A stretch of 40,072 bases of DNA from a virus. Positions 1 to 40,072 of the stretch are shown here, in pieces (position 1 is the first letter of the stretch; the number at the start of each line of letters is the position of its first letter). The translations under genes were made by a program, and so were the position numbers. The notes under the pieces are model-generated. The model ran no database searches. It worked only from the letters and a program-made list of their open reading frames with translations, and was not told the origin of the DNA. Where the stretch lies: the IMG/VR virus record IMGVR_UViG_3300038417_000606, positions 1 through 40,072 of that record. One strand, 5' to 3'.

Positions 1-333
1 TTATTTCCTTACCAAAATCTTCACGCCCATACTATCGGTTAGTTCGACTTCAATTAGAGTTGCAATCAACTGCTTCGCCTCCTCTTTCTTTTTCCGCCCT
101 TCAAGCCGCAGAGTGTTGACAAAATCGTTATATGTAACAAATTCCTCATCTTTCGGATCTGATATTCCGAGGCGGAGCATTTTTAACTCAAGCGATAATC
201 CAGAATTTGGTTCATCTGGATACCTTGCTTTAATCTTTTTAAAGGTATCAAGATCAATCTCGTCATCGCTTTTTATGTAACCGACAATGCGATATTCACC
301 GGTTTCTTGTTTTTCAAAAATATTTGTTCCCAT
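1..333 (-). CDS. Hypothetical protein downstream of the DGR reverse transcriptase
   Basis: This is a 110-residue soluble protein rich in Lys and Glu, with no signal peptide or membrane segment. I do not recognise a family. The start at 333 is chosen because GGAGAAG lies just upstream of that ATG. A longer frame reaching 396 has no comparable ribosome site and would overlap the reverse transcriptase more. Even so, the first 61 bases overlap the 3' end of the reverse transcriptase gene in another frame, so the two are probably translationally coupled. Its place directly after the retroelement could mean an accessory role, but nothing in the sequence shows this. The stop codon occupies the first three bases of the window, so the gene is complete. 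Confidence 0.6.
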   Translation of the reverse strand: MGTNIFEKQETGEYRIVGYIKSDDEIDLDTFKKIKARYPDEPNSGLSLELKMLRLGISDPKDEEFVTYNDFVNTLRLEGRKKKEEAKQLIATLIEVELTDSMGVKILVRK

Positions 334-1328
334 TTTTCTTCTCCAATAATGGTTTTTATTTTTTCTAGAAACACCTTTGATTCGCAATACTTGCATTGCC
401 CCAATAAACTCTGAAGTGAGTCATTAAAGCGGGCGTTCGGAACGTTCGCTTTTACAAACTTCCTGAATTTCCGGTAATTCTTACTCATCACTCTTTTGCG
501 CAATATTCTGTAACGCGCAAATTGGCGGAACCCAAGAAAATCTATTCCTTGGGATATGTTGAAGACCGCTGTTTTCTCGTTTAATTCAAGATGCAGCTTG
601 TTCAATGCCCCTTTTATTTCACGATGCCACGCCCAGAGTATTTTTTTATCGTTACCGACGATAACCATATCATCCATATAGCGCACATAGTGTTTTACGC
701 ACAATATCTCTTTTATAAAATGGTCGAGTCGGCTGAGATAAATATTAGCAAAAAGCTGCGATGTCAAATTTCCCACCGGAACTCCAGGATCGTCGGTGGA
801 GTTTATTATTATATCTAATAGGCCAAGCGTTTTCTTGCATCGTATCACTTTTCTGAGCTGTTGTTTCAAAACAGCATGGTCGATATTGTAGAAATATTTT
901 CTCACGTCCATTTTAAGACAGAAGACTTGTTTGCCCTTACCTAATTCGCTCGATATGAATTTTTCATTACGAACGACTCCAGCCAGGGTTCCTTTATTCT
1001 TGCGGCAAGCGAAGGAATCGCTAATAAATGTCCGTTCAAAAAGTGGTTCAATGATATTGCATATCGCCTGCTGAATAACCCTGTCTCGGAAGGGCAATGC
1101 AAGAATTAATCTTACCTTGGGATCATAAACATAGAACTCTTTGTATCTGCCCGGCTTGTAAACCTGATGCATTAAAATGTTATGCAGATCGATTAGGTTC
1201 TCTTCCAATCTTGAAGAAAACTCAAGCACTTCCTTCTTATAGCGCTTGTTCCTACGCGCTTTCAGGTAGGCAAGGTGAAGATTATCAAATGAACTTATTT
1301 TATCGTAAAGATTGTTGAACGACTTCAA
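273..1328 (-). CDS. DGR reverse transcriptase
   Basis: This 351-residue reverse transcriptase copies the template-repeat RNA into cDNA with errors at adenines, which then replaces the variable repeat of the target gene. The palm motifs are visible: motif A LKMDVRKYF (Asp141), the DGR-type motif VGNLTSQ at about 185-191 (other retroelement RTs usually have QGxxxSP here), and the catalytic YMDD at 217-220. Length matches DGR enzymes. There is no maturase, RNase H or nuclease domain, which argues against a group II intron RT. The start is a TTG at 1328 with GGGAG about 8 bases upstream; no ATG fits the conserved N-terminus. It follows the template repeat in the order target-Avd-TR-RT, the same as in Bordetella phage BPP-1. 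Confidence 0.93.
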   Translation of the reverse strand: MKSFNNLYDKISSFDNLHLAYLKARRNKRYKKEVLEFSSRLEENLIDLHNILMHQVYKPGRYKEFYVYDPKVRLILALPFRDRVIQQAICNIIEPLFERTFISDSFACRKNKGTLAGVVRNEKFISSELGKGKQVFCLKMDVRKYFYNIDHAVLKQQLRKVIRCKKTLGLLDIIINSTDDPGVPVGNLTSQLFANIYLSRLDHFIKEILCVKHYVRYMDDMVIVGNDKKILWAWHREIKGALNKLHLELNEKTAVFNISQGIDFLGFRQFARYRILRKRVMSKNYRKFRKFVKANVPNARFNDSLQSLLGQCKYCESKVFLEKIKTIIGEEKWEQIFLKNKKPVNIALSVT

Positions 1329-1441
1329 AAATTATCTCCCATACAGAATTATCTTGTAAAAGTTACTAACCGTATCAGAGTAAATATATTTATCCCGATA
1401 ATTTTTCGAGAAGGACAAGTCTCCTTTTGTTTTGTGCATTG

Positions 1442-1463
1442 CCTTGGATTCGTGAATCCAAGG
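1442..1463 (-). repeat. Perfect hairpin between template repeat and reverse transcriptase
   Basis: CCTTGGATTC and GAATCCAAGG form a perfect 10-base stem around a 2-base loop. A second hairpin, AGCTTTC-AC-GAAAGCT (about 1468-1483), lies directly beside it and runs into the edge of the template repeat. Both lie 3' of the template in the sense of transcription. In known DGRs the RNA around TR is structured and needed for cDNA priming, so these are candidates for that structure; the role is inferred. Confidence 0.6.
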
Positions 1464-1474
1464 ATCGAGCTTTC

Positions 1475-1588
1475 ACGAAAGCTAGCCGGAAACCAATATT
1501 CCAATTGACGTTCCCCCGTTCATTGTTCAGGTTCAGTGCGGAAACTCCGGCGTTAGCTACATTGTCGCAATTGCCGCCGCGAATCGGG
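1475..1588 (-). repeat. DGR template repeat (TR)
   Basis: This is a non-coding 114-base copy of the 3' end of the target gene at 1987-2100, in the same orientation. In the 108 bases from 1481, 23 positions differ from the variable repeat. Nineteen of them are template adenines on the minus (coding) strand, out of 27 adenines present, mostly A to G. Four differences are at other bases. If read in the target frame, the template is dense in AAT and AAC codons, the codons that give most amino-acid diversity under adenine mutagenesis. The RT-proximal end, identical in the GCTAGCCGGAAACC stretch, corresponds to the initiation-of-mutagenic-homing region. Confidence 0.95.
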
Positions 1589-1606
1589 CATTTAACAGAC
1601 TTTATC

Positions 1607-1939
1607 CTATTTAGTAGACTTAATCCATCCGCCTAGCATTTTGCCAATTTCTGATAGATTCGCTGCTAAAATTTCATATTGTTTTAATTTCAAAAATTGC
1701 AAATCCTTCGCAACCCTCAACTGGAATCTTAATATATCCAACTTGACGTCAGCTTCTATAAGAATCTTTCTTCGGTCTTGCAATTTATTGGCTGTTATAA
1801 ACAGCATCAGCATATCAAAGAACGTATTTTTAATGTCCGCCGCTAAAACAAACTTTTCTGATTTCGGGAAATTCTTGATTGCAATATGGAGATACAAAAA
1901 GCAATCGTATGATTTTTGAAATATTATTAGCTTCTCCAT
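1607..1939 (-). CDS. avd: Accessory variability determinant (Avd)
   Basis: This small 110-residue helical protein fits the Avd family, a barrel-forming four-helix protein that binds the DGR reverse transcriptase and template RNA and is needed for mutagenic retrohoming. The sequence is rich in Lys, Leu and Phe with four predicted helical blocks, for example EKLIIFQKSYDCFLYLHIAI near the N-terminus and a C-terminal stretch ending in LGGWIKSTK. The ATG at 1939 is preferred, with a GAGAG ribosome site; an upstream TTG in the variable repeat would add 17 unlikely residues. It sits between the target gene and the template repeat, the usual Avd position, which strongly supports the call. Confidence 0.88.
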   Translation of the reverse strand: MEKLIIFQKSYDCFLYLHIAIKNFPKSEKFVLAADIKNTFFDMLMLFITANKLQDRRKILIEADVKLDILRFQLRVAKDLQFLKLKQYEILAANLSEIGKMLGGWIKSTK

Positions 1940-1979
1940 TTTACTCTCTTTCAGAGATCCAGAAATCAGATACCAGATA

Positions 1980-3185
1980 CTAAAGCACAAAAGCTAGCCG
2001 GAAACCATCACTCCAATCGACGGACCCCCGCCCATCGCCCAGGTACAGCGCGGAAACCCCGGCGCTAGCTAAACCGCCGCGATCGCCGCCGCGATGCGGG
2101 ATACTTTCTATAGCGTTATTGTACCAGAAATAATCCCCGTTATAACCGGTTGTAAAGGGAAGCACTCCTAAAGATTTTAATAACGCTACACCAGCCGACG
2201 CACCGCTCACATCTGATTCAACTGTAATAGATTCAAATGTTTTACTCCCGCTTCCACTTGTCGCCGCTTTCGTAATATTACCATTTGAATAAACTTTTAA
2301 TGTGTCTGCCGTTCCAGGTGCAACTAATGTACCGTCTTCCAGAATTGCTTTCCATTCCGTACTGCCGACAAGCTGACTCTTAGTCGCGTCGGCGGCGTTG
2401 TTATTGACCAAAATATTAATCTCGCCATTAAGCAATCGCAAACCACCAACCCATTCCCAGACGTTCCCGGAAAGATCAAATACACCAGACGCGTCAAAAT
2501 TGTGGGATGTTTTTATCCCACCGCTGCCCGTAAGCCATCTTGCAGATTCTACCGCGACTCCGAAATTAGCCAATGTATAGCATCTGCCAACAATAGACAG
2601 ATCTCTATCATCTCTGCCGTAATTTGTGTTGCCATACGGCTGCGTGGCTCCTGCAACTGATTTTATTTGTAACGCCGCCCACTCCGCGTTTGTCATCAGA
2701 TGGAAACCCGCAATCGCACCGGCATTATTTGCTGCACAAAGAGCAAGTGCTGTATCAAAATTTACACTTGATTTTTGCTCTACATTTTTGCGAGATCCGG
2801 CTGTTACTCCGCTTGTATTATCAACTAAACCCGCAGCGGTTAATAGGCACGCTTGATATTTGGCGATAAAAATTTCTCTCTCAACTCCGCCGACCATAAA
2901 CGCTGGATGGATCAATGTTGAAGCAAAGCCATTTGTCGGATCCCAGTTGAATCGTTGCAACTTGACAAACTCGGAATAGACACCATTCTTATTCGCAATT
3001 GCAAAATTGTTCGGTAGTGAGTTGTGCGGTATAATTTGTTGATCGGATGCTTGGAATCCGTGGTTGATAAGCCATTGCTTGATATCGTTACTAATTGTAT
3101 GAACAGCGTTCCAATTCGATGGACGTACGAGTGTTGTATCTTCATCGTCAGCTTTCTCGCTAACAAAAGTATGTGTAATATCCAT
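1980..3185 (-). CDS. DGR target protein, formylglycine-enzyme/C-type-lectin fold, probable receptor-binding protein
   Basis: This 401-residue protein is the substrate of the retroelement. The N-terminus has a short motif of the type found on phage tail and fibre proteins (DITHTFVSEKADDEDTTLVRPSNWNAVH, about residues 2-29). The rest resembles the formylglycine-generating-enzyme/sulfatase-modifying fold used by many DGR targets: GFHLMTNAEWAAL (about 162-174), GRDD, and SGNVWEWVGG (about 240-249). The last 40 residues (from about PHRGGDRGG to GFRLAFVL) are encoded by the variable repeat and hold the diversified positions. GGAG precedes the ATG. It follows the tail-type gene at 3206. By analogy with BPP-1 Mtd it should sit on the virion and bind the host surface; the ligand is unknown. 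Confidence 0.92.
   Translation of the reverse strand: MDITHTFVSEKADDEDTTLVRPSNWNAVHTISNDIKQWLINHGFQASDQQIIPHNSLPNNFAIANKNGVYSEFVKLQRFNWDPTNGFASTLIHPAFMVGGVEREIFIAKYQACLLTAAGLVDNTSGVTAGSRKNVEQKSSVNFDTALALCAANNAGAIAGFHLMTNAEWAALQIKSVAGATQPYGNTNYGRDDRDLSIVGRCYTLANFGVAVESARWLTGSGGIKTSHNFDASGVFDLSGNVWEWVGGLRLLNGEINILVNNNAADATKSQLVGSTEWKAILEDGTLVAPGTADTLKVYSNGNITKAATSGSGSKTFESITVESDVSGASAGVALLKSLGVLPFTTGYNGDYFWYNNAIESIPHRGGDRGGLASAGVSALYLGDGRGSVDWSDGFRLAFVL
1987..2100 (-). repeat. DGR variable repeat (VR)
   Basis: This forms the 3' end of the target gene and aligns without gaps to the template repeat. Differences are concentrated at template adenines. Comparing codons, template residues I, N, C, D, N, V, N, N, N, N, E, N, N, N and I become H, D, R, G, G, L, S, Y, G, D, G, S, D, S and D: about 15 changed residues in a stretch of roughly 35. 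The conserved codons encode the framework residues such as GVSAL, DW and GFRLAF. The stop codon follows just beyond the repeat. Confidence 0.95.
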
Positions 3186-3205
3186 TTTAAAAATCTCCTA
3201 TTTTA

Positions 3206-3622
3206 TTATGCACCTTGTTTCGGTAATGTATGAGTAAACGATGTTACGGATACTCTCGCACCTGCTTGAATTGCTACACTGTTAAGAATGAGATTTGCTG
3301 TTGCAGTTCCCGCTGATCCATCCCATAATTTTGTTGTACCATCTGATTTCAATAGTCTGAACCATGTTGCGGTTCCTGTATGATCTGCGCTTGAATCGTC
3401 GGTGATTGCTCTTGCTGTGATAACTCCGGCCACTGCTGCATCAAATGCAGTTGCATTCATTCTCAGTTCCGCTAGTAAGACTTGATTTGTTATTGCTGTG
3501 TCTGCTGTTGCGGGTTGAGTGCCGTCATAAATTCGTAAATAGCCACTATTAGCTAATGGTGCTAGTGCGTCAAGCTGTGTGTTTGCCGCAAGATCGCTGA
3601 GTTGTGTGTTGAGTACTGACAT
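3206..3622 (-). CDS. Phage virion-associated hypothetical protein
   Basis: This 138-residue protein, rich in Ala, Thr and Ser, has the pattern of a phage protein family often found next to tail-fibre genes: LRIYDGTQPATADTAIT, LLAELRMNATAF and GTATWFRLLKSDGTT. It has no membrane segment and no catalytic motif. GAGG lies 8 or so bases upstream of the ATG at 3622. It precedes the DGR target gene by about 20 bases and is probably co-transcribed, so a structural role at the tail tip or as an adaptor is likely but not proven. I do not know a biochemical function for the family. Confidence 0.75.
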   Translation of the reverse strand: MSVLNTQLSDLAANTQLDALAPLANSGYLRIYDGTQPATADTAITNQVLLAELRMNATAFDAAVAGVITARAITDDSSADHTGTATWFRLLKSDGTTKLWDGSAGTATANLILNSVAIQAGARVSVTSFTHTLPKQGA

Positions 3623-3654
3623 ATAGACCTCTTCTTAAATTAGTGAGTGAATGT

Positions 3655-6600
3655 TTATTTTTTCTCTGCTGTGATTTCCTGGATAAGTCCTTCTAAGTTC
3701 CTTTGTATCTTGAATACCCATTTCGTAGGTACTGATTGTTTTTTCTCCTCTTCAATCTTTTTGATTTCTGATATTATTTCATTCTTTGTTTCATTTGCGT
3801 TTTCTTTTTGCTCTGCTAGGACTTGTTGCACTATTTCTTTAACTATTTCAGTGTTTTGGATTTTAGGCGGTTCAGGTTTCTTTGCTTCTATGCTTTTCAT
3901 AAGTGGTTCCTCGGAAGCGGGTTCTTCTGCTTTTACTTTATGGTTTCCGCTTTCAATCCATTTCTTGAATTCTTCGATAGTCATTTCTGCCATGCTATCG
4001 ATTCTCTTGTCTGCATCGTCGGAATAATTGGACTTGTACGCTTCGGTAGCTTCCTTTTTGTTTGACATCAGCATGAGAATCTTATGTTCGTCGAATTTCT
4101 TTGTGTCCGGGAATACTTGGTTGACGATATAGACGTTCTTTGCGTCCTTATCGTCGCCAAGGAATACATCAAGGTGATCCTTATCTTTTCCTGTAGTGCC
4201 ATTAATATATCCATAGTCATGCTTGAGTTTGCATTCCCAAGGAGTTCCGTTGTGATCTTTACCTCTTCGAATGCTTCCCTTTGGATTTTCTATACTGATA
4301 GTTAATCCATAGAGAGATACCTTACCCTTGGCATAGTTTCCGGCTTTCTTCTCTGCTTCGGTAGGATTAGTATCAGTATCTTTCCGGGCTTGGATTAGTT
4401 GTTTGAACCATTCACGCGCATTGGAGAAGATAGATTTTGTTATATCTGCGGTCTCAGGATCGAATGTCCCTTTGTTGCCGATTGCGGATTTGATTTGAGA
4501 TGGATTGAATATCGCCCATGTTCCACCTTCCATCTTTCCATGAATTGAATCGTATCCCATGTTTTTTGCATATTTCGATATATCCCCAAAATATTCATTG
4601 AAAGCCTTCGATATCAAGATATCATTATCTTTAGCTTTCGATAGTTCTTCTTGCCATCCTTGCCAATAGCCTTTCCACCTTGAATCTTCGATTTCCCCTT
4701 TACCATTTTTAGAACGTTCTTCATTTAATGCCTTGCGTATTTTTTCCTCTGGAAGTATAGGAACATCCGATATCTCAAGCGGGTTCTTTGCTGTAAGATA
4801 GGTTTCATAAACCTGCTTCTTACCTTTCTCTTTGTCGTTTAATCTTCGGGCTGTAAAGTTCTCTGCTGTTGACTTTGATTCTGTAAAGTATATTGCTTTT
4901 CCCGCCCATCCTGAATCTCGTTTTCCTGTCTCGCTGAATTCTGTAAATCCTCCAGTTGGTGTCCCATGATATACTACTTTTGGCTTTCCATCTTTGTCAA
5001 CTACTTTGCTATCACCAAACCACTTTTTGAATTCCGGCGTTGAAGTCTGGTCTTTAGGGGTAGAACCCGCCTCACCTGTGCCGGATGAAACGGGTTCCGA
5101 TTTGACACTGCCTGATTCAGTGCCGGGGGATTTCTCTCTAAGCCTTGATGTTGATACCGATGAACCTGGCTCCTTCTCATACGCTTCTAATGCTTCACGA
5201 TAGAACTGGCCTTTAACGGCAACATCTAAGGCTTCTTGATTCTTTTTCTCATTCATCAGCTTTCTAAACTCTATCTTTATTTCCCCTTGGAGTCTCTTTA
5301 GTTCTTCAGCTTGTTCTGGAGTTGCCTTGTCTCCGAAGGCTATTGCATCTTGTGTGTTTTTGAATTCGGGAATAGTAGCCTCACCGCTTCCTTGTGGTTT
5401 CGATTCTAAAGCTGGATTTTGGCTACTCTGATTCCCTTTACGCTGTTCGCGTTCTTCTTTTGCATAGGATATTTTTCGGATTAGCTCCAATTTACTATCT
5501 GCATATTGATATTCTTTTTTCTCTTCACCTTGTTCAAGATCGGCTTCGAGTGCTGCAACAAGTCTATCCCACTTGGCTTCGTGTTGCTTGACTAAATTCT
5601 TTTGATGATCGGCTTCGTGTGTGAGTTCGGCTATTCGTACTGCCTTGACTTCTCCCTTATCGCTTATGATAGTTGCTATATTATCGCCGAACCTTCCAAG
5701 TGAATACTTTTTGCTATCATGAATTACGGTATCACCTTCCTGCCAGTCATGATGCTTCGGAAGTGGTTTGCCTTTCGCATCGCCCTTGAATTCCTGTCCC
5801 TTTTCATCCTCATAGTAATAAACCCATTCTCCGCCCTTGCCTCTCTCTCTACGTTTGTATTTATGGTTCGGTTTCTCCTGACCAAGTGATTTCCATGAGA
5901 GTTGAGCGGATTGCTGTTTCGGTTTTGGTGTTCCGAACATATCCATTTGAGACTTGAAGAATCGGAAGATTGATTTTCGAATACTTGATTCCGTTACCTT
6001 GCTTTCCCAGTCTGTATATCGATTATCAAGTTCGCCCTTTGTCATAAACCTTGGTTGATTGTAAAGTCTATCTCCCTTATATCTCACAGCATATTCATCA
6101 TGTCCCCATTTGCTCTTTTCAATTGACGTTACTTCTGCCTTTTCGCATGTTACCTGCTGAATCCCAAGTTCCGCCTTCATTCTCATGAGATTCTTTTTAA
6201 GTTCCGCCCGGTTGCTATAAATCGAAAGAACATATTGATCTCTTTCTTTCTCCTCCGTCTTGTACTCGAGATTGCGTTTGATTGCAATGCGCTTTTTATT
6301 TACCGCTTCATAGAGTTTGAAATTATGAGAAGAAAATCCGCCCTTATGATATTTATTCCAGAACTGTTTCTCCAGTTCACTCGTTTCATTAATCAATGCA
6401 ATTCCAAGTTCCAGCTTCTTTGATCGAATAAGTTCTTCACCGGACTTTGATTCTCCGAAGTTTGTTACGCACTCGCTTCCTACTGATAGATACCATTCCT
6501 TTGTATCGTTTTTGATAGGATAAGCCATTTTGATTTTATGGCCGCAAAGACCGCAACACATTGAATCAGGATCGGAACCGGACTTGAATATCGTAGGTGC

Positions 6601-9600
6601 TTCTTTGAAGTTCTCTATTCCCTTACGGTCGAATTCCGGCATGATATGTCCTTCTCCATCGTCGGTCATGCTTTTTATCGGAACCGCACTCCATTCGTCT
6701 CTATTGCTTTTCATTTGGTAGAGATTAAATCCTACATGGTCATCATAACTACCTTTTCGGATCCCATTCTTCTTGCGGACATCTTCCCATGCCGTTGCTT
6801 CTTCTTGCTCTTTGGTCTTTCCGGTGTCGGGCTTCGCTTCTTCCTTCTTCTCCGCTTCCAGCTTCAGCTTCTTGAATGGAATATGAGAGGTGGGCTTGGA
6901 TTCGGCTTCTTTCATCAATCGTTCTATATTTGATCGGAACTTCTCATTCCAATAATCATAGAATTTTTCTTGTGCTGATTGTTTTTCTGAATCATATTTA
7001 TAATTAGTCTCGAAAGGGTCTGAATACTTTCTTAATAATGCTCCTCTGTAATTTGCCGGCAATACCTTCACTGCATCTTCTGGATCGCCCGTTAGAAATC
7101 CTCTTGCACTTAACTCTTCCATTGCCTTCAATGTCTGTGGTTTCTTCTTTTGCTCTGCTTCATCGCGTTCTCTACGTTTCGCATATTTATCCTCTTTAGG
7201 TTCCGGTTTCTTTTCTGTCTTCATCGCTTCAATCTCTGCCTGCGTATGCCAGCGGGGTTTCCCTATCGTTGTTTCGAGTAAGGTATATTCGATTCCGTTC
7301 TCTGTCTTCTTATCTCCGACATGATGCTCTTCCTGAACACCAAATAGATTGCCTTGATCGACTTTGAACTTCTTGATTTCGGATTGGTATTTGTTGGTTA
7401 GGGATTTAAAGAGTGAGCGTACAGGATTGATTATACCATTCTCTTTGATTAACTTTATTTGGCCTTCTGATTGCCTCGCCGCCGCCCGTGAAGAGGAAGG
7501 AGCTTCAGAAGAATTCAATCCATTATATCCAGTTCTCAAGTCGGTGGAATTGCTTTTGGCGGGAGTGGACTTTTTGAACTGGTTATTTATTTCTTCGTGA
7601 TACTTCTGTATTCTTGATTTGAAGAAGTACCCGAGCAATGACTTTCTGAGTTTGTGATGTTCAAGGTCGAATTCGAATTCCTTTGCAACATCCTTCATTT
7701 TCTTATATGCGTTGAATGCGCTGTAGGTTTGTTTCCCGGCTTCTTTTTCTTCAGCGGTCATTTCCTCTGCATTTTCTTCTCGGTAGGGTTTGTTCTCCAA
7801 GAATACTCTTTCCGCTATCTTGATAATATCTTCCTGTTGCTGTGCGGTTTGCTGTTCCGGTGACAACTGCGCTGCAAATATATCCGCTCCCTGTTCGCCT
7901 TTTTCTTTCAGAGTCTTCATTGCGTCTGCAAAGCGCTTCATCTTCAAGGCGAATAGTTCACGCGCTTGGTCTTTCTTATCCGGATCCCTGGGAGTCATCG
8001 CTTGATTGTACGCTATCATGCCGATAACGTTTAGCGGGTTCCTGAAGATGTTCCCTGATTTCTTATCGCCGAATTCAATTGCTTCCTGTCTCATACGCGA
8101 GATTAAGCTATCTGGGTTCTTCCGGCCTTCTTCTCCGGTCTCAAGGAATGGTATGTTTCCGCTCTTGTCGACCTTCAATAAGTTTTTAGTTGCGCTACTG
8201 AGTGAATCATATTGCTCAATGGAGTTCTTAAGGAATTTCTGGATATCTCCATTTGGCGGCACTGCTCCATCAGCGATATCCTTTTGATTGTCCGCAATGA
8301 TTGGAGCGGTTACTTTTACAAGTTCATGCGTGTCTTCACCTTTCCGGCTTACGGTCCGGATGAAATCCTTGTCAAGCTGTGCAAGCAAGGCAGTGTTCAC
8401 GACTTTGGCTTGTTCCGCCGGCCTATATTGAACTGCTATTGGATCATATCCACTGAGCTTGAGTATCTTCTGGTAAACCTGGGGATTGTTTCGAATGAAG
8501 TTCCCTACGTTCTTTTCTGTGATCGACCGTCGACCGATTCCCGTTAGATTCAGGTTTAATCCGAATTTCAATCGCTGTGCATTCTGGAAACTTCGTGCTT
8601 CTTCAACCTCTGTCATCGGCAAGGCTGAAGACTTCTGGCCGAATGCTCCTAACTTTCGCGCATCTTCATAAGTATGGACCGGAGACATAACGCGTACTAG
8701 CATCATATCATCGGTTACTTTGTCGGTAGGGATTCCAAGTTCTTTCGCCTTTTGCAGCATCATTCCGAAATACTTCTCTTTGCCTGCACCCTCCATGCCT
8801 TGAACTGCACCTGCCCGGCCATTGCCCTGAACGATGTAAGTCTTTCCACCTTTCGAATATGCTACCGGCGCTCCTCGAGTTGCATCCTTGTTATCTTCTA
8901 CAAGTTCCTCGTTAGGTTCTGATGCGATCTTACGCATTTGGATATTGCTTGCTTCATCCTTGTCACGTTCACGGGCTTGTAGTTCGGTAGGATGTTCTTT
9001 GTTAGCTTCGCCGGTCATACTATGAGATGCAATGATATCCTTTTTCGGAACGAAGGCATATTGGACTTGATATGATTCATTCTTGCTATCTCGAATTATC
9101 TTTACATTGTCATCGACGATAGCATCTTCTTTTTCGTTCGGTAATTCTGCTGGTTCATCCCAGCCAAATTTAGCGTTCTCATCTTTCTCCGTTTGCTTTG
9201 ATCTCAGGAAATCTTTACGCCTTGACATCAAAATATCTTTAGCAGTCTCAATATACTCATTCATCTCTCGGGGCTTTGGTGGTTCAATAATAACTCCAGT
9301 CTTTGCGAAATCATTCAAAGCTGTTACTTCTGATGCTCTCTTGACATCCTCTACTCGCATTCTTTCGGCCAGGGATAGAACATTAGCCTTCCATTCATCT
9401 GGATTGGCATAGCTTCCGGCAAGCTGTTCATCCATATCCGCTCCGCCATCCTTCAGCCATTGATCAAATACATCTTTATATTTTTCGGGTTCTAATCCTT
9501 CAACCTTCTTCGCATAGGGAACATTTTCATTACCATGAAGAACTCGAGCTTTTACGGTCTCCATGTCCTGGACTTGTTCGTTTTTCGCATCTAGCTTTTT

Positions 9601-11346
9601 ACGCGCTTTTTGAACTTCGACCTTCACAGATTCCAGTTTTTTGCTTAATTCAGGCTGGTCCCGTTTGGCATCCTTTTGAGCAACTTGGAATTGATGTTTA
9701 TTTTCATCGACTATTCCGGCTTCATCTCCGTGCTTATAGAATGCAATACCATTCCGGATCTTCCCTAGCTTCACGTCATCAATGACAGCTCCCTCTCCAT
9801 TCTTGATCGACTTCCATACTTCATCACGGATAATCTTTACTGTGCCGGGCTTGAATAAATCTTCCTGAGTCAATCCTTCATTCAACTCCAATGAGAACTC
9901 TTCACCCTGAGCATTCTTAATCCTTGCATTTCCTTCTGCATCAAGAATTATCTGACCTCTGAATTGATCGATATCATTATTTTTTATGGTTTGTTTATTG
10001 CCGAACTGATCTCGAATATCAATATTTCCATCGTTCATTCCTACGATATTATACTGCTTGCCCTGATATGCAACATCGAATCCCTGGCCTTCGAAGTAAT
10101 AGTCATAGTCTTTCTTTTCCGGTCTCCATACCTTTTCAGCAGTTCCGCTGCGCAAGTTCCCAAGTGATGAAACGAACGATATGTCTTTTACAAACCTGAA
10201 TGGCGTTGCAATATCTCGAGTCCATCCATCTTTGGATTGCTCTTCCTGGAATTTCTGGTACTCGGGTAGAGATTCCTGATTCTTGATTATTGCCTGCTGT
10301 TCATCATAGTATTTATTTCGTGGGGTCTCAGGATGTAAATCATGCTCAAGAAGTTTTTGAGACTTTCTATTCTCCATTTCTTTATTCGCTGTTTGTTCTG
10401 GAGTTTCATTGGCAGCCCTAGGCTCAGTGCTTCGTGCAGGCTCATGAGATTCCTGATCGTATTCACTTGCTCTAATCGTTGTAGTTTTCCCATCCGGCTT
10501 TTTGACTGCGACAATATCATTACCATAATCGATAACCTTTGCTTTTTCTCCTCTGACAAATATCTCTTTGCCAATTCTGAAAAGGTTGCTGAATGTTCCC
10601 TTATTCTTCGTTCCTTCTTCATATTTCTTTCTTTCCTTACCTTTGCCCTCTTCTATCTGGGCTTTCTGTTTGGCTTCTTGGAGTTTAACCTTTTCGTCAA
10701 CACTTAACCATCTAAGCATACCGCTCTTTGCTCGAGTCAATTGACGTGTATCGTTAAGACCGAACCGCCTGATTTCACCTTCTGTATGTTCCTGGGCTGG
10801 AACAATCTGGGCTTTAAGACCGGCGAATGAGACATTCCACTTTGGTGCTCCCTGCTTGACCGCTGGCGCTGCGCCTACTAGCGACTTGTAAAGTCTTCCT
10901 CTATACTCGAGTGCTTGAAGCTCCTGGTCCACAAGTTCCCTATCGCTCTCGATCGGAAGAAGTGATTTCTTGAAGTATGGTTTCTTACCTTCTCCATTTT
11001 CGCATATTGCTATTTCGTCACCTAGTTCAATTACGATTCCCTTGTTGGTTTGAATTCCCTTCTTCAACCAGTTCGGGCTTACTTCCTGGATTTCTAGCTT
11101 CTGATTATACCGGTAGGTAATATTCGACTTCTGGAAATAGTAATCGTTTCCCATTCCCGTCTGAAGTGTGCCGGCATATTCAAGCTCTTGCTTATCTGAG
11201 AGAAGATATTCCTGGCCTTGATGGGTAAAGACTTCAAATTCTTTTGCGATAATAGGTATTTGATTGCTTGCGGTGGGTTCTTTTGAAAGGATTGATCCCC
11301 TAGGAATCATTCCATTCAAAGACTTTGCGAAGTAGAGAGCATTCAT
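3655..11346 (-). CDS. Giant phage polyvalent protein with ParB-like, ADP-ribosyltransferase and pyrophosphatase-like domains
   Basis: This is a single 2563-residue frame. Polyvalent proteins combine many effector and DNA-related domains and are thought to be packaged and injected with the genome. Visible parts, approximate residues: small SH3/KOW-like segments in the N-terminal third (for example GKEIFVRGEKAKVIDYGND, 260-300); a DdrB-like ParB domain near 745-900 with GNGRAGAVQGM; a Cys4 site CCGLCGHK...GSEC near 1595; another KOW-like segment near 1880 (WQEGDTVIHDSKKYSLGRFG); an ADP-ribosyltransferase-type domain near 2120-2310 (KVVYHGTPTGGF, AIYFTES, IFNPSQIKSA); an inorganic-pyrophosphatase-like polyvalent domain near 2340-2460 (DHLDVFLGDD); and a C-terminal coiled coil rich in Glu and Lys. 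It is unbroken and highly charged. Catalytic activity of each domain is inferred from family resemblance only. Confidence 0.85.
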   Translation of the reverse strand: MNALYFAKSLNGMIPRGSILSKEPTASNQIPIIAKEFEVFTHQGQEYLLSDKQELEYAGTLQTGMGNDYYFQKSNITYRYNQKLEIQEVSPNWLKKGIQTNKGIVIELGDEIAICENGEGKKPYFKKSLLPIESDRELVDQELQALEYRGRLYKSLVGAAPAVKQGAPKWNVSFAGLKAQIVPAQEHTEGEIRRFGLNDTRQLTRAKSGMLRWLSVDEKVKLQEAKQKAQIEEGKGKERKKYEEGTKNKGTFSNLFRIGKEIFVRGEKAKVIDYGNDIVAVKKPDGKTTTIRASEYDQESHEPARSTEPRAANETPEQTANKEMENRKSQKLLEHDLHPETPRNKYYDEQQAIIKNQESLPEYQKFQEEQSKDGWTRDIATPFRFVKDISFVSSLGNLRSGTAEKVWRPEKKDYDYYFEGQGFDVAYQGKQYNIVGMNDGNIDIRDQFGNKQTIKNNDIDQFRGQIILDAEGNARIKNAQGEEFSLELNEGLTQEDLFKPGTVKIIRDEVWKSIKNGEGAVIDDVKLGKIRNGIAFYKHGDEAGIVDENKHQFQVAQKDAKRDQPELSKKLESVKVEVQKARKKLDAKNEQVQDMETVKARVLHGNENVPYAKKVEGLEPEKYKDVFDQWLKDGGADMDEQLAGSYANPDEWKANVLSLAERMRVEDVKRASEVTALNDFAKTGVIIEPPKPREMNEYIETAKDILMSRRKDFLRSKQTEKDENAKFGWDEPAELPNEKEDAIVDDNVKIIRDSKNESYQVQYAFVPKKDIIASHSMTGEANKEHPTELQARERDKDEASNIQMRKIASEPNEELVEDNKDATRGAPVAYSKGGKTYIVQGNGRAGAVQGMEGAGKEKYFGMMLQKAKELGIPTDKVTDDMMLVRVMSPVHTYEDARKLGAFGQKSSALPMTEVEEARSFQNAQRLKFGLNLNLTGIGRRSITEKNVGNFIRNNPQVYQKILKLSGYDPIAVQYRPAEQAKVVNTALLAQLDKDFIRTVSRKGEDTHELVKVTAPIIADNQKDIADGAVPPNGDIQKFLKNSIEQYDSLSSATKNLLKVDKSGNIPFLETGEEGRKNPDSLISRMRQEAIEFGDKKSGNIFRNPLNVIGMIAYNQAMTPRDPDKKDQARELFALKMKRFADAMKTLKEKGEQGADIFAAQLSPEQQTAQQQEDIIKIAERVFLENKPYREENAEEMTAEEKEAGKQTYSAFNAYKKMKDVAKEFEFDLEHHKLRKSLLGYFFKSRIQKYHEEINNQFKKSTPAKSNSTDLRTGYNGLNSSEAPSSSRAAARQSEGQIKLIKENGIINPVRSLFKSLTNKYQSEIKKFKVDQGNLFGVQEEHHVGDKKTENGIEYTLLETTIGKPRWHTQAEIEAMKTEKKPEPKEDKYAKRRERDEAEQKKKPQTLKAMEELSARGFLTGDPEDAVKVLPANYRGALLRKYSDPFETNYKYDSEKQSAQEKFYDYWNEKFRSNIERLMKEAESKPTSHIPFKKLKLEAEKKEEAKPDTGKTKEQEEATAWEDVRKKNGIRKGSYDDHVGFNLYQMKSNRDEWSAVPIKSMTDDGEGHIMPEFDRKGIENFKEAPTIFKSGSDPDSMCCGLCGHKIKMAYPIKNDTKEWYLSVGSECVTNFGESKSGEELIRSKKLELGIALINETSELEKQFWNKYHKGGFSSHNFKLYEAVNKKRIAIKRNLEYKTEEKERDQYVLSIYSNRAELKKNLMRMKAELGIQQVTCEKAEVTSIEKSKWGHDEYAVRYKGDRLYNQPRFMTKGELDNRYTDWESKVTESSIRKSIFRFFKSQMDMFGTPKPKQQSAQLSWKSLGQEKPNHKYKRRERGKGGEWVYYYEDEKGQEFKGDAKGKPLPKHHDWQEGDTVIHDSKKYSLGRFGDNIATIISDKGEVKAVRIAELTHEADHQKNLVKQHEAKWDRLVAALEADLEQGEEKKEYQYADSKLELIRKISYAKEEREQRKGNQSSQNPALESKPQGSGEATIPEFKNTQDAIAFGDKATPEQAEELKRLQGEIKIEFRKLMNEKKNQEALDVAVKGQFYREALEAYEKEPGSSVSTSRLREKSPGTESGSVKSEPVSSGTGEAGSTPKDQTSTPEFKKWFGDSKVVDKDGKPKVVYHGTPTGGFTEFSETGKRDSGWAGKAIYFTESKSTAENFTARRLNDKEKGKKQVYETYLTAKNPLEISDVPILPEEKIRKALNEERSKNGKGEIEDSRWKGYWQGWQEELSKAKDNDILISKAFNEYFGDISKYAKNMGYDSIHGKMEGGTWAIFNPSQIKSAIGNKGTFDPETADITKSIFSNAREWFKQLIQARKDTDTNPTEAEKKAGNYAKGKVSLYGLTISIENPKGSIRRGKDHNGTPWECKLKHDYGYINGTTGKDKDHLDVFLGDDKDAKNVYIVNQVFPDTKKFDEHKILMLMSNKKEATEAYKSNYSDDADKRIDSMAEMTIEEFKKWIESGNHKVKAEEPASEEPLMKSIEAKKPEPPKIQNTEIVKEIVQQVLAEQKENANETKNEIISEIKKIEEEKKQSVPTKWVFKIQRNLEGLIQEITAEKK

Positions 11347-11492
11347 ATGATTTCTCTATTTTGGTATCATAGGCTTTATCCTTTACGTTATATGAGGGAA
11401 TATTTAAGAATATATATTTATTACAATGACCTTACTTTTACGTTCGGATTATCTTCTGCACTCGGTTCTGGTTGTGCGGTTTCATTACTCGT

Positions 11493-11828
11493 TTATTTCT
11501 CCCTTATCCATCCGAAACGTTTCATCTTGGATTCATCAAGAGATTCGATTTTGATATTATTCGCTATTGATATCATTAATAGCGAAGGATAAATTCCATG
11601 AAACTTTTCTCTTAATGTCACAATCTGATTAATTGGAAGTTCGGAGTCATTATATCTGAAAATTAATATATCTCCATCTTTCAATTTCAGTTTTTCTACT
11701 TTTAATCGAAGTATTATAAAAATTGTTTGTTTTTTGCACCAAGTCCATATTGCCATAAAGATTTTCACTAGGAATTCCACTCGTTTATAAATCCGTGGAC
11801 TCAGCTCGATGTTAGATGTGTTTTCCAT
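11493..11828 (-). CDS. Hypothetical protein
   Basis: This is a 111-residue basic protein with a central hydrophobic patch (VKIFMAIWTWCKKQTIFIIL, about 21-40) that could be a membrane anchor, followed by a beta-rich part (LKLKDGDILIFRYND). No family is recognised. It lies between the polyvalent gene and the small membrane-protein cluster, and its ATG overlaps the end of a possible 35-residue peptide gene. The 146 bases between its stop and the polyvalent start hold no other gene that I can support. Confidence 0.55.
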   Translation of the reverse strand: MENTSNIELSPRIYKRVEFLVKIFMAIWTWCKKQTIFIILRLKVEKLKLKDGDILIFRYNDSELPINQIVTLREKFHGIYPSLLMISIANNIKIESLDESKMKRFGWIREK

Positions 11829-11919
11829 GATTGTCCCCTTTGTTTATAATCCATATCATTTGAATACTTCCTACTGTTGCGATTGTTACAACTATTATTT
11901 TACAGATTAAGCTGAACAT
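11812..11919 (-). CDS. Possible 35-residue membrane peptide
   Basis: An ATG at 11919 opens a frame MFSLICKIIVVTIATVGSIQ followed by MIWIINKGDNHGKHI. It is mostly hydrophobic, consistent with one transmembrane helix. AAAGGA lies about 9 bases upstream, and the stop overlaps the start of the next gene. It is too short to judge by composition alone, but the spacing fits the other small membrane genes nearby. Confidence 0.4.
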   Translation of the reverse strand: MFSLICKIIVVTIATVGSIQMIWIINKGDNHGKHI

Positions 11920-12156
11920 TCTTATTGTTCCTTTGTCTGCTGGTTTCGTGTGTGCAAGTCATGTTTCTCATACCGTCTCAGGGTCGTGATTTCTTTCCTA
12001 TTAAAATCCTTCCACCGGCCTGCACACACAGGAAGCAATTTCATATTCTGGCAGCACTGAAAAGAAATGTAAAAATAAGGAATTTAGCTAACCACTAAAT
12101 ATTTGTGCTGGTTCTTAAAACAGAATTCTCCATTGCCCTCAGTTACCTATTATAAT
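11920..12156. other. Intergenic stretch
   Basis: No gene of usable length is supported here. One imperfect long-range pairing is visible: GTGTGTGCA at 11948-11956 and TGCACACAC at 12021-12029, separated by 64 bases. It could fold in RNA but has no U-tract, so I do not call a terminator. Confidence 0.4.
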
Positions 12157-12417
12157 TTATTGTTTCCTAAACTTTAAAGAATCGTTTAGAATCTGATTGA
12201 ATGTATTATATTGGACTTGGAGTGCTTTGTATCGTTGAAATAGCGGCTCCATTTCCATTTGATCCATCTGATATTTTAATCCGGCTTTAATATCTGCCGT
12301 TTTTTGCCAGACTACTGTTGTATCTTGTTTTGGTGTTTCCTTCTGCACCTTTTTATCTTCTGCCATCAATAGGGATACGAATACTATTAGCATCAATATT
12401 ATTATAATCCTTTTCAT
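12157..12417 (-). CDS. Small secreted or periplasmic protein
   Basis: This 86-residue protein has a clear signal sequence (MKRIIIILMLIVFVSLLMAE) with a plausible cleavage after the Ala at about 19, and then a charged helical region (KKVQKETPKQ... to LKFRKQ). There is no Cys near the cleavage site, so it is not a lipoprotein. A phage gene with this layout near head genes might take part in lysis or in the cell envelope, but no lysis motif is visible and the function is unknown. Confidence 0.65.
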   Translation of the reverse strand: MKRIIIILMLIVFVSLLMAEDKKVQKETPKQDTTVVWQKTADIKAGLKYQMDQMEMEPLFQRYKALQVQYNTFNQILNDSLKFRKQ

Positions 12418-12447
12418 TTTGTTACTCCTCTTTTTGTTTTCAGTTAT

Positions 12448-12540
12448 TTAATAAATTCGTTTAGGTCGTCTTGTTGTATACGCTAAAAAAGACAGTGATA
12501 TTCCAATTAATAAAAGTATTGCTACTATAAGCTTTTTCAT
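12448..12540 (-). CDS. 30-residue membrane peptide, coupled to the minor head gene
   Basis: The frame is MKKLIVAILLLIGISLSFLA followed by YTTRRPKRIY: a single hydrophobic helix with a basic tail, pointing to an inner-membrane peptide. Its ATG overlaps the TGA of the minor head gene as ATGA (12537-12540), a typical translational coupling that supports a real gene despite its length. Confidence 0.55.
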   Translation of the reverse strand: MKKLIVAILLLIGISLSFLAYTTRRPKRIY

Positions 12541-13661
12541 TTTATCACCCCATACTCTTTTAGCTTTTCCATCACTGGTTGAATCTTTGTTTCATAGAAT
12601 TGTTTCCAAGCTTTTTCATCCATTGCTTTCATCTTTACTTTTCCATCTCGGGTGACGAACATTGCATCAGGTATAAAGCGAGACCATGAACACCTACACG
12701 CAATATGTTGAGGACAACATGGTTTACTTAGTTCATGGCTCATTCTTGGAACCATTCCCTCTTCAACTCTCTTGTTCTTTGCTGAACTCAGGCCGTAATT
12801 ATCCTTGTATAACCATATTGTGTTCTCTGACAACCATGCCCTTCGTTTATATTCCTTGCTTCGCGGATCAAGTTCATCATACTTCATCTCTTCGTTTGTT
12901 ACTGATGTATAATAATAAACTTTTCCATCAATAAGCTTCCCGCAAGTATCGCATCTATCCGGCATGGATATTCCTATAACCCACTGACCGGGCTTCATCG
13001 AAGATAAATAGCCATTGTTGTAGGCATATGATGTTTCATAAATAGCTACGCGATTCCAGTTCCGATTAATTTCCTGAGTGCTATCGAAAAATTCTTCCTT
13101 CAGCTTCTTGACTAGTTCCCGCCGTGATCCCTGCTTGAGTATGTTATCCGCTGTCAAGCTCTGCACTCTATTTACTGTTGCATTCGTTGCGCTAACTAGA
13201 TGCTGGGCTGTATGACTCATTGCGGCATCCATTGCCTCTATTTGCCTTGTAGAGAGATTGTATTCTTTTGCTGCGCTTTTGATTGTGTCCGGCAAGCTGT
13301 TTAATTCAATTATCTTTGGCCGAACAATGAGAGAGGTTAACGTTTCCTGTCTTGCTTCTATGATATGACCTATTACGAAAGACCGAACAATGAATTGTTC
13401 CGCTATCGTTATCTTGCTCAGAGTTTGTTTCTTGATAAATTCATCTATCCGTTGCAGGTCTTTGATTGTTACTTGTTTTGCTGTCTTGTCCGGGAATTCC
13501 TTCTCTAAGAATTCTATCAGTTCATCATAGAGTTTATTCAGATCGAATTTTGAGTAGAGCATTCCTTCAAGCTTTTGGAGTTCGCTTATATGGTGCTGAT
13601 CTCCGGCTATCCGGATAATGGATTTTTCGAGAGGGAGAAGATGTAGGGGATTTTCTGTCAT
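12537..13661 (-). CDS. Minor head protein, SPP1 gp7/Mu F type
   Basis: This 374-residue protein looks like the phage head-morphogenesis family (SPP1 gp7, Mu gpF), which binds the portal and helps DNA exit or head assembly. The N-terminal 200 residues are helical. The family core follows: RNWNRVAIYETSYAYNNGYL (about 203-222), then a Cys-rich part CDTCGKLIDGKVYYY (about 236-250) and CCPQHIACRCSW near 315-326, which likely bind zinc. It lies downstream of the portal gene, with several small genes and a methyltransferase between them. The ATG at 13661 is overlapped by the preceding small gene (TAATG). Confidence 0.8.
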   Translation of the reverse strand: MTENPLHLLPLEKSIIRIAGDQHHISELQKLEGMLYSKFDLNKLYDELIEFLEKEFPDKTAKQVTIKDLQRIDEFIKKQTLSKITIAEQFIVRSFVIGHIIEARQETLTSLIVRPKIIELNSLPDTIKSAAKEYNLSTRQIEAMDAAMSHTAQHLVSATNATVNRVQSLTADNILKQGSRRELVKKLKEEFFDSTQEINRNWNRVAIYETSYAYNNGYLSSMKPGQWVIGISMPDRCDTCGKLIDGKVYYYTSVTNEEMKYDELDPRSKEYKRRAWLSENTIWLYKDNYGLSSAKNKRVEEGMVPRMSHELSKPCCPQHIACRCSWSRFIPDAMFVTRDGKVKMKAMDEKAWKQFYETKIQPVMEKLKEYGVIK

Positions 13662-13741
13662 TAGTGTTTATGTCTCATGCTATCTAATAGCATTACAATG
13701 ATAACAGTAAGTGTAAAGACTATTATGAACAATGCTTTCAT
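13661..13741 (-). CDS. 26-residue membrane peptide
   Basis: The frame is MKALFIIVFTLTVIIVMLLD followed by SMRHKH. Nearly all of it is one hydrophobic helix. Its start overlaps the preceding stop (ATGA) and its own stop overlaps the minor head start (TAATG), so it is precisely fitted between two genes. This spacing is the main evidence, since the peptide is too short for homology. Confidence 0.5.
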   Translation of the reverse strand: MKALFIIVFTLTVIIVMLLDSMRHKH

Positions 13742-13899
13742 GATGCAGGTCGATAATCAGCGGCCTTACGTTTTGTTTTATCCTGCCTTTGATATTCCAT
13801 TGCTTCAATCTGGTCATCCCATTGATGGACCGCCTGGAAGAATCGAAGTAACAGCCATACACCGATGAAATACCCAAGTAGTATAATTCCTAGCCACAT
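13738..13899 (-). CDS. 53-residue single-pass membrane protein
   Basis: MWLGIILLGYFIGVWLLLRF forms an N-terminal transmembrane helix, followed by a charged cytoplasmic-type tail (WDDQIEAMEYQRQDKTKRK). AGGAG lies 6 bases upstream of the ATG at 13899. It overlaps both neighbours by 1-4 bases. The form is like small holins or spanin-type subunits, but no defining motif is seen. Confidence 0.65.
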   Translation of the reverse strand: MWLGIILLGYFIGVWLLLRFFQAVHQWDDQIEAMEYQRQDKTKRKAADYRPAS

Positions 13900-13900
13900 A

Positions 13901-14053
13901 TTATTCTCCTTTTCTTATTTGTTTTTCAACTTCTCTGCTCATTGCTTCGCGTGATTCAGATTCTTTTATTTTCTTCTTGAGAACTGACTTAACAATAAGA
14001 AATGCAAGCGCTATAACAATCCATACTATCAACCAGGTTGTCAAGTTATCCAC
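13901..14053 (-). CDS. 50-residue single-pass membrane protein with GTG start
   Basis: The GTG at 14053 has AAGGA 8 bases upstream. The product has a transmembrane segment (LTTWLIVWIVIALAFLIV) and a highly charged helical tail (KKKIKESESREAMSREVEKQ), ending at a TAA just before the ribosome site and start of the next small gene. One helix plus a coiled tail is the shape of an inner-membrane spanin or accessory holin; this is an inference only. Confidence 0.6.
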   Translation of the reverse strand: MDNLTTWLIVWIVIALAFLIVKSVLKKKIKESESREAMSREVEKQIRKGE

Positions 14054-14065
14054 TGCTTGGATCCT

Positions 14066-14236
14066 TCAGTCTGTTTTGAAATCTTTTAGATAAATAGATT
14101 TCACTAAGTTTGTCATTGTATCTTCCGAGAATTCAGGATGTTCTAATACCATGCGATTCGTTATGGTTTCCATGTCTTCGCCATTATGTAGTCTCTGCCA
14201 TATTATCTCCGAGAGTTCGATTAATGTTGATGTCAT
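14066..14236 (-). CDS. 56-residue acidic soluble protein
   Basis: The frame begins MTSTLIELSEIIWQRLHNGE and ends YLKDFKTD. It is helical and soluble. The ATG at 14236 starts 13 bases after the preceding gene's stop; the ribosome site is weak, so coupling to the upstream gene is likely. No family is recognised. Confidence 0.5.
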   Translation of the reverse strand: MTSTLIELSEIIWQRLHNGEDMETITNRMVLEHPEFSEDTMTNLVKSIYLKDFKTD

Positions 14237-14249
14237 TTTAGGCACGTGA

Positions 14250-14960
14250 TTACTTTATTATATCGTACTTGAGTTCTATTCCCGCTTCTGGCCTGCTTGT
14301 TATCCTTGGATCGATATGCAATCGTTCATACATTGAGAACTTCATCTCTAGGATTGCATAGGCACTCTTTGGAAACATTACTCCCCCTCCTGCTGTGATT
14401 CCATCGAATGAAAAGAATCTTTCCTCCGACTTAAAGACTATTCCATTCAATATCGCGGAATTATCCGTACGTGTTAATGCAAAACTAAAGTTACTTGTAG
14501 TTCTTTCGAACTCATACGTTTTTACATATGGTAATTCCATGTATTTGAGATATGGATTCATTGTTAGAAATGAAACTTTGTTTTTCGTTAATGTCATACC
14601 AATAGGAAAGTCAAAAGGGAATATCTCCGGTAGTCTATCTTGGAATGTTCCGCTATCACTCGGCGCTGGTAGACTCGGCTTTATTCCTTCGATCGGCGGC
14701 TTTACGGGATTCGTTACTCCACCTCCTGTTGGTTGTTGAATCTGAGCAAGCTGTAATAATTTCCTGAGACCTGTTACCTCTGCTTTTGTATCCTCATATT
14801 GTTTTAATGCTTTTTGATATTCGGTCCTTGCTACCGTTCCTGTGTCAGCTACAATAACCGTATGTGGTACTGTTATTGTTTTACTTGGAATGAGAAAGTA
14901 TGTTATCAGTGCTGTAGCGATGATTGCGATAATTATTGTGCCGATATATTTCTTATCCAT
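14250..14960 (-). CDS. Membrane-anchored protein with coiled coil and beta-rich C-terminal domain
   Basis: This 236-residue protein begins with a transmembrane anchor (YIGTIIIAIIATALITYFLI, residues 5-24). A short coiled coil follows (EYQKALKQYEDTKAEVTGLRKLLQLA, about 47-72), then a Pro-rich linker (PVKPPIEGIKPSLPAPSD) and a C-terminal domain rich in aromatic and beta-forming residues to residue 236. This layout would place the C-terminal domain in the periplasm. It starts 8 bases inside the end of the preceding gene and has AAGGGGAAAG upstream. It may be an envelope-spanning or lysis-linked protein; the family is not recognised. Confidence 0.6.
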   Translation of the reverse strand: MDKKYIGTIIIAIIATALITYFLIPSKTITVPHTVIVADTGTVARTEYQKALKQYEDTKAEVTGLRKLLQLAQIQQPTGGGVTNPVKPPIEGIKPSLPAPSDSGTFQDRLPEIFPFDFPIGMTLTKNKVSFLTMNPYLKYMELPYVKTYEFERTTSNFSFALTRTDNSAILNGIVFKSEERFFSFDGITAGGGVMFPKSAYAILEMKFSMYERLHIDPRITSRPEAGIELKYDIIK

Positions 14961-15519
14961 TTTCTTTCCCCTTTTCTATTAATGTATTCATTTCCGTTAT
15001 AAATTCTGGTGTATCGTGCCATCGATAATATTTTATTCCTCCGTACTCTGCATTTGGAATATTAGCACGATGAATATATATTTTATAAGACTTTGTAGAT
15101 GCTTCAAGTATTTGTATTCCTAAAGACTTAACAAGTTCCAGCACACGATCAGGATGCATACTACCACAAAATGAACATACTTTGTCATCTCCAACTAAAT
15201 TCCAATGATCAAGATTTTCTTTTCTTTCCCAAGTACCTATTTGTTCCATCCTATCACGACAAGTCATTTTTTCTGGCAATTCAATCCTTGGAAGCCGACC
15301 GCTGATATTAATAATATTTCCAGCATAGCTTGTTCCCATAAATCCAAAGCTTTGCATACAACGTTTCAGGTTTTCTTGTAACCATTCATTCTCAGGATTG
15401 CTTTTTAGAATAGCCTCAACGAATTGTATCGCTGTTTGTCTTGGTAATTCCGCTTTAACATCTACGTTCCCAGATTTTATTTCTATTTTGATTGTTTCTC
15501 TCGGATCGGTGATTTCCAT
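14953..15519 (-). CDS. Phage hypothetical protein with a CxxC motif
   Basis: This 188-residue protein has a mixed N-terminal part and a C-terminal segment around VCSFCGSMHPDRVLELVKSL (about 123-142). That pattern is found in phage proteins next to head genes, and the two Cys plus nearby His may bind zinc. The C-terminal half ends with KYYRWHDTPEFITEMNTLIEK. It starts just downstream of a small gene at 15527 and overlaps the next gene by 8 bases. Function unknown. Confidence 0.65.
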   Translation of the reverse strand: MEITDPRETIKIEIKSGNVDVKAELPRQTAIQFVEAILKSNPENEWLQENLKRCMQSFGFMGTSYAGNIINISGRLPRIELPEKMTCRDRMEQIGTWERKENLDHWNLVGDDKVCSFCGSMHPDRVLELVKSLGIQILEASTKSYKIYIHRANIPNAEYGGIKYYRWHDTPEFITEMNTLIEKGKENG

Positions 15520-15526
15520 ATTAACC

Positions 15527-15799
15527 TCAATTCAGATGTGTAATAATCGGTTGAATGATCTGCATCTTTGCTTTGTATTCTTCCTCAATATTAGCTTTGT
15601 ATGCTGCAGCGATAGGAAGTATTCCACTTGGTTGCGCAAGGTTGCCGGTAATTTTAATTGCATCGAAGAATTCTTGTTGCTTCTCTGGGGTAGTGAATGA
15701 GAATATGAATATCGCTGGATTGAATTTGATTGAAATTATTACAAGATGCTTTGCCATAAAATCAATATGTTTGGGTTCTTCGGCCATACTATGATTCAT
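15527..15799 (-). CDS. Hypothetical protein
   Basis: This 90-residue protein has an alternating hydrophobic pattern (HIDFMAKHLVIISIKFNPAI) and a helical C-terminus (EEYKAKMQIIQPIITHLN). There is no signal peptide or known motif. The gene abuts its neighbours: the preceding gene ends one base before its start, and the next begins 8 bases after its stop. Confidence 0.5.
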   Translation of the reverse strand: MNHSMAEEPKHIDFMAKHLVIISIKFNPAIFIFSFTTPEKQQEFFDAIKITGNLAQPSGILPIAAAYKANIEEEYKAKMQIIQPIITHLN

Positions 15800-16039
15800 C
15801 TATGATTTTGTACTATCATATATTAAAAGATAATATATTTTAATATACCGTATTATAGATATTATTAAGCGTTTGATTTTCTTTATAATACCTAATTCCC
15901 TAGGGTGTATATCGAATGTCACGTTCGTTACTTTTAATGTTGTATTGTTTGATAAAATAAACATATCTCCCTTGTTTATACCTGTGTCACAGAAGTATGC
16001 AAACGGTACTTTGTATTCTTTATCCTTGAATTTCAGCAT
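15800..16039 (-). CDS. Hypothetical small protein with a hydrophobic C-terminus
   Basis: This 79-residue protein begins MLKFKDKEYKVPFAYFCDTG and has a basic, Ile/Tyr-rich C-terminal helix (KRLIISIIRYIKIYYLLIYD) that could bind membrane. It overlaps the preceding zinc-site gene by 7 bases. No family is recognised. Confidence 0.5.
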   Translation of the reverse strand: MLKFKDKEYKVPFAYFCDTGINKGDMFILSNNTTLKVTNVTFDIHPRELGIIKKIKRLIISIIRYIKIYYLLIYDSTKS

Positions 16040-16353
16040 TCTTCTTCTGTCTCCGGCGTTCTGTTATGATCTTCGAAGTGATGAGTACCTGAGGGCTGTT
16101 CCCATCCTTTTGTGCATTCTATGCATATATACTTCTCGCATCCATAGCAGAAATCTCTATCGGTTGTTTGATTATTGCAGAATATACAGTTTCCTTCCGG
16201 TTTTGGAGGGTTTAGAATATCGTAAGCGTCATAGATTAATATTTGTTTATCAATGTGTTCTAAGAGGTCTTCAGCGGTATATATTTCATTATCTTCACAG
16301 AACTTTGTGAATTCTGCTTCTCTTTCTGATCGTGTAAGTTCTTCTTTGGTCAT
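16033..16353 (-). CDS. Small Cys-rich zinc-binding protein
   Basis: This 106-residue protein has an acidic helical N-terminal half and a Cys-rich C-terminal half: CIFC, then CYGC, then CIEC, with later His residues. The spacing suggests a treble-clef or B-box-like two-site zinc fold. Its ATG overlaps the end of the cytosine methyltransferase gene by 4 bases (ATGA). The neighbour could hint at a DNA-related role, but this is not shown by the sequence. Confidence 0.6.
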   Translation of the reverse strand: MTKEELTRSEREAEFTKFCEDNEIYTAEDLLEHIDKQILIYDAYDILNPPKPEGNCIFCNNQTTDRDFCYGCEKYICIECTKGWEQPSGTHHFEDHNRTPETEEEC

Positions 16354-17345
16354 TGCATATTCTCTGTTGCTTCAATAGCCTGAAAGATTTCAAATGCTAT
16401 TTGTGGTACTATTGAGTTTCCAAGGGCTTTAAGTCTGTGAATCCTATCGGATACCCTTGCATCCACTCTACAAAGCTCAGTTGCAACTTCAACCCAATTC
16501 CTACTCCAAGTTTGTCCGCTACTATCTCCGATATCTTTGTTTTTCCACTTCCCCTTCGTCGATTTATGTACTCCTGGGAGCAACCCGCCGCTGTCTTGGC
16601 ATCGCTCACTTGGGGTGTAGGCAATAATTTTATTACTTCTGCCAATATCTTTCCGCCTTTTTTGTTCGGTCTGCTTCCTGGGCTTCCCGCTCTTGGCGTT
16701 GGAAGTAATCCGAATTCCATCGCTCTCAATTGGTCGTTCAGATTCAATGGCATTCCTCGATCTACCCTGCTCTGCATATTTTTCTTGGTTCGCTGTCCTC
16801 TGTGCATCTCGGTGTCTGGCGTTCGCAATAATCCAAATTCTGTCTCTCCGATGCGGAGCGTTTTTGGCACAAGCTGGAATAATAAACGGTTGTACTTCAT
16901 AGTCCTCTTTTTCCAAATCAGTGCAGACCTGCTCGAAGACCACTCCGTTTTGCAAAGTAAGTAACCCGCTAACATTCTCAGCGATGATCCATGTCGGTTG
17001 TATCTCTCGTATTGCTCGAAGCATCTCTGGCCAGAGATAGCGTTCGTCTTCTTTTCCTTTCCGTTTTCCTGCTTGGGAAAAGCTCTGACATGGAAATCCG
17101 CCTGTAAGAACGTCAATTGTTCCCCTGTATTGTGTTCCATCAAATTCTCGTATGTCTCTGTATCGTTTTGCATTCGGGAAGTTCTTTTCTAAAACTTTTG
17201 TGCAATAATTATCAATCTCAACTTGGAAAACATTTTCCCATCCTATTTCTTCTGCAGCAAGATCAAATCCACCCAGCCCATGAACAAGCTTCCATGTTTC
17301 ATTTATACTTTTCGTTTTGTGATTATTCTGGTGCGCCGTATTCAT
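16350..17345 (-). CDS. DNA (cytosine-5-) methyltransferase
   Basis: This enzyme transfers a methyl group from S-adenosylmethionine to C5 of cytosine in DNA. All key motifs are present in order: motif I HGLGGFDLAAE, motif IV GGFPCQSFSQAGKRKG with the catalytic Cys in PCQ, motif VI ENVSGL, motif VIII HRRDRIWIIA, and motif X LKALGNSIVPQIAFEIF. Between VIII and X lies a polar target-recognition region of about 110 residues. No restriction enzyme gene is nearby, so it is probably an orphan that masks phage DNA from host restriction. The frame is open to 17390, deep in the portal gene; I prefer the ATG at 17345, which gives 331 residues and a 23-base overlap. It sits between portal and minor head genes, an unusual place for a modification gene. 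Confidence 0.92.
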   Translation of the reverse strand: MNTAHQNNHKTKSINETWKLVHGLGGFDLAAEEIGWENVFQVEIDNYCTKVLEKNFPNAKRYRDIREFDGTQYRGTIDVLTGGFPCQSFSQAGKRKGKEDERYLWPEMLRAIREIQPTWIIAENVSGLLTLQNGVVFEQVCTDLEKEDYEVQPFIIPACAKNAPHRRDRIWIIANARHRDAQRTANQEKYAEQGRSRNAIESERPIESDGIRITSNAKSGKPRKQTEQKRRKDIGRSNKIIAYTPSERCQDSGGLLPGVHKSTKGKWKNKDIGDSSGQTWSRNWVEVATELCRVDARVSDRIHRLKALGNSIVPQIAFEIFQAIEATENMQ

Positions 17346-19122
17346 CAATAAGCTTCTTATCTTCTTCCGATAACTCAGGCGCTTGTTCATCGCCCGGCTT
17401 CTTCTCCGCTCCTGGCTGATTTTGTGCCAGTGTTGCTTGCTGTTGCATTTGCAATTGTGCCTGCTTCTCTTGTTGGTCCTGTTGTATTTGACCTTTATAA
17501 AACTGGCTTACTATGGTATTTGTGAGTGCAGGTAAATCAGCAATATCTTTACCGTTCACCAAGATTCCAGTCTTGACTTTCTCTTTGCCTTCTTCTACTA
17601 ATTGTTCGTTTAGTGTTGATGTCGTTTCAAGTCTTATCTTATTGAGTTCATATTTCAGTTTCAAATCTTCTGAAGCTAAACCTTTGAATTCCGCATGGAT
17701 AGGAAGCTTTGTTATTTCCTTCCAGATATTCCTTCCCTCTGAGTTTGTTTGATTGATTACATCCTGCATATGAATAAGAAATGTATTTAGTCCGGGGTCT
17801 TGAGATTGCTTCCATATTCCATCCTGAGCAGGTTCGGTTATACTCGCTGGTTTCACTGCATCTCTTAAAGTGGGCATACCTGAGAGATTAGGATTTGTTC
17901 CGGCCAACGCATAGAATATTGTATTGTAAAGAGAGATGCCCGTATAGAATTCGAGTTCTTTCGGATTAGAGAATATGTTTATCCAGTCCGCTTTTCCATC
18001 TTTTGGTAAACCGATAATTGGGATTCGATATTTATCACCTACTCCGGTCATCGATGCCCACAATAGCTTTTTGACAAGTTCCGGTAATCGCTGGTTATTC
18101 ATTCCATCGCCGGATAATGTCATAAGTCCATGCGGCATTCTATTTCTTGTTACGTTGCTTGCATTGTAGGTCAGGAAGTTCATCATAGTTGCTACGGTGT
18201 TAAGCGCTTGCTCAACTACACTATAACCTTTTGCCCAGTGATACCAATCAGACCGCATGAAGAAGTGTTCTTTGTTTATTCGGTCCCTAGATGCTCCAAG
18301 TGGTTTGGCAGTTTTGTTTGCTTCACTTATATCTTTTTCATCTAGTACGTTTTTATTCCCTCCGATTACCTTCTGACCGTTGAGAACCATGATATATTCA
18401 TATCGTGCTTTCTCTACCTCGAGTTCTTTGTAGTTGTCATTGAATATCATATCATCATCGTATCGAATAGGAATCTGTCTCACCTTTGATACAGTATGAT
18501 ACCATATTGAGGGATCTTGTAGCTGTAAACCTATCGGTGCATTGAGTCCATCGCGCAATGTTTCGGTCGTAATGTCATCAAGATCAATGAAGTCTGCGTA
18601 TGCTTCTCCAAGAAATTTGACCAAAGAAGGCTGATCATCTCCTGCTGGGAAAAAGAATTTTTCAACTAATCTTATCTCCCATTCGACTAATTCTTCTTTT
18701 TCTTTTTTTGTTGGTTGATGTAGCGGGTTATCAAATGCAAATGCCAATCCTACTTCTTTACCGAATTGCTTCCGGCTTGCTGGGACTCCATAACTTGTGA
18801 ATTGATGTCTCCTGAGACTCTTCACCATCAACGGTGCTTCTGCTGCACCGGCTCGGCGTAAATAATAAACAGGTACTCGTTGGTTTGGGATTAATCTATC
18901 TTTACCGAGATCCGATTTTGTTCCTTCCGTCTGATCAATCATATACGCCAAGAGATTGTCTACCGTAACTTGGAGTTCTTCGAATCTCTTTGAATCTTGA
19001 TTATACTTATCGGATAATTCTTTGTCCTGGTCAAGTCTTTCGAATAGTGCTGGATTAGCCTTGACAAGTTGATCTAGAAGATGAAGCGGATTGACAGGAA
19101 GAGATAGGTTCATGCTTTCCAT
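17323..19122 (-). CDS. Portal protein
   Basis: This 599-residue protein probably forms the dodecameric portal through which DNA enters and leaves the head. Evidence is its length, its place upstream of the minor head gene, the helical middle (ALNTVATMMNFLTYNASNVT; LAGTNPNLSGMPTLRDAVKP) and the Gln-rich C-terminal tail (QQEKQAQLQMQQQATLAQNQ) ending in an acidic stretch, a common portal layout. No signal peptide or catalytic motif is present. The ATG at 19122 follows the preceding gene by 12 bases with a GAGG-type site nearby. The end overlaps the start of the methyltransferase gene. The call is by context and shape rather than a strict motif. Confidence 0.7.
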   Translation of the reverse strand: MESMNLSLPVNPLHLLDQLVKANPALFERLDQDKELSDKYNQDSKRFEELQVTVDNLLAYMIDQTEGTKSDLGKDRLIPNQRVPVYYLRRAGAAEAPLMVKSLRRHQFTSYGVPASRKQFGKEVGLAFAFDNPLHQPTKKEKEELVEWEIRLVEKFFFPAGDDQPSLVKFLGEAYADFIDLDDITTETLRDGLNAPIGLQLQDPSIWYHTVSKVRQIPIRYDDDMIFNDNYKELEVEKARYEYIMVLNGQKVIGGNKNVLDEKDISEANKTAKPLGASRDRINKEHFFMRSDWYHWAKGYSVVEQALNTVATMMNFLTYNASNVTRNRMPHGLMTLSGDGMNNQRLPELVKKLLWASMTGVGDKYRIPIIGLPKDGKADWINIFSNPKELEFYTGISLYNTIFYALAGTNPNLSGMPTLRDAVKPASITEPAQDGIWKQSQDPGLNTFLIHMQDVINQTNSEGRNIWKEITKLPIHAEFKGLASEDLKLKYELNKIRLETTSTLNEQLVEEGKEKVKTGILVNGKDIADLPALTNTIVSQFYKGQIQQDQQEKQAQLQMQQQATLAQNQPGAEKKPGDEQAPELSEEDKKLIDEYGAPE

Positions 19123-19134
19123 AGGGTGGCCTCT

Positions 19135-19767
19135 TTATGATTCAATATCTTTCTCCCCTATAGGTTTTGAAGTGAGATGCGGTTCTACTTCGATGCCCTT
19201 TAGCTCTTTTTGAATCTGTTGAATGATAATCAATAACTCATCCTTTTGCAAGTTATATTTTTGAAGCATGACTTTTTCAGGTATCTTATTTTCGGATATT
19301 ATATCCTGCATAATATGGAACTTCTGGATTTCTTTTAATAGTCTCTCAAACTCCAGATTATGCATATCGTGATGAATGATAGTTCTGTCAATTATCCCAT
19401 CAATTTGTTCGTGTTTGTCTTTGAATCTTTTGTAAAATGATTCCTTGAATATCGTTTTAAATATCTTTGTAAGAACTTTTCCTGAAGATCTTCTTTCAAG
19501 ATATTCCCGAAAACTAATAGGCCGCCATGCTTCCTCACTGATAAAGTTCTTGTGTGTAGTTAATGCGACAATCTCAAATGTATTGTCTGTTCGTAAATTG
19601 TCACCATATTCCTTCTTTATTCTTTCGATTAGTTTTCCAACTTTCTCTATCGCTCTTAAATATGTCTTTATTGATTCGACTGCAATTCGGTAAATATTCT
19701 CCTTTGCTTCTCTTTCGATATCTGTTTTGCGATGAAGTTCAGCTATCTTGCGTTTGCTTTGTGACAT
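19135..19767 (-). CDS. Hypothetical helical protein upstream of portal
   Basis: This 210-residue protein is rich in Lys, Glu and Ile and appears almost wholly helical, with coiled-coil-like stretches (EAKENIYRIAVESIKTYLRA; near the C-terminus KDELLIIIQQIQKELKG). No catalytic motif is visible. It is just upstream of the portal gene and could be a structural or chaperone protein; no family is recognised. Confidence 0.6.
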   Translation of the reverse strand: MSQSKRKIAELHRKTDIEREAKENIYRIAVESIKTYLRAIEKVGKLIERIKKEYGDNLRTDNTFEIVALTTHKNFISEEAWRPISFREYLERRSSGKVLTKIFKTIFKESFYKRFKDKHEQIDGIIDRTIIHHDMHNLEFERLLKEIQKFHIMQDIISENKIPEKVMLQKYNLQKDELLIIIQQIQKELKGIEVEPHLTSKPIGEKDIES

Positions 19768-19797
19768 GGTTTTATCCTTTAATGTAAGAAAACAATA

Positions 19798-20745
19798 TTA
19801 TGTTCCTGTCTTTCTAAATTCATAAAACTTCGAAATAGATTTTTCCGGTTGTACAATTTCTGCCATAGGATCAGGTTGCTGATTGATGAGATAATTACTT
19901 ACATGGGTGTAGATTTCTGTTGTCTTTACATTCGCATGACCGAGCATTTCCTGAATTATTCTTATATCAACCCTTTGCTCTAATAAATATGTTGCGTATG
20001 AGTGCCTAAAAACATGGGGATGAAAATGTATTGATTGAATGGGATAATTTATTTTTTGTAATTCTTCTCGCAAATAATCATCCAATTTTGTAGTAATCCT
20101 ATAAATCGTATCTGGACTGATGTAGTGACCTACTTTTTCGCCAGGGAATAAATATTTAGAGAATCTTTTTCTCTCTGGTAGCGATTTCCAATGTTCATAT
20201 AAAAGCGGTATGATTGAATCTCTCAAAGGAACAATCTTATCTTTGCCACCCTTCCCTCTGCGAATAGTAATAATTTTACGTTCCTTGCAGATATTGCCCC
20301 TTTCAATCTTGCACAGTTCGGTTAATCTGATACCCGTAGAATAAAATACTCCTATGACCGCCTTTTCAGTCCAGTTAGTAATTCTATTAAATGCTAATTT
20401 GATGTATTCATGCGGGATAACTTCGGGTAACTTTCTTTTGACCTTTGGTTTTTTGATCCCGTCAAATTTGTGAGGTTGTCGCGGCGGAACTTCTAAATAA
20501 TAAAAACGCATAGCCCAAAAACATTGCAATTCTTTTGAAATACCCCTTTCATGGCCTACCCATGCAAGGAAAGTGATAATATCTTCCTTGTTTATATTTT
20601 GTGGGTGATCCCGTAAATGTTCCGATTGTGAGAAATACCAACATGCTGTCTTCCAACCTGCTCGATAGGAATCATAAGTTTGTGGTGATAAATTCCTTTG
20701 CTCAATCAATGTCTTTAATTCTATGAAAATGCTCTCAGACTTCAT
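19798..20745 (-). CDS. int: Tyrosine site-specific recombinase (integrase)
   Basis: This 315-residue enzyme cuts and joins DNA through a 3'-phosphotyrosine. The N-terminal SAM-like core-binding domain (about 1-100: SPQTYDSYRAGWKTACWYF) is followed by the catalytic domain with Arg in STGIRLTELC, Lys in RRGKGGKDK, HxxR in HPHVFRHSYATYLLE, the second His in EMLGHANVKTT, and the nucleophile Tyr in EIYTHV. All six catalytic positions appear intact. It lacks the extra helix typical of integron integrases. AAGGTG precedes the ATG at 20745. Lying in the middle of the structural genes rather than at an edge, it could be the phage integrase or belong to the inserted block on its right. An attachment site was not found. 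Confidence 0.9.
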   Translation of the reverse strand: MKSESIFIELKTLIEQRNLSPQTYDSYRAGWKTACWYFSQSEHLRDHPQNINKEDIITFLAWVGHERGISKELQCFWAMRFYYLEVPPRQPHKFDGIKKPKVKRKLPEVIPHEYIKLAFNRITNWTEKAVIGVFYSTGIRLTELCKIERGNICKERKIITIRRGKGGKDKIVPLRDSIIPLLYEHWKSLPERKRFSKYLFPGEKVGHYISPDTIYRITTKLDDYLREELQKINYPIQSIHFHPHVFRHSYATYLLEQRVDIRIIQEMLGHANVKTTEIYTHVSNYLINQQPDPMAEIVQPEKSISKFYEFRKTGT

Positions 20746-20797
20746 TCCCAATCACCTTGATTTTATTTGATGATTTTATTGTGCGTTGTAATAATTG

Positions 20798-21418
20798 TTA
20801 GCCAGTCACGCCCTCAAAGAGCATTTGCTGGTGAGCTATCTTTCTTTCCACGGTTACAATCGTATCGTTGTGATTCCCGCCGTGTGCTACCAATAAAATT
20901 TCTTCCATCTTAAATCCTCTGTTTAGTCCAAATCCATTTGAGTTCCATCCGCAACATATTACCAGTCCACCAAGTTTTATTTTGTAGGCAAGTTTATCTT
21001 TTATCTTGTACCATCCCTGTGCGTCCTCTGTTTCCATTTTCCGCCCTACTCCCTCGTAACATTCTTTAATCTGCCTTGCAGAATACGGCGGGTCAAATAT
21101 CACACCCTCTACGTCTTGCGGTATCACATCGGCAAATTCCTCTGCGTCCAAATGGTACGCGGTGGGCTTCTCTGGGTTTAAATCATTCGTGGTTTCCGCT
21201 GGGGAATTTTCACCAGCAAATGGATCAATCCAACCAAGACCATTTCCAACGTATCGTTTTATCAAACTCCCTATCGGTTCAATCAAAAATGTGTGTTTGT
21301 TCGGCATAGCCCATTGTCTTGTAAAACGGGCGTGCTGGCTAACCATGTGCTCAATTTGACGGAATGAGCCTTGGTCATTAAGCCGTTCTTGTAATATGTT
21401 TTTAGATTCGGTATTCAT
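20798..21418 (-). CDS. DPPY-motif DNA methyltransferase-like protein
   Basis: This 206-residue protein has the amino-methyltransferase catalytic motif in VIFDPPYSARQIKECYEG (DPPY at about 112-115) and a later strand-turn pattern LGGLVICCGWNSNGFGLNRG. The N-terminal part has GNGLGWIDPFAGENSPAETT (about 74-93), a plausible AdoMet-site region. It is shorter than full restriction-system methyltransferases and matches small phage methylases that act alone on adenine or cytosine amino groups. Base use is visibly richer in G and C than the flanking genes. It sits between the integrase and a zinc-ribbon gene in a block of foreign look. Substrate base and target site cannot be read. Confidence 0.75.
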   Translation of the reverse strand: MNTESKNILQERLNDQGSFRQIEHMVSQHARFTRQWAMPNKHTFLIEPIGSLIKRYVGNGLGWIDPFAGENSPAETTNDLNPEKPTAYHLDAEEFADVIPQDVEGVIFDPPYSARQIKECYEGVGRKMETEDAQGWYKIKDKLAYKIKLGGLVICCGWNSNGFGLNRGFKMEEILLVAHGGNHNDTIVTVERKIAHQQMLFEGVTG

Positions 21419-21457
21419 CGTCTGTTAAAATTTTCAGTACCGCAAATTAGCACCGCC

Positions 21458-21742
21458 GTTAAACGGGCACTCGTGCAACGCGTGATTGCTCTTTCTTTGG
21501 ATGACTTTCTCTTATCAATGAATCAGAATCGAATCTTTTTTTACAGTAAGTGCAATGGAAATGTGCGGCGTTTCCATAAGGCACATATTGGTATATGACT
21601 TTTTTCTTGTGGCAGTATGGGCATCTCTGATACAACAAGGGGCCGCTGCCCCATCCACTACCTTTTGTTCTTGACATATATTCTTCTTTCTATAAAGTTC
21701 GCAATCACAAACAGCGTTGCTCTCGTAAGATGCCCGTTTAAC
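21458..21742. repeat. 12-base inverted repeat bracketing the zinc-ribbon gene
   Basis: GTTAAACGGGCA at 21458-21469 and its exact reverse complement TGCCCGTTTAAC at 21731-21742 surround the zinc-ribbon gene. The ends carry GTTAAAC/GTTTAAC, which fit the consensus GTTRRRY/RYYYAAC of integron-type core sites. The match is short, so recombination at these sites is a suggestion, not a conclusion. Confidence 0.5.
21459..21677 (-). CDS. Small zinc-ribbon protein
   Basis: This 72-residue basic protein contains CPYCHKKKVIYQ, then HFHCTYCKKRF: a CxxC...CxxC zinc ribbon (about residues 19-22 and 38-41). Gly and Ser residues dominate the N-terminus. It may bind nucleic acid. It ends in the same 12-base GTTAAACGGGCA sequence that appears inverted at 21731-21742, upstream of its start, so the gene is bracketed by a short inverted repeat. 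Confidence 0.6.
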   Translation of the reverse strand: MSRTKGSGWGSGPLLYQRCPYCHKKKVIYQYVPYGNAAHFHCTYCKKRFDSDSLIRESHPKKEQSRVARVPV

Positions 21743-21876
21743 AGTCCGCGCTACCGCTTCGTTAAGAAATCGCCACTCGTTGCACTCGTGCCGATTAACT
21801 CAGCGCTCAAAATGCGGAATGAGAGATAAAATCCAATTAAGCATCTCTCACCGCATTTTAGCGCGGACTGTTTCGG
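21736..21876. repeat. 141-base palindromic block, attC-like in outline
   Basis: A perfect 14-base inverted repeat (21740-21753 AACAGTCCGCGCTA and 21859-21872) encloses a second, imperfect hairpin with long arms (21803-21864, GCGCT...AAAATGCGG pairing with CCGCATTTTAGCGC and further with ATGAGAGAT/ATCTCTCA). The outer end has GTTTAAC; the other end reads GTTTCGG, which departs from the core consensus. The size is at the upper limit for integron attC sites. It may instead be a mobile palindromic repeat. Confidence 0.5.
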
Positions 21877-22020
21877 CAGTCGCAAGCGAAGCGATGAGAC
21901 GAACCAGCTTTCGGCACTTGTCAGGCAGTGTCGATCTTTGTTCGTCTCATCGAAAACTCTTCACTTGCTAAATGATTTATAGATTTATTCATAATCATTT
22001 CTGCCGAAACGTGGCGTCGG
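21870..22020. repeat. Second nested palindromic block
   Basis: GTTTCGGCAG (21870-21879) is repeated inverted at 22011-22020. Inside it, CGATGAGACGAAC (21892-21904) pairs perfectly with GTTCGTCTCATCG (21940-21952). It shares the GTTTCGG edge with the first block, so the two appear to be tandem, related units. The remaining bases to 22119 are GC-rich and hold no supported gene. Confidence 0.5.
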
Positions 22021-22119
22021 CTTCGCCTCTGTTTTCGCAATGCGCGCCGCGCTTCGCTTGCGCTGCGAACCTCGGTTCAAGTTCACTCGCAATCAAAGTG
22101 CGATAAAGCCGCACTTTTC

Positions 22120-22251
22120 TTACGCTCGTGCCGTCGAACCATCGTTCTTTCTTGGTGAATTTACTTTTATCAATATCCACATCATAAGACCTGCCAATAT
22201 CAAATAAATGATCAATACTACCATTTTCCAGGTCTCATATATATTCCACAT
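22120..22251 (-). CDS. 43-residue membrane peptide with block-derived C-terminus
   Basis: The ATG at 22251 has GGAG about 10 bases upstream. The product has one transmembrane helix (WKMVVLIIYLILAGLMMWIL) and a short polar tail ending NDGSTARA. The last codons lie in the GC-rich palindromic block, while the helix lies in AT-rich phage-like DNA, so the original tail may have been replaced when the block arrived. Confidence 0.5.
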   Translation of the reverse strand: MWNIYETWKMVVLIIYLILAGLMMWILIKVNSPRKNDGSTARA

Positions 22252-22256
22252 GTATT

Positions 22257-22592
22257 TCAATCTCCGAAATGAAGAGAATCTTTTTGTGATCCATCTTCAT
22301 TCATTAATCCTAGGGAAGAGCTTTCTATTATCATCATTTTCCAATCTGCATATTCTGATTCTCCTAAAACTCCAGGGTTGCCGATAAATAATACTAGTAA
22401 GTCATATTCTTCATCATCAAGTGGTACTGGATCATCTTCATATCTTAATTTCTCGAGTATTGCGGATTGTGTCGGAGTTTTTGTAGGATCTTTCTTCTCC
22501 TGCTCTTTCATTTGTTCAACAAGATGCAGGAAGTCTTCGCAGAGATGCATGAGTTTTTTGTCATCACCGAATATGTTGCGGTCGTTTGGCAT
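22257..22592 (-). CDS. Hypothetical acidic protein
   Basis: This 111-residue acidic protein is helical in its N-terminal half (LMHLCEDFLHLVEQMKEQEK) and has a middle segment rich in Asp and Glu (RYEDDPVPLDDEEYDLLVLF). There is no membrane segment. It begins directly after the stop of the gene at 22593, which suggests coupling. No family is recognised. Confidence 0.55.
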   Translation of the reverse strand: MPNDRNIFGDDKKLMHLCEDFLHLVEQMKEQEKKDPTKTPTQSAILEKLRYEDDPVPLDDEEYDLLVLFIGNPGVLGESEYADWKMMIIESSSLGLMNEDGSQKDSLHFGD

Positions 22593-22898
22593 TTATTCAA
22601 TATCTTTATCGAAATATCTCCATCCCTGAAATCCCTTCATTGGAATTGGAGTTTTGAGGTTGTGGATTTCTGGCTTCATGTAAATCTTCCCAATCTCCAG
22701 GTATAATACCTCATGGTATGCTCTGATTGCTTTATTCCAAACAAAATATATTCGTTCTGGAGTACTAACTGGCAGTTTATTAAGTGTCCAGTAATAACAA
22801 ATATCTTTCTCGCCATTTGCTATACGATTCTCCACTTCTTTTTCTTCTGCTTCAACTTGAGCGAGTCTGTTTTTGGGGATTGTTACGACGATGTTCAT
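22593..22898 (-). CDS. Hypothetical protein, partner of the ASCH gene
   Basis: This 101-residue protein has a helical N-terminal part (RLAQVEAEEKEVENRIANGE) followed by a compact part with aromatic residues (CYYWTLNKLPVSTPERIYFV; FQGWRYFDKD). Its start overlaps the end of the ASCH-domain gene by 4 bases (ATGA). The order and motif style (WTLNKLP, ERIYFV) resemble small phage proteins with ASCH-like beta-barrel folds, but this is not certain. Confidence 0.55.
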   Translation of the reverse strand: MNIVVTIPKNRLAQVEAEEKEVENRIANGEKDICYYWTLNKLPVSTPERIYFVWNKAIRAYHEVLYLEIGKIYMKPEIHNLKTPIPMKGFQGWRYFDKDIE

Positions 22899-23554
22899 TT
22901 TATCCTCTTGAATTCAATAACGAATACCCAGGGGTTTTTATCCCAGCCATAGTTCCGATCTCCATTAATATCGTCCCAGAGAAAAGAAAATTCGTTTTGA
23001 AACTGTTGTAAAGGTCTCTTTGTTCCATCTGGATTCGTTACATATCGACATCTTAACTTCGCATGAGATTTATCTTGATTCCAGAATCCCGCAATTATTC
23101 CTTCCGCTTTCGCATCATCTTCTGATATAGCTTGCACCCGTTCAACTCGAATATTTGTTATCTCAAGAGTGATACGGCTTAACTTTCTCGGCATGTGAAT
23201 GCTTGGCTTCCACCTTGGTTCATGTTTATATCCCGCCTCTTTCGCGGATCCGCCATTTGCTTTGTAGATTGCATGGTCGCACCAATCATTATTGAATGAT
23301 TCCCTAACCCAAAGATGTCCGCCGATTCTACCGTAAGGAAACTCTCTTTTTCTTTTAAGGCTGCCATGAAAGTCTGGGTCTTTTGAATTAAAGAAATTCC
23401 ATCCGAGTAAACTTCCATCAGGATTAAATATCTTTTCGCAATTATCCCATATTTCCGGTGGCTGTGGATTTATTATTCGTCTTGTCTGGGTCTTTATTCC
23501 GGCCAATATCGCTCGAATCATTGGAGCAGAGAAGATTATCGGATGTTCGTTCAT
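22895..23554 (-). CDS. ASCH-domain-like phage protein
   Basis: This 219-residue protein matches the phage ASCH-like group, whose RNA-binding beta-barrel resembles PUA domains. Typical pieces are IIFSAPMIRAILAGIKTQTR at the N-terminus, GGHLWVRESF in the middle, and RITLEITNIRVERVQAISED followed by AKAEGI. The C-terminal part ends with FLWDDINGDRNYGWDKNPWV. I chose the ATG at 23554, with AGGAG just upstream; the frame stays open to 23797 but the extra residues overlap other sequence and lack a ribosome site. Molecular role unknown; RNA binding is inferred from the fold. Confidence 0.75.
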   Translation of the reverse strand: MNEHPIIFSAPMIRAILAGIKTQTRRIINPQPPEIWDNCEKIFNPDGSLLGWNFFNSKDPDFHGSLKRKREFPYGRIGGHLWVRESFNNDWCDHAIYKANGGSAKEAGYKHEPRWKPSIHMPRKLSRITLEITNIRVERVQAISEDDAKAEGIIAGFWNQDKSHAKLRCRYVTNPDGTKRPLQQFQNEFSFLWDDINGDRNYGWDKNPWVFVIEFKRIK

Positions 23555-23684
23555 TTGCTTCTCCTGATTCGCTTCTTGGTTGGTAGTAAGGTCGAGAAGG
23601 AGATGGAAAGTTGCCGTTTTTCTATTTCCCGCGTTTTCGCAATGCAGACTTTTCCCATGCCTATTTTCACATAGATGGGGTTTT

Positions 23685-23900
23685 TTAGTTTTCGGTTGCA
23701 GCGGTTGCAAGTTGTTGGCATGATCGGTTATCCTTTGCGATTTCGTTCTGTTTTGTTGCTGGAAGAAAATGTCCTTCAAGCCTATCCCATAAGTCAATCA
23801 AACATTCTGCACAAATCATTTTTTGACTATCTTTCATCGGAACAACTTCTTTTATCTCTCCACACCAATTGCATTTTCCAATGACTTTGATTTCTTCCAT
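23685..23900 (-). CDS. Small CxxC protein
   Basis: This 71-residue protein has CNWCGEIKEVVPM and then ICAECLIDLWDRLEGHF: two CxxC pairs about 20 residues apart, a typical zinc ribbon. The tail is polar. It is coupled in spacing with the gene at 23924, and the ATG has GAGGTGAAAC upstream. It probably binds zinc and perhaps nucleic acid. Confidence 0.6.
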   Translation of the reverse strand: MEEIKVIGKCNWCGEIKEVVPMKDSQKMICAECLIDLWDRLEGHFLPATKQNEIAKDNRSCQQLATAATEN

Positions 23901-23923
23901 AGTTTCACCTCTTAATGATAAAA

Positions 23924-24109
23924 TTAACTGCTATCGCCTTTCTCCGTATCTTCCAGAATTAACTTCCTGATATAAGCCGATTCTGTGATCTCGATTTTTT
24001 GTTGTTTGCTCAATTGAGCTAATCTTTTTTGAAATTTCGTATATTCTTCATTCGATATACTTGATTGAAGAGTCTTCTTTGCTTTGCCATTCTTGGGTGT
24101 GTTCGCCAT
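23924..24109 (-). CDS. Possible ribbon-helix-helix DNA-binding protein
   Basis: This 61-residue protein has a short basic start (NGKAKKTLQSSIS) and then a helical unit (NEEYTKFQKRLAQLSKQQKI) followed by ESAYIRKLILEDTEKGDSS. The pattern of a short strand followed by two helices with SAYIRKLI is like MobC or RHH regulators. Size and charge fit a small dimeric DNA-binding protein. Confidence 0.5.
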   Translation of the reverse strand: MANTPKNGKAKKTLQSSISNEEYTKFQKRLAQLSKQQKIEITESAYIRKLILEDTEKGDSS

Positions 24110-24200
24110 AGTTTGAACTATCCTTTTCTTGTCCTATTATGATTCAATGTAGAATATTAACCTTTAATATGCAACAGTACCGGATAATAATTTTCATTAT

Positions 24201-24488
24201 CTATGATTTATTGGCTTTCTGAAATTTATAAAGTTCCAATAATAGGCAGAATATCCTCTCTTCATCATCGCTATCAGTATGCTTATCGTTTATTGTTAGT
24301 TTCAATTCGTCTTTTGCTTTTATTATTCTGCATCGATAAACCGATATGATTGTTTTGCCTTTCCTAAAGCCTGTCTTAAAGAGTGTAAAAGATATTGTCT
24401 GTTCTCCACCCTTTGTAATTCCCCTTGATGGCTTACAGACTTGTTTTGCCAATCGATCTATTTTGTGTAGAATGTCCTGGTTGTTCAT
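24201..24488 (-). CDS. Hypothetical protein
   Basis: This 95-residue basic protein has a beta-rich middle (TISFTLFKTGFRKGKTIISV) and an acidic helical end (HTDSDDEERIFCLLLELYKF). Its ATG overlaps the end of the gene at 24485 by 4 bases. It is not a member of any family I recognise. Confidence 0.5.
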   Translation of the reverse strand: MNNQDILHKIDRLAKQVCKPSRGITKGGEQTISFTLFKTGFRKGKTIISVYRCRIIKAKDELKLTINDKHTDSDDEERIFCLLLELYKFQKANKS

Positions 24489-24679
24489 GCTTTCACTTTA
24501 AAAAGATTCGTTTTGGTTTTATCGCTTTTTCTGTAAACACTGGCTACCCTTAGAATCTTTGCTTTATGCTGTTTCATTGCTTCAACATCTGCATAATCCG
24601 GGTTATCACAGGATACATTGACCGCTCTGAACCTTCCGTTTCCTTCTTCGTAATATTCTACTGTGAATTCTTCTTTCAT
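24485..24679 (-). CDS. Hypothetical protein
   Basis: This 64-residue protein starts MKEEFTVEYYEEGNGRFRAV at an ATG (24679) that overlaps the TGA of the DUF4942 gene as ATGA. A longer frame to 24781 is open but lies within the upstream gene. Short beta strands and one helix are likely. Function unknown. Confidence 0.5.
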   Translation of the reverse strand: MKEEFTVEYYEEGNGRFRAVNVSCDNPDYADVEAMKQHKAKILRVASVYRKSDKTKTNLFKVKA

Positions 24680-25446
24680 CAGTTTTTCTCTTTCAATATA
24701 TTCTTCGTTACTATTGAATTCATTTTCTTTACAAGATCCATCCGCTTGAATTCGAGATGAAGATTGCCATTCATATAACATCGGAATTTAAAATATTCTG
24801 TTTCTCCCTGGCCCGTGCATCCCTCTATTGCATTATGGAGTTCACCATAGTAAGAATCTGAGAATCCCTTCCCATCTAATGCATGGAATACATTATCAAC
24901 TGCCCGAACATCCTTTTCATAGTGATACTTTACACTGTACTTATCGCTGTGATATCTTCGATCTACCCAATGAAGTATCGCCTTGTTTCCAAGTTCACCT
25001 TGAAATTTCAAGTTGTTTTTATAGCCATTGCTTCTTGGTCTCAGGAATCCGAATACTTCTATTACCATGTCATCAGCAAATCTCTGGATGTTCGACATTG
25101 CGCTTTTAATGACGTTAAGAACTTCTTCAGTTGTAACTTCTGGAAATTCTCCTTGTTCAAGTTTTTTGTCGAGTGCTTCAGCTTCCTTTACCGAGAGGAA
25201 TCTTCTGATCTCTGATCTCTCAATAATTGTTCTCCATATTTTTATACGAACTTTATCGATCGATTCTTTAGGTTTATCTATTTCGATGTCACTTCGATAG
25301 AAATGTAAGTTATCCCCGAACACCTGGACTAGATCACTTTTTACTTCATCGATCATTTCACATGCTCGTAATATTTTCGCCTGGTTAGTTTCCCAGTTTT
25401 GAACCATCGAAATAATAGTGTTATATGGAATGAGTTCGGCGTTCAT
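24679..25446 (-). CDS. DUF4942-type protein
   Basis: This 255-residue protein matches the pattern of the DUF4942 family, which is found in plasmids and phages and is often fused to or next to methyltransferases: KIWRTIIERSEIRRFLSVKE near 88-107, VIEVFGFLRPRSNGYKNNLK near 135-154, NVFHALDGKGFSD near 193-205, and YFKFRCYMNGNLHLEFKRMD near 227-246. The function of the family is not known. It starts 3 bases after the stop of the gene at 25450, so they are likely coupled. Confidence 0.75.
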   Translation of the reverse strand: MNAELIPYNTIISMVQNWETNQAKILRACEMIDEVKSDLVQVFGDNLHFYRSDIEIDKPKESIDKVRIKIWRTIIERSEIRRFLSVKEAEALDKKLEQGEFPEVTTEEVLNVIKSAMSNIQRFADDMVIEVFGFLRPRSNGYKNNLKFQGELGNKAILHWVDRRYHSDKYSVKYHYEKDVRAVDNVFHALDGKGFSDSYYGELHNAIEGCTGQGETEYFKFRCYMNGNLHLEFKRMDLVKKMNSIVTKNILKEKN

Positions 25447-25449
25447 TTA

Positions 25450-25728
25450 CTAACTAACCTCTGTTGATTCAGCTATTACCGCCCATCCGAAACTATTCCA
25501 TCGATCTTTTGTCGGAATATCGGCTTTAGTTTCGACACATCTCATCAACATAATGGTAGTTTCGGGTGAAGAACAATGGCTCGAATGAAGATCAAGATTG
25601 ATCTGGATCTTTACTACATCTTCTTGGCTGTAAGGAAAGCATGAATCATATCTGAGCATATCAAGTGGGAAGGGATATTTTCCTTTGACTTGAAATTTCT
25701 GTGTGAAATGCTTGTTTGATTTTGGCAT
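25450..25728 (-). CDS. Hypothetical protein
   Basis: This 92-residue protein has a short beta-rich pattern (HFTQKFQVKGKYPFPLDMLR) and then a compact middle (EDVVKIQINLDLHSSHCSSP). GGAG lies just upstream of its ATG. No family is recognised. Confidence 0.5.
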   Translation of the reverse strand: MPKSNKHFTQKFQVKGKYPFPLDMLRYDSCFPYSQEDVVKIQINLDLHSSHCSSPETTIMLMRCVETKADIPTKDRWNSFGWAVIAESTEVS

Positions 25729-25832
25729 GATCGTTTCTCCTTTTCGTTATGTGATTGTTACTATTAGAAGAGTAATAATAACTTTTATTAAATGCAAGTA
25801 CAAAATAATATATCTTAATATGGTATATTAAG

Positions 25833-27929
25833 TTACAATATGGCTCGATACTGCATCTCTGCGAACTCCTTTATAGTTTTTGCCTGGCTTTCAGTAACAT
25901 TCATCATTTCGGCTACCTTCTGTATATATGCCTTATCCTTTTCTTTTATACCATGATGTTTTAATTTAGCTCTGGTGATCAAATATTTTTCACCTAGTAT
26001 CATAAGCCTTTTGTCTGTTGAACTTCCCAATCCTGCACTTATATCACTAATTTCTAATTGTGTTAATCCATCGATTAAAAGGTTGCAAACATCGGCTAGG
26101 TCCTTTGACCCATCCGGACTAGGATGATCTATTTTATTGTCATTGATTTTTAATAACTCCTGAAGCTCGAGAATATCCCATTCACCTACTGTTTTTGTAA
26201 TTCCCTTCTTAGTTATTGTGTGATGTTGGTCCTTATAAAACTGAGGGATATTGTTGAATATTAATAATCTGAGTTTTTTGAATAATCGAACTTGTTGCGT
26301 GTTTCCGTATCCGAAAGTTTCACTATGCACTCCTCTTGCCTGAGCTTCCTGGGATAACTTCTCTGAATTATATTTATCGCTATATAGAAACCTTGAATTG
26401 GGAAATTCTGATAGGAGCTGACCTATCACTTCACCTACATTCAAATAATCGACCGGATGACCTTCTTTCGGTTGCCATACTATCACGATATCGTTGATAG
26501 GTCTTTTGTTTATTGAAATTAATTCTTTGCGGTTCTCAATGAAAAGATTTTCACTGAATGCATCCATCGTTTCTATATATCCGCCTTTCAAAGTAAACGC
26601 GTCATACTTTGTAGCCGGATCAATTACAAATCCTCTTATTCGATTGTCTCCCTTTATTGAATTAAGCGATATTGCTGAAAAATGTTTTTCTACTTCTTTT
26701 TGTGTATCTGGATCCCTAACAAGTCTGGTTTTTATAATGTAGCTGTAATCAAGAGGTGTAGGCATTCTTTCGAAGAAGCATTCTGCAATTTTCTCAGGAT
26801 AGGGCTGGAAGAATCCCTCGATCGGTGATCCTTTTATTCCTTCATATCTTGCTCGAGCATCTTGCGGATCGGTTCTGTATGCAGCTTTAATTTCATCTGA
26901 TTCTTTCGAAACGTTAGGATTGCATTCAAAGGTAGTGAGATTGCAAGAGAACATCAGCGGTCGATCGGTATGTTTCTTTTCTTCTTCTGCTTGCTTTAAT
27001 AATGTATCCATGAAGTCGTATTGCGAATTATTCAAATAGGATATTGCCAGTATCTTTCCTACACGATTAGGAAACCGGGTATTGATATTTCCAAGTTCTC
27101 CTTTCCAGGATAATTCGAAATCGGAGTATGTCGCTTTCGTATTAGCTCTTGAGACTTCATCGTTTAATGCAACTAGGATTTGCAATCCTTCCCAGGCCGT
27201 GAAAGTCGAATCGAAGCTGTGGTGAACTATTTTTCCCAATCCTTGAACTGTTGGCACAACAACTTCTTTTGTTTTAATATCTCCGAAACCGCCCTCCCTC
27301 ATATCCATTCCGACATATTTTTCAAACCAATTGTCTCCATCTTTTGTACGACAATTTCTAATCAAGTTTATCATGTTGTTAAAGTGTACGTTCTTAGCCT
27401 GTAACTCTCCGACAACAGACATGTTGACTATATCAATATTCTTCATCGAATTGATCTTGGCATTTCTCATCTCTTGAAAATAGAGATAAGGATTCTGCAT
27501 GTTTGCAATTTTATATGTGAGATAAGCCAAGAAGGGAGAGATAATATATTCGTTCTTTCCTCCGCCCATTCCAATTGCAATAACATATTGCTGATAGGTT
27601 GTATCCCATTCGTAAGGATCTCTTCCGGCCAGAGCAAAAACGATTTCCAATTGAGGGGGTGTAAGCACTAAACTCAATGGTTTTAATCGCTCTGCAATAA
27701 ATTCATCGATCGGAAGCGGATTTTTGTCTTTCCAGAAGTCTTTTTGTCTCCAGAAAGCTTTCGTCTTATTGCTGAGGAGTAACGTTGGAAGGAGTTTCTG
27801 CTGCGCCTGATAGTTTTCCGTCTCCGTTTGAATCATCCCCTGGTAAAACTCGCTCTTGCCCTGCATCAGTGCTAGTTTCCACGAGCTGTTCGACTGTGAG
27901 GTGGACGATATCTCTTTTTTTGAGTTCAT
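25833..27929 (-). CDS. terL: Terminase large subunit
   Basis: This 698-residue protein is the likely packaging motor: an ATPase that drives DNA into the head, joined to a nuclease that cuts the concatemer. The Walker A-like loop AIGMGGGKNE is at about 118-127, and the Walker B-like element is in LQILVALNDEVSR. A coupling-like segment VGKILAISYLNNSQYDF follows. In the C-terminal half, GFVIDPATKYDAFTLKGGYI and DIVIVWQPKEG carry Asp residues that could form the RNase H-like nuclease site. The start is uncertain: the frame opens at 27929, overlapping the small-terminase gene by 164 bases, and ATGs at 27866 and 27836 are alternatives. No strong ribosome site decides it. Confidence 0.8.
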   Translation of the reverse strand: MNSKKEISSTSQSNSSWKLALMQGKSEFYQGMIQTETENYQAQQKLLPTLLLSNKTKAFWRQKDFWKDKNPLPIDEFIAERLKPLSLVLTPPQLEIVFALAGRDPYEWDTTYQQYVIAIGMGGGKNEYIISPFLAYLTYKIANMQNPYLYFQEMRNAKINSMKNIDIVNMSVVGELQAKNVHFNNMINLIRNCRTKDGDNWFEKYVGMDMREGGFGDIKTKEVVVPTVQGLGKIVHHSFDSTFTAWEGLQILVALNDEVSRANTKATYSDFELSWKGELGNINTRFPNRVGKILAISYLNNSQYDFMDTLLKQAEEEKKHTDRPLMFSCNLTTFECNPNVSKESDEIKAAYRTDPQDARARYEGIKGSPIEGFFQPYPEKIAECFFERMPTPLDYSYIIKTRLVRDPDTQKEVEKHFSAISLNSIKGDNRIRGFVIDPATKYDAFTLKGGYIETMDAFSENLFIENRKELISINKRPINDIVIVWQPKEGHPVDYLNVGEVIGQLLSEFPNSRFLYSDKYNSEKLSQEAQARGVHSETFGYGNTQQVRLFKKLRLLIFNNIPQFYKDQHHTITKKGITKTVGEWDILELQELLKINDNKIDHPSPDGSKDLADVCNLLIDGLTQLEISDISAGLGSSTDKRLMILGEKYLITRAKLKHHGIKEKDKAYIQKVAEMMNVTESQAKTIKEFAEMQYRAIL

Positions 27930-28443
27930 CTTGGAATCTTATCCGATATTCCAAGGGAAGTGTTTTATATGCTTCAATAATGGCATGAACAAATTTTTGC
28001 AACTCCGCGATTCCAATAAGGTCTCTTTGTAGCTCTCGATAGTCTTTCATCCTTTGAACTACACGATCCTGGGCTTCAAAGAATCTATCTATTTCGTCTT
28101 TTACAACATCAGCTCTCTTTGCTTCTCTGATTTTTTGCTTAATACTTTCCTTGATTGCAACATTATCTGAGATTGCGACCGATAATTCATTGATCATTCC
28201 CTGGGCTGTTGTAACATGAACATTAACTTCATTGAAAATCTTTGTCTGTAGTTTTGTATTTCTTCTCTTCCTTATAGTTGCCGGTGTTTGCTTTGCTAGA
28301 CCGTGACGTTTTATATAAGAATTTACTGTACTAGGAAGACAATGGAAGTGTTCTGCTATTTCTTTTATTGTTTTATTATCCTTCCGAAGCTTGATAAGTG
28401 TTTTCTTATCAATCTTCTTCTCATATTTTTCCCCTTTACGCAT
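27766..28443 (-). CDS. terS: Probable terminase small subunit
   Basis: This 225-residue protein has an N-terminal helix-turn-helix (KTLIKLRKDNKTIKEIAEHF followed by CLPSTVNSYIKRHG, about 14-47) that would bind the packaging site, then a long helical part (about 75-190) likely to drive oligomer formation, and an acidic C-terminal tail. The place directly upstream of the large subunit is the main support. It begins one base before the stop of the KH-domain gene. A generic HTH regulator is an alternative. Confidence 0.7.
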   Translation of the reverse strand: MRKGEKYEKKIDKKTLIKLRKDNKTIKEIAEHFHCLPSTVNSYIKRHGLAKQTPATIRKRRNTKLQTKIFNEVNVHVTTAQGMINELSVAISDNVAIKESIKQKIREAKRADVVKDEIDRFFEAQDRVVQRMKDYRELQRDLIGIAELQKFVHAIIEAYKTLPLEYRIRFQDELKKRDIVHLTVEQLVETSTDAGQERVLPGDDSNGDGKLSGAAETPSNVTPQQ

Positions 28444-28728
28444 TTAGTCTTTGAGATGGATAGTTGCAAATTGAACACCTCTTTGTTTTGAATATGCATT
28501 TAATATCGTGATTAATGCATTTATGTTTTGACCTTTTTTACCAATAATCCTACCCCGGTCCTCAGCAATCTCTGTAGATACGACAAATGTTTTTCGATGA
28601 AATTCATTCTCAATAAATTCTATCTTTGCAGATTCTACTCCCAAAAGTTTAATGAGATTTTCAAGGCAGGTTATTACTTCTTGTTCATTTTTACTAATTG
28701 ATATATTTGATACTTTTGTGTTGTTCAT
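28444..28728 (-). CDS. KH-domain RNA-binding protein, KhpA-like
   Basis: This 94-residue protein has a single KH-type fold. The C-terminal part RGRIIGKKGQNINALITILN (about 58-77) contains the GxxG loop GKKG that contacts RNA or single-stranded DNA in this family, and its length is close to bacterial KhpA. The N-terminal region is helical (EVITCLENLIKLLGVE). It lies immediately upstream of the small-terminase gene, an unusual place for such a protein. It may bind phage RNA or DNA; the target is unknown. Confidence 0.75.
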   Translation of the reverse strand: MNNTKVSNISISKNEQEVITCLENLIKLLGVESAKIEFIENEFHRKTFVVSTEIAEDRGRIIGKKGQNINALITILNAYSKQRGVQFATIHLKD

Positions 28729-28749
28729 TAGAATGGCTCCGTTTGTTTG

Positions 28750-28833
28750 TTATAGGAGAAGGCTGAGAAAATCAAGTTGGGGAGTCGTATGTAGTATCGT
28801 TTCATATTCGATGTGTTCACGTAGTTCTTTGAC
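28750..28833 (-). pseudogene. Orphan 3' fragment of a recU-like gene
   Basis: Read in one frame this strip encodes VKELREHIEYETI followed by LHTTPQLDFLSLLL and a TAA. The intact gene at 29996 ends with LKELSQGTHYETV, KKISPQFDFLALLP and a TAA, so the two are clearly related but diverged. The fragment has no start codon or upstream domain and directly follows the TnpB element. It looks like the original or a paralogous 3' end left beyond the insertion. Confidence 0.75.
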
Positions 28834-29995
28834 ATTCTTATTTTAAGTTAAAAGATTTTCAGACAACGCACGGCCTTAAACCAGCCCACGTTTGCGCCTG
28901 ATAGGACTGCCCATCCTGTTTTATGTTTATTGCTGCATTCTCATCACGGTCTAAAACTAACCCGCAATGAGGACAACAATGAATTCGATTTGATAATTTC
29001 TTCGGAACTCTTTCACCGCATGATGAACATCGTTGTGAAGTTCCGTTGGGATTAACTTTCACTATTTCCCTACCAGCTTCTTCCGCTTTGTAAGAAAGTA
29101 TTTGAAAAAATAATCCCCATGAACAATCCGAAATACTTCTTGCTAAATTATGGTTCCTTGCCATATTACTAATTTTTAAATCTTCTAAGAATATCCTTTT
29201 GTTGTTTTGAATATAATGATTGGCGGCCTTGTGAAGAAAGTCTTTACGCTGATTAGTAATGTGTTCATGCAACTTCGCTACCTGCAATCTTGCTTTTTGT
29301 CTCCGATGTGAACCTTTATGCCTTCTGGAAAGTGTGCGTTGTTTTACTCTCAATCTCTTTGTTGATTGCTTTAAAAACTTTGGATTCTCTATAATTCTTC
29401 CATCTGAGTCTACTGCAAAAGATTTTATTCCTACATCAATTCCGATTTCCTTTGTGGTCTCAGGATAAATACGAAAGGGGACTTCGTCACAGCAGAAAGA
29501 AACAAACCATTTGCCGGTAGATGTTCTACGAATGGTTATAGTTTTAATCTTTCCTTCAATCTGACGAGAGAGAAACAATTTCAACCTTCCGATCTTCGCA
29601 AGATGCAAATATCGTCCTTCAAGTTTCCAACCTGCTTGCGTGAGCGTGAATGAGTCGTATCTATCGGTAGATTTGAAGCGAGGATATCCAGTTTTGCCAA
29701 TTTTGAGTCTGCGGAAAAATGCTTTAAATGCTTTATCAAGACGTTGAAGAACATCTTGCAAACATTGACTTCCAATTTGTTTAAAAATAGGAAACGCTTC
29801 TTTAAATTCTGGCAATTGATTTTGTTGATCATAAAGAGAAATAGGGTTTTTGCTCTGTTTATAAACCATAATCCTTTGTTCAAGGGCAAGATTATACAAT
29901 ATACGACATTGCTCAATCCATTGAATGCAAATTGTTTCAGCGGATTTGGAGAGTTCAATACGATATTGGAAGGTTCGTATCATTGTTTGATATAA
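28834..29995 (-). mobile_element. Solo TnpB element (IS200/IS605-like), approximate limits
   Basis: The strip between the recU-like stop (29996) and the recU-like fragment (28833) contains only tnpB, with 12 bases before its ATG and about 25 bases after its stop. No tnpA transposase is present, so it would need one in trans. The right edge reads AATGTCAAAG, after which recU-like homology resumes; a guide RNA (omega/reRNA) usually spans the tnpB 3' end and this edge. Limits are inferred from the flanking homology. Confidence 0.65.
28859..29983 (-). CDS. tnpB: TnpB RNA-guided nuclease
   Basis: This 374-residue protein is a TnpB, the RNA-guided nuclease ancestor of Cas12. The RuvC catalytic parts are intact: Asp183 in GIDVGIKSF, Glu267 in FLEDLKISNM, and Asp345/Asp347 in LDRDENAAINI. 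A zinc ribbon has Cys319, Cys322, Cys337 and Cys340 (CSSCGERVPKKL...CCPHC). The N-terminal domain begins RTFQYRIEL. Length matches active members. It starts 13 bases after the recU-like gene with no clear ribosome site, so it may be read by coupling to that gene. It would cleave DNA next to a short motif, guided by RNA from its own 3' end; this has not been shown here. Confidence 0.92.
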   Translation of the reverse strand: MIRTFQYRIELSKSAETICIQWIEQCRILYNLALEQRIMVYKQSKNPISLYDQQNQLPEFKEAFPIFKQIGSQCLQDVLQRLDKAFKAFFRRLKIGKTGYPRFKSTDRYDSFTLTQAGWKLEGRYLHLAKIGRLKLFLSRQIEGKIKTITIRRTSTGKWFVSFCCDEVPFRIYPETTKEIGIDVGIKSFAVDSDGRIIENPKFLKQSTKRLRVKQRTLSRRHKGSHRRQKARLQVAKLHEHITNQRKDFLHKAANHYIQNNKRIFLEDLKISNMARNHNLARSISDCSWGLFFQILSYKAEEAGREIVKVNPNGTSQRCSSCGERVPKKLSNRIHCCPHCGLVLDRDENAAINIKQDGQSYQAQTWAGLRPCVV

Positions 29996-30502
29996 TTATG
30001 GAAGTAGAGCAAGAAAGTCGAACTGGGGAGATATTTTTTTAACCGTTTCGTAATGTGTGCCTTGTGAGAGTTCTTTAAGTTTTAGTGTTTTTCCTATTAA
30101 CGAATATAGGGATTTTGGATTTAATATCAAAGTTTTATTTTGCAATGATCTTATCTCCCATAAGATGAATGCTCTATCTCCGTTTTGCTGAAGCTCTATG
30201 AGTGTTGTTATTTGTTCATACGATATACCGCTGGTATGTTGCGCTCCTCTTGCCAGGATTTTTATTTCCGGTTTTGCTGTTGTTTTACATTCAAAATATA
30301 CCGGTCTAGGACTTCCCTGGTTACGATAGATACTTCCATAAAAGTCATATCCTTCAGCTTCTTTATATGTCCAGCTTCTTCCTTGTCTAATCATTCTTGG
30401 ATTAGCTTTTCGTATGAATGCGAATCGAAGTCTTCGGTAAGTACTTGCCATGTGAATTACTTTATTTTCGAATTCCCGGCCTATTTGATCTGCGAAAGAC
30501 AT
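29996..30502 (-). CDS. RecU-like Holliday-junction resolvase
   Basis: This 168-residue protein resembles RecU-type resolvases of Gram-positive bacteria and phages, which cut four-way junctions symmetrically. It has an N-terminal GREFENKVIHMASTYRR, a middle RQGRSWTYKEAEGYDFYGSI with the metal-site Asp, then PVYFECKTTAKPEI with the ExK motif, and a C-terminal helix before FDFLALLP. Motif order fits the nuclease core; the match is moderate in strength. It lies in the replication and recombination module, just upstream of the TnpB element. Confidence 0.7.
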   Translation of the reverse strand: MSFADQIGREFENKVIHMASTYRRLRFAFIRKANPRMIRQGRSWTYKEAEGYDFYGSIYRNQGSPRPVYFECKTTAKPEIKILARGAQHTSGISYEQITTLIELQQNGDRAFILWEIRSLQNKTLILNPKSLYSLIGKTLKLKELSQGTHYETVKKISPQFDFLALLP

Positions 30503-30550
30503 ATTATTCCATTTCTTTTATTCCAAACATATCTGATATCAACCATTTAT

Positions 30551-30766
30551 TTAGCAGGGTTTAACATCAATATACTTTGCAGTTATCTGCACCAATTGTT
30601 TAGAAAGAGGCTTATTCATATTCCTTGCAACCTGTATTCTTAATCCTTCAAGGAACATTTTCTGATCATCCGTTAATTCTGATTCAAGAGATTGTCTATC
30701 TTCTTCTGTTTCGGCGGTTACTATTGTGAATGAACCTGAAACAACTTTAACTTTTTCAATTATCAT
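30551..30766 (-). CDS. Hypothetical small protein
   Basis: This 71-residue protein has a short beta start (IIEKVKVVSGSFTIVTAETE) and an amphipathic helical end (DQKMFLEGLRIQVARNMNKP). It overlaps the polymerase-like gene by 4 bases (ATGA) and so is probably translated with it. Function unknown. Confidence 0.5.
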   Translation of the reverse strand: MIIEKVKVVSGSFTIVTAETEEDRQSLESELTDDQKMFLEGLRIQVARNMNKPLSKQLVQITAKYIDVKPC

Positions 30767-31350
30767 ATCCTTTTCTCAGGTTCTAAATAGGGAATTTTCA
30801 ACCATTTAAAGAACGATTTTTCACTATCCCATTCAGGAGGTAATAAAGGATTTATAGAAACGCAAACCCATTTACCGTTGTTCTTAACGCATTCGGTTTC
30901 CCTTCTCAGTCCGTCATCGGTTCCTCTCCATCCGAGAGCTACCCATGCCTTTGCGATAACATTTGTTGAATAATCTGCTGACCCAGTTCTTACCACATAT
31001 TGTCTGTAGTAATCTTCCTTTTGCGGCATGAATATATCGACTTTAACAACATCGAATTCGCTTCCGTACTGATATAAACGTTTTGTATATCTTCCGTAAG
31101 CATCACCAGACAATCTTTGCATCTTATTAATTGCTTCTACAAATCCGGCTATTGGTATCATTCTGCTTTCTTTCCCAAACATATCTTCGGCAATTTTAAT
31201 CTTCTTGGGATAGAGAACCAATTCTATGTCATGACAATCTGGTTTCTTTCGTCTAATTCCTCCTGCGATATGAATAAATCCTTCTTCGCAATGAGGCTTC
31301 AGTTTATCAAAGATTGTTTCGGCTATTGGTTGTATCTCTTGCAGTTTCAT
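30763..31350 (-). CDS. DNA polymerase beta/X-like nucleotidyltransferase
   Basis: This 195-residue protein contains the core of a family X nucleotidyltransferase: IHIAGGIRRKKPDCHDIELV (about 27-46), with the Asp pair likely at the catalytic site, VVKVDIFMP (about 100-108) with a third Asp, and VVRTGSADYSTNVIA (about 118-132). Family X enzymes fill short gaps in DNA. It is shorter than full polymerases and lacks the 8-kDa lyase domain, like small phage versions. It overlaps the gene at 31347 by 4 bases. Confidence 0.72.
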   Translation of the reverse strand: MKLQEIQPIAETIFDKLKPHCEEGFIHIAGGIRRKKPDCHDIELVLYPKKIKIAEDMFGKESRMIPIAGFVEAINKMQRLSGDAYGRYTKRLYQYGSEFDVVKVDIFMPQKEDYYRQYVVRTGSADYSTNVIAKAWVALGWRGTDDGLRRETECVKNNGKWVCVSINPLLPPEWDSEKSFFKWLKIPYLEPEKRI

Positions 31351-31631
31351 TTGAATTCAATCTCGGTCTGTGATTCTTCAGATTCTCTCCAGGTCTCGGC
31401 TAATAACTTTGTCTCAGCAATTGTTAATCTATCATCTCTTAAACATTTTTTAATAAACAATACTTTCTTTACATCTTCGTGTGTGAAAAATAGATTCCCC
31501 GCTCTGTTTTTATTTAAAGTGATAAGTCCTTCGACTTGCCAATATCTTATTACATAAGCTTCTAATCCGGCTATCTGAGATACAGATTTTAATGAATAAT
31601 GTATCTTGGAATTGTATACGACCTTGGGCAT
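31347..31631 (-). CDS. MerR-type DNA-binding protein
   Basis: This 94-residue protein begins with a winged helix-turn-helix of MerR type: YSLKSVSQIAGLEAYVIRYW (about 12-31), a wing around VEGLITLNKNRAGNLFF, and a dimerising helix VLFIKKCLRDDRLTIAETKL. It lacks an effector domain. It sits in an operon of replication genes and may act as a regulator or excisionase-like factor. Confidence 0.7.
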   Translation of the reverse strand: MPKVVYNSKIHYSLKSVSQIAGLEAYVIRYWQVEGLITLNKNRAGNLFFTHEDVKKVLFIKKCLRDDRLTIAETKLLAETWRESEESQTEIEFK

Positions 31632-31873
31632 CAGAATCGATCCCTTCCTCTTCGTTCTTCTGCTGTTCGATCTCGATAGTTTTGTTTTTTCATTTCCTCT
31701 CTCCTGATTTCATCCCTAAGCACATTCATATTATCTTCGATGTAATCTCTCAGGTCTTTTGGACATTTGTTGTTATCGAAACACCAGATTAAATATGATG
31801 CAGGCACAGAAATTAATTGCTTGCCCTTATGAATTCCAAAAGAAATTAAATCTTTATCAGTTAGTTTTGGCAT
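31631..31873 (-). CDS. DUF3820-type small protein
   Basis: This 80-residue protein has the family pattern of FGIHKGKQLISVPASYLIWC (about 12-31) and a charged helical C-terminus (REEMKKQNYRDRTAEERRG). Proteins of this type are found in phages and bacterial genomes; some are named quorum-sensing-regulated virulence factors, but the function is unclear. Confidence 0.65.
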   Translation of the reverse strand: MPKLTDKDLISFGIHKGKQLISVPASYLIWCFDNNKCPKDLRDYIEDNMNVLRDEIRREEMKKQNYRDRTAEERRGRDRF

Positions 31874-32297
31874 TCGCCTTCTCCTGGTATTGATCTACTA
31901 TCCTGATAATATCCTCAAATTCTGTATTGAATATGCTTTGATCAAATAGAGAGAGGTTCATCTTTTTAGCAAAGTCTTTCCTTACTGCGTTTTGAGTTTT
32001 AATAATTGAGATTGCGTGTTTAAGTTGTGTGTAAAAAGTTTCCTTGTAAGCATCCCAATTGTCTGCCTTTGCATATCCACCTTTTACGTTTGCAATCGGT
32101 GCTTTAAAAATAGTTCGAGCTGCTGAGATGTACTTTCTTACCACTCTTTCATCCTTCAAGTGATAGACATTACAAAGATATTCGTAACTGAATACCTTTC
32201 CATCTTTAGATAAGAGAATATCTTCGATGACCTCTTTTAAGATTTCCTGATTGATACCTTTTGACTCGATGATGTTCTTTTCTTCGGTGGTTTCCAT
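31857..32297 (-). CDS. Hypothetical helical protein
   Basis: This 146-residue protein is helical and charged (NQEILKEVIEDILLSKDGKV; AVRKDFAKKMNLSLFDQSIF). There is no membrane segment or catalytic motif. It overlaps the previous and next genes by short stretches. A role near replication is likely only because of its neighbours. Confidence 0.5.
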   Translation of the reverse strand: METTEEKNIIESKGINQEILKEVIEDILLSKDGKVFSYEYLCNVYHLKDERVVRKYISAARTIFKAPIANVKGGYAKADNWDAYKETFYTQLKHAISIIKTQNAVRKDFAKKMNLSLFDQSIFNTEFEDIIRIVDQYQEKANAKTN

Positions 32298-32689
32298 TAA
32301 GCACTTCTCCCAATATGATGCGTTTGCCTATATTTACTCCATTCGTTCATGTCCATATCACCTTTTTGACTATTACAGTTTCTATGTGCTGCCTGAATAT
32401 TCCTTTTCTCAGTTTTTCCGCCTTTGATAATAGGAAGAATATGATCCGGCACTACTGGATTTTGTTTGTCGAATAGTTCCATCGGTCTATCGCATAATGG
32501 ACAAAAGCCTTCCTGGTCCATATATTTTTCCATTGTCCATTCTTTGGGAACTGGTTTGCGCTTCTCGGGCTTTACTCCTGAAACAGTTTTCTTCTTTAAG
32601 AATGCCCTACATTCATATTTTACTGTGTCATACCCATGTTCAATTGCTTGATCATTAAGATACTTCCTAATTTCCTCTCCTGCGGTCAT
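32297..32689 (-). CDS. HNH endonuclease
   Basis: This 130-residue protein has a Cys4 zinc cluster and HNH core: CPLCDRPMELFDKQNPVVPD followed by HILPIIKGG, then KRNIQAAHRNCNSQKGD, with His, Asn and His in metal-binding positions. The ATG at 32689 overlaps the TGA of the preceding gene (ATGA), and an upstream start inside that gene is less likely. It could act as a homing nuclease or in packaging; in this operon it is not next to terminase, so a homing or recombination role is more likely. Confidence 0.75.
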   Translation of the reverse strand: MTAGEEIRKYLNDQAIEHGYDTVKYECRAFLKKKTVSGVKPEKRKPVPKEWTMEKYMDQEGFCPLCDRPMELFDKQNPVVPDHILPIIKGGKTEKRNIQAAHRNCNSQKGDMDMNEWSKYRQTHHIGRSA

Positions 32690-33330
32690 ATCGTTTCTTC
32701 TTCCAGTTTGTGATAAGTGCATCCGCTGGTTTCCGGATCATAATCATTTATTCTCATTGGCATAACTAATATTTCAATGCCATCGATCCTGAAATGATTC
32801 TGGCCTAAAGGAGTTCCAGCAAAATGTTCTATTTGCTTTATATCGTTCACTTTGGAAACTATAACAAGATCTTCGATAAAGTTTGGATTAAAGCAAGTCA
32901 TTCCGATCTGGAACTTATGAGTTCTCCATGCATATTCTGTTTCGTGTGAGAATAACTCACCTTGACCTTTGCATTTCTCACATTCTTTTATTACTCCAGG
33001 TATTTTCGACTCATCTCCCGTTCCCTCGCATTCAGGGCATTCGATTTCAATGGGAACTTTCAATATTCCTGATAATAGTTTTTCGATAGATTCTACTTTA
33101 TAGAGTTTGGGCTTATCGAATAGTCCATCTTGTTTGTTGAATAATACTACGATGTCTGGATAATCAGGAACCGCTTTATATGTTCCGGTAAGTTTCTCGA
33201 TTGGAATCTTAATAGCGATATGTCCATTTGAAGCATAGACATAATCGCCTATGAGTGCCGATTCCATCAATGCTTCTCGGAGTGAATCTGTAGATAGGAA
33301 TTCTTTTATTACTTCATCATAATTTTTCAT
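32686..33330 (-). CDS. Hypothetical protein with DnaJ-like zinc motif
   Basis: This 214-residue protein has an N-terminal mixed domain (LREALMESALIGDYVYASNG) and a central pair of motifs, CPECEGTGDESKIPGVIKEC followed by EKCKGQGE. The CxxCxGxG pattern with two halves is like a single zinc site of the DnaJ Cys-rich domain. No J-domain is present. Phage proteins with this layout are known in replication modules; the function is not established. Confidence 0.6.
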   Translation of the reverse strand: MKNYDEVIKEFLSTDSLREALMESALIGDYVYASNGHIAIKIPIEKLTGTYKAVPDYPDIVVLFNKQDGLFDKPKLYKVESIEKLLSGILKVPIEIECPECEGTGDESKIPGVIKECEKCKGQGELFSHETEYAWRTHKFQIGMTCFNPNFIEDLVIVSKVNDIKQIEHFAGTPLGQNHFRIDGIEILVMPMRINDYDPETSGCTYHKLEEETI

Positions 33331-33357
33331 GGTTTTTGTCCTTTATGTTTTGTGAGG

Positions 33358-33987
33358 TTAATGTTTCATCATCGCTTGAACTTCTTCTATCAAGTATGGC
33401 GCAAATAGGTGCAATATTTCTCTCCAGAACTTTTCATTATCATCCAGCAATTTCTTCTTCTTCAATATCTCGAATATCTTGATCTTCGTTTCTTCTCCAG
33501 CGCATCGGATAAATTTCTCTACTGCTTTGGCATTCTTTTCAATGAGCACTCTCTGGCGCTCTTGCTCTGCTCGGATCCTGTTCTGATAAATAATTTGAAC
33601 GTCAATCAATCCCTCCTTTTCGATTTGTTTCATAGGAAGATTCATTGATTCCATTTGTATTTTCCTTCTTTCAATGATTTCCAGCGCCATGCCGGTTGCT
33701 TCAAATATCGTATAGAATCCCTTTCCCTCGATGAATGAATCGAATTTTACTCCGCCGTACTGTTTCGAGTCAAGCACTATCCTTACCTTTTCGAGAAAAT
33801 ATCCATTGGTCCAGTTCCGATTAGTCATAATGCTGAACCAGGTATTCAATGTTTCTTTTGGAAAGTCTTCCCGCTTTGCAGCTTCAAGACCCGCTATCGC
33901 TCTGTCGAACACTTCTCTTGTTAAGGGTAGGGAATTTGTCCTCTTGGAAAGTGTATTTCCCTTTCGCTTTGCTGGTAACTTTTCCAT
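33358..33987 (-). CDS. Hypothetical helical protein
   Basis: This 209-residue protein is largely helical (REVFDRAIAGLEAAKREDFP; QNRIRAEQERQRVLIEKNAK). It contains a short conserved-looking segment WFSIMTNRNWTNGYFLEKVR (about 50-69). Its N-terminal region overlaps the end of the gene at 33884 by 104 bases in another frame, unusually long. A start further in would remove the conserved region, so I retain the long form. Confidence 0.55.
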   Translation of the reverse strand: MEKLPAKRKGNTLSKRTNSLPLTREVFDRAIAGLEAAKREDFPKETLNTWFSIMTNRNWTNGYFLEKVRIVLDSKQYGGVKFDSFIEGKGFYTIFEATGMALEIIERRKIQMESMNLPMKQIEKEGLIDVQIIYQNRIRAEQERQRVLIEKNAKAVEKFIRCAGEETKIKIFEILKKKKLLDDNEKFWREILHLFAPYLIEEVQAMMKH

Positions 33988-34723
33988 CGTCTGCTTTCAT
34001 TTGTGTCCAAAGTTTAGTGAACTTTTCTCTCAATGTTTTTGTCGATAAAATATTAGCTTTCCATGTAAATCCATTTGTTCCTTTGTATACTTGGACCCAT
34101 TGGATCACTTTGCCGATTTCTTCTTTTGTTCTTCCATCAATCCGCATGAGCCCATCGATATGTTGTGCCCATTTCTGGAAGTCAGGTTTCTTTGCCTTGG
34201 GATCGTTCTTTTGAATTTGATCGAATAGGTATTGAGAGATTTTTATTTCTATGGAATCGTCGGAGAATATCTTGGCTGGTTTTGATTTCTTTGGTTTTGG
34301 TTCTTCCTGAGACTGACCGTATACCAGTCCATGTTTATTCCATATCTCAATAAGTTTCTCCCTGTTAGCAGTTCCATAGCGTTTGATTAGATAACGACCT
34401 GCTGTATCTAACCAATCATGTATGAGAATCTTCCCTGATGGTTTCTCGATGAATCGGTGTTCCTCTTTGAATAATGATTTTGCAAACACCCCCGGCTTAC
34501 CGTCCCATTGTGCATAAAACTCCAGATCATCTTCCTTCCATCCTGTGATATCTCCATCTTCTTTTTGTTCTAATACTGAGTGCCATAATAATGTAAGGTG
34601 TCCGATAGTTTTTGCAATATCAATTCCAAGCGTCCGGCTTAACCTTATAAACTTTGCGTTTCTTCCTATAGTTGTTTCGCTCACGATCCAAATAGCCATC
34701 TCAGTATTATCCTTTTCGTCCAT
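33884..34723 (-). CDS. Replication-initiator-like protein
   Basis: This 279-residue protein looks like phage replication-organiser proteins: an N-terminal winged-helix region (IGRNAKFIRLSRTLGIDIAK; TIGHLTLLWHSVLEQ; GKPGVFAKSLF) followed by a linker rich in Lys and Pro and a helical C-terminal part (FQKWAQHIDGLMRIDGRTKE; GFTWKANILSTKTLREKFTK). Such proteins bind the origin and load the helicase. No catalytic motif is seen. The call rests on shape and position between the HerA-like ATPase and smaller replication genes. Confidence 0.6.
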   Translation of the reverse strand: MDEKDNTEMAIWIVSETTIGRNAKFIRLSRTLGIDIAKTIGHLTLLWHSVLEQKEDGDITGWKEDDLEFYAQWDGKPGVFAKSLFKEEHRFIEKPSGKILIHDWLDTAGRYLIKRYGTANREKLIEIWNKHGLVYGQSQEEPKPKKSKPAKIFSDDSIEIKISQYLFDQIQKNDPKAKKPDFQKWAQHIDGLMRIDGRTKEEIGKVIQWVQVYKGTNGFTWKANILSTKTLREKFTKLWTQMKADDGKVTSKAKGKYTFQEDKFPTLNKRSVRQSDSGS

Positions 34724-34729
34724 TGATCA

Positions 34730-36544
34730 TCATAAGAACAGGGTTTCTTTGTTGACCGTTAATTGGTTCCCCTGCACGAGAATTAAATTCGCGGTTTTCA
34801 ATTTCTTCTGATATGTATATAATGTCTGGATTGCCTTTATCTCACATTCTCTCATGATTTCATCTCGATCTATCCATTGACCTGGCCTATCTTTAAGATA
34901 AACAAGTATGCGTCTAGCTCCAGCATCAAAATGATTCATCCACATATTTAATACTTCATCTGTATTTGATGGTGTATCTATATTATTTTTACCGATAAGT
35001 GTTATCCCTGCTTGTGTTGGAAAAAATAATCCTCCTCGTTCTTCCCATAAACCTTGACTTCTTAATTTTTTGCTATATGTATAGAAGGTTTGTATCGCCT
35101 TTACTCCGCCCATAGTTTTTACTTGTGACCGAGTCAATCCTTTCTCTGAAAATTGAACTGCTAATGCAAGCATTCTTCTAGCACCTGCATCAAGTTTTAT
35201 CTCTTGAATTATTGTAAGTCTATCACGATCATAATCATGTTCTGAATAAGAGTTAGGTCTTACTGTTACGACGTTTTTAGGTATCTCTACTTTTACTCCA
35301 ACTATTGGCTTCACCAATTCCTTTCTCGCTTCAGCTTTGAATAAATCAAGTCTCCGAATCTTATTTATAGCATCTGGTAACTTTACTTCTTGAAGTGCTT
35401 TTGCAAGAACGAACATATCAGCATTATCTCTAGATAATGCTCTGCATATAATATCAATTTCCTTTTTCGCTTTTTCAATTTGAGATTCATATTGCGATTG
35501 TATTTTGTTTATCGCTTGCTTAATAGCTTTATCGATTGCGGTTTGATCGATATGAAGGGGACTAATTTTTGGAGTTGTTTTGATTGCGTTATTAAGATCA
35601 ATTTGAAGCTTGTTAATTATTTTCTTGAGTTCTTTAGGATCATTTTCTTTTGTCTCCTCTATAACCTTCGAAAGCTTCTCTTTTACTTCATCAAGGTTGA
35701 CAGATGCCCAGCCTTTTAATGATCGTTGCTTTCCTTCCTTTGGTGAAGCAAATGAATCGAACGTTTTGAACATTGGGAATTTTACTTGTTTAAATAATTC
35801 TGCTTCAGGACTCCATATGAACGCCTCTCCTGTTTTAATCTTCGACATAGAATCTAATATTAACTTTCCTCTTGCATTATCGTTCGAATATTCTTTAAGC
35901 CATTCAGCGAATGCTTCTCTATCGGATGGATGTGTTACTCTCATTGCAATAAGAGTTTCACAGCTTGTCAGTAGATCGTTATGAACTTTAGCCGGCCTCT
36001 GTGACGAAACTATAAGACGTAATCCTATTCCTCTGCCTTCTGAAGCAATAAGATTAGTCCAGTAAATACATTCTCCTACTTGGGGACTAAGAACTTTTCC
36101 TTTAGGGCTGAAATTATGTGCTTCATCAATTAATAACCATAATGGAGATTTATTTTCATTGTAAAGTGTCGAAGCAAAATCAATCCAAAATTTATGCATC
36201 CTTCCTGGCATCCAGCCCCTGAATCCTATAACGCATGGTCTGTTTCCACTTGCAATCAATTTCCCTATTTCGTTACCATGATTTTCTGTAATGTGAAGAT
36301 CGGTTGCATCCGGATTTTTGAAATCTCCAAATGCCATTATTGGATAACCTGCACTCTTTCCATCTGCGCTAAGTTTAATACCATACCAGTCCCCCTTTTT
36401 ATCAATGATGCAAACTCTTTTCCCTGCATCTAAAAGCATTTCTACTAAAGTTCGCATTGCAGAAGATTTACCGGATCCAGTTTTACCTAACGCTACAAGA
36501 TGTTGATTGAGAATTTCTATTGGAATTGGACTTGCGGAGGACAT
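34730..36544 (-). CDS. HerA/FtsK-type ATPase with two C-terminal winged-helix repeats
   Basis: This 604-residue protein is a P-loop ATPase of the HerA (DUF87) class. Walker A is GKTGSGKSS, close to the N-terminus; Walker B is PLWLLIDEAHNFSP; and an arginine-rich stretch ASEGRGIGLRLIVSSQRPAK follows. The middle is a coiled segment. The C-terminus has two repeated units, each beginning GARR (AGARRMLALAVQFSEKGLTR and AGARRILVYLKDRPGQWIDR) and each with KAIQT and TYxKKL, which look like two winged helices. HerA-class motors pump or remodel DNA with a nuclease partner; the partner here may be RecU-like. The ATG at 36544 has AAAGGA upstream, better than a TTG at 36607. Confidence 0.78.
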   Translation of the reverse strand: MSSASPIPIEILNQHLVALGKTGSGKSSAMRTLVEMLLDAGKRVCIIDKKGDWYGIKLSADGKSAGYPIMAFGDFKNPDATDLHITENHGNEIGKLIASGNRPCVIGFRGWMPGRMHKFWIDFASTLYNENKSPLWLLIDEAHNFSPKGKVLSPQVGECIYWTNLIASEGRGIGLRLIVSSQRPAKVHNDLLTSCETLIAMRVTHPSDREAFAEWLKEYSNDNARGKLILDSMSKIKTGEAFIWSPEAELFKQVKFPMFKTFDSFASPKEGKQRSLKGWASVNLDEVKEKLSKVIEETKENDPKELKKIINKLQIDLNNAIKTTPKISPLHIDQTAIDKAIKQAINKIQSQYESQIEKAKKEIDIICRALSRDNADMFVLAKALQEVKLPDAINKIRRLDLFKAEARKELVKPIVGVKVEIPKNVVTVRPNSYSEHDYDRDRLTIIQEIKLDAGARRMLALAVQFSEKGLTRSQVKTMGGVKAIQTFYTYSKKLRSQGLWEERGGLFFPTQAGITLIGKNNIDTPSNTDEVLNMWMNHFDAGARRILVYLKDRPGQWIDRDEIMRECEIKAIQTLYTYQKKLKTANLILVQGNQLTVNKETLFL

Positions 36545-36625
36545 CAATATATCCTTTACGTTTTGTATGAACGGTTTAATAGTAACAATTCTTACGGGAA
36601 TTGTCAAGTCTCTAATAGGTCTCTT

Positions 36626-37093
36626 TTAGGGCTTCGATTTCGCCTGCCGTTGCTTCATATCCTTCCGGCGTTTCGACTTCTGCTTACCTTCTTCTTTAAC
36701 TTTCGCCTTACGTGCTTCTTCGGCCTCAGCGTCCTGCTGCTCTTTGAATTCCAGTTCCTCCTGAAGCTCTTCCGGTGTCATTGGAAGTTCTTCAACGACT
36801 TCCGAGGTATCCTTGCGGATTACCTGTTTCGTTCCATCACTCGGAGAGTTATATTTGATCTCGCAATTGATTTCGCGGAACTCAAATCCATCGCCGATGC
36901 AGTTTGAGAGACGTGTACGCCGGGCTTCCTTTTCATCTATCCGGCTTTTGTAATTCGACATGGCTGCTTTCTTCTCATCTTCGAGAAGGGATATATCCCT
37001 TGTTACTTCAGCCATTTCTTTTCCCATTTGAAGCTTTTCAATATCAGGGAATTCATACTTCAGGTTACGCTTTGTTTCTGTTATGCGATCCAT
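36626..37093 (-). CDS. Hypothetical coiled-coil protein
   Basis: This 155-residue protein is highly charged. A helical first part (EKLQMGKEMAEVTRDISLLE; KAAMSNYKSRIDEKEARRTR) is followed by a short beta segment (INCEIKYNSPSDGTKQVIRK) and an acidic-basic tail (KAKVKEEGKQKSKRRKDMKQ) that ends in many Lys. AAAGGAC precedes the ATG at 37093. It may be a DNA-binding accessory protein; no family is recognised. Confidence 0.55.
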   Translation of the reverse strand: MDRITETKRNLKYEFPDIEKLQMGKEMAEVTRDISLLEDEKKAAMSNYKSRIDEKEARRTRLSNCIGDGFEFREINCEIKYNSPSDGTKQVIRKDTSEVVEELPMTPEELQEELEFKEQQDAEAEEARKAKVKEEGKQKSKRRKDMKQRQAKSKP

Positions 37094-37257
37094 TGTGTTT
37101 GTCCTTTCATCCACTCTTCTGCATCTTTTTGGGATATCGTCCCCTTTGCTTCGCCGTCTTTTCTGGTGCGTTGGTAAATCAAAGGTTTGAATTCAACGTA
37201 TGTTCCGGTCTGCGGTACGATCCGGTATACAATCTTAGTCTCAGGGTCTTGGAACAT
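37081..37257 (-). CDS. 58-residue hypothetical protein
   Basis: The frame MFQDPETKIVYRIVPQTGTY continues through FKPLIYQRTRKDGEAKG to a helical end EEWMKGQTQWIA. It fits exactly between its neighbours, ending 13 bases inside the next gene. An AGGAG lies about 17 bases upstream of the ATG, a little far, so coupling to the previous gene is likely. Function unknown. Confidence 0.5.
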   Translation of the reverse strand: MFQDPETKIVYRIVPQTGTYVEFKPLIYQRTRKDGEAKGTISQKDAEEWMKGQTQWIA

Positions 37258-37269
37258 TTCGTTTTGAGT

Positions 37270-37713
37270 TCATTCTCCTATCGCTTCTTGGCTGTCTTCC
37301 GACTTGCTGATGCTTTCATAATACTCATCTGGAGTCATGAGTTTAATATTCAACCTCTTTGCTAATTCTCTACATTTGGACATATATTCATCCCATTGCG
37401 ATAGATTGAATTTTTTTGTGCTATCTCCGAATTCCTTTTCTTCTCCGGTTTGTAAGTTTAATCCTATTTTTGGATTGCAGGTGATTTTAAGCGCTGCGTG
37501 CATTTCATCTTTTGACTCATAGCCAAGCGATTGTCTCATTGGCTCAACGATTGAAGCAAAGTATAGTCTTCTCTTTTGATCGGCTTTCTTTTTATTGAAT
37601 TCTTCGATGGTTACTATTACTTGTTTACCCTTAAATCTCTCGGTTACTTCTCTGAGTAGCTTTTGAGAGAATAGTATCTTGTCTTCTATGGGCTTGCTTA
37701 TAAGTTGAATCAT
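37270..37713 (-). CDS. NinB-like recombination protein
   Basis: This 147-residue protein resembles NinB of lambda-type phages, which can replace RecFOR functions and binds single-stranded DNA. The pattern is KADQKRRLYFASIVEPMRQSLGYESKDEMHAALK (about 42-75), close to the family core, followed by a helical C-terminus (YMSKCRELAKRLNIKLMTPD). Its ATG overlaps the TGA of the small gene at 37710. This fits the recombination setting (RecU-like, HerA-like, HNH). Confidence 0.6.
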   Translation of the reverse strand: MIQLISKPIEDKILFSQKLLREVTERFKGKQVIVTIEEFNKKKADQKRRLYFASIVEPMRQSLGYESKDEMHAALKITCNPKIGLNLQTGEEKEFGDSTKKFNLSQWDEYMSKCRELAKRLNIKLMTPDEYYESISKSEDSQEAIGE

Positions 37714-37862
37714 TTACCTATTTTCCTGATATGCATGAATAGATTATGAATCTCACTGTTAATCTCACCGAGTTCCTGGTTTATTTTGAGTTTTTTTGAT
37801 ATTGTCTCTTCTATAGCCTTTCCCTCAAATTCCCTTGTTACCGTTACCGTTATCTTAACCAT
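37710..37862 (-). CDS. 50-residue hypothetical protein
   Basis: The frame starts MVKITVTVTREFEGKAIEET and continues as a helix (SKKLKINQELGEINSEIHNL). AAGGGG lies about 6 bases upstream of the ATG at 37862, and its stop overlaps the next start as ATGA. A short beta strand and amphipathic helix could form a small dimer, but no family is recognised. Confidence 0.55.
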   Translation of the reverse strand: MVKITVTVTREFEGKAIEETISKKLKINQELGEINSEIHNLFMHIRKIGK

Positions 37863-37876
37863 TGGAATTCCCCTTA

Positions 37877-38233
37877 TTATATAAGTCTTGAAAAGTTAGG
37901 GCATTGAATCATTTTTCTTGCAAGTTCAATATAATAATTCGACGCTTCGTTCAGAACGTTTGGAGTGTGTCTTTGTTTATAAAGTGGCAAGCAGATCACT
38001 CCGTCAAGAAATATTTTGAAATTTCCTTCTCCAAGTTTGTTTATTGCATATTGCACGTAGCAGATATGTTGTCTTGCGTTATTCAACTTCCTCGATTCTA
38101 AGTACTGCCCAAGAAAAGAATCACCTGCTCTTTTATTTATAATATATCCGAGTTCAACAAGTTCCCGGACTGATTCGTTAAACATATCGAAATCAGTTAA
38201 TTGTTCCGGGTTCACAAGATTAAGGTTAGGCAT
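37877..38233 (-). CDS. Hypothetical protein
   Basis: This 118-residue helical protein (FDMFNESVRELVELGYIINK; CYVQYAINKLGEGNFKIFLD) has no motifs I recognise. The ATG at 38233 is preferred; a GTG at 38242 would add three residues. It follows the small gene at 38236 with 2 bases between, so the two are probably coupled. Confidence 0.5.
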   Translation of the reverse strand: MPNLNLVNPEQLTDFDMFNESVRELVELGYIINKRAGDSFLGQYLESRKLNNARQHICYVQYAINKLGEGNFKIFLDGVICLPLYKQRHTPNVLNEASNYYIELARKMIQCPNFSRLI

Positions 38234-38235
38234 TG

Positions 38236-38406
38236 TTAGCACTCGTGCATTTTCTTGTTGTTTATATGTTCGGATAGTGCTTGTTTGAGTTCCCGAACCT
38301 CTTTGTTTAGATCAGCAAGGATTGAGAGCAATAAGAATATATCGAATTGCTTGTTGTCTTCATACATCCTTTCAAGTTTTTCTGTTTTGTCTTTGATCTT
38401 ATCCAT
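38236..38406 (-). CDS. 56-residue helical protein, first gene of the leftward operon
   Basis: The product MDKIKDKTEKLERMYEDNKQ continues into LLLSILADLNKEVRELKQAL and a polar end. It is a likely coiled coil. AGGAATAAATCCT lies directly before the ATG. It is the first gene after the leftward promoter candidate at 38428-38453, so it may be expressed earliest. Confidence 0.55.
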   Translation of the reverse strand: MDKIKDKTEKLERMYEDNKQFDIFLLLSILADLNKEVRELKQALSEHINNKKMHEC

Positions 38407-38427
38407 AGGATTTATTCCTTCTTCCGT

Positions 38428-38453
38428 ATTATATTAATAGTGGTTACTATCAA
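38428..38453 (-). promoter_or_regulatory. Leftward promoter candidate
   Basis: On the minus strand, TTGATA and TATAAT are separated by 14 bases (shorter than the usual 17), about 20-45 bases upstream of the first leftward gene. The short spacer lowers confidence, though the -10 match is perfect. Confidence 0.4.
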
Positions 38454-38460
38454 AAGAAAA

Positions 38461-38491
38461 GGGTCATAAAATCTCGCGAATTTTATAACCC
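38461..38491. promoter_or_regulatory. Hairpin upstream of the leftward operon
   Basis: GGGTCATAAAAT pairs with ATTTTATAACCC (one mismatch) across a 7-base loop. It lies between the tRNA-like gene and the leftward promoter. It might be a terminator for readthrough or an operator; the AT-rich stem makes either possible. Confidence 0.45.
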
Positions 38492-38501
38492 TAAATAGGT
38501 A

Positions 38502-38574
38502 ACCGAAGTAACTCAATTGGATAGAGTAAGCGTCCGCTAAACGTTAAATCTGGGTTCGAATCCCAGCTTCGGTA
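38502..38574 (+). tRNA. tRNA-like gene, anticodon GCT, unusual body
   Basis: A cloverleaf is visible: a 7-pair acceptor (ACCGAAG with CTTCGGT), 4-pair D stem (ACTC/GAGT), 5-pair anticodon stem (AGCGT/ACGTT), variable loop of only 4 bases, and a 5-pair T stem (CTGGG/CCCAG) around TTCGAAT. The loop is CCGCTAA, so the anticodon reads GCT (Ser). Position 33 is C rather than the near-universal T, and serine tRNAs usually have a long variable arm. The D arm looks like that of arginine tRNAs. No CCA is encoded. It may be a decayed tRNA or a phage tRNA of unusual identity. Confidence 0.65.
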
Positions 38575-38594
38575 CTATAAGCCATTTGAGTTTC

Positions 38595-38608
38595 TGTATA
38601 AATATACA
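38595..38608. promoter_or_regulatory. Operator-like palindrome
   Basis: TGTATA-AA-TATACA is a perfect 6-base inverted repeat with a 2-base spacer. A related element TGTAAAATATACA lies at 38656-38668 within the spacer of the rightward promoter. Two matching half-site sets near a divergent promoter suggest a repressor or switch protein. Confidence 0.45.
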
Positions 38609-38650
38609 CAATTATAAATGAAAGTCAATAGAAAGAGCAACTTTATTTTG

Positions 38651-38680
38651 TTGAATGTAAAATATACAAACCATTATAAA
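38651..38680 (+). promoter_or_regulatory. Rightward promoter candidate
   Basis: TTGAAT and TATAAA are separated by 18 bases, about 35 bases upstream of the gene at 38715. The operator-like element TGTAAAATATACA lies inside the spacer. Confidence 0.5.
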
Positions 38681-38714
38681 CAAATGACTTATCACAACTT
38701 AATGAGGTAATATT

Positions 38715-39188
38715 ATGAAAGAATCTGAAACTTTAGAAAGACTTGAAGTCATGAGAAGGGGACTTCTGGAAAAACATCTGCCAGCAACTATTTTGAAACA
38801 ATTAGATGCAATTCAGGTTACAATCGATCTCTTTAAGAAGGAAAAAGATTCGACAACTTATATTCCGAAATTAGAATTAGAATTGAGAAACGATCTTCTT
38901 GTGCATCACGATAAGGGTTCAAGTGCATCTGCACAAGAAAAAGTCATTGATTCTATTTTGGAGTTAATGGAAAAAAATGGAAGTAATCGGATCACAAGTA
39001 AACAAATCCTCGATTATTTCACTAAGAACAGCCTTTTTGTAGACGGATGGGGAGAGCCCAGCACAAGACTTGGTTCAATTCTATTTTCGGAATCGGAAAA
39101 GAAAAGTGGAAGAATCCGAAAGATAAAACGTGGATTGTGGGAAAAAAGATATGAAAAACCTACAAACAATCAACAGTTACAATCTTGA
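38715..39188 (+). CDS. Winged-helix (HARE-HTH-like) protein
   Basis: This 157-residue protein starts with a helical region (LERLEVMRRGLLEKHLPATI) and has a C-terminal domain that looks like a HARE-HTH/HB1-type winged helix: IDSILELMEKNGSNRITSKQ, then TKNSLFVDGWGEPSTRLGSI, then IRKIKRGLWEKRY. Such domains bind DNA and occur in restriction-type and chromatin-linked proteins. TGAGG precedes the ATG. It is transcribed away from the phage operon and may be a regulator; its identity as a repressor is only inferred from position. Confidence 0.6.
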   Translation: MKESETLERLEVMRRGLLEKHLPATILKQLDAIQVTIDLFKKEKDSTTYIPKLELELRNDLLVHHDKGSSASAQEKVIDSILELMEKNGSNRITSKQILDYFTKNSLFVDGWGEPSTRLGSILFSESEKKSGRIRKIKRGLWEKRYEKPTNNQQLQS

Positions 39189-39198
39189 ATATAAGTAA

Positions 39199-39231
39199 AA
39201 ACCCGTTCCGATGGCAGTCGGTAACGGGTTT
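39199..39231 (+). terminator. Probable terminator after the winged-helix gene
   Basis: AAACCCGTTCCG pairs with the downstream CGGTAACGGGTTT with a small bulge, and the stem ends in TTTAAT. It lies 11 bases after the stop, consistent with an intrinsic terminator, though the T-run is short. Confidence 0.6.
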
Positions 39232-39277
39232 AATAAACTGCATGCAATAACTATAAAAAAAAGAAAGGACGGTTACA

Positions 39278-39301
39278 ATGAACCGTATTAGAGATTCATA
39301 G
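39278..39301 (+). other. Possible seven-residue leader peptide
   Basis: AAAGGA, then 8 bases, then ATG and six codons, then TAG encode MNRIRDS. The ATG itself sits in the loop of a small hairpin (ACGGTT/AACCGT). Directly after it, TCCCGCC-GAAA-GGCGGGA forms a strong hairpin. This has the layout of a leader or attenuator, but could be chance. Confidence 0.3.
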
Positions 39302-39311
39302 TAAACAACTA

Positions 39312-39329
39312 TCCCGCCGAAAGGCGGGA
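39312..39329 (+). terminator. GAAA-loop hairpin
   Basis: TCCCGCC and GGCGGGA form a perfect 7-base stem closed by a GAAA tetraloop, followed by CTTTC. It could be a terminator or attenuator in the leader of the NYN gene. Confidence 0.5.
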
Positions 39330-39356
39330 CTTTCATGCATTAAAGAATAAATGACA

Positions 39357-39402
39357 ACGGCGACCTTTTGAGTCGCCGTCTAACCAACGCTTCTAACGTT
39401 GG
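39357..39402 (+). repeat. Two further hairpins before the NYN gene
   Basis: ACGGCGAC (39357-39364) pairs with GTCGCCGT (39372-39379). CCAACG (39384-39389) pairs with CGTTGG (39397-39402). Together with those before, this makes four stem-loops in about 210 bases with no gene longer than the possible leader. They are GC-rich compared with the surrounding phage DNA. Confidence 0.5.
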
Positions 39403-39439
39403 CGCTGTGATAAAGCCAACTCAAAGATAAGGTCGAAAA

Positions 39440-40072
39440 ATGACAAAGTCAAGTGAAAAATCGAAAAAAGTGATTGTATACATTGATGGGTTCAATTTAT
39501 ATAATGGCTTGTGTGATAAAGGATGGAGAAAATTTCTTTGGCTTGATTTACAGAAATTCTCCGAAGCACTCTTAGTTGAAGGCCAGCACCTTGTTATAGC
39601 CAAGTATTATACAACAAGAATATCACACCCATTTGAAAAGCAAAAAAGGCAATCAATATTTATTGATGCACTTAATACATTAAAAAAGTTAGACATCACT
39701 TATGGCAATTTTCAGAAAGATCATGTGGTTTGTCAAAGATGTGATGCACTCGTTTACTATGACGTGGAAAAACAAACCGACGTAAATATTGCATCTGATA
39801 TGTTGACAGATGCCTATGAGAATAAATATGATATTGCTATTTTAGTTTCCGGCGACTCTGATTTATGCGCACCAATCAAACAAATACGCAGACTATTTCC
39901 TGACAAAATAGTTATTGTTGATTTCCCCCCAATGCGCGAATCATTCGAATTAGAACAATTGGCTTCGAATGCACAGCCAATATTTAGAAGGATCTTTCGC
40001 GAAAACCAATTACCGCTTAAAATAACTCTTGCTGACGGGCATATACTCGAAAAACCCGTTGAATGGAGTTAA
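39440..40072 (+). CDS. NYN-domain nuclease, LabA-like
   Basis: This 210-residue protein is a PIN-fold NYN domain with likely metal-dependent RNase activity. VIVYIDGFNLYNGL (Asp16) is followed by KQTDVNIASDMLTDAY (Asp114, Asp120) and ILVSGDSDLCAPIKQIRR (Asp139/Asp141), which together give the acidic active site of the family. An inserted CQRCDALVYYD has a CxxC pair that may bind zinc. The gene is complete, with its stop at the last bases of the window. AAGG precedes the ATG. NYN proteins of this kind occur in RNA turnover and in some defence loci; position at the phage edge may suggest such a role, but this is an inference. Confidence 0.85.
   Translation: MTKSSEKSKKVIVYIDGFNLYNGLCDKGWRKFLWLDLQKFSEALLVEGQHLVIAKYYTTRISHPFEKQKRQSIFIDALNTLKKLDITYGNFQKDHVVCQRCDALVYYDVEKQTDVNIASDMLTDAYENKYDIAILVSGDSDLCAPIKQIRRLFPDKIVIVDFPPMRESFELEQLASNAQPIFRRIFRENQLPLKITLADGHILEKPVEWS

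What the first reader, a model, noticed from the sequence alone, without database searches (positions are those of the whole stretch)
1475..3185. Complete diversity-generating retroelement targeting a probable phage receptor-binding protein
Target, Avd, template repeat and reverse transcriptase lie in the order seen in BPP-1. The 114-base repeats align without gaps and, in the 108-base core, 19 of 23 differences are at template adenines on the coding strand. The template has many AAY codons in frame. The target has an FGE/C-type-lectin pattern and lies after tail-type genes, so the phage probably changes its receptor by mutagenic retrohoming. The combination with a large polyvalent-protein phage is not one I can place in a known genus.
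Basis: partly seen in the sequence, partly recalled or inferred. Interest (0 to 1): 0.85.

Follow-up and report, generated by a model that had tools for sequence, protein, structure and literature searches.

The report
Phage DGR diversifying a tail-module lectin
This uncultivated phage carries a complete, standard machine that rewrites one end of a probable host-binding protein by error-prone copying of a template; it is a well-supported new example of a known kind, in an otherwise poorly known phage.

Summary
TR and VR differ at 24 of 115 positions, 19 at template adenines (hypergeometric P about 3e-11). The RT falls inside the DGR clade, next to a Bacteroidota prophage RT. The target's predicted fold matches Thermus aquaticus DGR variable protein TaqVP (Foldseek E 1e-34). 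The spacer matches Rfam RT-14 and shows strong covariation across 32 DGR spacers. In the closest relative (L162) the same target-avd-TR-RT-orf1 block sits in a tail module, just before the tape measure gene, so a receptor-binding role is likely but not shown. 'After tail-type genes' is only partly supported inside the window. TerL, portal and minor-head genes have no close relative in the scans made. It is a new member of a known kind. Less expected: Rfam RT-14 appears to be a DGR spacer RNA, and a 67%-identical target exists without any DGR cassette.

The parts
273..1328 (-). DGR reverse transcriptase, 351 aa from a TTG start; PVGNLTSQ motif 4 and YMDD
   Evidence: PF00078 E 8e-21, phrog_1423 E 2e-122; best solved match BPP-1 bRT 8ub7 E 1e-57; inside DGR clade
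1329..1482 (-). Structured spacer RNA between TR and RT; Rfam RT-14 match at 1335-1481
   Evidence: 50.6 bits, gathering 48.1; own covariance model, covariation and position in relatives
1474..1588 (-). Template repeat (TR), 115 bases, nine in-frame AAY codons
1474..1494 (-). Probable IMH* (3' end of TR), identical to the VR end except one C/T
   Evidence: the same C (TR) / T (VR) difference in L162, L003 and L006
1607..1936 (-). avd, accessory variability determinant, 109 aa
   Evidence: PF22296 E 5e-29, NF033474 117 bits against cut-off 80; matches BPP-1 Avd 4dwl and 8ub7 chain B
1980..3185 (-). Target protein, 401 aa, TaqVP-like FGE-type C-type lectin fold, VR at its C-terminus
   Evidence: phrog_2889 E 8e-75; 5vf4 profile E 4e-126; model pLDDT 87.5; Foldseek to 5vf4 E 1.4e-34
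1986..2100 (-). Variable repeat (VR), 38 codons at the end of the target
1986..2006 (-). Probable IMH (3' end of VR)
1..333 (-). orf1, 110 aa, next gene after the DGR; conserved neighbour, probable tail assembly protein
   Evidence: 54% identical to the L162 gene that precedes the tape measure region
3206..3622 (-). Small virion structural protein directly upstream of the target
   Evidence: phrog_3758 E 1.5e-29; homologues lie after minor tail genes and before or near the endolysin in mycobacteriophages Charlie and Fowlmouth
3655..11346 (-). Large polyvalent protein, 2563 aa, with ddrB-ParB, ADP-ribosyltransferase and inorganic pyrophosphatase domains; context only
   Evidence: PF18763, PF18760, PF18823

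Best explanation
This is a complete phage diversity-generating retroelement. Proposed mechanism: a transcript across avd, TR and the spacer is bound by RT and Avd through the folded spacer RNA; the RT self-primes in the spacer, copies the TR with errors opposite adenines, and the mutated cDNA replaces the VR at the end of the target gene, with copying set by the IMH end of the VR. The changed residues sit in the ligand-binding face of a C-type-lectin domain on a virion protein of the tail module, so the phage population can try new host receptors. Shown here: repeats, adenine bias, RT and Avd identity, spacer structure, target fold. Inferred: expression, current activity, place in the virion and receptor binding.
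For: Adenine-centred TR/VR differences. RT in the DGR clade, sister to L162 with support 100/94, and apart from the QGxxxSP group (99/97). Avd above NCBIfam cut-off. Spacer RNA with 29 of 31 pairs showing compensatory change over 30 distinct sequences; covariation score 0.697 against 0.223 in shuffles, and at most 0.154 when partners are slid; every locus hit checked lies directly before the RT and one TR-length after avd. BPP-1 has its own Rfam family (Phage_DGR) at the same place. Target fold equals TaqVP. Relatives keep the block and the adenine bias. A related DGR is active in nature: L016 and L017 share TR and the 500 bases upstream of the VR exactly, but the VR differs at 12 sites, 10 at TR adenines. 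L162 places the block in a tail module.
Against: No second strain of this phage was found, so activity of this copy is untested. Four of the 24 differences are outside both TR adenines and the IMH position, two of them T to A beside a changed A. No major capsid, tail tube or tape measure gene was recognised in the window, so the tail assignment leans on relatives.
Confidence: 0.93

Rival explanations
1. A genuine but inactive DGR: the cassette diversified the target in the past and the present VR is fixed.
For: Five differences are not at template adenines, which suggests some divergence since the last homing. L083 shows that a close target can persist with no RT, TR or spacer found in its contig.
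Against: RT motifs, Avd, spacer structure and all nine AAY codons are intact; the template still cannot produce stops.
Confidence: 0.15
2. The target is a virion or secreted lectin that does not bind the host receptor, for example a capsid decoration that sticks to other surfaces.
For: In the window the nearest recognised structural genes are head genes (portal, minor head); the target's first 32 residues match a protein encoded in the structural region of phage ctvy9321, a few genes after its major capsid gene.
Against: L162 and L083 place the target after tail fibre genes or within the tail region; L003 carries it as the end of a 999-residue protein; viral DGR targets of clades 1, 4 and 6 are mostly tail proteins (PMC8144416).
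Confidence: 0.15
3. Not a DGR: the RT is a group II intron or retron type enzyme and the repeats are ordinary duplications.
For: NCBIfam lists a group II intron RT model, but at 130 bits against a cut-off of 300.
Against: Tree, motif 4, Avd, spacer RNA and adenine bias all agree on a DGR.
Confidence: 0.01

Closest known systems
BPP-1 (Rauchvirus) DGR: mtd-avd-TR-brt
   Same: Same gene order on one strand, single target and TR, FGE-type lectin target with C-terminal VR, Avd, and a spacer RNA between TR and RT.
   Different: Target is TaqVP-like, not Mtd-like; spacer matches Rfam RT-14 rather than Phage_DGR; the next gene after the RT leads towards a tape measure gene in the relative, not towards lysis genes.
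TaqVP, Thermus aquaticus DGR variable protein (PDB 5vf4; PMC6328139)
   Same: Fold over nearly the whole target, TM 0.78-0.83, 32% identity.
   Different: Phage-encoded here, with an N-terminal stretch of about 30-55 residues modelled at low confidence, whose first 32 residues match phage structural-region proteins.
L162, prophage region in Bacteroidetes MAG FK3.bin26
   Same: Target 64%, Avd 82%, RT 70%, orf1 55% identical, same order, TR/VR with 11 of 12 differences at adenines.
   Different: Target fused to a tail-fibre-like N-terminus; none of the other window genes matched in the 13 kb held.
IMG/VR contigs L003-L006 and L084
   Same: Same target-avd-TR-spacer-RT block with adenine bias.
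   Different: No match to the large polyvalent protein or the small structural gene upstream within the fetched flanks.

Membership tests
Diversity-generating retroelement | RT of the DGR clade, [ILV]GxxxSQ motif 4 in place of QGxxxSP | tested here: met
   PVGNLTSQ, YMDD; clade placement
Diversity-generating retroelement | TR/VR pair with at least 75% of mismatches at TR adenines | tested here: met
   19 of 24, 79%; threshold from PMC8144416
Diversity-generating retroelement | TR outside the genes, VR at the 3' end of a target gene | tested here: met
   TR between avd and RT; VR ends just before the target stop
Diversity-generating retroelement | Accessory protein Avd | tested here: met
   PF22296, NF033474
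Diversity-generating retroelement | Structured RNA between TR and RT that recruits RT-Avd | tested here: met
   Structure, covariation and position shown; recruitment itself known from BPP-1 only (PMC12875486)
Diversity-generating retroelement | Target with C-type lectin fold at the VR | tested here: met
Diversity-generating retroelement | Mutagenic homing takes place | not testable with these tools
   No reads and no second strain; shown by sequence only for the related pair L016/L017
Phage receptor-binding protein | Located in the tail and needed for adsorption | tested here: inconclusive
   Synteny with tail modules in relatives; no tail gene certain inside the window
Rfam Phage_DGR (RF03022) | Covariance model match | tested here: not met
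   The only match in the spacer is RT-14, whereas BPP-1 matches Phage_DGR at 104.7 bits
Rfam RT-14 (RF02921) | Covariance model match at or above gathering score | tested here: met
   50.6 bits against 48.1; four close relatives also match between TR and RT

The most novel reading that the evidence does not exclude
The DGR block (avd-TR-spacer RNA-RT) moves in and out of the gap between a TaqVP-like target and orf1 as one unit, and Rfam's RT-14 RNAs are the guide and priming RNA of a large DGR group, distinct at family level from the BPP-1 spacer.
Probability: 0.4. Interest if true: 0.5.

Novelty: new member of a known kind. Interest (0 to 1): 0.36.

Why it matters
It adds a complete, well-resolved DGR in a probable Bacteroidota-linked phage lineage with few known relatives, and gives a large comparative set for the DGR spacer RNA: 31 base pairs, 29 with compensatory change. 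If RT-14 is the DGR spacer, an Rfam family gains a function, and DGRs can be found by RNA model. The target relative without a cassette (L083) offers a natural comparison of the same lectin with and without diversification.

Tried and rejected
Scans of IMG/VR for TerL, portal and the minor head gene found no relatives. Exact 18- and 24-base patterns from the repeat end and the RT found no second strain. Literature on RT-14 could not be found or was not held. The group II intron label for the RT was rejected as far below cut-off. Promoter-like and terminator-like sites around the cassette are within about one standard deviation of shuffles and carry no weight. No TR, RT or spacer was found elsewhere in the L083 contig.

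Full report
Observation. TR 1474-1588 and VR 1986-2100, both on the minus strand, align over 115 columns without gaps with 24 differences. Nineteen of these are at template adenines: 15 to G, 2 to C, 2 to T. With 27 adenines among 115 bases the chance of 19 or more is 2.6e-11. The five others are two T to A next to a changed adenine, one T to C, one G to T and one C to T. The last lies in the 3' end shared by both repeats, and the same C in TR and T in VR is seen in L162, L003 and L006, so it is best read as the IMH/IMH* difference. All nine AAY codons of the template are changed in the VR; no adenine substitution can give a stop; the template allows about 1e13 protein variants.

Proteins. The RT (273-1328) has RVT_1 at 8e-21 and the phage RT family phrog_1423 at 2e-122. 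Its best solved relative is the BPP-1 DGR RT in 8ub7, E 1e-57, against 9e-17 for the best group II intron RT. It has PVGNLTSQ and YMDD. In a tree of 49 RTs, including 10 with the QGxxxSP motif as outgroup, the window RT is inside the clade that holds BPP-1 Brt and the RTs with verified TR/VR pairs, next to L162 from a Bacteroidetes MAG (support 100/94); the outgroup is split off at 99/97. Avd (1607-1936) passes its NCBIfam and Pfam cut-offs. The target (1980-3185) is only weakly FGE-like by Pfam, but its profile matches 5vf4 at 4e-126. The AlphaFold model (pLDDT 87.5) matches the same structure, Thermus aquaticus variable protein TaqVP, at Foldseek E 1.4e-34, TM 0.78-0.83. [quoted passage not shown]

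Spacer RNA. Rfam's RT-14 matches 1335-1481 on the minus strand, between TR and RT, and matches in the same gap in L003, L004, L005, L162 and L115. BPP-1 has a different Rfam family, Phage_DGR, in its own TR-RT gap. A model built from seven spacers found 32 matches in 99 sources, 1.47 Mb. In all 28 other loci and the window the match ends within about 50 bases of the RT start, and in all but L107 it begins 123-159 bases after avd, the room taken by the TR; nothing matched elsewhere (L107 has three copies in tandem). On these, 84% of pair cells are standard pairs against 57% in shuffles, and the covariation score is 0.70 against 0.22 in shuffles and at most 0.15 when partners are slid. The alignment was fitted to the structure and so leans towards it, but the unfitted seven-sequence alignment already had compensatory change in 17 of 31 pairs. 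In BPP-1 the spacer recruits RT-Avd and primes cDNA synthesis (PMC12875486); the same role here is inference.

Neighbourhood. In L162 the order is fibre-like gene, target, avd, TR, RT, orf1 (54% identical to the window's orf1), a 111-residue gene, tape measure. In L083 a 67%-identical target is followed after about 20 bases by an orf1 homologue, and the 37,399-base contig has no RT, TR or spacer. So the cassette appears to be gained or lost as one block; the direction cannot be told, and the contig may be incomplete. In the window itself, upstream of the target are a small virion protein whose homologues follow minor tail genes in mycobacteriophages, the large polyvalent protein, a weak SPP1 gp7-like minor head protein, a portal and TerL. 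The first 32 residues of the target match structural-region proteins of other phages, which fits a virion-attachment motif; this is inference.

Activity. No second strain was found, so activity of this copy is untested. A related DGR pair, L016 and L017, with identical TR and identical 500 bases upstream of the VR, differs at 12 VR sites, 10 at TR adenines, which is recent homing in nature. L003 and L006 differ at 21 VR positions, 15 of them where both TRs have A, while their TRs differ at 7.

Verdict. A complete DGR of the standard phage kind, with a TaqVP-like target in a probable tail module. Membership is met on every DGR feature that could be tested. It is a new member of a known kind. 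The features above the ordinary are the link of RT-14 to DGR spacers, the cassette-free relative, and the poorly related head genes of the phage. I could not check whether the RT-14 link has been published.

Noticed in passing
L107:11780-12670: Three tandem TR-plus-spacer units, about 304 bases apart, between avd and RT in a related phage; units 2 and 3 share a template in which many adenines of unit 1 are replaced, as if mutated copies had entered the TR locus.
   Followed up: partly
L083:9971-11440: TaqVP-like target 67% identical to the window's, with no RT, TR or spacer in the contig.
   Followed up: yes
window 28859-29983, -: TnpB-like gene (OrfB_IS605, Cas12f1-like TNB) with no TnpA recognised nearby.
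   Followed up: no
window 3655-11346, -: 2563-residue polyvalent protein with ParB-like, ADP-ribosyltransferase and pyrophosphatase domains; its homologues in other phages cover under 10% of its length in the best listed hits.
   Followed up: partly
window 38502-38575, +: tRNA-Ser (GCT) near the right end.
   Followed up: no
window 19798-20751, -: Tyrosine recombinase between packaging-type genes, which suggests a temperate phage.
   Followed up: no
window 1986-2100: Both ATT codons of the template became CAT and GAT in the VR, T to A beside a changed A; ATT or ATC is conserved at these sites in relatives' templates.
   Followed up: partly
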